A stretch of 43,679 nucleotides of DNA from contig CACWZI010000025.1 in NCBI GenBank assembly GCA_902765305.1, positions 1 through 43,679 of the forward strand. The letters are read 5' to 3'. The notes beneath the pieces are model-generated. The model had not been told where the DNA came from. It saw only the letters and a program-made list of their open reading frames with translations, and searched no databases. A program made the translations under genes and the position numbers. Positions 1-43,679 of the stretch are shown here, in pieces. The stretch comes from an uncultured Eubacteriales bacterium. Its GTDB lineage: Bacteria > Bacillota > Clostridia > Christensenellales > Aristaeellaceae. Numbering within the stretch: position 1 is the first letter of the stretch; every line of letters begins with the position of its first letter.

Positions 1-40
1 TACAACTCGTACGTTATCGATATGTTCGCGGCAGCCGCCA

Positions 41-80
41 TTCCTGTTCCCTGTTCCCTGTTCCCTGTTCCCTGTTCCCT
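41..80. repeat. Tandem heptamer array (TTCCCTG)n
   Basis: About five and a half head-to-tail copies of TTCCCTG. The array is followed at 87-104 by a half-site of the palindrome family (CGACAAATCAGAA). The reverse-complement flavour (AACAGGG) reappears near the right end of the window at 43558-43590. Confidence 0.9.
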
Positions 81-131
81 CGTCTCCCCGACAAATCAGA
101 ATTTACATATACCCGAACAGTCACGGATCCC

Positions 132-188
132 GAACACACGAGGGGCGGGCCTTTTGTGTCAGCACAGAAGGCCCGTCCCAGTGTGTTC
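132..188. terminator. Large palindrome downstream of the NHLM export operon
   Basis: Arms GAACACA...GGGGCGGGCCTT and AAGGCCCGTCCC...TGTGTTC fold into one long hairpin with short internal bulges and a TCA-centred loop. It lies just beyond the end of the minus-strand operon and may end its transcription, although no clear T-run follows. A second small hairpin (GGCGACT GAT AGTCGCC) lies at about 226-242. No gene is seen in bases 1-282. Confidence 0.5.
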
Positions 189-255
189 TTCGTTCCCGTA
201 TGTTTTTAACTGGCCGGGGGTACCATGGCGACTGATAGTCGCCGCTACACCCTTT

Positions 256-292
256 CATTCCTCATTCCTAATTTCTCATTCCTCATTCTTCC
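256..292. repeat. Heptamer array (ATTCCTC/ATTCCTA)
   Basis: Degenerate tandem ATTCCTC-type heptamers. The stop codon of the minus-strand ABC transporter (283-285) and its last codons lie inside this array. Confidence 0.8.
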
Positions 293-2469
293 TCCAGCCG
301 CTGCCTGGCCACCAGATCGGCAAACATTCCCTTCTTTTCGATCAATTCCTCATAATTCCCTTCCTCGACGATCCTGCCCCCGTCCAGCACCAGTATCCTG
401 TCGCAGTGGCGGATCGTGGAGAGGCGGTGGGCGATGACGATGCGGGTGCACTTCAGCCTGTCCAGCGCGTCGGAGACCTGCTTCTGGGTCACGTTGTCCA
501 GGGCGCTGGTGGCCTCGTCGAAGATCAGTATCTTCGGCTTGGGGGCCACGGCCCGGGCGATCATGATGCGCTGCTTCTGGCCGCCGGAGACGCCGCCCTG
601 GCCCTCGGAGATCAGGGTCTGCATGCCCATGGGCATATCCCGGATGTCCTGGGCGATGCCGGCGATTTCCGCCGCCTCCCAGGCCTCCTCCAGGGTCAGC
701 TGAGGCGCGGAGATGGTGATGTTGGCGAAGATGTCCCCCTGGAACAGCTGGCCGTCCTGGGTCACCACGCCCATCTTCCTGCGCAGGGAGCGGGGGTCGA
801 TGGTGTCCAGGTCCCTCCCGTCGTAGTACACCGCGCCGTTCTGGGGCTTCTCGAAGCCCAGCAGCAGCCGCACCAGCGTGGACTTGCCGCAGCCGGTGCG
901 CCCCACGATGGCCACGTACTCCCCGGCGCGGATCTTCAGCGACAGGTTGCGCAGCACCCACGGGGCGTTCTCCTCATAGCGGAACGACACGTGGCTCAGC
1001 TCGATGCTGCCCGACACGCTCGTCACCGGGGCCTTGTCGGCGCTGACCTCGGGCTCGGCCTTCAGGATCGGCTCGGCCATCTCCAGCACCGGCCTGATTG
1101 CGGCCACCGACACGGCGATGCCCGCCAGCGCGGTAAAGGCCCCCATCAGCTCGCCATAGGCGGCGCTGAAGCCGTAGTATTCGTGGGGTTTCACGCCGGT
1201 CTTGACGGCCATGTAGTACAGCACGATGGTGCCCACCAGCGAAATCGCCTTCGTGAACACGCCGTTGAGCTTCAGGAACGTGGGCGGGTTGTATTCCAGC
1301 TCGGCGTTCTGGGCGTAGACGTCCGCCCAGCGGGCGAAGGCTCGCTTCTCAGCCCCGGACAGGCGGATCTTCTGGATGCCGCTGACCAGCGCGTAGCTCA
1401 TGCCCGATTCCTTCGCCGCCAGCAGCATCTTCCGCCGGGAGACGCGCACCTGGGCCAGCGACGTGGCCACGCTCAGCACAAAGGTGGCCAGCACCACCAG
1501 CACCGAGGGCAGCACCAGCGCCGGCGCGAAGGTGAAGATCTGGAAGATGAACAACAGCGACGACAGCGAGGTCAGGCCGGTGGAGAGTATGTTGTCCAGC
1601 AGCATGTCGCAAAGCGAGCCCACCGAGCTGGCCCGGTTGCTCAGCTCGCCGGAGGCGAATTTGCGGAAGAAGCTGACCGGCAGCGACAGCACCCGCATCA
1701 TCACCGACGATTCCACCGCCAGCTGGGTCTTGGTGGAGATGCGCTCCATCAGCAGGCCTCGGGTCGCCCCGATGAGCAGGTTTGCCAGCGCCGCGGACAG
1801 CAGAAACAGCGCCGTGCCCGCCAGCAGGGATACGTTGCGGCTCTGAAGCACCGGCCCGGTCATGCCCGCGGACAGCCTCGGCTCGATGAAGCCCACCAGC
1901 GTCACCGCCAGCGTCGCCAGCACGATCCAGATGATGTCGCCCTTCGATATGCAGTTCTTCATGAACATCAAAAGGTCCGGGATGCCCAGCTTCTTCATGG
2001 GCAGGGGCCGGTAGAAGCACAGCGCGTTCGCCGACAGCCGGTCCTCCGTGCCGCGGTTCACCGACACCCGCTTGCCGGTAGCGGGGTCCACATAGCAATA
2101 GCCGGCAAGCCCCCGGGGCAACAGCGCCACTGCCGTGCCGCCCTCCTTCAAAAAGCCCAGCATCGGACCGAAGGCGTCCCTGTACCAGCCCGGCTCCAGC
2201 TTCACGTCCCGGGTCATCAGCCCCAGGGGCCGCAGCACATACGCCAACTGCTCGTCGAAATCCCCGACATCCTCGGGCGCCTCCACGGGCTTGTAATGAT
2301 AGTATTTCAATATCTCATCCAGCGCCGCCTTGGCGATCAGGCGCTCATCCCGAAGCCGCTGGGCCTCCTGCCCGCCCAGCACCGAGCCGGCGATCTTCAC
2401 AAACGAATCCTCAAAGACCTCCTGGTCGCTGCGCATCCGCTCGCGAATCTGGTCGTTAAACCATCCCAT
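283..2469 (-). CDS. NHLM-type peptide export ABC transporter, permease/ATPase (second subunit)
   Basis: A 728-residue fused membrane/ATPase exporter, best matching the NHLP/NHLM microcin ABC2 family (TIGR03797). A soluble N-terminal region of about 170 residues has no C39 cysteine motif. It is followed by a six-helix ABC exporter domain (about 175-450) and a nucleotide-binding domain with Walker A GRTGCGKST, signature VSGGQKQR, Walker B ILIFDEATSALD and an H-loop (IAHRLS). Members normally pair with a C39-bearing ABC1 protein and an HlyD-like protein to secrete leader-containing ribosomal peptides; both partners lie upstream. AAAGGAG lies nine bases before the ATG. The last codons and stop fall in a heptamer repeat. 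No precursor peptide gene is seen in the window. The family call is firm; the cargo is unknown. Confidence 0.87.
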   Translation of the reverse strand: MGWFNDQIRERMRSDQEVFEDSFVKIAGSVLGGQEAQRLRDERLIAKAALDEILKYYHYKPVEAPEDVGDFDEQLAYVLRPLGLMTRDVKLEPGWYRDAFGPMLGFLKEGGTAVALLPRGLAGYCYVDPATGKRVSVNRGTEDRLSANALCFYRPLPMKKLGIPDLLMFMKNCISKGDIIWIVLATLAVTLVGFIEPRLSAGMTGPVLQSRNVSLLAGTALFLLSAALANLLIGATRGLLMERISTKTQLAVESSVMMRVLSLPVSFFRKFASGELSNRASSVGSLCDMLLDNILSTGLTSLSSLLFIFQIFTFAPALVLPSVLVVLATFVLSVATSLAQVRVSRRKMLLAAKESGMSYALVSGIQKIRLSGAEKRAFARWADVYAQNAELEYNPPTFLKLNGVFTKAISLVGTIVLYYMAVKTGVKPHEYYGFSAAYGELMGAFTALAGIAVSVAAIRPVLEMAEPILKAEPEVSADKAPVTSVSGSIELSHVSFRYEENAPWVLRNLSLKIRAGEYVAIVGRTGCGKSTLVRLLLGFEKPQNGAVYYDGRDLDTIDPRSLRRKMGVVTQDGQLFQGDIFANITISAPQLTLEEAWEAAEIAGIAQDIRDMPMGMQTLISEGQGGVSGGQKQRIMIARAVAPKPKILIFDEATSALDNVTQKQVSDALDRLKCTRIVIAHRLSTIRHCDRILVLDGGRIVEEGNYEELIEKKGMFADLVARQRLEEE

Positions 2470-2498
2470 GAGGGTTTTCTCCTTTCAGTCGAAAACAG

Positions 2499-2530
2499 GG
2501 TTTAGGGGTTAGGTTTTAGGGGTTAGGTTT
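2499..2530. repeat. Left inverted heptamer arm of the S23 cassette
   Basis: Tandem units of the GGGTTAG/GGTTTTA type. They are the inverted counterpart of the array at 2897-2932 and run into the 3' end of the S23 gene, whose stop codon is inside the repeat. Confidence 0.85.
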
Positions 2531-2881
2531 GGTTAGTGAGAGGATCAAGGCGTTGATCATCCTGCCAACCTCATTGGAGAGGGACAACGTTTTAATCAGT
2601 TCTTTTTCAGTGACATAATGAATTCGTGCACATATATAACACTGTGTTTGTAATTCGGCGTTGGAACCTCGGGCCATATACAGGAAATTGATATATTCCC
2701 TTTTCGTATTCCTCATCTTACCTTCCGCTATGTTGGAAGGTATGGAAACCGCTGCCCTTCTCATCTGATCAGACAGCCCATACGTCTCTTCCTTCGGCAA
2801 CAACTGCACAATGCGATAGACCTCAACAACCAAATCCATTGCCTTCTGCCAAACCATCAGATCCTTATAGCTATGTATCAT
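2516..2881 (-). CDS. Four-helix bundle protein, S23/IVP family
   Basis: A 121-residue protein of the S23/23S-rRNA-intervening-sequence family (PF05635/TIGR02436). It shows the typical N-terminal MIHSYKDLMVWQKA and the family hallmark SDQMRRAAVSIPSNIAEG. The family forms small four-helix bundles that oligomerise; the biochemical role outside rRNA intervening sequences is not established. The ATG at 2881 matches the family start better than a GTG four codons upstream. The gene lies between the two NHLM ABC transporter genes and is bounded on both sides by inverted CCTAAAA/CCTAACC heptamers. The C-terminal codons (KPNP, stop) are written by the repeat. Its base composition is visibly more AT-rich than the neighbours, which suggests insertion into the operon. 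Confidence 0.85.
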   Translation of the reverse strand: MIHSYKDLMVWQKAMDLVVEVYRIVQLLPKEETYGLSDQMRRAAVSIPSNIAEGKMRNTKREYINFLYMARGSNAELQTQCYICARIHYVTEKELIKTLSLSNEVGRMINALILSLTKPNP

Positions 2882-2896
2882 ACACACTCTCACTAT

Positions 2897-2932
2897 TCCC
2901 CTAAAACCTAACCCCTAAAACCTAAAACCTAA
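2897..2932. repeat. Right inverted heptamer arm of the S23 cassette
   Basis: Tandem CCTAAAA/CCTAACC heptamers immediately upstream of the S23 gene, inverted relative to 2499-2530. They end a few bases from the stop of the C39 transporter gene. Confidence 0.85.
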
Positions 2933-2936
2933 TATC

Positions 2937-5117
2937 TCACTCGCTCACAACCAGCCTCGAATACGCCCCTCCGAGCGCCATCAGTTCCTTGTGCGTTCCC
3001 CGTTCCACGGCCACGCCCTTTTCCAGCACGATGATCTCATCGCAGTCGCGGATGGTGGAGAGGCGGTGGGCGATCACGATGCTGGTGATGCCGCGGTCGC
3101 GGATGGCCTTGACCACGTCGTATTCCGTCTTGGCGTCCAGGGCGCTGGTGGCCTCGTCCAGTATGATCACCGAGGGGTCCTGGGCCAGCACGCGGGCGAT
3201 TTCGAGGCGCTGGCGCTGGCCGCCGGACAGGTCCCGCCCGTTCTCGGTCAGCATGGCCTGGTAGCCGCCCTGGCGCTGCATGATGTCGTCGTGCAGCTGG
3301 GCGTCCCGGGCGGCCAGGATCACCTCGAAGTCCGCGATGCTCCTGTCCCACATGCGAATGTTGTTGGCGATAGTGTCCTCGAAGAGTATGATATCCTGGT
3401 CCACCACGGCCACCGAGCCGGTGAACACCGCCCGGGGAATGTCGCCGATGGGCTTGCCGTCGAACAGTATCTCGCCCTCCCAGGGCTGGTAGAGGCCTGA
3501 GATCAGCTTGGAGATCGTGGACTTGCCGCTGCCGCTGCCGCCCACGATGGCCACCTTGCTGCCGGGCTTGATGTCCAGCGAGAAATCCTGCACCACGGGG
3601 CTCCCCAGTGGGGAATAGCCGAAGGTGACGTGCTTCAGCTCCACGTGCCCCTTCAGCTTGGCGAAATCCGCGCCTGCGCCGGCGGGGGTCTCGCGCACGT
3701 AGGGGTCGTCGGGGTACTGCATCACGTCCTCCACCCGCTCCATGTCGGTACGCAGCTCCTGTATGGTCTGGCCCGCCTCGATCAGCGTGCGGGCCGGGCC
3801 CATGAACGAATTCAGGAAGCCCTGGAACACCGCGATCATGCCCAGGGTGAAGTTGCCGTTCATTGCGAACAGCACGCCGAAGAACAGCACCATGTAGTTG
3901 GCCGCGGTGCCGATGAAGGCGGGAATGATGCCCATCGTGGCGCTCATGTGGGAAAATTTCACGTTCTGGGTGTTCACCGAGGCCTGGTAGCCGGCCCAGC
4001 GGCGGAAGAAGCCCGCCTCGGCCCCGGCGGCGCGAATGGTCTCGGTCATGCTGATGCCCGCCAGCGTGGCGGAGGCCAGCTTGCCCTCGTCCCGCAGCTG
4101 CACCCGGGTCAGGTTGACGCGCTTGTTCGATATGATGCGGGCCATCACCAAATTCACCAGCACCGAGGCCAGCCCGATCAGCGTCAGAAATGGGCTGTAG
4201 CGCAGCATCAGCACCAGATAGAACACCATCATGGCGGTGTTCAGCGCCAGCGGGGCCACGGTGTTCACGATGGCGGCGGAGATGTTGCCGTTGGAGGCCT
4301 GGCGCTGAAGTATGTCTCCGGTCAGCCGCTGGGAAAAGAAGGACATGGGCAGGCGCATCACCTTCCACATGTAGGTGGTGCTGCCCATCACCGCCATCTT
4401 GCCGTCGATGCGCAGGCTGTACACCCGCTGGGCCCACTCCACCACCAGCTCCAGCGCGCACAGCAGCGCCATCACCGCAATGAACGGGTTCAGCCAGGCC
4501 ACGTCCCGGCCGGTCAGCAGCCGGTCGTAGAAGATGCGGGACATCACCGGCTTGATGATGTCGAACAGGTAGGCGATGATCGTGGTCAGCGCCACGAACG
4601 CCGCCGCCGCACCGGCGCCCTTCAGCCGCTTGCGCGCGTATGCCAGCATGCTCTTGGGCTTGCCAGAGGGCTCGAAGCCCTCGCCGGGGGCCACGGTGAT
4701 CACCACGCCGGTGAAGCCCTCGTCGAACTGCGCCATGGTCAGCTTCACCACGCCCCGGGCCGGGTCGTTCAATATCACCCGGTTGCCCTTGAAGCCGTCC
4801 AGCACCACGAAGTGGTCGAAGTTCCAGTGTACGATGCAGGGGAAGGTGGCGTTCTCCTTCAGGGCCTCCAGCTCCATGCGGTAGCCGTGCACCTCGAAGC
4901 CGTAGTGCCGGGCGGCCAGCATCACGTTCTTCGCGTTGGAGCCGTCCCTGGACACGCCGCAATCCAGGCGCACCTGTTCCAGGGGCACCCACTTGCGATA
5001 ATAGGCCATCACCATGGCCAAGCAGGCGGCGCCGCACTCCAGCGCCTCCATCTGCATGACCACCGGCACCTTCGCCACCCCCTTCTTCAGGGGCTGCACG
5101 ATCTTCTTGTCAGGCAT
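2937..5117 (-). CDS. NHLM-type peptidase/permease/ATPase exporter (C39-ABC)
   Basis: A 726-residue peptidase-containing ABC transporter of the NHLM ABC1 type (TIGR03796). The N-terminal C39 cysteine protease domain shows catalytic Cys28 (MEALECGAACLAMV), His102 (HWNFDHFVVL) and Asp118 (NDPARG), so it should cut a double-glycine-type leader on the cytosolic face while exporting the peptide. A six-helix membrane domain (about 165-450) is followed by an ATPase with Walker A GGSGSGKST, signature LSGGQRQR and Walker B VIILDEATSALD. The start abuts the stop of the HlyD-like gene with no gap, and a GGAGG site lies in that gene's last codons, so the two are probably translationally coupled. The S23 cassette follows it. 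All catalytic residues look intact. Confidence 0.9.
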   Translation of the reverse strand: MPDKKIVQPLKKGVAKVPVVMQMEALECGAACLAMVMAYYRKWVPLEQVRLDCGVSRDGSNAKNVMLAARHYGFEVHGYRMELEALKENATFPCIVHWNFDHFVVLDGFKGNRVILNDPARGVVKLTMAQFDEGFTGVVITVAPGEGFEPSGKPKSMLAYARKRLKGAGAAAAFVALTTIIAYLFDIIKPVMSRIFYDRLLTGRDVAWLNPFIAVMALLCALELVVEWAQRVYSLRIDGKMAVMGSTTYMWKVMRLPMSFFSQRLTGDILQRQASNGNISAAIVNTVAPLALNTAMMVFYLVLMLRYSPFLTLIGLASVLVNLVMARIISNKRVNLTRVQLRDEGKLASATLAGISMTETIRAAGAEAGFFRRWAGYQASVNTQNVKFSHMSATMGIIPAFIGTAANYMVLFFGVLFAMNGNFTLGMIAVFQGFLNSFMGPARTLIEAGQTIQELRTDMERVEDVMQYPDDPYVRETPAGAGADFAKLKGHVELKHVTFGYSPLGSPVVQDFSLDIKPGSKVAIVGGSGSGKSTISKLISGLYQPWEGEILFDGKPIGDIPRAVFTGSVAVVDQDIILFEDTIANNIRMWDRSIADFEVILAARDAQLHDDIMQRQGGYQAMLTENGRDLSGGQRQRLEIARVLAQDPSVIILDEATSALDAKTEYDVVKAIRDRGITSIVIAHRLSTIRDCDEIIVLEKGVAVERGTHKELMALGGAYSRLVVSE

Positions 5118-5567
5118 TTATTCTTCCTCCGTATCCCGGCTGAACAGGAAGCTGATGGGCCGCACGGTCTCCGTGACGATCTCCACGTCATAGGTTCCCG
5201 GGGCCAGCTTTGCGCCGTCCTCCGGCAGCTCCGCGATCACCTCGACCTCGTTCTCCGCCTGGAAGACCATGCTGACCTTCGCCTCCCGGTCCGCCACGCG
5301 CACCGGCATGCCGGGGGCCACCAGGGATTTTTGCGAAAGCGGCAGCGCGATATCCAGCATCAGGCCATCCTCCGCCACGACGGCCTGCTCCGTGATCCTG
5401 GATTCCACGTTGACCAAGGCCGACGATACGATCAGCCCGGCCAGCAGCAGGATCACCGCCGCCAGCACCATCCACACCCCGGGCGTGGTGACCCGCATAT
5501 AATCCTGCAGCTGCTCCGGAGAGGCGATCCGCTCGACGCTCTTCTGTCTGAATACCTGGTTTTCCAT
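5118..5567 (-). CDS. Short HlyD-like NHLM secretion protein
   Basis: A 149-residue protein whose start (FRQKSVERIASPEQL, then MRVTTPGVW) matches the NHLM HlyD-like family (TIGR03794). One membrane helix lies at about residues 30-50, followed by a small extracytoplasmic beta-rich segment (VVAEDGLMLDIALPL, PGMPVRV). Typical family members are much longer, with a coiled-coil hairpin and paired lipoyl-like halves. Here the hairpin is absent and only the membrane anchor plus one barrel-like half remain. That may be an adaptation to a single-membrane envelope. It sits directly before the C39 transporter gene. A palindromic repeat separates it from the transglutaminase gene upstream. Confidence 0.7.
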   Translation of the reverse strand: MENQVFRQKSVERIASPEQLQDYMRVTTPGVWMVLAAVILLLAGLIVSSALVNVESRITEQAVVAEDGLMLDIALPLSQKSLVAPGMPVRVADREAKVSMVFQAENEVEVIAELPEDGAKLAPGTYDVEIVTETVRPISFLFSRDTEEE

Positions 5568-5589
5568 GGTCGTTTGCCTCCTTTTTTAG

Positions 5590-5620
5590 TTCTGATTTGT
5601 CGCTCCGCGACAAATCAGAA
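5590..5620. repeat. Perfect palindrome, TTCTGATTTGTCGC family
   Basis: Arms TTCTGATTTGTCGC and GCGACAAATCAGAA (14 bp each) around the loop TCC. Identical arms recur at 10582-10612 and 39935-39967 with loops GCT and GGG, and half-sites occur elsewhere. It lies between the transglutaminase and HlyD-like genes and could act as a terminator or attenuator, but its recurrence marks it as a repeat family. Confidence 0.85.
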
Positions 5621-5625
5621 GTTGC

Positions 5626-8022
5626 CTACGGTATCCTCTCAAAATCCCCAAGTCCGCGGGTAATCCGCGTCACTGTAAAGCGTATTTTTTCCTTCAGTCC
5701 CAGCGCCTTCCGAAAGCCCTCATACGCCCGCAGGCCCGCGTCGATGTCTCCGCGCTTCAGGGGCTGCCTGCCGTAGCCGGCATCGGACACGGCTGTGGCA
5801 AAGGCGACAAAGTCGTCGTTCTTCAGCTGCTCCGCCGCCCGCCTTGCAAATGCCACGGGCGTCTCGCCGCCCGTGGGGGCCTGACCCAGGTGGGCCAGCA
5901 GCGTCAGGTTCGCGCGGTACAGTATCATCGCCGCCTCGCCGTAGCTGCGCACGCCGCCACACAGCGCGGCGGGGTCGCTCAGGCGCAGGCGCTTCAGCAC
6001 CCACCTGAACGCCACCGCGACCAGCGCGATCACCGCAAGCGCCAGCAGCAGCCACCAGTGCCCGCCGCCGCGCCGCGCCCCGTCCCGCGGAGCGTCGGCC
6101 CCGGCATCGTCCTCCGGTGGCGCGTCGTCGGGTTCGCCGTCGGGTTCGTCCTCGTCCTGGCCGCCGGGCGCTTCCCCCGGCTCGGGGGTCGGCGTGTCTT
6201 CCGGGGTCTCCGGCGGCAGTGCGCCGTCCGGCTCCGGGCTGGGCGTCGGCGCATCCCCGACGGGATTGTAATCGCCGTCGTAGCCCAGTCCGCCGCCCTC
6301 GGCGGTGTCGCCCGTCCCGCCGCCGCCCGCTTCCGGCGGCTGGGGCGTGATGCCGTCGGTATTGCCGCTGCCGCTGTTGCCGCCGGTGGCGTCGAATGGG
6401 ATCCAGCCCACGCCCCGGAAGTACACCTCCGCCCAGGCGTGGGCGTTCTCGCCGGTGAGCACCTCCACGCCGGGTCGGGCCAGGTAGCCCTCCACATACC
6501 GGGTGGGCAGGCCGGCGATGCGCCCCATCACGGCCATGGCCGAGGCATAGTAGCTGCAATAGCCCTCCCGGCTGTCCAGCAGGAAGTGGGACACGAAGTC
6601 CCGGCCCCGGGGCGGCGTGTCGGGCTGAAGGGTGTAGCGCATATTCTCCCGCAGGAAGTTCATGATGGCCACGGCCCGGTCCCAGGGGTTCTCCGCCCCG
6701 TCGATGACCCGCATCGTCAGGCTGTACACCCCGCCGTCGATGCCCTCGGGCAGCTGGATGTGGCGCTCCAGTATATCCTGGTAGCGCTCGTCCCCGGCTT
6801 CCTCGCCGTCGATCACCGCCCGGCGCAGCGCGTCCGCCATCTCCGGCAGCAGCGCACGCAGGCGATAGCTGTCGCCCCGCTGCACCGCGCGGGACAGGAA
6901 CACCTCGCCGGCGGTGTTGTAGTAGACGGCGGTGGACAGGTCCATTCGGAATTCGTCCATCATCCCCGGCACGAACAGCGTACTGGTGCCGTCGTCCAGC
7001 ATTTCAACCGATACGTCCACCTTCAGCAGCGCGTCGTCCAGCGCCGCCGGAGGGATGAACAGCCGCTCACGGGTGACCCGGTGGGTCAGATCGTAGTACA
7101 GGAAGCGGCTCTTGGGCACGTTGTCCACCCATGAATAGCCCGTGTAGGCCGTGCGGATCGCGCCGCGCAGCAGCACGTCGGCATCCGTATGCACCGCCAT
7201 CACCGGATCGGTGTGGGGCGTCGCCGGCCCGCCCAGCATCGACACCACCGCGTCTCCCACCTCGCCGGCGTGGTCGTAGCCCTCTTCGTTGATGGAAAAG
7301 GCGATGCGCTCATGGGTAAAGCGGAAGTACTGCTCGAACATGTTCCGCACGCGCTCGGCGGCGTCCTCCAGCGGCCTCCAGGTCATCCGGCCCCCCGGCA
7401 CCAGCGCCAGGGCCAGCGCTAGCGCAAGCACCGCCGGCAGCAGCACCCGAAGCGCCGAAAAATCCCGCTGCACGCCGCCGGTCAGGGCAAAGGCCGCGGC
7501 GGCGGCGACCAGCCCCGGCACCGCCGCGCCCAGCGAAGCCGACTGGGACATGGCGTGGCAGGCCACCAGCACCGCCAGCAGCAGCACGATGGCCACGCTG
7601 ACGAACTCGTTGTGGCTCAGAAGCACAAAGAACAAGACCCCGAAGGTGAAGCTGGCGCAGGTCAGCAGCAGCCGTCCCCCCTCCGCCGCGCCGGCGGACT
7701 CGGCGACCTGTCCCGACCACTGGGCGAACAGCTCCCGCAGCCCCGCAAGCCCCGCCCCGTGGGTGGTCAGATACAGCCCGGCGACCGCGACAAAGCCCAG
7801 CGACGCGATGATCGCGCCGCCGGTGAGTTGGCCCGCCACGCAGAGCGCCACGGCGACCAGCGCCGCCTCGTACAGCCCCGGCGCCGACGCCGCCACCCCC
7901 AGCGCCGAGGCGGCCACCGCCGTCGCGCTTCCCGCGAACAGCAGCGCCAGCACCGCCGCGATCGTCGACCGGTCCAGCCGGGCCCTGTTGGTCAGGTTCT
8001 TGTTCATACGGTTATCTGTCAT
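5626..8022 (-). CDS. Membrane transglutaminase-like protein with DUF4129-type tail
   Basis: A 798-residue TgpA-like protein. The N-terminal part has about six or seven hydrophobic helices (residues about 20-215). An extracytoplasmic region then leads to a transglutaminase-like core with a Cys-His-Asp triad: GYCSYYASAMAVMGRIAGLP (Cys near 490), ENAHAWAEVYF (His near 527) and WIPFDATGG (Asp near 543). A Pro/Glu/Asp/Gly-rich linker, another membrane helix (HWWLLLALAVIALVAVAF) and a cytosolic DUF4129-like tail complete it. Such proteins accompany MoxR ATPases and DUF58 proteins, exactly as here, and are thought to act on envelope proteins; the substrate is unknown. It is the third gene of the MoxR/DUF58 set. 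Confidence 0.88.
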   Translation of the reverse strand: MTDNRMNKNLTNRARLDRSTIAAVLALLFAGSATAVAASALGVAASAPGLYEAALVAVALCVAGQLTGGAIIASLGFVAVAGLYLTTHGAGLAGLRELFAQWSGQVAESAGAAEGGRLLLTCASFTFGVLFFVLLSHNEFVSVAIVLLLAVLVACHAMSQSASLGAAVPGLVAAAAAFALTGGVQRDFSALRVLLPAVLALALALALVPGGRMTWRPLEDAAERVRNMFEQYFRFTHERIAFSINEEGYDHAGEVGDAVVSMLGGPATPHTDPVMAVHTDADVLLRGAIRTAYTGYSWVDNVPKSRFLYYDLTHRVTRERLFIPPAALDDALLKVDVSVEMLDDGTSTLFVPGMMDEFRMDLSTAVYYNTAGEVFLSRAVQRGDSYRLRALLPEMADALRRAVIDGEEAGDERYQDILERHIQLPEGIDGGVYSLTMRVIDGAENPWDRAVAIMNFLRENMRYTLQPDTPPRGRDFVSHFLLDSREGYCSYYASAMAVMGRIAGLPTRYVEGYLARPGVEVLTGENAHAWAEVYFRGVGWIPFDATGGNSGSGNTDGITPQPPEAGGGGTGDTAEGGGLGYDGDYNPVGDAPTPSPEPDGALPPETPEDTPTPEPGEAPGGQDEDEPDGEPDDAPPEDDAGADAPRDGARRGGGHWWLLLALAVIALVAVAFRWVLKRLRLSDPAALCGGVRSYGEAAMILYRANLTLLAHLGQAPTGGETPVAFARRAAEQLKNDDFVAFATAVSDAGYGRQPLKRGDIDAGLRAYEGFRKALGLKEKIRFTVTRITRGLGDFERIP

Positions 8023-8040
8023 GTCACCTTTCGTTTATTC

Positions 8041-8146
8041 TGAGGGATTAGGGATTGCCGGGTCATTCCCGCGGCTGCCCTAAAGGGCTGACTTCGTGTC
8101 GCAATCCGCCGCCATCCATTCCCAATTCCTCATTCCTCATTTCCCT
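8041..8146. repeat. Heptamer-flanked intergenic element
   Basis: The right arm (8117-8146) is a clear ATTCCTC-type array. The left arm (8044-8056, GGGATTAGGGATT) is its degenerate inverse. The core holds a short imperfect palindrome (GCGGCTGCCCTAAAGGGC region). It fills the gap between the DUF58 and transglutaminase genes and supplies the DUF58 stop codon. Confidence 0.65.
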
Positions 8147-9305
8147 CGTCCCACGGGTCCATTCGCTCCGCCCTGACCCCGCCCATCTTCAGCCGTTCGA
8201 TCAGGGTCATGGATTCGTCGCGGTCGTCGTCGGAGACCCACACCAGGCGGGTGGCCACGCCGGACTGCTGCATCCGCAGGGCCATGTCGGCGATGCGGGT
8301 GTTCAGCCGCGCAGTCACAAGCACCGCGCCGCCAGTGCGCTGGAAGCGGGCCAGCATCAGCGTCAGCACCTGCTCATAGCCGTAGGGGCTGTCGAACCTG
8401 ACCCGCAGCATGGCTTCGGCAAAGGCGGGAATGTCGGCGGGAAACTGGCCCGCGATCTCCCGGGGTTGGGCCGCCACCAGGGGCATGCGCACCGGGTCGC
8501 CGGCGCGAAGCTGGGCCCTGGCTGCCCCGAGCGCCGCCTCGCAGACGCAGTCCTCGAGGGTCAGTTGCATATCCCGCAGGGCCGTGACCTGCTGCAGGTC
8601 GGGAATGACGAGGGTGTCGGGCCGGGCCGTCTCCTCATAGGTGCGCACCTGCAACGCCCGCCTGCGCAGGGACAGCTTCCAGTGCACCTTTTTCAGCTCA
8701 TCCCCCTCCTGCCAGGCCCGCACATCCGAGGGCGAGGCGTTGTCCTCCGCCGCCCGCCGGATCGATTGGGGGCCCTGGTCGGAGGCACTCAACCTCAGGG
8801 ACTGGGCCGCTCTGGCCCGCGGGGCCACCTCCAGCTTCACAAGCCGCGTTCCCGGCCGACGCCCCAGGCAGATCAGCCCGAAGGCGTCCGTGACAAATAC
8901 CCGCGTCACGCCCACCTCGTACACCCCCCGGTGGGGGCATTCGATCACCTGGCGAAAGGTACGGCGCGTAAAGGGTGGGCAGGAGACGTTCACCGCCTGG
9001 TTCGGCGCCAGGGCCGAGGGCACGCTGAGGCGCACCTGTATCGCCGACACCGGCAGCGGACAGGCGTAGCGCACGGTGAACACCGCCGGGATGCGCTCGC
9101 CCCGCTCCACCCGGGCCGCGACGCCCTTCAGCGTCACCCGCAGCGTAATGAGCGTCCATCCCACGGACACAGCGGCCAGCAGCAAAAGCGCCAGCAGGGC
9201 GTAAAATATCAGGTAGTACAGCCGCGTACCCGTGCTCAGCCCCGCGGCCAGCATCGCGGCCATCACCAGTGAAAACCCCACAAGGCGGGGAATACTATTC
9301 CTCAT
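8130..9305 (-). CDS. DUF58 domain-containing membrane protein
   Basis: A 391-residue protein with two N-terminal membrane helices (about 8-50), a beta-rich middle and the DUF58 hallmark VRAWQEGDELKKVHWKLSLR. DUF58 proteins form a vWA-like module and work with MoxR AAA+ ATPases and transglutaminase-like membrane proteins. The ATG overlaps the TGA of the MoxR gene (ATGA), so translation is probably coupled. That start is preferred over any longer reading, which would run through MoxR coding sequence. The last codons (NEE, stop) are written by an ATTCCTC heptamer array. Confidence 0.88.
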   Translation of the reverse strand: MRNSIPRLVGFSLVMAAMLAAGLSTGTRLYYLIFYALLALLLLAAVSVGWTLITLRVTLKGVAARVERGERIPAVFTVRYACPLPVSAIQVRLSVPSALAPNQAVNVSCPPFTRRTFRQVIECPHRGVYEVGVTRVFVTDAFGLICLGRRPGTRLVKLEVAPRARAAQSLRLSASDQGPQSIRRAAEDNASPSDVRAWQEGDELKKVHWKLSLRRRALQVRTYEETARPDTLVIPDLQQVTALRDMQLTLEDCVCEAALGAARAQLRAGDPVRMPLVAAQPREIAGQFPADIPAFAEAMLRVRFDSPYGYEQVLTLMLARFQRTGGAVLVTARLNTRIADMALRMQQSGVATRLVWVSDDDRDESMTLIERLKMGGVRAERMDPWDEGNEE

Positions 9306-10249
9306 TTCGCTTTCACCGGCACCTGCACGTTGCCCATCACATTGTTCAAGACCCTTTGCGCGGTCATGTTGCGCATGCGGGCCTCGGGCGAGAGCACCAG
9401 GCGGTGGGCCAGCACGGGCTCGGCCATGCGCTGCACGTCGTCGGGCTTCACAAAGTCGCGCCCGTCCAGCAGCGCGAAGGCCTGGGCCGCCCGCAGCAGG
9501 GATATCGCCCCGCGGGTGGAAACCCCCAGCTGCAGCGCCCCGCTCTTTCGCGTGGCGGCAGCGATGGCGGAGACGTACACCCGCAGCTCCTTCGCGGCGT
9601 AGACCTTCTCCACCTCCTGCTGGAGCCGGAGGATGTCGGCGCTGGTGCAGATGGGCTTCAGGTCCTCCATCGGGCGCTGGCCGGTGGTGTAGCGCTCCAG
9701 GATCTCTGCCTCCTCCTGGGGCGTGGGGTAGCCGATGGACACCCGCATGAAAAAGCGGTCCAGCTGGGCCTCGGGCAGCGGATAGGTGCCCACGAAGTCC
9801 ACCGGATTCTGGGTCGCCAGCACGATGAAGGGCCGGGGCATGGCGTAGGTCACGCCGTCCACGGACACCTGGCCCTCCTCCATCACCTCCAGCAGCGACG
9901 ACTGGGTCTTGGGCGAGGTGCGGTTGATCTCGTCCGCCAGCACGATCTGGCTCATGATCATGCCCGGCCGGTATTCCAGCTCTCCGGTCTTGAAGTTGGC
10001 GATGGAAAAGCCGGTGATGTCGCTGGGGGTGATGTCCGGGGTGAACTGAATGCGCTTGAACGAGCAGTCCAGCGAACGCGCCAGCGCGCTGGCCAGCGTG
10101 GTCTTGCCCACCCCCGGCACGTCCTCGATCAGCACGTGCCCCCGACACAGTATGGCCACCATCATCAGCCCTATGGCGTCCTCCTTGCCCACGATGACCT
10201 TGCCCACGTTCTTCGTCAGAAGCTGGGCGAAACGCTGTGTAACCTGCAT
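9302..10249 (-). CDS. MoxR-family AAA+ ATPase
   Basis: A 315-residue MoxR ATPase. Walker A is DVPGVGKTTLA (about residues 43-53), Walker B IVLADEINR, sensor 1 ATQNP, with an arginine-rich lid towards the C terminus. MoxR proteins act as chaperone-like ATPases in the assembly or activation of partner vWA proteins. GGAGG lies seven bases before the ATG at 10249. This is the first gene of a MoxR / DUF58 / transglutaminase operon. A good promoter on the same strand lies near 10637-10665, so the transcript would have a leader of roughly 380 bases running through a repeat element. Confidence 0.93.
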   Translation of the reverse strand: MQVTQRFAQLLTKNVGKVIVGKEDAIGLMMVAILCRGHVLIEDVPGVGKTTLASALARSLDCSFKRIQFTPDITPSDITGFSIANFKTGELEYRPGMIMSQIVLADEINRTSPKTQSSLLEVMEEGQVSVDGVTYAMPRPFIVLATQNPVDFVGTYPLPEAQLDRFFMRVSIGYPTPQEEAEILERYTTGQRPMEDLKPICTSADILRLQQEVEKVYAAKELRVYVSAIAAATRKSGALQLGVSTRGAISLLRAAQAFALLDGRDFVKPDDVQRMAEPVLAHRLVLSPEARMRNMTAQRVLNNVMGNVQVPVKAK

Positions 10250-10270
10250 GGCGTGACCTCCTGTGGCAGA

Positions 10271-10577
10271 ATTTAGGGATTAGGTTTTAGGGGTTAGGTT
10301 TAGGGGATGGTTCAAATCCCTTAAGGAAATACCGCGCAATTAAGGTGGTCAGCTGGCGAGTGAATTTTTCGACAGATGCAATTGCAGATTTCGAAGGTTT
10401 ACTGGCGGTAAATCGAGGCCGTATTGTGCGGTATTTCCTTAACGCTTCGCTAGGCCTTCGGCCACGGGATTTGTTTGATTCAATGGAAATGACAGAGGAT
10501 TCATCGCCTTTCGGCCCCTTGAATCTAAGAAATCCGTAAGGATTTCATCATCCCCTAACCCCTAAAACCTAAAACCT
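10271..10577. repeat. Composite inverted-repeat element with nested palindromes
   Basis: Outer arms are inverted CCTAAAA/CCTAACC heptamer arrays (10272-10307 and 10551-10577), the same flavour as around the S23 gene. Inside, a 20-bp imperfect inverted repeat (10321-10340 with 10423-10442, one mismatch) encloses about 80 bases. A GAAATCC-GTAA-GGATTTC hairpin (10529-10546) sits beside the right arm. The segment CGCTTCGCTAGGCCTTCGG (10444-10462) recurs near 40149. I see no convincing gene here; a 64-codon frame has no coding character. Bases 10250-10765 are otherwise promoters and repeats. Confidence 0.75.
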
Positions 10578-10581
10578 CAAC

Positions 10582-10612
10582 TTCTGATTTGTCGCGCTGC
10601 GACAAATCAGAA
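10582..10612. repeat. Perfect palindrome, TTCTGATTTGTCGC family
   Basis: Second full copy of the 14-bp-arm palindrome, with loop GCT, immediately beside the heptamer-flanked element. Confidence 0.85.
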
Positions 10613-10636
10613 GTCCCCCCTTATATCATCTATAAT

Positions 10637-10665
10637 AGTATACCTTTTCACACCCCGATTGACAA
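10637..10665 (-). promoter_or_regulatory. Promoter for the MoxR operon
   Basis: On the minus strand, -35 TTGTCA (10660-10665), a 17-base spacer and -10 TATACT (10637-10642). It is divergent from the acpS promoter. Confidence 0.6.
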
Positions 10666-10692
10666 GAAAAACTGTCCAAATCGCCCCACATG

Positions 10693-10701
10693 TGCTATAA
10701 T
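10693..10701 (+). promoter_or_regulatory. Extended -10 promoter for acpS
   Basis: TGCTATAAT is an extended -10 element about 65 bases before the acpS start. The best -35 at 17-18 bases is weak (CTGTCC). Confidence 0.5.
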
Positions 10702-10765
10702 ATTAAACGGGAAGTCTCAATTCCGCCGGGTTTGTACGTGTATACGATAAAAAGGGGGAATCGCC

Positions 10766-11164
10766 GTGATCGCGGGCATCGGGCTGGATCTGTGCCAGAT
10801 CGAGCGCATGAAAAAGGCCATCGAGCGGTCCCATTTCGTGGATCGGGTGTTTGCCGCCGCAGAGGTCGAACGCATACGCGCCGCCTCCGGCATCCGCCGG
10901 GGCGAGATCGCCGCGGGGCTGTTCGCCGCCAAGGAAGCCGTATCAAAGGCCCTGGGCACGGGCCTGGTCGGCATCGAGCTGTCGGACATCGAGATCACCC
11001 CCGACGCTGCCGGCTGCCCCCGCTGCACCCTGAGCGGCAAGGCCCTGGACCGCGCCCGGGCGCTGTGCGGCGAGCGCTTCACCGTCTGGGTGTCCATCAC
11101 CCACGAGGCCGGCATGGCCGCGGCGACAGCCGTCTTGGAGTCAGAAATGAGGAATGCGGAATGA
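10766..11164 (+). CDS. acpS: Holo-[acyl-carrier-protein] synthase
   Basis: A 132-residue AcpS-type phosphopantetheinyl transferase, which moves 4'-phosphopantetheine from CoA to the serine of acyl carrier protein. Diagnostic motifs are GIGLDLCQIERM at the N terminus (Mg-binding Asp) and LFAAKEAVSKALGTG in the middle, with VSITHEAG near the end. The start is GTG preceded by an AGGGGG site. The last six codons (EMRNAE) are written by an ATTCCTC-type heptamer repeat, extending the protein beyond the usual end. It begins a plus-strand run in which nnr follows 10 bases later, as commonly seen in Bacillota. Confidence 0.95.
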   Translation: MIAGIGLDLCQIERMKKAIERSHFVDRVFAAAEVERIRAASGIRRGEIAAGLFAAKEAVSKALGTGLVGIELSDIEITPDAAGCPRCTLSGKALDRARALCGERFTVWVSITHEAGMAAATAVLESEMRNAE

Positions 11165-11170
11165 GGAATT
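11146..11170. repeat. Heptamer array (GAGGAAT)
   Basis: About three degenerate GAGGAAT heptamers spanning the end of acpS and the ribosome-binding region of nnr. Confidence 0.7.
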
Positions 11171-11174
11171 GGAT

Positions 11175-12689
11175 ATGAAGTCACTCATTACCCCACTGCA
11201 GATGCGCGACATGGAAGGGCGCTATTTTGCCGAAACCGGCACCCCTTCCATTGATCTGATGGAGCGGGCGGCCCGGGCGCTGAACGCGGCCGTTGCCCGC
11301 CATTTCGGGCTGGAGCGGACCGTTTACTTCGCCTGCGGCCCCGGCGGCAACGGCGGCGACGGCTACGCCTGCGCCAGGATGTACGCGAGGATCGGCGGAA
11401 AGTGCGCCCTGTTCCCCGCCGCCCCGCCCAGGGCCCCGGACGCCATCAAAAACCGGGAACTGGCCCTGGCGATGGGCATCCCGGAGTTGCCCCCGGACGC
11501 CGAAGCAGCCGCGCCGGACGTCTGGGTGGACGCGCTGTACGGCACGGGCCTGTCCCGCTCGCCGGAAGGCGCTGCCGCCGAATTGATCCGGCGCATGAAC
11601 GCCGACCGCCGTCTCGGCGCGAAGGTGGTGGCCGTGGACATCCCGTCGGGATTGAACGGCCTCACCGGCGCGGTCTTCGAGCCCTGTGTGACAGCGGATT
11701 TGACGGTCACGTTCCAGTTTGAAAAGACCGGCCACCGCCTGGCCGACGGGTTGGATGTGTGCGGGAAAATCGAGGTCGAGGACATCGGCATCCCCGAGGC
11801 CTTCTTCCCCGAGGATATGGCCCGGCTCATCGAGGCGAAGAACGTCGCCGCGGGCCTGCCCGGCAAGCCCCGCAACGCCCACAAGGGCAACAACGGGCAC
11901 CTGCTGATCGTGGCGGGCTCTGTGGGCATGGCGGGGGCGGCGGCGCTGTGCGCCAGGGCGGCGCTGCGCTCGGGAGCGGGACTGATCACGGTGGCCTGCC
12001 CGGCGTCCATCGTGCCCATCTTGCAGTCGCTGGCCCCCTGCGCCATGGCGATACCGCTGCCGGAGCGGGACGGGGCCATCGTCCCAGAGGCCGCAGAGGT
12101 CCTGAGATACGCACTGATGGGCAAGCACGCCGTAGCCTGCGGCTGCGGGCTCTCCCGCAGGGCCGCGCCTCAGGTGCTGAAGCTGCTCCTTGAATGTGGG
12201 CTCCCCACGCTGTTTGACGCCGACGGGCTGAACCTGATTGCGGCGGATGACGCCCTGAAGGCCCTGCTCCGCCCCCATCACCTGATCACCCCCCACCCCG
12301 GCGAGGCCGCGCGGCTGCTGGGCCGTCCCCTGTCCGACCCGCTGGCCGACGCGCTGGCGCTCAATGCATTGGGCTGCCAGGCGCTGCTGAAGGGGGCGAC
12401 CAGCGTCATCCCGGTGGGCAGCGTGAACTGGCTCAGCGCCAGCGGCTGCGCGGGCATGGCCAAGGGCGGCAGCGGCGACGCATTGACCGGGCTGACCGGC
12501 GGCCTGATGGCCCAGTACGCCGCCATGGGCACCCCCATGACCGGCATCCACCTGGCGATATGCGCCGCCTTCGCCAGCGAGATCCATGGCCGGGCGGGCG
12601 AGCTGGCCCAGGAAAGGGCGGGCGCGCGGGGCATGTGCGCGTCGGACCTGGTGAACGCCCTGCCCGAGGCGCTGAAGGCCTATGCATAG
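11175..12689 (+). CDS. nnr: Bifunctional NAD(P)H-hydrate epimerase / ADP-dependent dehydratase
   Basis: A 504-residue fusion that repairs damaged nicotinamide cofactors. The N-terminal YjeF_N epimerase domain (about 1-210) shows CGPGGNGGDGYACARMY and VDIPSGLNG. The C-terminal carbohydrate-kinase-like dehydratase (about 225-500) shows KGNNGHLLIVAGSVGMAGAA, ITPHPGEAARLL and AKGGSGDALTG. It converts S- and R-NAD(P)HX and dehydrates the product using ADP. The ATG at 11175 is chosen because the seven codons upstream are repeat sequence (MRNEELD) and the homologous region starts at MKSLITPLQMRDME. Its stop overlaps the start of the next gene. Confidence 0.95.
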   Translation: MKSLITPLQMRDMEGRYFAETGTPSIDLMERAARALNAAVARHFGLERTVYFACGPGGNGGDGYACARMYARIGGKCALFPAAPPRAPDAIKNRELALAMGIPELPPDAEAAAPDVWVDALYGTGLSRSPEGAAAELIRRMNADRRLGAKVVAVDIPSGLNGLTGAVFEPCVTADLTVTFQFEKTGHRLADGLDVCGKIEVEDIGIPEAFFPEDMARLIEAKNVAAGLPGKPRNAHKGNNGHLLIVAGSVGMAGAAALCARAALRSGAGLITVACPASIVPILQSLAPCAMAIPLPERDGAIVPEAAEVLRYALMGKHAVACGCGLSRRAAPQVLKLLLECGLPTLFDADGLNLIAADDALKALLRPHHLITPHPGEAARLLGRPLSDPLADALALNALGCQALLKGATSVIPVGSVNWLSASGCAGMAKGGSGDALTGLTGGLMAQYAAMGTPMTGIHLAICAAFASEIHGRAGELAQERAGARGMCASDLVNALPEALKAYA

Positions 12690-13176
12690 CCTGGCGCAAA
12701 TGCTGCGGACGGCGGCAGCGGCGGCGCTGCCCGGGGGAGCCTTCCTGCGGCGGGATCGGGGCGACGCGCTGTTCGTCACCGACGCCCCCCGATTCGGCGA
12801 CCGGATGGACTGGGCCGGGCTGCTGTTCGAGGCAGGCTTCTACTGCGCCGTCAGCGGCGGGCTGCTGAGGCTCTGGCCCGCCGGGATCTGGCTTTCCCGG
12901 CTGGAGGCGGCCTGCCCCGAGCCGCCGGACGACCTCTGCCAAAGCCTTTCCCGCTTTCGGGGGCGCGACCCCGACGGCGAGAGCCTGAAGCTGTTCGCCT
13001 TTGGCATGCGCTGCCTGGACGGCGGGGACGGCGCGGCCCGCTTCGACCGGAAGCTGCGCCAGCGGGCGGCGGCCTGCCTGCGGCTGAACGCCATGGATCC
13101 AAGCGAACCGACCCTCGGCGGCGGGCTGTACGCCTGCGCGCTGCTCGACCACGAATTGGAGGTGCAAAACCGATGA
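12682..13176 (+). CDS. Hypothetical protein between nnr and a UPF0173-type hydrolase
   Basis: A 164-residue protein I do not recognise. It overlaps nnr by eight bases and the next gene by four (ATGA), so it is surely translated as part of the operon. It has an Ala-rich N terminus, several aromatic/glycine patches (FYCAVSGGLLRLWPAGIWL) and many Arg and Asp residues. No signal peptide, membrane helix or catalytic motif stands out. Base composition matches the neighbours. It is probably a lineage-restricted cytosolic protein. Confidence 0.7.
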   Translation: MHSLAQMLRTAAAAALPGGAFLRRDRGDALFVTDAPRFGDRMDWAGLLFEAGFYCAVSGGLLRLWPAGIWLSRLEAACPEPPDDLCQSLSRFRGRDPDGESLKLFAFGMRCLDGGDGAARFDRKLRQRAAACLRLNAMDPSEPTLGGGLYACALLDHELEVQNR

Positions 13177-13793
13177 AACTCAAATGGCTCGGCCATTCCT
13201 GCTTTGAACTGACGCTGCCCGGCGGCGCCGTCGTCACCGACCCCTACGACGACACCGTGGGCTATCCCCCGCTGCACGTGCGGGCCGACGCGATCCTGTC
13301 CAGCCACGGACATTTCGACCACAACTATTTCCAGGCTGTCGACGGCGATCCCGTCATATTGAACACCCCCGGCGTCCGCGAGGTTTGCGGCGCGAGGATC
13401 ACCGCCGTGCCCGCCTTCCACGACGACGCGAAGGGCGCGAAGCGGGGCGAGAACCTGATCCACCTGATCGAGGCCGACGGCCTTCGCGTCGCCCACCTGG
13501 GCGACCTGGGCCACATGCCCGACACCGACGCACAGAAGGCCGCCCTTTCAAACCTGGACGTGATGCTGATCCCCATCGGCGGCACCTTTACCATCGACAC
13601 CCCCACGGCAGTAAAGCTGATCGATACCTTCAAACCCCGCTGCGCCATCGCCATGCACTTTAAAAACCGCTACTGCCACTTCAAAATCACCGACGAAGCC
13701 GGGTTCGTCCACCTCACAGGGGCGACGCGATTGCCCAACAAAGTCGAAATCACGAAGGATACCCCCGTCGGCTGCTGTGTGATGGCGATCTGA
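13173..13793 (+). CDS. Metallo-beta-lactamase-fold hydrolase, UPF0173/YtkL type
   Basis: A 206-residue protein of the UPF0173 metal-dependent hydrolase family. The start MKLKWLGHSCFEL is diagnostic. The metal site is SHGHFDHN (HxHxDH), with further ligands expected in FHDD, GDLGH and the late MHFKN region. Substrates are not established for the family. It overlaps the previous gene (ATGA) and closes the acpS-nnr operon. A strong hairpin follows at 13915-13964. Confidence 0.88.
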   Translation: MKLKWLGHSCFELTLPGGAVVTDPYDDTVGYPPLHVRADAILSSHGHFDHNYFQAVDGDPVILNTPGVREVCGARITAVPAFHDDAKGAKRGENLIHLIEADGLRVAHLGDLGHMPDTDAQKAALSNLDVMLIPIGGTFTIDTPTAVKLIDTFKPRCAIAMHFKNRYCHFKITDEAGFVHLTGATRLPNKVEITKDTPVGCCVMAI

Positions 13794-13849
13794 TGCCGTT
13801 TCCGTTGACCGATATCGATCTGACGTAACTGTTTCTGTGTACATACCTT

Positions 13850-13877
13850 GTGGGGGCGATTGGAAATCGCCCCTACG
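13850..13877. repeat. Small GC hairpin repeat (GGGGCGATT...AATCGCCCC)
   Basis: GGGGCGATT GGA AATCGCCCC, a compact palindrome of a kind often dispersed in intergenic DNA of Clostridia. Only one copy of this exact form is seen here. Confidence 0.5.
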
Positions 13878-13914
13878 GACACGTTCACAGTTACAATCCG
13901 ACTTTCTCCTCCCA

Positions 13915-13964
13915 TTGACAAAGCAAACCCCCATCCGCTTGGGATGGGGGCATTGCTTTGTCAA
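13915..13964. terminator. Bidirectional terminator-like hairpin
   Basis: Long stem (TTGACAAAGCA...CCCCCATCC against GGATGGGGG...TGCTTTGTCAA) around a GCTT loop. It lies between the convergent ends of the hydrolase gene and the secreted-protein gene. Confidence 0.8.
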
Positions 13965-13971
13965 ACCTCGA

Positions 13972-14709
13972 TCAGAACACCTTGACCAGCGTGCCATCGG
14001 CAGTGCTGAAGGCGTAGTTCTCGGTCACGGGCGTGCCGGCCGCGTCGGTGTAGGAAATGGTCACGACGTAGCAGGGAACGCCATCGATGAGCTGGGTGGG
14101 GAAGTTCGCCAGGATCTCCAGCAGCTCGGCGGGGGTAGCACCCTCGTTGAGCGCGGCGATCAGCGCGTCAGCAACCTCCTTATCCACGCCATCGAAAGAA
14201 ACCTCGGTGTTGGCGGGGATCGCGGCGAAGACCTGCTTCAGGGTCTCGGCAGCGGGAGCGCCCACAGCCACGGTGATGCCGGAAGCATTGGTGAACTGCT
14301 CAGCGGCCTCGGTGGTCTCGGTGGTCTCGGTGGTGTCGGCGGTCTCGGTGGTCTCGGTGGTGTCGGCGGTCTTGGTGGTAGTGGTGGTATCGTCGTCGTC
14401 ATCGTCGTCGTCGCCACCCACGGGGATCACGGGCAACTCATAGCCGCACAGAACGCAGACGCCATCTTTGTCGAATTCATGAGGCTCGACTTCGCTGACC
14501 TCGTCCACGATCTTGCCGGAGCTGATGCCGCCATCCTCGGTGGCTTCGCCTTCCCAGACGGTGTAAATGGCGTAGTGGCTCTCGCTGTCTATCGGCTCAT
14601 ATCCGTCGAGCTCGCGGACCTGCCTGGTCTCGGCCAAACAGGCGATGGAAGCTACGACCAGCATGAGAGCCAGTGCGGTAGCGAGAATCTTGGAAACAGA
14701 CTTAAGCAT
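13972..14709 (-). CDS. Secreted protein with poly-Asp / Thr-Glu linker
   Basis: A 245-residue exported protein of unknown function. The signal peptide (MLKSVSKILATALALMLVVA) may end near ASIACLAE; the cysteine context is not a canonical lipobox. An N-terminal segment with HEFDKDGVCVLCGYE holds a CxxC pair seen in many secreted Bacillota proteins. Then come a run of eight Asp and a Thr/Glu-rich spacer (ADTTETTETADTTETTE), and a C-terminal domain of about 105 residues ending in FSTADGTLVKVF. The Asp and Thr/Glu tracts come from simple trinucleotide repeats and are likely to vary in length. A near-perfect AAAGGAGGAA site suggests high expression. It is monocistronic, with a terminator just beyond. 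Confidence 0.8.
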   Translation of the reverse strand: MLKSVSKILATALALMLVVASIACLAETRQVRELDGYEPIDSESHYAIYTVWEGEATEDGGISSGKIVDEVSEVEPHEFDKDGVCVLCGYELPVIPVGGDDDDDDDDTTTTTKTADTTETTETADTTETTETTEAAEQFTNASGITVAVGAPAAETLKQVFAAIPANTEVSFDGVDKEVADALIAALNEGATPAELLEILANFPTQLIDGVPCYVVTISYTDAAGTPVTENYAFSTADGTLVKVF

Positions 14710-14788
14710 AAGAAATTCCTCCTTTAGAAATCCTTGGCAGATATAATATCACGAACCGGAAATCATGTGGCTATATAAGTGTTAATTA

Positions 14789-15823
14789 TTACAAATTTTT
14801 GACACAAAAACCGGCTGCGCGCTCAAGGCGGTTCATCACCGCGAGTCCCACGCCGTCAGTGGCGATGGCCTCGGAGAACAGGACGTCCGCGCCCAGCCCG
14901 TCGGCCTCCCGCAGGCGGGCGAACATCGATCGGGCCATGGCCTTGGCATCAGCGCCCAGGGACAGCGTGCGCCGATCGCCATAGGCGGGGATATGGGCAT
15001 CCAGCGCCAGTATGAGGGGATGCTTGCCCTGGGCAAGGGCATCGTCGTAGAGGCGGCGAATGGCCGCGATCACGGCGCTTTCCTCACCCTGCACGACGGT
15101 CAGCGCCCCCGCAGGCGCATAGTGGCGGTACTTCATGCCGGGGCTTCGGGGCTTCTCGCCCGCACGCAGCGGGCGCAGCACGGCGTCGTCCACAGCCACG
15201 CCGCCGCAGATTTCCCGCACGCGCTCGGGGGTGACCCCGCCGGGGCGCAGTATGCGGGGGACGTCGCCAGTGACGTCGATGACGGTGGATTCCAGGCCCA
15301 CGTCACAGGGACCGCCGTCAAGGATCAGCGGGATGCGGCCGTCCATGTCCTCCAACACGTGGGCGGCGGTGGTGGGACTGGGCCTGCCGGAGCGATTGGC
15401 GCTGGGCGCCGCGATGGGGCGTCGGGCAGCGTCGATCAGGGCCCGGGCCGCCGGGTGGGCGGGATAGCGTATCGCCACGGTGTCCAGCCCCGCGGTGACC
15501 TCGGCGGGCACGGCGGCAGACTTTGGAAAGATCAGCGTCATCGGCCCGGGCCAGCAGGCGGCCATCAGCTTTTGCGCCGCCGGCCCCGGAGCGCAGGCGG
15601 CCAGCGCAGAAAGCTGGTCGATCGCGCTGATGTGTACGATCAGCGGGTTGTCCCCGGGACGGCCCTTCGCCTCGAATATGCGCTTCACCGCGGCGGCATC
15701 CAGGGCGTTCGCCCCCAGGCCGTACACGGTCTCGGTGGGAAAGGCCAGCAGCGCGCCCGAACGGATCAACTCGCCGGCTTCTGCGAGGCTTTCGGGGGTA
15801 ACGGGGAGAAGTTGCGTTTGCAA
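14789..15823 (-). CDS. tsaC: L-threonylcarbamoyladenylate synthase, Sua5 type
   Basis: A 344-residue Sua5/YwlC-type enzyme that makes threonylcarbamoyl-AMP from threonine, bicarbonate and ATP for the t6A37 tRNA modification. The YrdC-like domain (about 10-200) contains LLAFPTETVYGLGANA, KGRPGDNPLIVHI and APSANRSGRPSPT. The C-terminal Sua5 domain (about 210-344) distinguishes it from the short TsaC form. The start is TTG, with AAGGAG nine bases upstream. It lies downstream of prfA on the same strand, as is common in Clostridia, but is separated by a GNAT gene and repeat elements. Confidence 0.93.
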   Translation of the reverse strand: MQTQLLPVTPESLAEAGELIRSGALLAFPTETVYGLGANALDAAAVKRIFEAKGRPGDNPLIVHISAIDQLSALAACAPGPAAQKLMAACWPGPMTLIFPKSAAVPAEVTAGLDTVAIRYPAHPAARALIDAARRPIAAPSANRSGRPSPTTAAHVLEDMDGRIPLILDGGPCDVGLESTVIDVTGDVPRILRPGGVTPERVREICGGVAVDDAVLRPLRAGEKPRSPGMKYRHYAPAGALTVVQGEESAVIAAIRRLYDDALAQGKHPLILALDAHIPAYGDRRTLSLGADAKAMARSMFARLREADGLGADVLFSEAIATDGVGLAVMNRLERAAGFCVKNL

Positions 15824-15843
15824 GGTGATCGGCTCCTTCTTTT

Positions 15844-15976
15844 GAATGAGGAATGAGGAATGGCGGTGGGAATCCTTGCGGATTCCTTTGAATTATGGGA
15901 TGACGATATTCCAGATCCAGGAAATCCGTCAGGATTTCAACAATAATCCCTAATTCCTCATTCCTAATTCCTCATT
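15844..15976. repeat. MITE-like element A with heptamer terminal inverted repeats
   Basis: The left arm is GAGGAAT heptamers (15844-15862) and the right arm ATTCCTC/ATTCCTA heptamers (15945-15976). The core carries two hairpins: AATCC-TTGC-GGATT (15871-15884) and GAAATCC-GTCA-GGATTTC (15921-15938). The element at 19697-19827 has the same architecture and near-identical hairpins. The right arm forms the 3' end of the GNAT gene. Confidence 0.85.
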
Positions 15977-16450
15977 ATATAAAATCGTCTCCATTCCGAC
16001 CTTATAGGGCTTCAGGCCCAGCTTTTCGTAGAATTTCATCGCGCCTGGGTTGCAGGTCCAGACGTTCAGGGTGACGTTGTAGCAGCCCTTTTCCCGCGCA
16101 TAGGCGAGGATGTGCCCGTAGAGGGCGCGGCCCACGCCCAGGCCCCGGGCGGATTCATCCACGCAGATGTCGTCGATGTACAGGGTATCGTGTTCCTCCA
16201 TCAGCTGGCCGCCGCTGTGCTGCATCACGCAGAAGCCGTGGCCCAGCACCCGGCCCGATTCGTCCACGCCGACGAACACCGGGGTGGCGGGATCGGCGAG
16301 TATGGCCGAGAGCCCGGCTTCGGTATACTTCGTGGTCGGCCCCTTGAACAGGTCGGGCCGGCCGTTGTGGTGCACCATGTTCACCTGCACCAGCAGGGCC
16401 ATGAGGGCGGGAATGTCGTTTTTCGTCGCAGGGCGGACGGTGATGGGCAT
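15950..16450 (-). CDS. GNAT family N-acetyltransferase
   Basis: A 166-residue GCN5-type acetyltransferase. The fold is marked by a beta-strand start (MPITVRPATKNDIPALMAL), the acetyl-CoA loop (DDICVDESARGLGVGRALYG) and the C-terminal NPGAMKFYEKLGLKPYKV. The substrate is not predictable. AAAGGAG precedes the ATG. The C-terminal residues after ETILY (NEELGMRN) are written by the heptamer arm of element A and are probably not part of the ancestral protein. Confidence 0.88.
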   Translation of the reverse strand: MPITVRPATKNDIPALMALLVQVNMVHHNGRPDLFKGPTTKYTEAGLSAILADPATPVFVGVDESGRVLGHGFCVMQHSGGQLMEEHDTLYIDDICVDESARGLGVGRALYGHILAYAREKGCYNVTLNVWTCNPGAMKFYEKLGLKPYKVGMETILYNEELGMRN

Positions 16451-16470
16451 GGCAGATGCTCCTTTCGGTA

Positions 16471-16808
16471 AATAATGATTTGGCGGGGAGAGGGGGAGCC
16501 CTATCCCCCGCTACGCAGCGAAGCAAGTCCTTTAGGGCGCGGGTACTTCCCCACTGCGGTGGGGAAGCTTATATTGCGCGTGGCAACCGGCGCTTTAGCT
16601 TCCCCACCGCAGTGGCATCGAGCGCCCGGAAAACAGTCCAGTGGACTGTTTTCAGTGGTTCGAGCACCCGGAAAACTCTCCGATGGAGAGTTTTCAGCGA
16701 GAACGGGTCGGCAGACCCCTGTCGATGGGGCCGGTAGGCCCGTGGAGAAGTGGCCCGAAGGGCCGATAGGGCTCCCCCTTTCCATAGGCCCGATAAATCA
16801 GTATTTAC
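16471..16808. repeat. Palindrome-rich element with about 40-bp inverted ends
   Basis: The left end (16471-16508, containing GGGGGAGCCCTATC) and right end (16763-16808, GATAGGGCTCCCCC then ATAAATCAGTATTTACC) are imperfect inverted repeats. Inside are hairpins GAAAACAGTCCA/TGGACTGTTTTC (about 16629-16653) and GAAAACTCTCC/GGAGAGTTTTC (about 16673-16697), and GC palindromes around CCCCACTGCGGTGGGG. A half-copy in the opposite orientation lies at 36465-36545. No gene is present. The prfA stop codon lies at its right edge. Confidence 0.75.
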
Positions 16809-17893
16809 CCCTGTTCATTCAGCATTGCGGTCTGCTCGGCAAGGGTCAGGGCGTCGATGATCTCGTCGAGGTGTCCCTCCATGATCTCGTCGATCTTGTA
16901 AAGGGTCAGCCCGATGCGGTGATCGGTGACGCGGCCCTGGGGGAAGTTGTAGGTGCGGATGCGCTCGCTGCGGTCGCCGGTGCCCACCTGGACGCGGCGC
17001 TTGTCGGCGTACTCGCCGGCCTGCTGTTCGCGCTGGAGGTCGTAGAGGCGGGACTTCAGCACCCGCATGGCCTTTTCCCTGTTCTGGATCTGGCTGCGCT
17101 GGTCCTGGGAGGTGACCACCAGGCCGGTGGGAATGTGGGTGATGCGCACGGCGGAGTCAGTGCGGTTGACGTGCTGGCCACCGGCGCCGGAGGCCCGGTA
17201 GGTGTCGATGCGCAGGTCGTTCGGGTTGATCTCCACCTCCACGTCCTCGGCCTCGGGCAGCACGGCCACCGTGGCGGTGGAGGTGTGGATGCGGCCGGAG
17301 GATTCGGTGACGGGCACCCGCTGGACCCGATGCACGCCGGATTCGAACTTCAGCTTCTGGAACACGTTCTTGCCAGAGATCAGCACCACGGATTCCTTCA
17401 GGCCGCCCAGCTCGGTCGAGCCGTCCTCGATCATTTCCACCTTCCAGCCCTGGCTGTCGGCATAGTGGCTGTACATGCGCAGCAGCTGCGCCCCGAACAG
17501 CCCTGCCTCGTCGCCGCCGGCCCCGGCGCGGACCTCGAGGACCGCGTTCTTATAGTCATCCGGGTCCTTGGGCAGCAGGGCGATGCGGGCGGCCCGGGTG
17601 GCCTCGTCCAGCTTCGGCTCCAGCTCGTCCAGCTCCTCCCGGGCCAGCTCGGCCATGTCCGGGTCGGAAAGCATCTCCTTCGCGCCTTCGATGTCGTCCA
17701 GCAGCTTTTTGTAGGCCACGGCCACGTCGTTCAGCTCGGAAAGCTCGCTGTGCTGGCGCATCAGGGTCGTGAACAGTGCCGTATCCGCGATGACCTCCGG
17801 CAGCGTGATGCGTATCGAAAGCTCCTCAAACCGCCCCTGGATGGCTTCCAGCTGGGCGGCGATGCGCTGTTGTTCATTGTACGATGCAGACAT
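16805..17893 (-). CDS. prfA: Peptide chain release factor 1
   Basis: A 362-residue RF1 that recognises UAA and UAG and triggers peptide release. The catalytic motif is [15 protein letters not shown]. The stop-codon-reading PxT motif ([14 protein letters not shown]) and the order of domains identify RF1 rather than RF2. The start at 17893 (MSASYNEQQ) has AAAGGAG nine bases upstream; longer readings enter prmC in another frame. prmC, whose product methylates the GGQ glutamine, ends 11 bases upstream. Presence of RF1 argues that UAG and UAA are ordinary stops in this organism. Confidence 0.97.
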
Positions 17894-17904
17894 GTTGGGC
17901 TCCT

Positions 17905-18747
17905 TTATTTCATTTTCCCGAATACGACCCGCTCGATCCCGTTCAGGTCCCTGACAGTTCCGGCTTCGGCGCAGGGAAGATGGGCCTTGACGAGATCGAG
18001 GACAGGCCGGGCCTCGTGGATGCCGACCTCGAGGAAGATCGCGCCGCCGGGGTTCAGGTGGTCGGCAGCGCCTTCGGCGATGCGGCGATAGAAGTCCAGG
18101 CCGTCCGGGCCGCCATCCAGGGCGATGCGCGGCTCGAAGCGCACTTCCCGCTGGAGGCCGGAAAGCGCGCCGGTGGGGATGTAGGGCGGATTGGACGCGA
18201 TGATGTCGAACCGCTCCCGGCCCACGGCGTTGAACAGGTCGCCCTGCCTCAGCTCGGCCTTCACGCCCAGGTCCTTCTGGTTGGCGTGGGCGACCTCCAG
18301 CGCCTCGGGGCTGATGTCGGCCAGCGTGATGCGGGCGTGAGGGGCCAGCGAAGCCAGGCTCAGGCCCACGCATCCGCTGCCTGCGCACAGATCCAGCAGT
18401 GCCGGGCTGCCCGGGCGCTGGCGCAGCTCGATCAGCGCCGCCTCCACCAGGGTCTCGGTATCCTGGCGGGGGATCAGCACGGCGCCGTCCACCCGGAAGC
18501 GCAGGCCCATGAAGTCGGCGCTGCCCAATATGTACTGCACCGGCTCGCCCGCCGCGCGGCGGTCCAGCATCGCCTCCAGCCTGTACAGCTGGTGCCGGGA
18601 GATGGCCCGGTCGCCTTCAAAGACCAGCGCCTGCCGGGTCATGCCAAGGGCGTCCTCGGCGATCCACCGGGCGTCGATATCGGGGTCAGGGCAATTGGTT
18701 TGCGTAAGTCGGTCGCGGGCATGCTTCAGCCATTCGGAGATGATCAT
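17905..18747 (-). CDS. prmC: Release-factor glutamine N5-methyltransferase
   Basis: A 280-residue SAM-dependent methyltransferase that modifies the GGQ glutamine of release factors. It has the N-terminal helical domain, the SAM loop [16 protein letters not shown] and the hallmark catalytic motif NPPYIPTG, preceded by FDIIAS. It is co-directional with prfA and overlaps nothing. The DUF1385 gene ends three bases upstream, so DUF1385, prmC and prfA probably form one transcript. Confidence 0.96.
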
Positions 18748-18750
18748 GAG

Positions 18751-19677
18751 TTACCTCGTTTTATTGTTTTCCTTCGCCGCGTTGAAAGCGTACACCGCCA
18801 CCTCCACCATCTGGGGATGGGCACGGCGCACAAGGCAACGCTCCAGCAACAGATGGGGCCCCAGCAGCGCGTTGACCACGGGACCGGGCCTGGCGGCTTC
18901 GAGCAGGCGAAGGGGTTCGTTGAGAACGGCGGCGATGGCCAGCACGGTGAGCGCGCGCACGAGCACCTGCACCGGCAAAGTGAAGGTGCGGATCAAGGCG
19001 AAGGCGATCACCGACAGTATCAGCACCTCCAGTATGAAGGCGGCGTCGCTGCGGCGGGAGATAAAGCTGGCGCGCTCGGCGGCCTCCTGGAGAATGTGGC
19101 CATCCTTCCCGGGGGCGGCGTTCAGCACCTTGTTGATGGCCCCCCGGTACATGGCGAAGCGGCCCACCAGCCGCAGCCGGGGAATCACCACCGCGCACAG
19201 CAGCATACACAGCACCCGTGTGACGCAGGCCACGGCATTGATGGCGGTGCGGGACAGCTCGAAGCGGGGCAGCACCCACTTCACCAGCGCCCAGGGACCG
19301 GCAATCACCAGCCCCCCGATCAGCAGGAGTATCGCCAGCGCACTGCCCGCGGCTACCAGCGACGTGGGGCGAATGCGAAACAGCTCGGCAAAGCGCTGCT
19401 CGAAGCGGGTGCCCCTGACGATCTGCTGGGGCATCAGCTGGGCCGATTCCGCCACGCCGTCCAGGAAGTCCGCCACGCTGAGCACCAGCCGCAGTATGCC
19501 CCGCAGGAACGGTACGCGCTCCATGGCGTCCTGGGCGGGGTGGTATTCCCGTCGCAGGCGCAGGGCCACGTCCTTGCTCTCCTGGCGGACGGCAAAGGCC
19601 GTGGCGTTGCCCACCTGTATGCGCACGCCTTCCGCGACGGGGGTGGCGTGGATATTAATCGTATCGTTGTTTGGCAT
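18751..19677 (-). CDS. DUF1385 membrane protein, YqhQ family
   Basis: A 308-residue membrane protein of the DUF1385/YqhQ family, whose function is not established. Residues about 105-135, 150-175, 215-240 and 240-262 look like membrane helices. Conserved-looking stretches include AQDAMERVPFLRGI, MYRGAINKVLN and VRRAHPQMVEVAVYAFN. The order rpmE, DUF1385, prmC, prfA is a recurrent clostridial arrangement, which supports the call. The start has a modest AGGTG site. Confidence 0.85.
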   Translation of the reverse strand: MPNNDTINIHATPVAEGVRIQVGNATAFAVRQESKDVALRLRREYHPAQDAMERVPFLRGILRLVLSVADFLDGVAESAQLMPQQIVRGTRFEQRFAELFRIRPTSLVAAGSALAILLLIGGLVIAGPWALVKWVLPRFELSRTAINAVACVTRVLCMLLCAVVIPRLRLVGRFAMYRGAINKVLNAAPGKDGHILQEAAERASFISRRSDAAFILEVLILSVIAFALIRTFTLPVQVLVRALTVLAIAAVLNEPLRLLEAARPGPVVNALLGPHLLLERCLVRRAHPQMVEVAVYAFNAAKENNKTR

Positions 19678-19696
19678 AGCACACCTGTTTGGATAA

Positions 19697-19827
19697 ATGA
19701 GGAGTGAGGAATTAGGAATGAGGAATGGCAGTGGGAATCCTTGCGGATTCCTTTGGATATAGAATGATCAAATTTACGAAATCCGCCAGGATTTCAATGA
19801 CAATTCCTCATCCCTGATTCCTAATTT
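19697..19827. repeat. MITE-like element B with heptamer terminal inverted repeats
   Basis: GAGGAAT-type heptamers on the left (19697-19728) and ATTCCTC-type on the right (19801-19827) frame a core with the hairpins AATCC-TTGC-GGATT (19737-19750) and GAAATCC-GCCA-GGATTTC (19778-19795). The core start GTGGGAATCCTTGCGGATTC is shared exactly with element A at 15844-15976. It lies between rpmE and the DUF1385 gene. Confidence 0.85.
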
Positions 19828-19828
19828 A

Positions 19829-19863
19829 CAAAAGGACCGGCGCGTTTCGCGCCGATCCTTTTG
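19829..19863. terminator. Intrinsic terminator-like hairpin
   Basis: CAAAAGGACCGGCGCG TTTC GCGCCGATCCTTTTG, with a T-run on either strand. It lies downstream of rpmE. Confidence 0.75.
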
Positions 19864-19892
19864 TCGGTGGGGCTGCGCGCATATACGGCAAA

Positions 19893-19923
19893 AGCATCGG
19901 CAAGGGATGGCCCTGCCGATGCT
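19893..19923 (-). terminator. rpmE terminator
   Basis: On the minus strand, AGCATCGGCAGGG, a CCAT loop, CCC-TTGCCGATGCT and then TTTT follow seven bases after the rpmE stop. Confidence 0.8.
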
Positions 19924-19930
19924 CGTTTGC

Positions 19931-20128
19931 CTACATGCCGTAGCGCTTCTTGAAGCGATCCACACGTCCGCCGGTGTCAACCAGCTTCTGCTTGCCAGTG
20001 TAGAAGGGATGGCACTTTGAGCAGATATCAACGCGCATCTCCTTCTTCACGGAACCGGTTTCGAAGGTCTCGCCGCAGACGCAACGGACCACCGCCTTGC
20101 CGTAATTCGGATGGATGTTCTCCTTCAT
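19931..20128 (-). CDS. rpmE: Ribosomal protein bL31, zinc form
   Basis: A 65-residue bL31. Zinc ligands Cys16, Cys18, Cys36 and Cys39 are all present (RCVCGETF and DICSKCHPF), so this is the zinc-binding paralogue rather than the zinc-independent one. The ATG at 20128 ([11 protein letters not shown]) is chosen because GAGGTG is well placed before it; the upstream GTG overlaps that site. It has its own promoter about 70 bases upstream and two terminator-like hairpins downstream. Confidence 0.96.
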
Positions 20129-20200
20129 GGTTTTCACCTCACTCTAATCGGACTGTCGGCCCTCCGGCGGAGCCGGCATCGGATTAATCACGCAACGACG

Positions 20201-20229
20201 ATTATAGCACATGGACGGGACTCAGGCAA
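20201..20229 (-). promoter_or_regulatory. rpmE promoter and structured leader
   Basis: -35 TTGCCT (20224-20229), a 17-base spacer and an extended -10 (TGC TATAAT, 20201-20206). The roughly 65-base leader includes CCGGC-TCC-GCCGG and flanking pairs (TAATC/GATTA), which could form a ribosomal-protein leader structure; that reading is tentative. Confidence 0.6.
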
Positions 20230-20291
20230 GGGGCGACGTAAGATTTTTACATTTTGTCGAGAGAAATTTTCATTTCATCGGGCCCGACCGG

Positions 20292-20741
20292 TCAGAACCG
20301 GATGCTCGCCATGATCTGAGCGGCCTCGAGCATGAAATCGGAATCGTCCTGGGGTGTAAACAGGAAGGTGATCAATTGGCCGTCGCGGAACGTGGCGCAG
20401 CCGCTGGCGTTCAGGGCCGGCGAGATAAAGGCGGCGAATTCCCGCCCGTTCAATTCCAGCAGGCTCGTGCTCTGGCAGTCGACGTTGGCCTCTATGGCCG
20501 CGCGCATGGCGTCATAGCCGTCGACCTGGGTGGACTGGATCAGTATATACAGATAGCGCGTGCCGTCCCCCGCCCCCAGGGCATAGCGGATCGGGCCCTC
20601 GCCGGCGGGATAGCTGACCCACCCCTTGGGCAATGACAGCGCAAACCCCTCGTCAAAGCGCAGGGTAAAGCGCTCCGCCTCGGCCGATGCCACCGCAGCG
20701 CACAGGCAAAGCGCCGCCACAATGCACAGAAGCTTCTTCAT
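20292..20741 (-). CDS. Small secreted protein
   Basis: A 149-residue exported protein of unknown function. It has a type I-like signal peptide (MKKLLCIVAALCLCAAVASA) and a mature part that begins EAERFTLRFDEGFALSLPKG. The pattern of an FxLPxGW start followed by alternating strands and a C-terminal helix (LEAAQIMASIRF) resembles small PsbP/Mog1-like secreted domains common in Bacillota; this is a weak resemblance. The ATG at 20741 is chosen because the signal peptide begins there. It has its own promoter and no operon partners. Confidence 0.75.
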   Translation of the reverse strand: MKKLLCIVAALCLCAAVASAEAERFTLRFDEGFALSLPKGWVSYPAGEGPIRYALGAGDGTRYLYILIQSTQVDGYDAMRAAIEANVDCQSTSLLELNGREFAAFISPALNASGCATFRDGQLITFLFTPQDDSDFMLEAAQIMASIRF

Positions 20742-20781
20742 CACGGCTCGCAACCCTCCCCGCAGTTCTACTGATACCGGC

Positions 20782-20811
20782 ATTATACCACAGCCCATGC
20801 TTCCATTACAA
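20782..20811 (-). promoter_or_regulatory. Promoter of the small secreted protein gene
   Basis: -35 TTGTAA (20806-20811), an 18-base spacer and extended -10 TGGTATAAT (-10 hexamer 20782-20787). Confidence 0.55.
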
Positions 20812-20878
20812 ATGACGAATTCATGGCGGAAGTATAACACATCTATGCCGGGGATGAATAATCTTTCCCCTTTCCCCC

Positions 20879-20907
20879 TTGTTCCGCGCCCCCGGTTGTG
20901 CTACAAT
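20879..20907 (+). promoter_or_regulatory. Promoter of the proB operon
   Basis: -35 TTGTTC (20879-20884), a 17-base spacer and -10 TACAAT (20902-20907), 44 bases before proB. Confidence 0.55.
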
Positions 20908-20951
20908 ACCGGCAAAGCAACCGCGCCGCAAGGCGCGCACGAGGTGATTGA

Positions 20952-21731
20952 ATGCGAATCGTGGTCAAGGTGGGCACGTCCACCCTCGCCCATCCCACCG
21001 GGCACATGAACATCCGGCGGGTGGAGGCGCTGTGCAAAGTGCTCAGCGACGTGAAGAATGCCGGGCACGAGGTGATCCTCGTATCATCGGGCGCCATCGG
21101 CATGGGCGTAGGCAAGCTGTCCCTCAGCCAGCGGCCCACCGACATTCCCACCAAGCAGGCCGCCGCCGCCGTGGGCCAGTGCGAGCTGATGTACACCTAC
21201 GACCGGCTGTTCTCCGAATACAACCACACGGTGGCCCAGCTGCTGGTCACCGGCAGCGACGTGGAGGATGAGACCCGCCGCGCCCACTTCCACAACACGC
21301 TCTACCGGCTGCTGGAGCTGGGCGCGCTGCCGGTCATCAACGAAAACGACACCATCGCCACCGATGAGATCGTCATCGGCGACAACGACACCCTCTCGGC
21401 CATCGTGGCCGCCACGGTGCAGGCCGACCTGCTGGTGCTGCTGAGCGACATCGAGGGACTTTACACCGCCGATCCCCGGGGCAACGCGGAAGCGAAGCTC
21501 ATCCCCGTCGTGGCGGAGATCACCCCCGAGATCGAGGCCCTGGCCGGCGGCAACGGCACGTCGCTGGGCACCGGCGGCATGGTCACCAAGCTGCGCGCCG
21601 CCCGCATTGCGGGGGCGGCCGGCATCGACATGGTCATCGCCAACGGCGCCACGCCGAAGCGGATCTACGATATCATCGAGGGCAAGCCGGTGGGCACGCG
21701 GTTCCTCGGCCGCGCCTGCCGGGCCGATTGA
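20952..21731 (+). CDS. proB: Glutamate 5-kinase, short form without PUA domain
   Basis: A 259-residue amino-acid kinase catalysing the first step of proline synthesis (glutamate to glutamyl-5-phosphate). It shows VVKVGTSTLAH (phosphate loop), ILVSSGAIGMGVG, VINENDTIATDE (substrate site) and LSDIEGLYTADPRG. The C-terminal PUA domain of the long form is absent, as in many Bacillota. A gene for the next enzyme, proA, follows after one intervening gene; no proC lies in the window. Confidence 0.96.
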   Translation: MRIVVKVGTSTLAHPTGHMNIRRVEALCKVLSDVKNAGHEVILVSSGAIGMGVGKLSLSQRPTDIPTKQAAAAVGQCELMYTYDRLFSEYNHTVAQLLVTGSDVEDETRRAHFHNTLYRLLELGALPVINENDTIATDEIVIGDNDTLSAIVAATVQADLLVLLSDIEGLYTADPRGNAEAKLIPVVAEITPEIEALAGGNGTSLGTGGMVTKLRAARIAGAAGIDMVIANGATPKRIYDIIEGKPVGTRFLGRACRAD

Positions 21732-21744
21732 GAGGTTACCAGCC

Positions 21745-23034
21745 ATGGGCAAGATACTCATCCACGCGGGCATGTCGCCCCTGGACCGGCCGTCGATGGA
21801 CCGCGTGTTCCGGGAGCACCTGTTCACCACCAATTCGGGCAACCTGCTGTTCCAATACGGGGCCTATCGCACGATGATGACCGACGGCGCCGAATTTGAA
21901 AGCCGCTTTCTGCACCTGGGCGACCTCGCCGACGCGGACATCGAGCGAATCAACGCCGAATGCGAATGCGTCGTGCTGCCGATGGCCAACAACTTCCGGG
22001 TGGGGTTCAACCTGATGGGCAACCTCACCGCCTTCGTGCGCAGGCTGAAGATCCCCTGCGTGGTCATGGGCGTGGGCCTGCAGGCGGACAGCGCCGCGGA
22101 CATCCAGCAGGGCTTTCCCTTCGACGACAGCACCCGGGCCTTCGTGGACGCGGTGCTGGACCACTCCGCGCTGCTCGGCCTGCGGGGCGAGCTGACCGGG
22201 GAATACCTGAAAAAGCTGGGCTATACCCCCGAGCGCCACTTCACGGTGATCGGCTGTCCCTCGATGTATTCCCGGGGCGCGCGCCTCATCGCCCCGCAGC
22301 CAAAGCCCCTCGACGCCGACGCGCCCATCAGCATCAACTACCGCAAGGAGCAGCCGGAAAGCCTGTTCCGCTTCATGAAGGTCACCTAAAATCAATTCCC
22401 CCGCTACCGCCTGCTGTTCCAGCGGGTGGAGGAGATGTCCATGCTGTACTACGGCCTGCCGATCCACTACGAGTACCGCCGGGGCATGGATGACACCGGC
22501 CTGTACCCCACCCGGCGCAGCGACCCCGAGATTCGCGGCGGCCACGCGGTGGGCTTCGCCAGCGCCCACGCCTGGATACAGTTCATGTCCCGGCAGCGGC
22601 TGAGCGTCGGCTGCCGGATCCACGGGAACATCGCCGCCGTGCTGGCGGGGACCCCAGCGCTGGTCTTTACCATCGACACCCGCACCGAGGAGCTGTGCCG
22701 CTACCACAACATTCCCTTCATCCCGGCTGGCCAAATCGACGAAGGCACCGACCTGCGGGACCTTTACGAGCGCACAGACTTTGCCCGGGTTCTGGAGGGC
22801 CACGACCGGCGCTTTGCGCATTTCGTGGATTTCCTGAATGTCAACGGCCTGAAGCACATCTACGCCGAAGACCCCGCCCGCACCGACGCTCCCCTGGACG
22901 CCGCCGTGGCGAAGCTGCCGCCCTGGGGACAGATCGAGGCCAGTCGCTTCATCTCCCCCGCCCGCCTGTGCAAAGGCGCGGCTTTGTACTGGCCGAAGGT
23001 GAAGAAGAAGATAAAGAGGAAGTTGAAAATATAG
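21745..23034 (+). pseudogene. Polysaccharide pyruvyl transferase-like gene interrupted by one in-frame TAA
   Basis: One continuous reading frame of 430 codons broken only by TAA at 22387-22389 (context FRFMKVT, stop, NQFPRYRLLFQR). The upstream half (about 214 residues) carries VVMGVGLQADSAADIQ and IGCPSMYSRG. The downstream half carries SVGCRIHGNIAAVLAGTPAL and RTEELCRYHNIPFI, the recognisable core of the pyruvyl-transferase family (PF04230), which adds pyruvate ketals to cell-surface glycans. No frameshift accompanies the stop. It lies between proB and proA with 13- and 12-base gaps. It could be a recent nonsense mutation, a consensus error, or two separately translated halves (GTG at 22426, ATG at 22435). 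A recent pseudogene or error is most likely. Confidence 0.75.
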
Positions 23035-23046
23035 GAGGCATATCTC

Positions 23047-24303
23047 ATGACCACCATCGAAATCCTTCGCGCCGCCCGCGCCGCGTGGCCTGCGCTGCAG
23101 AACGCCGATACCGACAGGAAAAACGCCGCGCTGAACGCCATGGCGGACGCGCTGCTGGAGAATGCCGGAGACATACTGGCCGCGAACCTGCTGGACATGA
23201 CCGCCGCCCGGGGCCACATCAGCGAGGTCATGCTGGACCGGCTTCGCCTGACCGAGGACCGCATCAAGGCCATGGCCGACGGCATCCGCGAGGTGGCGGC
23301 GCTGCCCGACCCCGTCGGCGCGGTGATCAGCCGCGTGGAGCGCCCCAACGGCCTGGTGATCGAGCGCACCCGGGTGGCCATGGGTGTGATCGCCATCATC
23401 TACGAAAGCCGGCCCAACGTCACCAGCGACGCGGCGGCGCTGGCCCTGAAAGCCGGCAGCGCCTGCGTGCTGCGGGGCGGCAAGGAGGCCTTCAATTCCG
23501 CGGACGCCATCGTCGAGGCCCTGCAATCCGGCCTGGAGCGCGTCGGCCTGCCCGCTCAGCTCGTGCAGCTGGTGCAGGACACCACCCGCCAGAGCGCGAC
23601 CGACCTGATGACGGCCGTGGGCCTGGTGGACCTGCTGATCCCCCGGGGCGGCGCGGGTTTGATCAAGGCCGTCACCGAAAACGCCAAGGTGCCCTGCATC
23701 CAGACCGGCACCGGCATCTGCCACGTCTACGTGGATTCTGCCGCCGACCAGGCCATGGCGCTGAACATCATCGAAAACGCCAAGACCAGCCGTCCCTCGG
23801 TGTGCAACGCCGAGGAGGTGCTGCTGGTGCACCGGGATATCGCCGCCGAATTCCTGCCGAAGCTGAAAAAGCGGCTGGTGGACGAGCGCAGGGCACGGGG
23901 CCTCAACCCCGTCGAGCTGCGCCTGGACCCCGAGGCCGCGGCCATCATCCCCGGCAAGGCCGCCGGGGAAAAGGACTTCGACACCGAATTCCTGGACTAC
24001 ATACTGGCCGTGGGCGTCGTAGACAGCGCCGGGGAAGCCATCGCCCACATCGCGAAACACTCCACCGGCCACAGCGAGGCCGTCGTCTCCCGCGATCCCG
24101 CCGTGCTGGACGCCTTTTCAAGGGGCGTTGACAGCGCCGCAGTCTACCTGAACTGCTCCACCCGCTTCACCGACGGCGGCGAGTTCGGCCTGGGCTGCGA
24201 GATGGGCATCTCCACCCAAAAGCTCCACGCCCGAGGCCCCATGGGCCTGGAGGAGCTGACCACCTACAAGTACATCGTCCGGGGAGATGGGCAGGTGAGA
24301 TAG
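23047..24303 (+). CDS. proA: Glutamate-5-semialdehyde dehydrogenase
   Basis: A 418-residue gamma-glutamyl phosphate reductase, the second step of proline synthesis, NADPH-dependent. It shows the aldehyde-dehydrogenase fold with [39 protein letters not shown] and the catalytic cysteine in [13 protein letters not shown]. The C-terminal [20 protein letters not shown] is diagnostic. AGGAGG is well placed before the ATG. It shares the operon with proB. Confidence 0.97.
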
Positions 24304-24371
24304 GGTTTCGGGTGAGCCATCGAGTCCACTGACTTCGTCAAGTGAATTCGTTTATCCCATCGCCATCGCCA

Positions 24372-24405
24372 AAAAGTTCAGCCCCCACAAAGGGGGGCTG
24401 ACTTT
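24372..24405 (-). terminator. tRNA-Ser terminator
   Basis: On the minus strand, AAAAGTCAGCCCCC, a short loop, then GGGGGCTGAACTTTTT, immediately after the encoded CCA of the tRNA. Confidence 0.85.
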
Positions 24406-24494
24406 TGGCGGAGGCGGTGGGATTCGAACCCACGGACGGTTGCCCGTCACCTGATTTCGAGTCAGGGCCGTTATGACCACTTCGATACACCTCC
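24406..24494 (-). tRNA. tRNA-Ser (anticodon CGA)
   Basis: Class II tRNA of 86 nucleotides plus an encoded CCA. The acceptor stem GGAGGTG pairs with CGCCTCC (one G-U). The anticodon stem-loop CTGACTCGAAATCAG gives anticodon CGA, reading UCG. A long variable arm (about ACGGGCAACCGT) is followed by the T arm GTGGGTTCGAATCCCAC. A strong promoter and a terminator flank it. Confidence 0.96.
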
Positions 24495-24506
24495 ACGGCA
24501 GGGTTT

Positions 24507-24536
24507 ATTATACCGCATACCCGCTGCAAATGTCAA
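24507..24536 (-). promoter_or_regulatory. Strong promoter for tRNA-Ser
   Basis: -35 TTGACA (24531-24536), an 18-base spacer and -10 TATAAT (24507-24512), both full consensus, about 12 bases before the tRNA. Confidence 0.85.
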
Positions 24537-24634
24537 GGCGCGTTCGTCCGGGGGAGGGATTTAACATTGTGTGATGGTTACAGCTCTGCACAAATCATTC
24601 GGGCTTCCCTCCCCGAAAAATAACAGCATCACCG

Positions 24635-24663
24635 GCGACAGCTCGATCCGGATGATATATAAT
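24635..24663 (+). promoter_or_regulatory. Probable promoter of the PHP gene
   Basis: -10 TATAAT (24658-24663) with a weak -35 (GCGACA, 24635-24640) at 17 bases. Confidence 0.45.
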
Positions 24664-24695
24664 GAAAGCACACTGTTTGCAAGGGGTGAGAAGGC

Positions 24696-25538
24696 ATGGA
24701 ACTCGACGGCGGGCGCTTGCTGGTCAACTACCACACCCATACCTGGCGTTGCATGCACGCCCAGGGAAACGAGGAGGAATACGTGCGCCGGGCCATCGGG
24801 GCCGGTTTTTCGGTGCTGGGCTTTTCGGACCACACGCCCTGGCCCTACACCAGCGGCTTCGTCAGCGACATGCGCATGCGCTGGGACCAGTTCCCCGGCT
24901 ACCTGGACACGGTGCTGGCCCTGCGTAGGAAGTACGCCGGGCAGATCATGATCCCCGTGGGGCTGGAGTGCGAGGCCTTCCCCGCCTGGTTCGGCTGGCT
25001 GAGGGACCTGAAGGCGCAATGCCTGGACTACGTGCTGCTGGGCAACCACTACGACGCCACGGACGAGGGGGATCACGCCGTATTTTCCAACGGCGGCGGC
25101 TTCTACTTCGGGCGCTGCACCCGGCCAGCGCACGTGCGGCGCTACGCCGAGCGAACCATCGCCGGCATGCGGACGGGGATCTTCGACTACGTGGCCCATC
25201 CGGACCTGTTCTGCCACGTCTATGACGCCTTTGACGCCGACTGCGTCGCCGCCAGCCGGGACATCTGCCAGGCCGCCGTGGCGCTGGACATACCGCTGGA
25301 ATACAACCTGCTGGGCATTCAGTACCACGCCCGCATGCAGGAGCTGGACAAGCTGGGCTATCCCTGCCCCCGGTTCTGGGAAATCGCCGCCCAGTACCCC
25401 GTCAAGGCCATCATCGGCTTCGACGCCCACGCGCCGGAGCACCTGGAGCGCCCGGACCTGTACGACGCGGGACTGTCGTTCCTGCAATCGCTGAATATTG
25501 AAGTGCTGCCCTGCCTGTACAAGCCGGGGCTTTCGTGA
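24696..25538 (+). CDS. PHP-domain phosphoesterase, histidinol-phosphatase-like
   Basis: A 280-residue PHP-superfamily metal-dependent phosphatase. The first metal motif is NYHTHTWRC; further ligands appear in FSDHTPWP, GLECEAF, LLGNHYD, YVAHPDLF and the final GFDAHAPEH. The closest familiar group is HisK/HisJ-type histidinol phosphatases, but no other histidine-synthesis gene is nearby, so the substrate is uncertain. GGTGAGAAGG precedes the ATG. The SDR gene follows within 14 bases, so the two are probably co-transcribed. Confidence 0.85.
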   Translation: MELDGGRLLVNYHTHTWRCMHAQGNEEEYVRRAIGAGFSVLGFSDHTPWPYTSGFVSDMRMRWDQFPGYLDTVLALRRKYAGQIMIPVGLECEAFPAWFGWLRDLKAQCLDYVLLGNHYDATDEGDHAVFSNGGGFYFGRCTRPAHVRRYAERTIAGMRTGIFDYVAHPDLFCHVYDAFDADCVAASRDICQAAVALDIPLEYNLLGIQYHARMQELDKLGYPCPRFWEIAAQYPVKAIIGFDAHAPEHLERPDLYDAGLSFLQSLNIEVLPCLYKPGLS

Positions 25539-25551
25539 GGGAGGTATGACC

Positions 25552-26283
25552 ATGCTGAAGACCGTAGACCTGAACGGCAAGCGCGCGCTGATCACCGGCG
25601 CGGGCAGCGGCATCGGCCGGGCCATCGCGCTGCGGCTGGCCGAGGAGGGCATGAAGCTGGCCCTGGTGGGGCGCAGCGCCGACAAGCTGATGCGCACAGC
25701 GGCGCTGACCGGCCGTCCCCTGGACATGCTGGTGCTGCCCACCGACATCACCACCGCCCGGGGCATCGACGACATCATGCACATCATGGAGGGGCACTTC
25801 AGGGGCCTGGACGTGCTGGTGAACAACGCCGGCATGGCGCTGAACTGTCCCTTTGAAGAGACCAGTGACGAAGCCTTCGACAAAATCATGGCACTGAATG
25901 TGAAGGCGCCTTTCGTGCTGTGCAAGCGGTCGCTGAAGCTGCTGCGGCAATCGGATTGCCCCACGATCATCAACATCGGCTCGGTGACTGCCCACCAGGG
26001 CTACGTGCAGCAGGCGGCCTACGCGGCCTCGAAGCACGCGCTGCTGGGGCTCACCAAGTCCTTGGCCAGGGAGGTCTGCGGCGAGGGCATAAGGGTGCAC
26101 ATGATCTCCCCCGGCGGGGTGTACACCGACATGATCGCCGTCGCCCGCCCCGACCTCTCCCCGGAGGGCATGATCCAGCCCGAGGAGGTGGCTGAGCTGG
26201 CCGCCTACCTGGTCACCCACCGCGGCAACGCCGTGGTGGACGAGATCCGCCTGCACCGCGCGACCAAGGAACCCTTCCAATGA
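25552..26283 (+). CDS. Short-chain dehydrogenase/reductase
   Basis: A classical SDR of about 243 residues. The nucleotide loop is ITGAGSGIGRAIAL, the structural motif NNAGMA, the catalytic serine lies in NIGSVTAHQG, and the YxxxK pair is YAASK. The GRS after the second strand suggests NADP(H) is possible. The ATG at 25552 (MLKTVDLNGK) is preferred because the GAGG site is seven bases upstream; an ATG two codons earlier touches that site. The substrate is unknown. A strong terminator follows directly after the stop codon. Confidence 0.88.
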   Translation: MLKTVDLNGKRALITGAGSGIGRAIALRLAEEGMKLALVGRSADKLMRTAALTGRPLDMLVLPTDITTARGIDDIMHIMEGHFRGLDVLVNNAGMALNCPFEETSDEAFDKIMALNVKAPFVLCKRSLKLLRQSDCPTIINIGSVTAHQGYVQQAAYAASKHALLGLTKSLAREVCGEGIRVHMISPGGVYTDMIAVARPDLSPEGMIQPEEVAELAAYLVTHRGNAVVDEIRLHRATKEPFQ

Positions 26284-26312
26284 AAAAACATCGGGCCAGC
26301 CCGATGTTTTTT
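26283..26312 (+). terminator. Intrinsic terminator of the PHP/SDR operon
   Basis: AAAAAACATCGGGC CA GCCCGATGTTTTTT, starting at the last base of the SDR stop codon. Confidence 0.9.
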
Positions 26313-26315
26313 CAA

Positions 26316-26402
26316 ATGAGGAATTAGGAATGAGAAATGAGGAATTAAGAATGCCCACGCCCGCCATCCATTCCTCATTCCTCATTCCCAATTCCTCATT
26401 AT
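26316..26402. repeat. Heptamer inverted-repeat pair without core hairpins
   Basis: GAGGAAT-type heptamers (26316-26352) and inverted ATTCCTC-type heptamers (26369-26402) are separated by about 16 bases and can form one long hairpin. It looks like a MITE-like element that has lost or never had the core. The stop of the next minus-strand gene lies in the right arm. Confidence 0.8.
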
Positions 26403-26938
26403 TGAAAGTACTGCTTCGCGATCTCCACCACCCGCTCCACCTGGGTGCGGTCGAGGGGCTTCATGTCCCACACGAGGTTGGCGTCGCCGCGGCGGCGCTG
26501 GGTCTTGACCAGCGGGTTTTTCGACAGGGTCGCCTCCATCCAGTTGCCGCGGCCGCTGACGAAGGGCATGCGGGCTTCGCTGCCGTCGTGGCGGCGGATG
26601 AAAAATTCGCTGCCCATTTCGCCCTTCTTGCCGAAGCCGAATATGCCACCCATGCCCTCGGATTTGACCAGTACCTCCTCCACGCGCCAATCCAGCGCGT
26701 CATAAGATTCCAGGACAAAGTCGTCGTCACTGCCGAAGCCCGGTGAAATGACCAGCCAGTACTTGCCGCCGGTGCGGCACAGGGCCGTGAAGCCGCCGTT
26801 GTCGTTCTGGGCAAACAGCATTTTCTCAGGCGCGAAGCCCTGCCGGGCCAGCTTTTGAGCAAATGCGACGCGCCTGTCCTCGAGTTTTTTCAGATTGGCC
26901 TTGCGGGCCAGCTCCTCCGCGCTGTCAAACAATCCCAT
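26399..26938 (-). CDS. Hypothetical cytosolic protein
   Basis: A 179-residue protein I do not recognise. It begins with an amphipathic helix (MGLFDSAEELARKANLKKLE), then a beta-rich, glycine-containing middle (LLCRTGG-like strands, SPGFGSDD, GGIFGFGKKGEMGSEFFIRR), and ends with a helix (TQVERVVEIAKQYFQ). The strand pattern could fit a PH-like or similar small barrel, but that is a guess. No signal peptide or membrane helix is visible. GGAGG lies eight bases before the ATG, and a consensus promoter lies about 170 bases upstream. Confidence 0.75.
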   Translation of the reverse strand: MGLFDSAEELARKANLKKLEDRRVAFAQKLARQGFAPEKMLFAQNDNGGFTALCRTGGKYWLVISPGFGSDDDFVLESYDALDWRVEEVLVKSEGMGGIFGFGKKGEMGSEFFIRRHDGSEARMPFVSGRGNWMEATLSKNPLVKTQRRRGDANLVWDMKPLDRTQVERVVEIAKQYFQ

Positions 26939-26990
26939 GGCATTAACCTCCTGTCGACGGGGTTTATTACTGTATGCGCAACTTTTTCAC

Positions 26991-27066
26991 CGTGGCGGCG
27001 CAAACGCCGCCGCTACACTGATTGCCTGCAGCGGCGGCCTCCAGGCCGCCACCGTGCCGCCGCTGC
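26991..27066. repeat. GC-rich palindrome pair
   Basis: Two adjacent hairpins (GGCGGCG CAAA CGCCGCC and GGCGGCCT CC AGGCCGCC) within an overall inverted arrangement. It lies in the leader of the minus-strand hypothetical gene. The rest of 26939-27337 holds a promoter and AT-rich DNA with no gene. Confidence 0.6.
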
Positions 27067-27104
27067 GAATAACCGGCAGCAGAACCGATCAGATAACTGT
27101 ATAC

Positions 27105-27133
27105 AATATAGCATACCCGGCCGACCCTGTCAA
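27105..27133 (-). promoter_or_regulatory. Promoter of the hypothetical gene at 26399-26938
   Basis: -35 TTGACA (27128-27133), a 17-base spacer and extended -10 TGCTATATT (hexamer 27105-27110). Confidence 0.7.
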
Positions 27134-27337
27134 ACAGCACGGCATTTATTTCAAAAGTATTGCAATCATATTGCAATCATAATTCAGACCTATTTTTTTT
27201 GAATTTCATTTTGGCAGGAGATGGGCAGGAGGCGTCGAATTCCATAATGCACGGGCGATAGCTATGCCCATGTTTTACACGCATATATTACATGGCGCGC
27301 CGAAAAGCGCGGAGCGCCGGATCGTGAGGAGAGAGCG

Positions 27338-29737
27338 ATGAAAGGATTCAAAAGAAAGATACGAAGAGCGACCGCCGCGGCACTGGCTGCGCTGCTGCTG
27401 TTGGCAGGCAGCGCCATGCCCGCGATGGCGGAGGCCTTCTCGGCCATCGTCACATCCAAAACGATGCCGGTCTATTCAGACGTATCCATGACCGAAATGC
27501 TGGGCATTCTGCAAAAAAATGCCGTGGTGCGGGTGACGGGCTATTCCAATACCATCGCCAAAATATCCTATCTGAACCGGATCGGCTACGCGAAGGTATC
27601 GGACATGAAGCGGGTGGAGGACATCGCCACCAAGGCCATGACCACCGGCCCGGCCCCGATCTTTGAGACCCCGGACGCGGAAGGACTCAGCGTGACGGTG
27701 CCCGCGGGCACGATGGTCAACCTGATCGCCACCAACGGCGATTGGGCCTTCGTCGAAAAGGACGGCGTGGCGGGCTACATAAAGACCGGGTATTTGCAGG
27801 ACGCGGTTGAGTCGCCCCAGACCGCCGCCCCCACCCAGGGCACAGTGGTAACCCCCGCGCCTACGGCAGAAAACGGCATCACGGTGCGCACCTACAGCGC
27901 GGTGACCATTGAAAACACCAAGATCTACCGCGCCGCCAGCGAGAAGGCGAAGCTCAAGGCCACACTGAAGCCCGGCATACAGGTGACGGTGCTGGCCACC
28001 AGCAGCAACGGCTGGGCCTATGTTCAGCTGAACGGCAACCGCGGCTTCTGCCGGCTGGCCAGTCTGAAGGAAGGCGTGGCCGAGGATTACGAATTTCCCT
28101 CCCCTGCCCCCGGCGCGGCGAGCCCGTCCGGCGTCGCCGGCGTGGTGAGCGCGGAGCTATTGATGGTCTACAAGGCCCCCAGCGACGACAGCGCGCTGCT
28201 GGGCTCCCTGAAGCAGGGCCAGAGCGTGAATGTGCTGAAGTGGAACGGCGAATGGGCCTATATCGAGCTGAACGGTCACTACGGCTACTGCCAGATCTCG
28301 GGCCTTTCCCGGGCCGGCAGCCAGGCCGCGCCGACCGCCACCCCTGCCCAGATCCCGGAAAGCGCCACGCGGGGCACCGTGAAAACCTCGGGCCTGCCGG
28401 TTTACAGAACCGCCAGTGACAAAGGCGCGAAGCTGGGCAGTCTGAAGAAGGGTCAGGTCGTGAACGTGATCAACACCAACGGCGGCTGGGCCTACATCGA
28501 GCTCAACGGCCAGTACGGCTTCTGCAAGTCCAGCGGCCTGACCATCGACACCCAGGAGGAGGGCGTGCCCGCGGGCTTCAGGACGGCCAACATCACGGCC
28601 ACCGTGGTCATGCCCGACGCCAGGGCCTACGCCTCCATCAATGCCGACGCCGAGAACGTGGCGCTGGCGCTGGGCAGCGAGGTGCAGGTGGTGGGCTACA
28701 ACAGCAGCTGGGCCTGCATCAGCCAAAACGGCGTCTACGCCTTCGTGACGCTGAAGGCGCTCAGCAAGACGCCCTTTGAGGCTATATCCAGTGACGGACT
28801 CGAGCTGGAGGCATTGATGAAGGTACTGCTGGCGGGCGGTTACTACGATTCCATACCCAGCACCAGCTACAACGCCGCGGCCATCTCGGCCATCAAGCGC
28901 TTCCAGAGCGCCTGTGGCATGACCCAGACCGGCATCGCCGACCAGAACATGCTGCGCATCGTCTACAGCGGCTATGCCCCGGTGAGCGAGCTGCTGTACA
29001 AGACCCTGGCGAAGGGCGACAAGAGCGACTATGTCAGCCGCGTGCAGGCGCGCCTGTACGCCCTGGGCTACCTCTCCAAGACCGGCAGCCTGACCGGCGA
29101 GTACAGCACCGCCACGGCCTCCGCCGTGAAGCTGTTCCAGAACGCCAGTGGCATCACCGCCAACGGCACAGCCGACCCGTCGACGCTGAAGGCCCTGTAC
29201 AGCCTCGACGCGAAGAAGCTGCCCAGCGGCGCCAAGGCTGCGGACTACAGCAGCGGCTCGTCCGGCGGCTCCAGCAGCACCTACCTGAACGCCGTGCCCG
29301 ACGGACTGGCCTCCACCACCAACAGCTATTCCAGCAGCATGTCCAACGCCGAGAAGCTGGAATACGCCATCTACCTCGCCCAGGGCGCGCTGGGATGCCC
29401 CTACGTATACGGCGCCACCGGTCCGTCGAAGTTCGACTGCTCCGGCCTGACCTGCTACATCTTCAAGGCCGTGGGCGTCAAGCTGGAGCGCACCGCCTAC
29501 AACCAGGGCTACGACGACAGCTATACGAAGATCGAAGGCTGGCAGAACCTGAAGCGGGGCGACGTGGTATTCTTCAACACCATCTCCGACAGCGATCTGA
29601 GCGATCACGCCGGCGTTTATATCGGCGAGGGCTACTTCATCCACGCCTCCTCCGGCGCCCACAAGGTGGTCGTCAGCAACCTGACCACGGGCTACTACGG
29701 CCGCGTGTTCAGCTGGGGCAGGAGGATATTGAAGTGA
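27338..29737 (+). CDS. Secreted SH3/peptidoglycan-binding NlpC-P60 hydrolase
   Basis: A 799-residue cell-wall endopeptidase. The signal peptide ends near AMPAMAEAF. At least five SH3b-like repeats follow (recurring core such as GWAYIELNGQYGFC, near residues 130, 220, 305, 385 and 460), with Pro/Ala/Thr linkers. Two peptidoglycan-binding-like domains lie at about 490-560 and 565-630 (RFQSACGMTQTGIAD and LFQNASGITANGTAD). The C-terminal NlpC/P60 domain (about 670-799) has the catalytic Cys in SKFDCSGLTCYIF and His in SDHAGVYIG and YFIHAS. It probably cuts the gamma-D-Glu to diamino-acid bond in stem peptides. GGAGAG precedes the ATG. A terminator follows. Confidence 0.93.
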   Translation: MKGFKRKIRRATAAALAALLLLAGSAMPAMAEAFSAIVTSKTMPVYSDVSMTEMLGILQKNAVVRVTGYSNTIAKISYLNRIGYAKVSDMKRVEDIATKAMTTGPAPIFETPDAEGLSVTVPAGTMVNLIATNGDWAFVEKDGVAGYIKTGYLQDAVESPQTAAPTQGTVVTPAPTAENGITVRTYSAVTIENTKIYRAASEKAKLKATLKPGIQVTVLATSSNGWAYVQLNGNRGFCRLASLKEGVAEDYEFPSPAPGAASPSGVAGVVSAELLMVYKAPSDDSALLGSLKQGQSVNVLKWNGEWAYIELNGHYGYCQISGLSRAGSQAAPTATPAQIPESATRGTVKTSGLPVYRTASDKGAKLGSLKKGQVVNVINTNGGWAYIELNGQYGFCKSSGLTIDTQEEGVPAGFRTANITATVVMPDARAYASINADAENVALALGSEVQVVGYNSSWACISQNGVYAFVTLKALSKTPFEAISSDGLELEALMKVLLAGGYYDSIPSTSYNAAAISAIKRFQSACGMTQTGIADQNMLRIVYSGYAPVSELLYKTLAKGDKSDYVSRVQARLYALGYLSKTGSLTGEYSTATASAVKLFQNASGITANGTADPSTLKALYSLDAKKLPSGAKAADYSSGSSGGSSSTYLNAVPDGLASTTNSYSSSMSNAEKLEYAIYLAQGALGCPYVYGATGPSKFDCSGLTCYIFKAVGVKLERTAYNQGYDDSYTKIEGWQNLKRGDVVFFNTISDSDLSDHAGVYIGEGYFIHASSGAHKVVVSNLTTGYYGRVFSWGRRILK

Positions 29738-29742
29738 CGAAT

Positions 29743-29770
29743 AAAAAATCCGGCAGATGCCGGATTTTTT
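29743..29770. terminator. Bidirectional terminator
   Basis: AAAAAATCCGGCA GA TGCCGGATTTTTT between the convergent hydrolase and J-domain genes. The J-domain stop codon starts within it. Confidence 0.9.
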
Positions 29771-30278
29771 ATGTCCTTCCCCCAACCCGCGCGCGGCGGG
29801 CAAACAGGCCGTTCAGTCTTCTCGTGGCGTTCAGCTGCTGGGCCTCCTTCAGCGCCCGGGCATACTTCACGCAGTCCGGCGCCTGATGGGCCGCCACGGA
29901 CAGGTAGATCAGTGCCTTCTCGGTCTCTCTCAGCTTCATCAGTATCGCTCCGAACAGGTAGTTCCACTCGGCGCAACGGGTGTCAAAGCCCATAAGCAGC
30001 TTTCGGGCCGACTGGTATTTGCCGTCGTCGATCAGCGCCTGTACCCGTATCAGCGCCTCGCGCTCACCGTCCGGCGAGGGCTTTACGTCCTGGCGCGCGC
30101 CGTTCAGGCACGCCCGGTAGGCCGCGTTGATCGCCGCCATCTTCTCGTTGGCCCAGTCCCGCTCAGGGCCCGCCATAAAGCGGTCCGGATGCCAGCGCCG
30201 CGCCAGATTCCGGTAGGCCGCCCGGATCTCTTCCGGGGTAGCCGTCACCGGAACGTTCAACACTTCATATTCATTCAT
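29769..30278 (-). CDS. J-domain (DnaJ-like) protein
   Basis: A 169-residue protein with an N-terminal J domain (about 1-60; YEVLNVPVTATPEEIRAAYR, then the diagnostic HPD in ARRWHPDRF), which should stimulate an Hsp70 ATPase. There is no Gly/Phe or zinc-finger region, so it is not DnaJ itself. The C-terminal half is helical and tetratricopeptide-like (AEWNYLFGAILMKLRETEKA), probably for partner binding. It has a consensus promoter of its own. Confidence 0.9.
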   Translation of the reverse strand: MNEYEVLNVPVTATPEEIRAAYRNLARRWHPDRFMAGPERDWANEKMAAINAAYRACLNGARQDVKPSPDGEREALIRVQALIDDGKYQSARKLLMGFDTRCAEWNYLFGAILMKLRETEKALIYLSVAAHQAPDCVKYARALKEAQQLNATRRLNGLFARRARVGGRT

Positions 30279-30339
30279 GGCCGTTCACCTCGTCCGTCGC
30301 CATGCGTTTCCTTGACAAAATCATACTCATGTTAGGCGC

Positions 30340-30369
30340 ATTATAGCATTGTTGCCCGAAAACTGTCAA
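30340..30369 (-). promoter_or_regulatory. Promoter of the J-domain gene
   Basis: -35 TTGACA (30364-30369), an 18-base spacer and extended -10 TGCTATAAT (hexamer 30340-30345). Confidence 0.8.
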
Positions 30370-30494
30370 GGAATAGTCCATTAATATCCGATGTAGGTTG
30401 CGGGGCAAAGGCGTGTCATATGCATATTCCGCCCAAAATATTATTTCAAAAGTGTTAAATTTATTTCTAAACAGAAATTTCTTGCCATTATCTA

Positions 30495-30523
30495 TTTACT
30501 TTTTTGCAAAAATCGACTACAAT
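30495..30523 (+). promoter_or_regulatory. Promoter of the Cys-rich membrane protein gene
   Basis: -35 TTTACT (30495-30500), a 17-base spacer and -10 TACAAT (30518-30523). It places the transcription start after about 30530, which rules out longer coding starts. Confidence 0.55.
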
Positions 30524-30569
30524 AGTCACAGTCACAGAAGAATTCTGTCATATTTTGCCGAAAAAGGTC

Positions 30570-31244
30570 GTGACACAAGTGAGATCAGACAGCCGCAATG
30601 AAAGCCGCAGGAGCGCCCCCGCGCGGGGCGTCGCCGCGAATGGCGCAGCGCGGGGTCATAAAGAAATAAACGCCCATTCCGCAAAGGCGAATAAGCCCGA
30701 AAAGCGCGCCCCGAAGCCCCGGGTGCCCCTGAGGGAAAACGAATCGCTGAAGACAGCCCTGTGGCTGCTGGTGCCCCCCGTAGGGCTTACCCGCATGTGG
30801 CGGCGCAGCTGCACGTGGCACCCGGCGGTCAAGGCCTGCATCAGCGTGGCGATGGCCGCAGTGCTGGTGGCCGTGCTGATTGCACCCACCACGAAGCCTT
30901 CCTCCAACGGCGGCGTCCAACTGGTGACCAACCGTCCCGAGGTGGAGGTCTATGGCCCCGACCTGCCCAGCTTCATCGTCCCCGGCTACACCAGTGAGCA
31001 GACCGACTCCATCATCGTTCCCGCTGTGGAAAACGACGTGCACTACGTCTACGCCGCCGACGGCGCCAAGTGCTACCACGAATACAAGTGCAAGTTCGCC
31101 TACGCCAGCTCCCAGCGCCTGACCGTGTTCGAGGCCTACTACCTGGGCTTCGCGCCCTGCAACCGCTGCAAGCCCCCGCTCTACGACCCCATCACCGGCA
31201 CCGTCACCATGCAGGAGCACGACAAGGATTACGATCCGAGCTGA
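30570..31244 (+). CDS. Single-pass membrane protein with Ada-like Cys4 tail
   Basis: About 224 residues. The N terminus is basic, probably disordered and cytosolic (RNESRRSAPARG to KRAPKPRVPLREN). One membrane helix follows (KACISVAMAAVLVAVLIAP), then an outside region. The C-terminal module CYHEYKCKFA...FAPCNRCKPPLY has the spacing of the small Ada-type metal-binding fold found at the end of some secreted nucleases and MBL proteins. Here it stands alone, without a catalytic domain. The start is uncertain: GTG at 30570 or 30579, both near an AAAGG site and both after the promoter. The function is unknown. Confidence 0.65.
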   Translation: MTQVRSDSRNESRRSAPARGVAANGAARGHKEINAHSAKANKPEKRAPKPRVPLRENESLKTALWLLVPPVGLTRMWRRSCTWHPAVKACISVAMAAVLVAVLIAPTTKPSSNGGVQLVTNRPEVEVYGPDLPSFIVPGYTSEQTDSIIVPAVENDVHYVYAADGAKCYHEYKCKFAYASSQRLTVFEAYYLGFAPCNRCKPPLYDPITGTVTMQEHDKDYDPS

Positions 31245-31259
31245 CGGATAGGAAAAGGA

Positions 31260-31778
31260 TCATGCCTGCTTTGTCTTCACCCAATCGCTGTTGAGTGAGA
31301 CAAACTCATAATCCACCGGAGGGGTCTTGCTCCAAAGCAGATCGGCATTAAAGTGATGGCGCTCCAGCAGAAGGCGGCAATCCGATGCCTTCAGCCTGCA
31401 AAAGTCGGTTTTGAAGTTGCTCAGTCCTCGACTATGCGTCAGATCAATCGCACTGCCGACATCCGTGCACCGGACCATCTCATCCTCGAAATCCAGAACT
31501 TGAAGAAGGTATACGATTTTGATCCGCTTACAGTAGCGCTTGATCAATTCGATATTCTTCCTCAATATTGTTGTATCCGGTTTATCCGTATCAAAGGCCA
31601 GTGCGATGGTCGTACCGGTTTGAATCGTCAGTAGCACCGACTTTGGTATCAACTCCTGTATGGTGTTATATACCTTGACCCTGCCGGAAATGAGCCTGGC
31701 GGGAGACAGCTTCAGCGCATGAATCAGCTGTGCTTCACATTCGCCCTACACAAAATAGAAGCATTTTTCATTCATCAT
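31260..31778 (-). pseudogene. TOPRIM-like nuclease subunit interrupted by an amber codon
   Basis: The reading frame begins at ATG 31778 or 31775, overlapping the stop of the upstream ATPase gene, and reads MMNEKCFYFV, TAG (31746-31748), GECEAQLIHALKL... to the end at 31260. TOPRIM nucleases and DUF4435-like proteins start with a strand ending in hEGxxE, where the first Glu is catalytic. The amber codon stands exactly there, and one base change from GAG would explain it. The second metal motif is present as LAFDTDKPD (DxD). Downstream the frame is open for about 160 codons without damage. The locus is more AT-rich than its surroundings. A TTG restart at 31652 would lack the first motif. The TOPRIM assignment is by motif only. 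Confidence 0.6.
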
Positions 31779-32877
31779 ACCACCCCGCTTCCAACGCATC
31801 CAACAAGGTGTCATCCGGCAGGGTAAAGAATACATCGTTTTCCACGGCGCGCCTGAGGGAATCGGTATTTCTCTTCAGCAGTTCAGAAGCGGAAATTGCG
31901 CTTGTCCTGAATGCGCCACCTTCCCTGTTGCGCCGCAGGAAGGTATAGGCATGCATTGGCAGGTTCAAATCGAGCATGTCGGTATTGTGTGTGGTAAAGA
32001 TCAACTGGCCATTGGCTGGAATGTGATCGATCATAATGCCGAATATGCGTTTCTCTATATCGCTTTGTATATATGAAAAATGCTCGTCACAATAGTAGAA
32101 GCATGGCTCTCCGGACATCATCGACGCGAGGAAAACAGCGACATCGATGCCTTCCTCCGTGCCGCTGGAAAGGATTTCGCGGTTGAGCAGTTTTCCCTCC
32201 TGGATGATGATTTCCTGTTGATCCCTTCGAATGATATAGGTATTCTTCAAATCCCTGGAGGCGGAGACTTCCGTCAACGTTGGATCAAGCGTACCAATGA
32301 TCGCACGCAATGTTTTCAGCAGTCGCGAAGACGCAATGCCCTCCGTGAGCAATTCCCGGTCGATTTCAGGATATGAAAAACGGTATTTCAGGCTTCCATT
32401 CAATTCAGGAGGGGAATACGGATCTTTTGTATCGTTGATCATCGATATATTGGATTCCTTCAGCTTTCGCACGCACATTTCATAGGAGTCATTTTTTTCA
32501 ATCTCCGCAGCGTACATGTGATGCGTATACCGTTTGGGTTTACTGTAGATTACGCTCTCATAGCGACGCAGCACATTGTCGTCATTCACATAATCGATGG
32601 AAAACGAAGCGCCCTCTTTCGTGATCACGCTAAACAATCCGCTTGAAAATCCCTCTTGCAGGGATTCCAATATCAGATGAAGCGCTTTGCCCAAACACGT
32701 CTTTCCCGTTGCGTTTGCGCCCATGAGAACAACGGCTTTCTTGTAGCGAAAGCGCTCCCGCCCCGCCAAATGCTCTGCGTCGATGATGGAATTCACCACC
32801 TTCTTAGGGTAGGTGAAGTTGATTTTAAAATCCTCAAAGCCATAGATGCCGTCCAGTCGCAGGTTCAATACGATCAT
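31768..32877 (-). CDS. ABC/SMC-like AAA ATPase (AAA_15/OLD-type)
   Basis: An ATPase of about 369 residues of the AAA_15/AAA_21 type found in OLD, Septu, PARIS and similar defence modules. It begins MIVLNLRLDGIYGFEDFKINF, has Walker A GANATGKT, a signature-like REILSSGTEEGI, Walker B CFYYCDE and the H-loop FTTHNTDMLDL. The TOPRIM-like gene overlaps its stop codon, implying a two-gene module. The ATG at 32877 has a GAGG site ten bases upstream; an ATG five codons earlier (32892) is possible. Lower GC and lower codon bias than neighbours suggest horizontal transfer. The ATPase itself looks intact. Confidence 0.85.
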   Translation of the reverse strand: MIVLNLRLDGIYGFEDFKINFTYPKKVVNSIIDAEHLAGRERFRYKKAVVLMGANATGKTCLGKALHLILESLQEGFSSGLFSVITKEGASFSIDYVNDDNVLRRYESVIYSKPKRYTHHMYAAEIEKNDSYEMCVRKLKESNISMINDTKDPYSPPELNGSLKYRFSYPEIDRELLTEGIASSRLLKTLRAIIGTLDPTLTEVSASRDLKNTYIIRRDQQEIIIQEGKLLNREILSSGTEEGIDVAVFLASMMSGEPCFYYCDEHFSYIQSDIEKRIFGIMIDHIPANGQLIFTTHNTDMLDLNLPMHAYTFLRRNREGGAFRTSAISASELLKRNTDSLRRAVENDVFFTLPDDTLLDALEAGWYDE

Positions 32878-32913
32878 GGCAAAGCGCCTCATTTCTTCGC
32901 ATTTTGCGAAATA

Positions 32914-32942
32914 ATGATATCATATCCGATCGTAAAAGTCAA
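32914..32942 (-). promoter_or_regulatory. Promoter of the ATPase/TOPRIM pair
   Basis: -35 TTGACT (32937-32942), a 17-base spacer and -10 TATCAT (32914-32919). Confidence 0.6.
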
Positions 32943-32974
32943 CCGAAGCTATACATTGCTTCTTTTCGTGCACA

Positions 32975-33002
32975 AACCCGCAGGGCCAACGCCCTGCGGG
33001 TT
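32975..33002 (-). terminator. Terminator of the amino-acid ABC operon
   Basis: AACCCGCAGGGC, a four-base loop, GCCCTGCGGGTT, then TTG on the minus strand, ten bases after the ATPase subunit stop. Confidence 0.7.
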
Positions 33003-33012
33003 CCTGTCGCTA

Positions 33013-33748
<736 letters not shown>

Positions 33749-33759
<11 letters not shown>

Positions 33760-34420
33760 ACTTCAGCCTCCCCTCCAGCACCTTCGCGGCGCGCTGTAAA
33801 AGCAGTATCACGATCAGGTACATCAGGCCCACGATGGCCCAGGTCTGGAACGACATGAACGTGGCGGCCACCACGTTCTTGGCGGTGTTCACCAGCTCCG
33901 GGAAGCCAATGACCGACAGGATCGAGGTATCCTTCAGCGTGATGATGAACTGGTTGATGATGCTGGGGATCATCGTGCGGATGGCCTGGGGCATCACGAC
34001 CCGGTACATGGACCGCCACCAGGGCAGGCCCAGGGATCGGGCGGCCTCCATCTGGCCCACGTCCACCGATTCGATGCCCGCGCGGATGATCTCGGCCATG
34101 TATGCGCCGCAGTTCAGCGCCAGGCAGATCGAGCCCGCCTGCAGCGCCGTCAGCGTAAGTCCCCCGATGCCCAGTATCGTATTCCAAAAATAGGGCACGC
34201 CGAAGAATATGAAGTAGGCCAGCACGATCATCGGAACGCCCCGAATCAGGTTGACGAACACCGCCGCGATGAAGCGGCAGACCTTGCTGCTCACCACGCT
34301 CATGATGCCCACGATCATGCCGATGATGCAGGCGAAGAACAGGCCGTACAGCGCCAGCAGCAGCGTTTGCCCCATGGCCGTCACCAGCAGCTGGCCATAG
34401 GTATTGATGATTCTCGTCAA
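33749..34420 (-). CDS. Polar amino-acid ABC transporter, permease
   Basis: A 223-residue inner-membrane subunit of the His/Glu/Gln/Arg permease family. About five membrane helices are visible, with [20 protein letters not shown] and the EAA loop ([20 protein letters not shown]), which contacts the ATPase. The start is TTG at 34420 ([10 protein letters not shown]), with GGGAG upstream. It follows the binding-protein gene after a hairpin that probably lowers its transcript level relative to that gene. Confidence 0.93.
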
Positions 34421-34455
34421 TGCGAAGCGCTCCCTTCCCCATCGGTTCTGTCACA

Positions 34456-34485
34456 ACAGGGAGGCACATCGCTGTGCCTCCCTGT
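34456..34485 (-). terminator. Intra-operon hairpin between binding protein and permease
   Basis: ACAGGGAGGCACA, a TCGC loop (GCGA on the minus strand), TGTGCCTCCCTGT. Such hairpins often stabilise the 3' end of an abundant binding-protein message and attenuate downstream genes. Confidence 0.7.
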
Positions 34486-34500
34486 CGTGGCAATGCACTT

Positions 34501-35244
34501 TTATTCGCCCAGGTACTTGGCCAGGATCTCGTCGTACTTGCCGCTGGCCTTGATGTTGGCCAGGCCGGCATTGAACTTGTCCACCAGCTCCTGCTTGTCG
34601 GGGTTGAACACGGCAAAGCCGTACTCCGCGCCTTCGTTGGCGGTGCCGTCCACCAGCTGCAGCGCCACGCCGCCGCTCTTGATGTAATCGGCCATGATGG
34701 GGGTATCGTCGAAGCAGGCCGCGCACTGGCCACCGGACACCGCCATGTACACCGAGGGGCTGTCCTCAAAGGTGACCACGGTAAAGCCGTACTGCTCCGA
34801 CAGGCTGTCCGCGTATTCCTTGCTCATGGTGCCGGTCTTCACGGCCACGCTGTGGCCCTTCAGATCCTCAAAGCCTGCGACGGCGCTGCCCACGGCCACG
34901 GCCATGGACTGGGTGGCGTTGTAATAGCCGTCGGAGAAGATCCAGCCGGATTCCTTGCGGGCGTCGGTGATGGACGCGCCGGCGATCATGCCGTCCTTCT
35001 GGCCGGCCTGGCAGGCGGCGATGGAGGCATCCCAGCCCAGGGGCTCGATGGTGTAGGTAAAGCCCTGGTCCTCGGCGATGGCTGCCATGATGTCCACGTC
35101 GATGCCCACCAGCGTGCCGGTCTCATCGGTGTACTCAAAGGGACGGAAAGCGGTATCGGTAGCAATGGCGTAATCCTCGGCCAGCGCGACAGCCGCGCAC
35201 AGCAACATGGCGACGCACAGCATCACAGCAACGATCTTCTTCAT
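34501..35244 (-). CDS. Polar amino-acid ABC transporter, substrate-binding protein
   Basis: A 247-residue family 3 (SBP_bac_3) binding protein. The signal peptide is MKKIVAVMLCVAMLLCAAVA, with probable cleavage before EDYAIATDTAFRPFEY. The family marks FRPFEYTDETGTLVGIDVDI and the aspartate-rich hinge (CFDDTPIMADY) are present. No canonical lipobox is evident, so it may be released or held differently from a usual Gram-positive lipoprotein. It is first in the operon behind a perfect promoter. The amino acid bound cannot be told from sequence. Confidence 0.93.
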   Translation of the reverse strand: MKKIVAVMLCVAMLLCAAVALAEDYAIATDTAFRPFEYTDETGTLVGIDVDIMAAIAEDQGFTYTIEPLGWDASIAACQAGQKDGMIAGASITDARKESGWIFSDGYYNATQSMAVAVGSAVAGFEDLKGHSVAVKTGTMSKEYADSLSEQYGFTVVTFEDSPSVYMAVSGGQCAACFDDTPIMADYIKSGGVALQLVDGTANEGAEYGFAVFNPDKQELVDKFNAGLANIKASGKYDEILAKYLGE

Positions 35245-35297
35245 GGTGTCTGCCTCCTCGGTTCAGTCTTTATCGGCCCTGATTCAGGCTCTTTTTC

Positions 35298-35326
35298 ATT
35301 ATAGTAAAGCGTTATTGCGCTGTCAA
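35298..35326 (-). promoter_or_regulatory. Consensus promoter of the amino-acid ABC operon
   Basis: -35 TTGACA (35321-35326), a 17-base spacer and -10 TATAAT (35298-35303). Confidence 0.9.
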
Positions 35327-35431
35327 GCAAAAATTGCATTAATACCCGTTCATTTCCTGCATTTTCTGTATATACAAACCGTTTTCACCTTTGAAATGCA
35401 GTTTTTATGCATATTTTGATTCAAACAACGA

Positions 35432-35461
35432 TTGACAGGGCTCGCATAGAAATGATATACT
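35432..35461 (+). promoter_or_regulatory. Promoter of the patatin-like gene
   Basis: -35 TTGACA (35432-35437), an 18-base spacer and -10 TATACT (35456-35461). Confidence 0.75.
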
Positions 35462-35522
35462 GTTTCCTGGCGGCGGCTTGCCGCCAGGCCATCGACCGTT
35501 CATGTGAAAGGATACGCAGGCG

Positions 35523-36377
35523 ATGAGGACCGCACTGATCCTGGAGGGCGGCGCGATGCGGGGCATGTTCACCTGCGGCGTGACCGACGTGTTCCTGGAA
35601 AACGGCATTGAATTCGACGGCGCGGCGGGCATCTCCGCCGGGGCGGTGTTCGGCTGCAACTTCAAATCCCGCCAGGCGGGCCGGGCCATCCGCTACAACA
35701 AGCGCTACGGCCGGGACCCGCGGTATTGCAGCCTGCGCTCGCTTATAAAGACCGGCGACCTGTACGGCGTGGATTTCTGCTACAGGGAGATTCCCGACGT
35801 GCTGGACCCCTTCGACCGGGCGGCCTTTCGGGAAAACCCGATGGCCTTTTACGTAGGCGCGACGGACGTGATGACCGGCGAGGCGGTCTACCACCGCCTG
35901 ACGGACGGCGGCGACGCGGACATCCAATGGATGCGGGCGTCGGCCTCCATGCCGCTGGTGTCCCGCCCCGTGGCGCTGGAGGGCCGGCTGCTGCTGGACG
36001 GCGGCATCGTGGACCCCGTGCCCTTCGCCTATATGGAGGGGCTGGGCTACGACCGCTGCGTGGCGGTGCTGACCCAGCCGAAGGGGTATCGCAAGCCGCC
36101 GGCAAAGGCCATGGCGCTGTTTCGCCTGGGCCTTCGCAAATACCCCGCCGTGGCCCGGGCCATGGCCGTGCGCCACGAGCGCTACAACGCACAGATGCGC
36201 CAGATCGACGAACGTGAAGCGGCAGGCGCGCTGCTGGTCATCCGCCCGGAAGCGTCCCTGGGCATCTCCCGCACCGAGAACGACCCCGACGCGCTGGAGA
36301 GGGTATATCAACTGGGCCGAACGCAGGGCGAAAGGCGGCTTGAGGAAGTAAGGGCGTACCTGCGCCGGGATGTATAG
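35523..36377 (+). CDS. Patatin-like phospholipase
   Basis: A 284-residue patatin-family serine hydrolase. It has the oxyanion loop LEGGAMRGMFTCGV, nucleophile motif GISAGAVFG (GxSxG) and catalytic Asp in LDGGIVDPVP. It resembles the YjjU/RssA-like group of bacterial patatins with a C-terminal helical extension. It has no signal peptide, so it acts on cytosolic-face lipids or acyl esters. GAAAGG precedes the ATG. It is monocistronic, with its own promoter and terminator. Confidence 0.92.
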   Translation: MRTALILEGGAMRGMFTCGVTDVFLENGIEFDGAAGISAGAVFGCNFKSRQAGRAIRYNKRYGRDPRYCSLRSLIKTGDLYGVDFCYREIPDVLDPFDRAAFRENPMAFYVGATDVMTGEAVYHRLTDGGDADIQWMRASASMPLVSRPVALEGRLLLDGGIVDPVPFAYMEGLGYDRCVAVLTQPKGYRKPPAKAMALFRLGLRKYPAVARAMAVRHERYNAQMRQIDEREAAGALLVIRPEASLGISRTENDPDALERVYQLGRTQGERRLEEVRAYLRRDV

Positions 36378-36386
36378 GGCCCGTTT

Positions 36387-36419
36387 AAAAGGGGGCAGCT
36401 TATCAGCCGCCCCCTTTTT
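36387..36419 (+). terminator. Terminator of the patatin-like gene
   Basis: AAAAGGGGGCAGCT TATC AGCCGCCCCCTTTTT, ten bases after the stop. Confidence 0.88.
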
Positions 36420-36464
36420 CAATGAATCCTTGTAGCTGTTCAGTTGCATCAATTCTAATCTATA

Positions 36465-36545
36465 TAAGCTTCCCCACCACAGTGGGGAAGTACCCGCGAA
36501 GCGGGGGATAGGGCTCCCCCTCTCCCCGACAAATCAGAAGCTGCA
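36465..36545. repeat. Half-copy of the 16.5-kb palindrome element
   Basis: The segment from AAGCTTCCCCACCACAG through GGGATAGGGCTCCCCC to CCCGACAAATCAGAAG is the reverse complement of about 16475-16570, with about 27 bases missing from the middle. It also carries a half-site of the TTCTGATTTGTCG palindrome. Confidence 0.75.
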
Positions 36546-36573
36546 TATAACTAAATAGATACAAATCCTTTCA

Positions 36574-38244
36574 TCACTGGAACATGTCCTCGCTATAGAA
36601 GCCGCCGTCGATCAGCAGCTTCTTATAGTTTTTCTTCGTGACGGCCAGCGGCGTGCACAGGAAGGTGGAAACCACCTTTGCGCCGTTGTCGAAGGTCTCG
36701 GTATCGTTCACGTCCACCTGCTTGCCCTTCAGGAGCTGGCCGATCATCTTTACGGTCTGCTTTGCCAGCACGGTCGTATCCTTGAACACGGACATGGCCT
36801 GCTTGCCGCCAATGATGTGCCTGACGTTATCGACGTCGCAGTCCTGGCCGGTGATGACGGGCCATTTGCCGGTGTACTTGGCTTCCAGAGCAGCGATCAC
36901 GCCCAATGCAGTGGAATCATTGGAGCACAGCCAGGCATCCAATTGGGTGCCGTCGGCATATTTGTCGGACAGTATCTTCTCGGCGCGCTTGCGCGCGTTA
37001 TCGGTATCCCAGTACTGAGTGGTCACCTTTGTAAAGGCGGTCTGGCCGGAGCGAACCTTCAGCTTGCCGGACTCGATGTAAGGCTTCAGCACATCCATAG
37101 CGCCCTGGAAGAAGCTCTTGGCGTTTCCGTCTCTGGGATCGCCGGCGGTAAATTCGATGTTGAAGGGGCCCTCCGCGCTGTCCAGCTTCAGGGCATCCCT
37201 GACAAACTTGCCCTGCAGCGCACCGATCTGGTAGCTGCCGAAGGTGACGTAGTAGGAGACCTGCTTGGAATCCATAATCAGGCGGTCGTAGGCGATGACG
37301 GGAATACCCGCGTCACCGGCCTTTTTCATTTCATCACCCAGGGCGTAGGCATCGACGGGGGCGATGATCAGCGCATTGCAGCCACCGTCGATCATGGCTT
37401 CAATCTGGTCAGCCTGCGTTTTGACGTCATTATCCGCATACTGCAAATCAACCGCATAGCCCGCCTTCTTCAGCAGGCCCTTCATGCTGTCGCCGTCATG
37501 GGTCCAGCGCAGAAATGCATCGGAGGGCAGGGAGACGCCGACCTTTGGAGTTGCGGCCTTCACCGTCACGGTGCAGGTCGCCGTCCTCTCGTTGAAGGTC
37601 TTCACGGTGATGACCGCCGTGCCCGCCTTGACGGCGGTGATCAGGCCGTCGGCGCTCACCTTGGCGACGGACTTCTTGCTGCTGCTCCAGGTCAGCTTTG
37701 AAGCGGTCTTCGACGGCAGCTTGGCCTTCAGCTGGTAGGTCTTGCCCGCCTGGAGGGTCAGCTTCGACTTGTTCAGGGAGACCTTCCCTGGCGCCTTCCT
37801 GACGGTCACCCTGACCTTCAGCGGGTCGCCGCGCTTCATGGTGACGGTGATCGTCGCCGTACCGACGGCCTTGCCCTTGATGACGCCCTTCGAGGACACC
37901 GTCGCCTTTTTCGCGTTGGACGATTGGTACTTCTTCGCGCCGCTGACCTTCAGCGCGTAACTCTCGCCGACGCCCAACGTCAGACTGGAAGGTACGCTGG
38001 CGTTCGCTTCGGGCGCCTCCGACAGGTCGGAAAGGTCCACCGCCAGGCTGTCTGACAGCAGCAGCGCCTCGCCGTCCCCGGCCAGCGGCAGTTCATCCGA
38101 CGGGACGGTTTCCTCGAGGAAGAGGCCGTCGATCTCCTCAAGGGCGCCGATGGCGATCCCGTCCGCAAGCGCTTCGGCATGCGCCGCAGCACCCAGCGCA
38201 AGGATCAGCGCAAGGATCAACAGCAGTGACAAAAATCTGCGCAT
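36574..38244 (-). CDS. Secreted Big2-domain / periplasmic sugar-binding fusion
   Basis: A 556-residue exported protein. The signal peptide is MRRFLSLLLILALILALGAA with cleavage near AAAHAEA and no lipobox cysteine. Residues about 80-250 form two Big2-like Ig repeats (LTLGVGESYALKVSG; KLTLQAGKTYQLKAKLPSK; GTAVITVKT). Residues about 255-556 are a type I periplasmic binding domain of the sugar-binding ChvE/XylF kind (KVGVSLPSDAFLRWTHDG; ALIIAPVDAYALGDEMKKAG; IPVIAYDRLIMDS; ITGQDCDVDNV). No permease or ATPase gene adjoins it. AAGGAGG lies before the ATG at 38244, chosen because the signal peptide starts there. It may deliver sugars to a distant transporter or act as a wall-associated receptor. 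Confidence 0.88.
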   Translation of the reverse strand: MRRFLSLLLILALILALGAAAHAEALADGIAIGALEEIDGLFLEETVPSDELPLAGDGEALLLSDSLAVDLSDLSEAPEANASVPSSLTLGVGESYALKVSGAKKYQSSNAKKATVSSKGVIKGKAVGTATITVTMKRGDPLKVRVTVRKAPGKVSLNKSKLTLQAGKTYQLKAKLPSKTASKLTWSSSKKSVAKVSADGLITAVKAGTAVITVKTFNERTATCTVTVKAATPKVGVSLPSDAFLRWTHDGDSMKGLLKKAGYAVDLQYADNDVKTQADQIEAMIDGGCNALIIAPVDAYALGDEMKKAGDAGIPVIAYDRLIMDSKQVSYYVTFGSYQIGALQGKFVRDALKLDSAEGPFNIEFTAGDPRDGNAKSFFQGAMDVLKPYIESGKLKVRSGQTAFTKVTTQYWDTDNARKRAEKILSDKYADGTQLDAWLCSNDSTALGVIAALEAKYTGKWPVITGQDCDVDNVRHIIGGKQAMSVFKDTTVLAKQTVKMIGQLLKGKQVDVNDTETFDNGAKVVSTFLCTPLAVTKKNYKKLLIDGGFYSEDMFQ

Positions 38245-38297
38245 GGGAATTCCTCCTTTTGAGTACATGCAGCGCATATACCATCTATTTCCATCAC

Positions 38298-38326
38298 ACT
38301 ATAACATGTTTGCCGTAAAAATGCAA
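38298..38326 (-). promoter_or_regulatory. Promoter of the Big2/sugar-binding gene
   Basis: -35 TTGCAT (38321-38326), a 17-base spacer and -10 TATAGT (38298-38303). Confidence 0.7.
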
Positions 38327-38445
38327 CCGTAAATTAATTAAATTCGCCAATGGCAGGTGGAAGGATGGGTATATACTGGTTCCTGTTAACCGATCGATCG
38401 GCCCTTTATATTTCCACACCCATTTCGTACACCGGAGGTGCTGCA

Positions 38446-39144
38446 ATGAAACCCCTGATCGGCCTGATTCCCCTCGTTGACGCGGGGCGGGACAGCCTTT
38501 GGATGCTGCCCGGCTACATGGAGGGCGTTGCCTCGGCGGGCGGGCTGCCCGTGATGCTGCCGCTGACCGACGGCGAAGCCGACCTGAACCGCCTGTGCGG
38601 GCTGTGCGACGGCTTCCTGCTGACCGGCGGGCAGGACGTCTCCCCGGCCCTCTACGGCCAGGCGTCCATCCCCGAATGCGGGGAGACCTGTCCGCGGCGG
38701 GACGCCATGGAAGCCGGGGTCCTGCGCCGCGCCATGGCGCTGGACAAGCCGGTGCTTGGCATTTGCCGGGGCATACAGTTCATCAATGCTGTCCTGGGCG
38801 GCACCCTGTGGCAGGACCTGCCCAGCCAACACCCCTCGGGCACCTGCCATCGCCAGAGCGTGCCCTACGACGCGCCGTCCCACGACGTGGCCGTGCTGCC
38901 GGATACCCCGCTGGCCGCGCTGCTGAAGCGGGACGCGCTGGGCGTGAACAGCTACCACCACCAGGCCGTGCGCGAACTCGCGCCGGGGCTTCGGCCCATG
39001 GCCCTCTCCCCCGACGGCCTGGTGGAGGCCCTCTGGCATCCGGACCAGCGCTTCCTCTGGGCGGTGCAGTGGCACCCCGAGTTCGCCTGGAAGGTCAGCC
39101 CCGAGGCCCGGGCCATCTTTCGCGCGTTCGTGGAAGCGTGCTAA
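38446..39144 (+). CDS. Gamma-glutamyl-gamma-aminobutyrate hydrolase-like class I amidotransferase
   Basis: A 232-residue PuuD/peptidase C26-type enzyme. The nucleophile elbow is PVLGICRGIQFINAVLGG (catalytic Cys) and the His-Glu pair is in AVQWHPEFAWK. The start KPLIGLIPLVD and the LLTGGQDVSPALYG strand fit the family, which hydrolyses gamma-glutamyl amides. The ATG at 38446 follows GGAGGTG. No putrescine-degradation partners are nearby, so the physiological substrate is open. Confidence 0.9.
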   Translation: MKPLIGLIPLVDAGRDSLWMLPGYMEGVASAGGLPVMLPLTDGEADLNRLCGLCDGFLLTGGQDVSPALYGQASIPECGETCPRRDAMEAGVLRRAMALDKPVLGICRGIQFINAVLGGTLWQDLPSQHPSGTCHRQSVPYDAPSHDVAVLPDTPLAALLKRDALGVNSYHHQAVRELAPGLRPMALSPDGLVEALWHPDQRFLWAVQWHPEFAWKVSPEARAIFRAFVEAC

Positions 39145-39153
39145 CAGGACAAT

Positions 39154-39194
39154 GGAAAGCCCGTAGAAATCCGCCGGATTTCTACGGGCTTTCC
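39154..39194. terminator. Perfect bidirectional terminator-like palindrome
   Basis: GGAAAGCCCGTAGAAATCC GCC GGATTTCTACGGGCTTTCC, 19-bp arms, between the convergent amidotransferase and sirtuin genes; it covers the sirtuin's last codons. Its inner part (GAAATCC GCC GGATTTC) resembles the hairpin in the MITE-like elements. Confidence 0.85.
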
Positions 39195-39910
39195 ACATGG
39201 ATCCCGCCCAGCACCTGGGCCACATCCCCGTGGATCACCAGCTCCGCCCGCTTGTCGGCGGGGGTCGGCTCCCGGTTGATCACCACCAGGCGCTTGCCAT
39301 GAAAGTATTCCAGGAAGGACGCCGCGGGCTCCACCGACAGCGACGTGCCCGCCACGATCAGCGTGTCGCAGTTCGAGATCTCCCGGCACGCGCCCATACA
39401 GGTGTACTTGTCCGGGGCCTCGCCGTAGAGCACCACCCAGGGCTTCACCACGCCGCCACAGCGCTCACAGCGGGGAATGCCCTCGGAACCGAGTATCTTC
39501 TCCAAACCATAGAAGGCGTTGCAGTCCATGCAGTAGTTCTCCCACACGCTGCCGTGGACCTCGTACACCAGCCGGTTGCCCGCACGCCTGTGCAGGCCGT
39601 CGATGTTCTGGGTCACCACGCCCCGCAGCTTCCCCGCCGCCTCCAGCGCGTAGATCGCCCGGTGGGCGGCGTTAGGTTCAGCGGCGGGATAGAGCATCCG
39701 GGAACGGTAGAAATCAAAGAACCTTTCAGGGTGCAGGTAGAAGAAGGATTGGCTGAGGATCATCTCCGGCGTAAGACCGTCCTCCGGTTCCTCGGCAAAC
39801 AGCCCGTCCCCGCCCCTGAAATCCGGTATGCCGCTGGCCGTGGAAACCCCCGCCCCGGTGAAGCAAACGATGCGCTTCGAGTGATCGATGATATTCTGGA
39901 GCACGCGCAC
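39182..39910 (-). CDS. NAD-dependent protein deacylase, sirtuin
   Basis: A Sir2-family deacylase of about 242 residues that removes acyl groups from lysine using NAD. It shows CFTGAGVSTASGIPDFRG, TQNIDGLHRRAG, the catalytic His in YEVHGSVW, a four-Cys zinc site (CMDC and CERCGG) and AGTSLSVEP. The start is uncertain: GTG at 39910 (MRVLQNIIDHSK) has AAAGG four bases upstream; GTG at 39904 or an upstream TTG are alternatives. The upstream flank is a palindrome repeat. Confidence 0.92.
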   Translation of the reverse strand: MRVLQNIIDHSKRIVCFTGAGVSTASGIPDFRGGDGLFAEEPEDGLTPEMILSQSFFYLHPERFFDFYRSRMLYPAAEPNAAHRAIYALEAAGKLRGVVTQNIDGLHRRAGNRLVYEVHGSVWENYCMDCNAFYGLEKILGSEGIPRCERCGGVVKPWVVLYGEAPDKYTCMGACREISNCDTLIVAGTSLSVEPAASFLEYFHGKRLVVINREPTPADKRAELVIHGDVAQVLGGIHVESP

Positions 39911-39934
39911 ACGACCTTTCGTGGAAATCAACAA

Positions 39935-39967
39935 CTTCTGATTTGTCGCGGGGCGACAAATCAGAAG
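39935..39967. repeat. Perfect palindrome, TTCTGATTTGTCGC family
   Basis: Third full copy, CTTCTGATTTGTCGC GGG GCGACAAATCAGAAG, 15-bp arms. Confidence 0.85.
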
Positions 39968-39970
39968 CTG

Positions 39971-40236
39971 AGGGGTTAGGGGTTAGGTTTTAGGGGTTAG
40001 GGGAACAGCGGTGCATCCAAAAGCCTTCCCCTTCAGGGGAAGGCGGGCCGGCCGCAAGGCCGGGTCGGATGAGGTCGGTCCCCCCGCGGTAACGATGGTT
40101 TACGCGCTTACTCCCAGGAGAACGACCTCATCCGTCACGGCGCTGGACGCTTCGCTAGGCCTTCGGCCACGCGCCGCGCCACCTTCCCCTGAACCGGCAG
40201 CTTTTTGGGGTCCGCATCTCCCCGACAAATCAGAAT
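39971..40236. repeat. Heptamer array followed by inverted GC element
   Basis: 39971-40003 is a GGGTTAG/GGTTTTA heptamer array. It is followed by CCTTCCCCTTCAGGGGAAGG (40025-40044), an inverted pair GGATGAGGTCG/CGACCTCATCC (about 40067 and 40123), CGCTTCGCTAGGCCTTCGG (about 40149, shared with 10444) and a closing half-site CCCGACAAATCAGAA (40220-40234). The stop codon of azlD falls at its right edge. No gene is seen. Confidence 0.7.
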
Positions 40237-40548
40237 TTACCTCACCAGCACCAGCTCCGCCAAAAACACCACCGCGCAGCAGGTCACGGACACCTGGAAC
40301 AGGCTACCGCCCAGCCACGCGAAAACCAGCCCGGCCACCAGCGCCAGCGCGCCGGAAACAGGACTCTGGGTCGCGGTGAGTATGGCAGGGAAGGTCATCA
40401 CCGCCAGGGTGACGTAGGGCACGTAATGCAGGAACGACCGTATGGTCCGGTTGGTGATCTGCCGGCGGATCAGCGTCAGCGGCAGCACGCGGATCAGGTA
40501 GGTCACCGCCCACATGCCCAATATGTACAGATAGACGTTATGCTTCAT
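40237..40548 (-). CDS. azlD: Branched-chain amino-acid exporter subunit AzlD
   Basis: A 103-residue membrane protein of the AzlD family with about four helices. It shows the typical MWAVTYLIRVLPLTL and LHYVPYVTLAVMTFPAIL. It pairs with AzlC to export branched-chain amino acids and analogues. It overlaps azlC by 11 bases. Its stop codon TAA is provided by the edge of an intergenic repeat. Confidence 0.92.
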   Translation of the reverse strand: MKHNVYLYILGMWAVTYLIRVLPLTLIRRQITNRTIRSFLHYVPYVTLAVMTFPAILTATQSPVSGALALVAGLVFAWLGGSLFQVSVTCCAVVFLAELVLVR

Positions 40549-41260
40549 GTTCGCCCTCCCCCTCCACCGGGAACAGCAGGGCCGCGCCCAAGGATATGAC
40601 CACGGTAAGTATGATGATCTTCATGCCCGAGGAAATGCTGTCGAACCAGGCCAGGGCGTTGAAGGCGTAGCTGGCCGCGAAGCTGATGACCACCAGCGCG
40701 GCGATCACCCGATCCTTTCGGGCAGGGGGCACAAATATGGACATGAACATGCCGAACAGGCCCACGCTCAGCGCGCTGACCACCCGCACCGGCAGCACGT
40801 TGCCCAGCACCACGCCCGTCAGCGTGCCCAGTGCCCAGCCGGGGGTGGCCACGGCAGCCATGCCGTAGATATAGTACGGGTTCAGCCATCCTTCCACCGA
40901 CACGGACAGGCCGAAGATCTCGTCGGTGATCCAAAGGCCTATCAGCAGCCTGTGGCGCAGGGGCAGCTCAGGCTTCAGCTTTTGCGACAGCGCGCAGGAC
41001 ATCAGCAGGTATCGGGCGTTGGCGATGGCCTCCATCACCATCACCTCCAGATAGCTGGCCCCGGCGGCGATCAGCGTAAAGCCGATGTACTGGCCCGCGG
41101 AGGCCATGATCAGCGCGCTGGCAAGGGTGGCCTGCGGCGCGGTCATGCCCGCGTTCCGCGCCGAGATTCCCAACGCGATGGACACGGCAAAGTAGCCCAG
41201 CATGATGGGAATGCCGTCGTGCAGGCCCTTGGCAAACCACTTTTTGCGGTCGGTAAGCAT
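40538..41260 (-). CDS. azlC: Branched-chain amino-acid exporter subunit AzlC
   Basis: A 240-residue AzlC-family membrane protein with seven or so helices. Marks are GLHDGIPIMLGYFAVSIALG, ASAGQYIGFTLIAAGAS and EAIANARYLLMSCALS, plus WITDEIFGLSV. With AzlD it forms an exporter. It is first in the operon, behind a promoter overlapped by a palindromic operator candidate. Confidence 0.94.
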   Translation of the reverse strand: MLTDRKKWFAKGLHDGIPIMLGYFAVSIALGISARNAGMTAPQATLASALIMASAGQYIGFTLIAAGASYLEVMVMEAIANARYLLMSCALSQKLKPELPLRHRLLIGLWITDEIFGLSVSVEGWLNPYYIYGMAAVATPGWALGTLTGVVLGNVLPVRVVSALSVGLFGMFMSIFVPPARKDRVIAALVVISFAASYAFNALAWFDSISSGMKIIILTVVISLGAALLFPVEGEGEHEA

Positions 41261-41295
41261 GCTCGACCTCCTGTCGTCAAAATTCGCATGCTACC

Positions 41296-41323
41296 AATAT
41301 ACACCCATTTGTTCAAATGTCAA
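41296..41323 (-). promoter_or_regulatory. azlCD promoter with overlapping palindrome
   Basis: -35 TTGACA (41318-41323), a 16-base spacer and -10 TATATT (41296-41301). CATTTG TT CAAATG (41306-41319) is a perfect 6-bp-arm palindrome in the spacer touching the -35, and a further CAAATG follows. This is where a repressor would bind. Confidence 0.65.
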
Positions 41324-41361
41324 ATGAAGGTTGTCGAAAAAAAACAGCCATTATCCCGCTG

Positions 41362-41796
41362 TCACACCCCTGCCCCCCGCCGCTGATGCCCGCCTGCGCG
41401 GCGGATTGCCCTGACGATGGATTTGACGATCCACAGCAACAGGTGCAGCGTCACGATCACCGCAGTGACGGCGAAGAAGCCGCCCATCCCGGCCACCACG
41501 TCGCCGAATTCCATCGTCCCCGTGCCGGTGAGACTCTGGCCGATCTCGATGGCGAAGGTCAGCACCAGCAGCACCGTCAGCGCGTAGATCCACGTGATGG
41601 CCAGCACCCGGTTATGGTTCGCCAACAGCTTGAACACCGGGTATACCAGCAGTATCAGCATAAGACCTGTGGCCCCTATGACGATAAAGTGCAGCTCCTT
41701 GTCGGAAAAACTGTATTCAAAGCGGTCGTTCAAAGTGAGTATATAGCTGTGGGCGCGGCTCATCCACGTCACCAGCATGCGAAGATATCTCGCCAT
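41362..41796 (-). CDS. VanZ-like membrane protein
   Basis: A 144-residue protein with about four membrane helices. It contains FSDKELHFIVIGATGLMLIL and FAIEIGQSLTGTGTMEFGDVVAGMGG, which follow the VanZ-like pattern (D-K-x-x-H-F, then E-x-x-Q and a late G-D). VanZ of enterococci gives low-level teicoplanin resistance, but most VanZ-like proteins have no known role. It stands alone, with a basic C-terminal tail (RAIRRAGGHQRRG). The family call is by pattern only. Confidence 0.55.
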   Translation of the reverse strand: MARYLRMLVTWMSRAHSYILTLNDRFEYSFSDKELHFIVIGATGLMLILLVYPVFKLLANHNRVLAITWIYALTVLLVLTFAIEIGQSLTGTGTMEFGDVVAGMGGFFAVTAVIVTLHLLLWIVKSIVRAIRRAGGHQRRGAGV

Positions 41797-42085
41797 TTCG
41801 AGTCTCCTTTCGTATCAAACCTTCGGTTTCCCGCCGGTTCCATGGTTTTTGGACGCGATATGCGGCAGATTGGTTGCAGGCCGTGCATGATCATGGCTTC
41901 ACAATTTTGACAAGGAAAAAAGCCGGATTGTCATATTGGTTTATAAATATACCCTTGCTTTTATCGCTTTACTCGATTATTATAATAGTGAAAATGATCC
42001 TTATTCCCCGACAGCGCAATGCTGCCATCCTATTCCGACTTTTTTACCCTTAATATTGGACCATTTTTGAAAGGAAGACTTACTT

Positions 42086-43429
42086 ATGACCATTGAGGAA
42101 CTGCGTTTTGAGAAGGGACTGAGCCGCGAAGCCTTTGCCGAACGTCTCGGCATCGACCTGTCGGCACTCGAAGACTACGAATCCGGGAAGCGCTCCCCCA
42201 GCGCAAAGGACCTGGATGCGATCAAGGACATCTTCGGCGTAGAGCTGGCCACCCAGGCACCCGTCGAAGCGGCCGAGCCGGAGGCGGCGGAGACGGTGGA
42301 GGCGGCTGCCGCCGGGGAAGCCGTCGAAGAAGACACTGAGGGCGCTGTCAAAGCGGAAACCGCCGAGGAAGCGGAAGCCGGGGAAGCTGTCGAAGCGCCC
42401 GTCAACGAGGCCGAGGCCAAGGAAGCGGAGGCCGAAGAGGCTGTCGAAGCGCCCGTCGACGAGGCGGAGGCCGGGGAAGCGGAAGCCGGAGAGGCTGTCG
42501 AAGCGCCCGTCGACAAGGCGGAGGCCGGGGCAGCGGAGGCCGGGGATACCATCGAGGAAGCGATCGAAGAAGCGGTCGCCGAAGTGATGGAGGAAGCGTC
42601 AGCTGAGGAGGCCGCGTTGATTGCCGCCGCGGAAAAGGAAGCCCGCAAGGCCGCGAAGAAAGCCCGGAAGGCAGAGAAGCTGGCGGCCAGGCAGAAAGCC
42701 GACGAGGAAGCCACCCAGCGGGTGATCGACATCATCAGCGCCCTCAGCGACAGCGTGGATCTGGACGACAGGGATGTCGTGGCTGCCGCGAGGGACGCTT
42801 ACGACAGCCTGACCGACGACCAGGAGCTGATGATCCCGGGCGATGTGCTTCGCCTGCTCTTCGGGGCCGAATTGCAGATCGAAGCCGCTGAGGACGCGGC
42901 AGCCAGGGAAGCGGCAGAAACGATTCCGATCGAGGATTGCCGGATCACCGTGAAGGACGTGACCTTCACCGGCAAGAAGATCAAGAAGCCCTCCGTGAAG
43001 GTCGTCTGCGGCGGAACGGAGCTGGAGCCGGGCGAGGACTACAGCCTCAAGTACGACAAGAAGACCAGGGAGATCGGCCTGTACATGCTGACCGTCAAGG
43101 GCAAGGGCCGCTTCAGCGGCTCCGTCAAGGTGCCCTTCTACGTGGTCCCGAAGGCCTCCGAATACGCCAGGCTGCTGGGTGACGACAAGCAGGCCGCCAA
43201 AGCATGGAAGCTGCTGAAGAACATCGAGGGCTACCAGATCGAATTCAGCCGGAACAAGGATTTCTCCGACAGCAAAAAGGCGAAGATCCGCGAGCCCAAG
43301 GACCTCGCCAAGGTCTTCAAGAAGCTGAAAGCAGGAAAGAAGTACTATCTGCGCGTTCGCATTTTCGCCACGGTCAAGAAAAAGCACCACTACTCCGACT
43401 GGTCCAAAGTCAAGAGTGTGAAGGTATGA
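42086..43429 (+). CDS. XRE helix-turn-helix protein fused to acidic repeats, Ig-like and Fn3-like modules
   Basis: A 447-residue protein. Residues 1-54 are an XRE-type helix-turn-helix (ELRFEKGLSREAFAERLGID, ALEDYESGKRSPSAKDL). Residues about 60-185 are Glu/Ala-rich, with three 18-residue repeats (core EAVEAPVDEAEAGEAEAG) and a charged helix (EKEARKAAKKARKAEKLAAR). Residues about 210-250 carry AARDAYDSLTDDQELMI, a motif usual in surface proteins. Residues about 283-360 are an Ig-like domain (VTFTGKKIKKPSVKVVCGG, GKGRFSGSVKVPFYV), and about 370-447 resemble Fn3 (YQIEFSRNKDFS, AGKKYYLRVRIFA). There is no signal peptide or membrane helix. GAAAGGAAG precedes the ATG. Confidence 0.82.
   Translation: MTIEELRFEKGLSREAFAERLGIDLSALEDYESGKRSPSAKDLDAIKDIFGVELATQAPVEAAEPEAAETVEAAAAGEAVEEDTEGAVKAETAEEAEAGEAVEAPVNEAEAKEAEAEEAVEAPVDEAEAGEAEAGEAVEAPVDKAEAGAAEAGDTIEEAIEEAVAEVMEEASAEEAALIAAAEKEARKAAKKARKAEKLAARQKADEEATQRVIDIISALSDSVDLDDRDVVAAARDAYDSLTDDQELMIPGDVLRLLFGAELQIEAAEDAAAREAAETIPIEDCRITVKDVTFTGKKIKKPSVKVVCGGTELEPGEDYSLKYDKKTREIGLYMLTVKGKGRFSGSVKVPFYVVPKASEYARLLGDDKQAAKAWKLLKNIEGYQIEFSRNKDFSDSKKAKIREPKDLAKVFKKLKAGKKYYLRVRIFATVKKKHHYSDWSKVKSVKV
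42383..42544 (+). repeat. Three 54-bp in-frame tandem repeats
   Basis: Units begin at 42383, 42437 and 42491 with GA(A/G)GCTGTCGAAGCGCCCG. They encode the acidic EAVEAPV-type repeats and keep the frame, so copy number can change without breaking the protein. Confidence 0.85.
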
Positions 43430-43444
43430 CCCCATCCATTCCCA

Positions 43445-43483
43445 GGGCCTCCCGCCCGCCGGATACCGGCAGGCGGGAGGCCC
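43445..43483 (+). terminator. Terminator of the XRE-fusion gene
   Basis: GGGCCTCCCGCC...GCCGG ATA CCGGC...GGCGGGAGGCCC followed by TTT. Confidence 0.85.
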
Positions 43484-43557
43484 TTTGCCGCTTTTGTGGC
43501 ATACTGGCAAATTCTGATTTATCGAGCTGTTGGTGGAAAAGCAGAGGGTAGTACAAA

Positions 43558-43590
43558 GGGAACAGGGAACAGTCAACAGAGAACAGGAAA
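43558..43590. repeat. Heptamer array (GGGAACA/AACAGGG)
   Basis: Degenerate tandem AACAGGG units, the inverse of the array at 41-80. A half-site of the palindrome family (ATTCTGATTTATCG) lies at 43511-43524. No gene is seen in 43484-43679. Confidence 0.75.
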
Positions 43591-43679
43591 AGCCGCGCAC
43601 GGAATGTTGCAGCCAGAACGAAGGGAACGTTCCCGCGACGAAAATGAAGTATAGAATCCCTGAAAGCCCTGTAGCGGCG

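What the first reader, a model, noticed from the sequence alone, without database searches (positions are those of the whole stretch)
31260..32892. Candidate two-gene defence module (ATPase + small TOPRIM-like protein) with an amber codon at the catalytic glutamate
An OLD/Septu/PARIS-type ATPase overlaps a gene whose frame reads FYFV-TAG-GECE and later AFDTD. TOPRIM nucleases have a Glu exactly where the TAG falls and a DxD motif later. The rest of the frame is intact and the locus is AT-rich relative to its surroundings. A stop at the active-site codon, with the ATPase intact, is what selection against a costly nuclease could leave. Alternatively it is a polymorphism or a regulated readthrough. 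The pairing of this ATPase with a TOPRIM-like protein of about 170 residues is not one I can name.
Basis: partly seen in the sequence, partly recalled or inferred. Interest (0 to 1): 0.72.

Follow-up and report, generated by a model that had tools for sequence, protein, structure and literature searches.

The report
Defence gene pair with broken effector
A bacterium carries a two-gene module resembling an anti-phage system in which the predicted nuclease partner is stopped exactly at its likely catalytic glutamate while the ATPase partner is intact, and relatives of this module often lack a whole nuclease while keeping the ATPase.

Summary
On the minus strand an intact ABC-type ATPase (31768-32892, 374 aa) overlaps a frame (31778-31260) reading ...CFYFV-TAG-GECE...FDTD, otherwise open. 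In 21 of 21 whole or nearly whole homologues aligned the amber position is Glu; in a confident AlphaFold model of one (pLDDT 95) it ends strand 1 and the DxD ends strand 3, as in TOPRIM nucleases. Foldseek was inconclusive. The ATPase is a divergent AbiLi; the partner is no recognised AbiLii but belongs to phrog_10204, function unknown. So: an AbiL-like variant, inserted alone between ordinary genes; a genus-mate has the empty site. Readthrough is unlikely: RF1 is present and 0 of 42 tRNA genes read UAG. Read error or polymorphism could not be tested.

The larger result: of 33 evaluable loci found through the ATPase, 12 have a lost or broken effector, scattered on the ATPase tree, against 2 of 29 canonical AbiL loci. 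A whole effector without ATPase was seen 0 of 11 times. Best reading: a costly effector is repeatedly shed, the ATPase tolerated or kept.

The parts
31768..32892 (-). ABC-type ATPase, AbiLi-like (374 aa): GANATGKT, LSSGTEEG, FYYCDE, TTHN motifs (motif names Walker A, signature, Walker B, H-loop recalled)
   Evidence: translation; PADLOC AbiLi E 6.3e-21 over residues 6-360; alignment of 17 members; 0 deviations in 56 conserved columns
31260..31778 (-). TOPRIM-like effector frame, interrupted; ATG codons at 31778 and 31775 overlap the end of the ATPase gene; stop 31260-31262
   Evidence: intact homologues match phrog_10204; AlphaFold model of homologue L004
31746..31748 (-). amber codon at the position that is Glu in all 21 homologues aligned (motif I, end of strand 1)
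31584..31595 (-). retained FDTD motif (DxD, end of strand 3)
   Evidence: counted from the translation
31249..33012 (.). stretch without counterpart in genus-mate G008, where 183 other bases stand: the two genes and their short flanks
   Evidence: blastn: window 31000-31248 94.0% and 33013-33300 92.4% identical

Best explanation
It is a two-gene, AbiL-like module: an ABC-type ATPase that (inferred) senses infection and restrains or activates a small TOPRIM nuclease made from the overlapping downstream gene. Shown here: the gene pair, its conservation, the TOPRIM-type motifs at the expected structural places in homologues, and an amber codon at the motif-I Glu of this copy with the ATPase intact. 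Inferred: nuclease activity, toxicity, phage defence. The window's copy has lost its effector, probably recently. It belongs to a recurrent pattern: in about a third of the loci judged the effector is broken or deleted while the ATPase is whole, as expected if the effector is costly and the ATPase harmless or useful alone.
For: Conserved pair, Glu and DxD; confident fold; one homologue of ten scanned, L033, matches the C-terminal part of a GajA model at 7.3e-5 (that this part is the TOPRIM domain is recalled); AbiLi is matched by 17 of 17 ATPases. Broken effector in 12 of 33 ATPase-found evaluable loci, 2 more differing only at the C-terminus; 2 of 29 in canonical AbiL, Fisher p 0.007; class samples alone 3 of 7 against 2 of 29, p 0.04. 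On the ATPase tree (11 broken, 17 intact rows) 9 label changes, 7 forced by well-supported branches. ATPases of 11 broken loci depart from conserved columns no more than 17 intact ones, 1.3% and 2.1%, p 0.31. Whole effector without ATPase: 0 of 11. Published: AbiLii of Fusobacterium nucleatum is toxic in E. coli (PMC3985639, passages); AAA partners neutralise TOPRIM_OLD toxins (PMC10440598, passages).
Against: Foldseek gave no significant match (best 50 rows shown each). Profile comparison with canonical AbiLii is very weak (probability 2.5, E 0.019). PADLOC ATPase matches are unspecific: the ordinary ABC-transporter ATPase next door scores AbiLi 2.1e-7 and mad3 1.9e-39, so only the full-length 6.3e-21 to AbiLi carries weight. 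The AbiLi of F. nucleatum showed no antitoxicity. Most named loci are MAGs, so some lesions may be assembly faults; the two sets were not sampled alike (the control only from class genomes, my set also from contig scans), and the tests treat loci as independent. If L085, whose ATPase has another partner, is counted as broken, the control is 3 of 30 and p is 0.018 and 0.07. dN/dS is 0.19 for L021/L031 and 0.33 for L007/L019 (few changes) against 0.03-0.08 for several other close pairs: relaxation or short time.
Confidence: 0.7

Rival explanations
1. The amber codon is a sequencing, assembly or mixed-strain artefact, or a polymorphism carried by part of the population; most cells make the full effector.
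For: The genome is held in 177 contigs at 93% completeness and no reads are on hand; the rest of the frame is intact, so the lesion is recent or unreal (about 0.9 further stops expected at 0.05 changes per site).
Against: Effector lesions of other kinds (internal deletions, truncations) are common in the family (12 of 33 with this one), so a true lesion has a high prior against a random base error on this codon (inference).
Confidence: 0.17
2. Programmed readthrough or recoding of UAG lets a regulated amount of effector be made.
For: The frame is otherwise intact and the stop is very early.
Against: RF1 gene present in this very window, 505 bits against a cut-off of 423; none of the 42 tRNA genes listed has a CUA anticodon (the genome is 93% complete); PylS match far below cut-off, 23 against 178 bits; 3 of 17 long ORFs that I took as genes end in TAG; no homologue aligned has a stop there; usual amber suppressors do not insert Glu (recalled).
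Confidence: 0.02
3. The ATPase without effector is a working state: kept because it acts against phages by itself or because it neutralises the effector of incoming phage-borne copies of the same module.
For: ATPase conserved in the 11 effector-less loci compared; intact pairs occur in viral contigs and a phage record (L030, L032-L034, L038), so a resident ATPase could meet a related effector; YbjD keeps its anti-phage phenotypes without its Toprim domain (PMC13261556, part 1 of 2 read); AAA partners neutralise TOPRIM_OLD toxins.
Against: Recent loss explains intact ATPases without any function; dN/dS values are few and not lower than in intact pairs; no functional data on this family.
Confidence: 0.2
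4. The small protein is not a nuclease but another acidic alpha/beta protein.
For: Foldseek's best hits are various Rossmann-like folds at low score.
Against: Glu after strand 1 and DxD after strand 3, adjacent ABC ATPase, one GajA match, RecR or DnaG/twinkle TOPRIM proteins among the weak structural hits.
Confidence: 0.08

Closest known systems
AbiL (AbiLi/AbiLii), including the RloB-type pairs found by the AbiLii model
   Same: Gene order ATPase then small TOPRIM-type protein, overlapping or adjacent; AbiLi model matched by 17 of 17 ATPases
   Different: Effector about 170 aa with the motif QxxN(L/F)EDE, where the 11 AbiLii aligned have 213-245 aa and SN...E.W...HF; AbiLii model matches only at E 0.003-0.03 and not in all; ATPase matches AbiLi at about 1e-21, three canonical ones at 1e-79 to 1e-88
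PARIS (AriA/AriB)
   Same: ABC ATPase plus separate Toprim nuclease that a single Glu change (E26A) inactivates (PMC12409363, passages)
   Different: AriA match is partial (2.9e-6) and no better than an ordinary transporter ATPase gets (6.1e-13); no AriB match for the effector
OLD proteins and Gabija GajA
   Same: ATPase and TOPRIM parts; effector homologue L033 matches a GajA model at 7.3e-5
   Different: Two separate proteins; no GajB match among the nine neighbouring ORFs scanned
HEC-01 candidate system
   Same: Some effectors match HEC-01B weakly (0.002-0.0075)
   Different: Weak matches only; HEC-01A match of the ATPase only 0.001

Membership tests
AbiL | AbiLi-type ABC ATPase | tested here: met
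   PADLOC PDLC02335 E 6.3e-21 over residues 6-360, 17 of 17 members; profile-profile with canonical AbiLi E 1.1e-10; control: an ordinary ABC ATPase gets 2.1e-7, so relationship is likely but distant
AbiL | AbiLii-family effector | tested here: not met
   no match for the window frame; 3 of 10 members at 0.017 or worse; 3 of 10, best L039 0.0028; profile comparison E 0.019, probability 2.5
AbiL | two-gene order ATPase-effector | tested here: met
AbiL | abortive infection against phage | not testable with these tools
   needs experiment
TOPRIM nuclease | motif-I Glu after strand 1 and DxD after strand 3 | tested here: met
   21 of 21 homologues and model; the window copy has a stop at the Glu
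TOPRIM nuclease | significant structural match to a TOPRIM domain | tested here: inconclusive
   no match at E <= 0.001
PARIS | AriB effector | tested here: not met
   no AriB or DUF4435 (name recalled) match in Pfam or PADLOC for the frame or for 10 homologues
Septu | HNH nuclease PtuB partner | tested here: not met
   no HNH or PtuB match for the partner
Gabija | fused ATPase-TOPRIM protein with GajB helicase | tested here: not met
   separate genes; no GajB match in nine neighbouring ORFs

The most novel reading that the evidence does not exclude
An AbiL-like family with an undescribed short TOPRIM effector type in which the ATPase alone is a selected end state: bacteria repeatedly shed the costly nuclease but keep the ATPase as a stand-alone defence protein or as an immunity factor that silences the nuclease of phage-borne copies of the same module.
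Probability: 0.2. Interest if true: 0.7.

Novelty: new variant of a known kind. Interest (0 to 1): 0.45.

Why it matters
ATPase-TOPRIM pairs recur in bacterial immunity (OLD, Gabija, retrons, AbiL, MADS, PARIS are named together in PMC12409363), and what their effectors cost in nature is little known (recalled). A family in which about a third of the judged loci keep only the ATPase is a natural experiment on that cost and makes it testable whether the ATPase alone protects. It also adds a short TOPRIM-like effector type that the defence library used here does not recognise, so such loci can be taken for orphan ATPases.

Tried and rejected
Readthrough: tested through RF1, PylS and tRNA anticodons and set aside. 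Other frames for the second gene: many stops. Reinitiation after the stop: the first in-frame start-type codon is a TTG at window 31652, 32 codons past the TAG, which would omit strand 1. Defence island: nine neighbouring ORFs by Pfam are an NlpC/P60 wall hydrolase, a DnaJ-domain protein, ABC transporter ATPase, permease and two solute-binding proteins, three without a match; none is a defence gene by PADLOC beyond the unspecific ATPase matches of the transporter. Foldseek against PDB twice and BFVD once: no significant hit. Plasmid records: effector no match, ATPase one distant hit; phage records: two ATPase hits. Papers on recurrent loss of such effectors: four searches gave 11 papers (10 listed), 0, 3 and 5 (4 listed); I saw titles and abstract beginnings only, opened none of them, and none of the listed ones is plainly on this. 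Most subscription papers are not held. phrog_10204 and phrog_5836 are named in no held paper.

How 33 loci were reached: 40 loci came from ATPase searches (window; L002, L003; L004-L023; L024-L029; L030-L037; L038-L040). Seven were left out: L006, L007, L012 end inside or before the effector; L036 repeats L035; L023 has only part of the ATPase and no effector; L003 and L037 are other families by my judgement (partial, weak ATPase matches). L013 and L025 differ only in the last 16-17 residues and were counted as not broken; as broken the figure is 14 of 33 (14 of 33 against 3 of 30: p 0.005). In L020 and L035 the start of the ATPase lies off the contig.

Full report
The observation. On the minus strand an ATPase gene (31768-32892, 374 aa) is followed by a second frame whose two ATG codons (31778, 31775) overlap the end of the ATPase gene. 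It reads MMNEKCFYFV, TAG at 31746-31748, then GECEAQL... with AFDTD and 161 open codons to TGA at 31260-31262. The other frames hold many stops. Both genes have GC 0.48; the two flanking genes measured have 0.61-0.62.

What the genes are. The ATPase's best PADLOC match is AbiLi, 6.3e-21 over nearly its whole length, the next 8e-8; all 17 family members scanned match AbiLi; Pfam gives AAA_21 above its cut-off. As a control, the ordinary ABC-transporter ATPase beside it scores 2.1e-7 to AbiLi and 1.9e-39 to mad3, so weak ATPase matches in this library mean little; the long AbiLi match stands out. With X at the stop the second frame has no match of note in Pfam, PADLOC or NCBIfam. Three intact homologues scanned match phrog_10204 (6e-11 to 1e-13) and the ATPase phrog_5836 (5e-40), both of unknown function. 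Further loci: 20 from GTDB contigs, 18 of them Clostridia by title; 7 of 391 class genomes including the own one (E <= 1e-30); 1 of 396 order genomes, the own one (E <= 1e-30); 2 of 150 relatives, own and G074; 8 viral contigs; one plasmid and two phage records.

The amber position. tblastn of the second frame finds its homologue right behind related ATPases. In 21 of 21 whole or nearly whole homologues the amber position is Glu; the invariant columns are E10, G11, G31, D62, D64, N74, Q92, E97, E99, K122, W148. AlphaFold of homologue L004 with 18 rows gives pLDDT 95, pTM 0.89: strand 1 is 5-9 and strand 3 is 56-62, so the Glu and the DxD stand at their ends, as in TOPRIM domains (recalled). 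One of ten homologues scanned matches a GajA model at 7.3e-5 (profile 453-542 of 604). Foldseek gave no match at E <= 0.001 in PDB (two models) or BFVD; RecR and DnaG and DnaG/twinkle TOPRIM proteins are among the weak hits. TOPRIM is likely, not proven.

Is the stop read through? The RF1 gene lies in this window (16814-17869 minus, 505 bits, cut-off 423). PylS is far below its cut-off. The 42 tRNA genes listed were typed, 30 and 12: none has a CUA anticodon; the genome is 93% complete. Three of 17 long ORFs that I took as genes end in TAG. So this copy most likely makes no effector. Error or polymorphism cannot be excluded without reads.

Age and arrival. After the stop 52 of 1449 single changes would make another stop, about 0.9 expected at 0.05 changes per site, so the lesion is probably recent. 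In genus-mate G008 the same neighbours stand without the module; the window matches it up to 31248 and again from 33013, with 183 other bases between. The inserted stretch holds the two genes and short flanks, no mobility gene. Neighbours by Pfam are wall hydrolase, DnaJ-domain and amino-acid-type ABC transporter genes ('amino-acid-type' from the family-3 binding protein, recalled).

Recurrent effector loss. Each locus was scanned with profile HMMs of both proteins over its open stretches. Of 40 loci found through the ATPase, 33 could be judged (exclusions are listed under tried and rejected). Whole effector: 19 (L004, L008-L011, L015, L016, L018, L022, L024, L026, L028, L030, L032-L034, L038-L040). 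Differing only in the last 16-17 residues: L013, L025. Broken: 12. These are the window (stop at the Glu); L002 (only a remnant at motif I, weak match E 0.09); L005 (stop and internal deletion); L014 (runs into another frame after position 93); L017 (internal loss of 42-76 with the DxD; its title is not marked MAG); L019 (loss of 26-125); L020 (end replaced after 126); L021 (cut after 68); L027 (frame changes near 9 and 134); L029 (first 122 positions gone); L031 (loss of 59-128 with the DxD); L035 (nothing sure before position 84; a weak match to 2-16). No two lesions are alike. L023, outside the 33, has only part of an ATPase and no effector.

Controls. Canonical AbiL pairs from 361 class genomes gave 32 ATPase places, 30 fetched: 27 effectors whole, 2 broken (L080, L082), and L085 has another kind of partner. 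12 of 33 against 2 of 29: Fisher p 0.007; class samples alone 3 of 7 against 2 of 29: p 0.04. With L085 counted as broken: p 0.018 and 0.07. The class draws for the two families differ in size (391 and 361 genomes), and most of my 33 come from other scans. Searching the same 391 genomes with the effector profile gave 8 genomes: the 7 above and G779, which has only a fragment and no ATPase nearby. With the viral contigs (9 loci) 11 whole or nearly whole effectors were found, all beside an ATPase (L060 shows only its last 27 residues); 8 of these 11 are loci already found through the ATPase. By gene length alone, 0 ATPase-only lesions among 12 would have p about 1e-6, but the loci were found through the ATPase, so this is biased and I do not rest on it.

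Is the ATPase still constrained? In 11 effector-less loci the ATPase departs from 95%-conserved columns in 1.3% of cases against 2.1% in 17 intact loci (p 0.31). On the ATPase tree of 33 rows, 28 of them labelled, the broken label needs 9 changes, 7 forced by supported branches, no fewer than shuffled labels (8.9), so it is not clustered. dN/dS is 0.19 for L021/L031 (both broken, differently), 0.33 for L007/L019 on few changes, 0.075 for L005/L006, and 0.03-0.04 for the intact pairs L009/L010 and L009/L015 at near-saturated dS. This does not separate useful retention from recent loss.

Mechanism. By analogy with AbiL, PARIS and OLD proteins the ATPase would sense infection and restrain or activate the nuclease (inferred). 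From papers: AbiLii of F. nucleatum is toxic in E. coli, its AbiLi did not counter it (PMC3985639, passages); AAA partners neutralise TOPRIM_OLD toxins of C. algidicarnis and S. agalactiae (PMC10440598, passages); AriB of PARIS cuts tRNA and E26A is its inactive Toprim mutant (PMC12409363, passages); YbjD keeps its phenotypes without its Toprim domain (PMC13261556, part 1 of 2). A toxic effector held by the ATPase would explain both asymmetries: effectors are lost while ATPases stay, and whole effectors were not seen without ATPases.

Verdict. A real, AbiL-like pair with an effector type that the defence library misses, interrupted in this genome at its likely catalytic codon. New variant of a known kind; the repeated loss of the effector is the part worth following.

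Noticed in passing
G000:C104:6918-7553 (L159 2149-2775): The same genome has another small TOPRIM/AbiLii-like ORF (208 aa from its ATG, CEGYEDYHYF...FCDTD) near a contig end; AbiLii model E 2.3e-7.
   Followed up: partly
L002 1310-1403 and 2719-2811: In G074 the orphan ATPase lies between two copies of a 62-nt repeat (90% alike, partly palindromic) and a 33-nt repeat (85%), about 1408 bases apart; only a motif-I remnant of the effector is left.
   Followed up: partly
L038 4004-5603: In phage NatCom_17901 (Ca. Heliusvirales) an intact pair sits between the portal and terminase genes, on the opposite strand to them.
   Followed up: no
L085 downstream of the ATPase: An AbiLi-type ATPase is followed by two short ORFs and an ORF of about 300 aa instead of AbiLii; partner unknown.
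   Followed up: no
L067 (G779): An effector fragment (first 78 positions) without ATPase lies beside two ORFs that look to me like an AbiEi/AbiEii pair (by eye).
   Followed up: no
L014 7091-7660: The effector's first 93 positions run in frame into a stretch that looks to me like an acetyltransferase (by eye).
   Followed up: no
window 33016-33759 against PADLOC: An ordinary ABC-transporter ATPase scores mad3 1.9e-39 and AriA 6.1e-13 in PADLOC: defence labels from ATPase models alone can mislead.
   Followed up: yes
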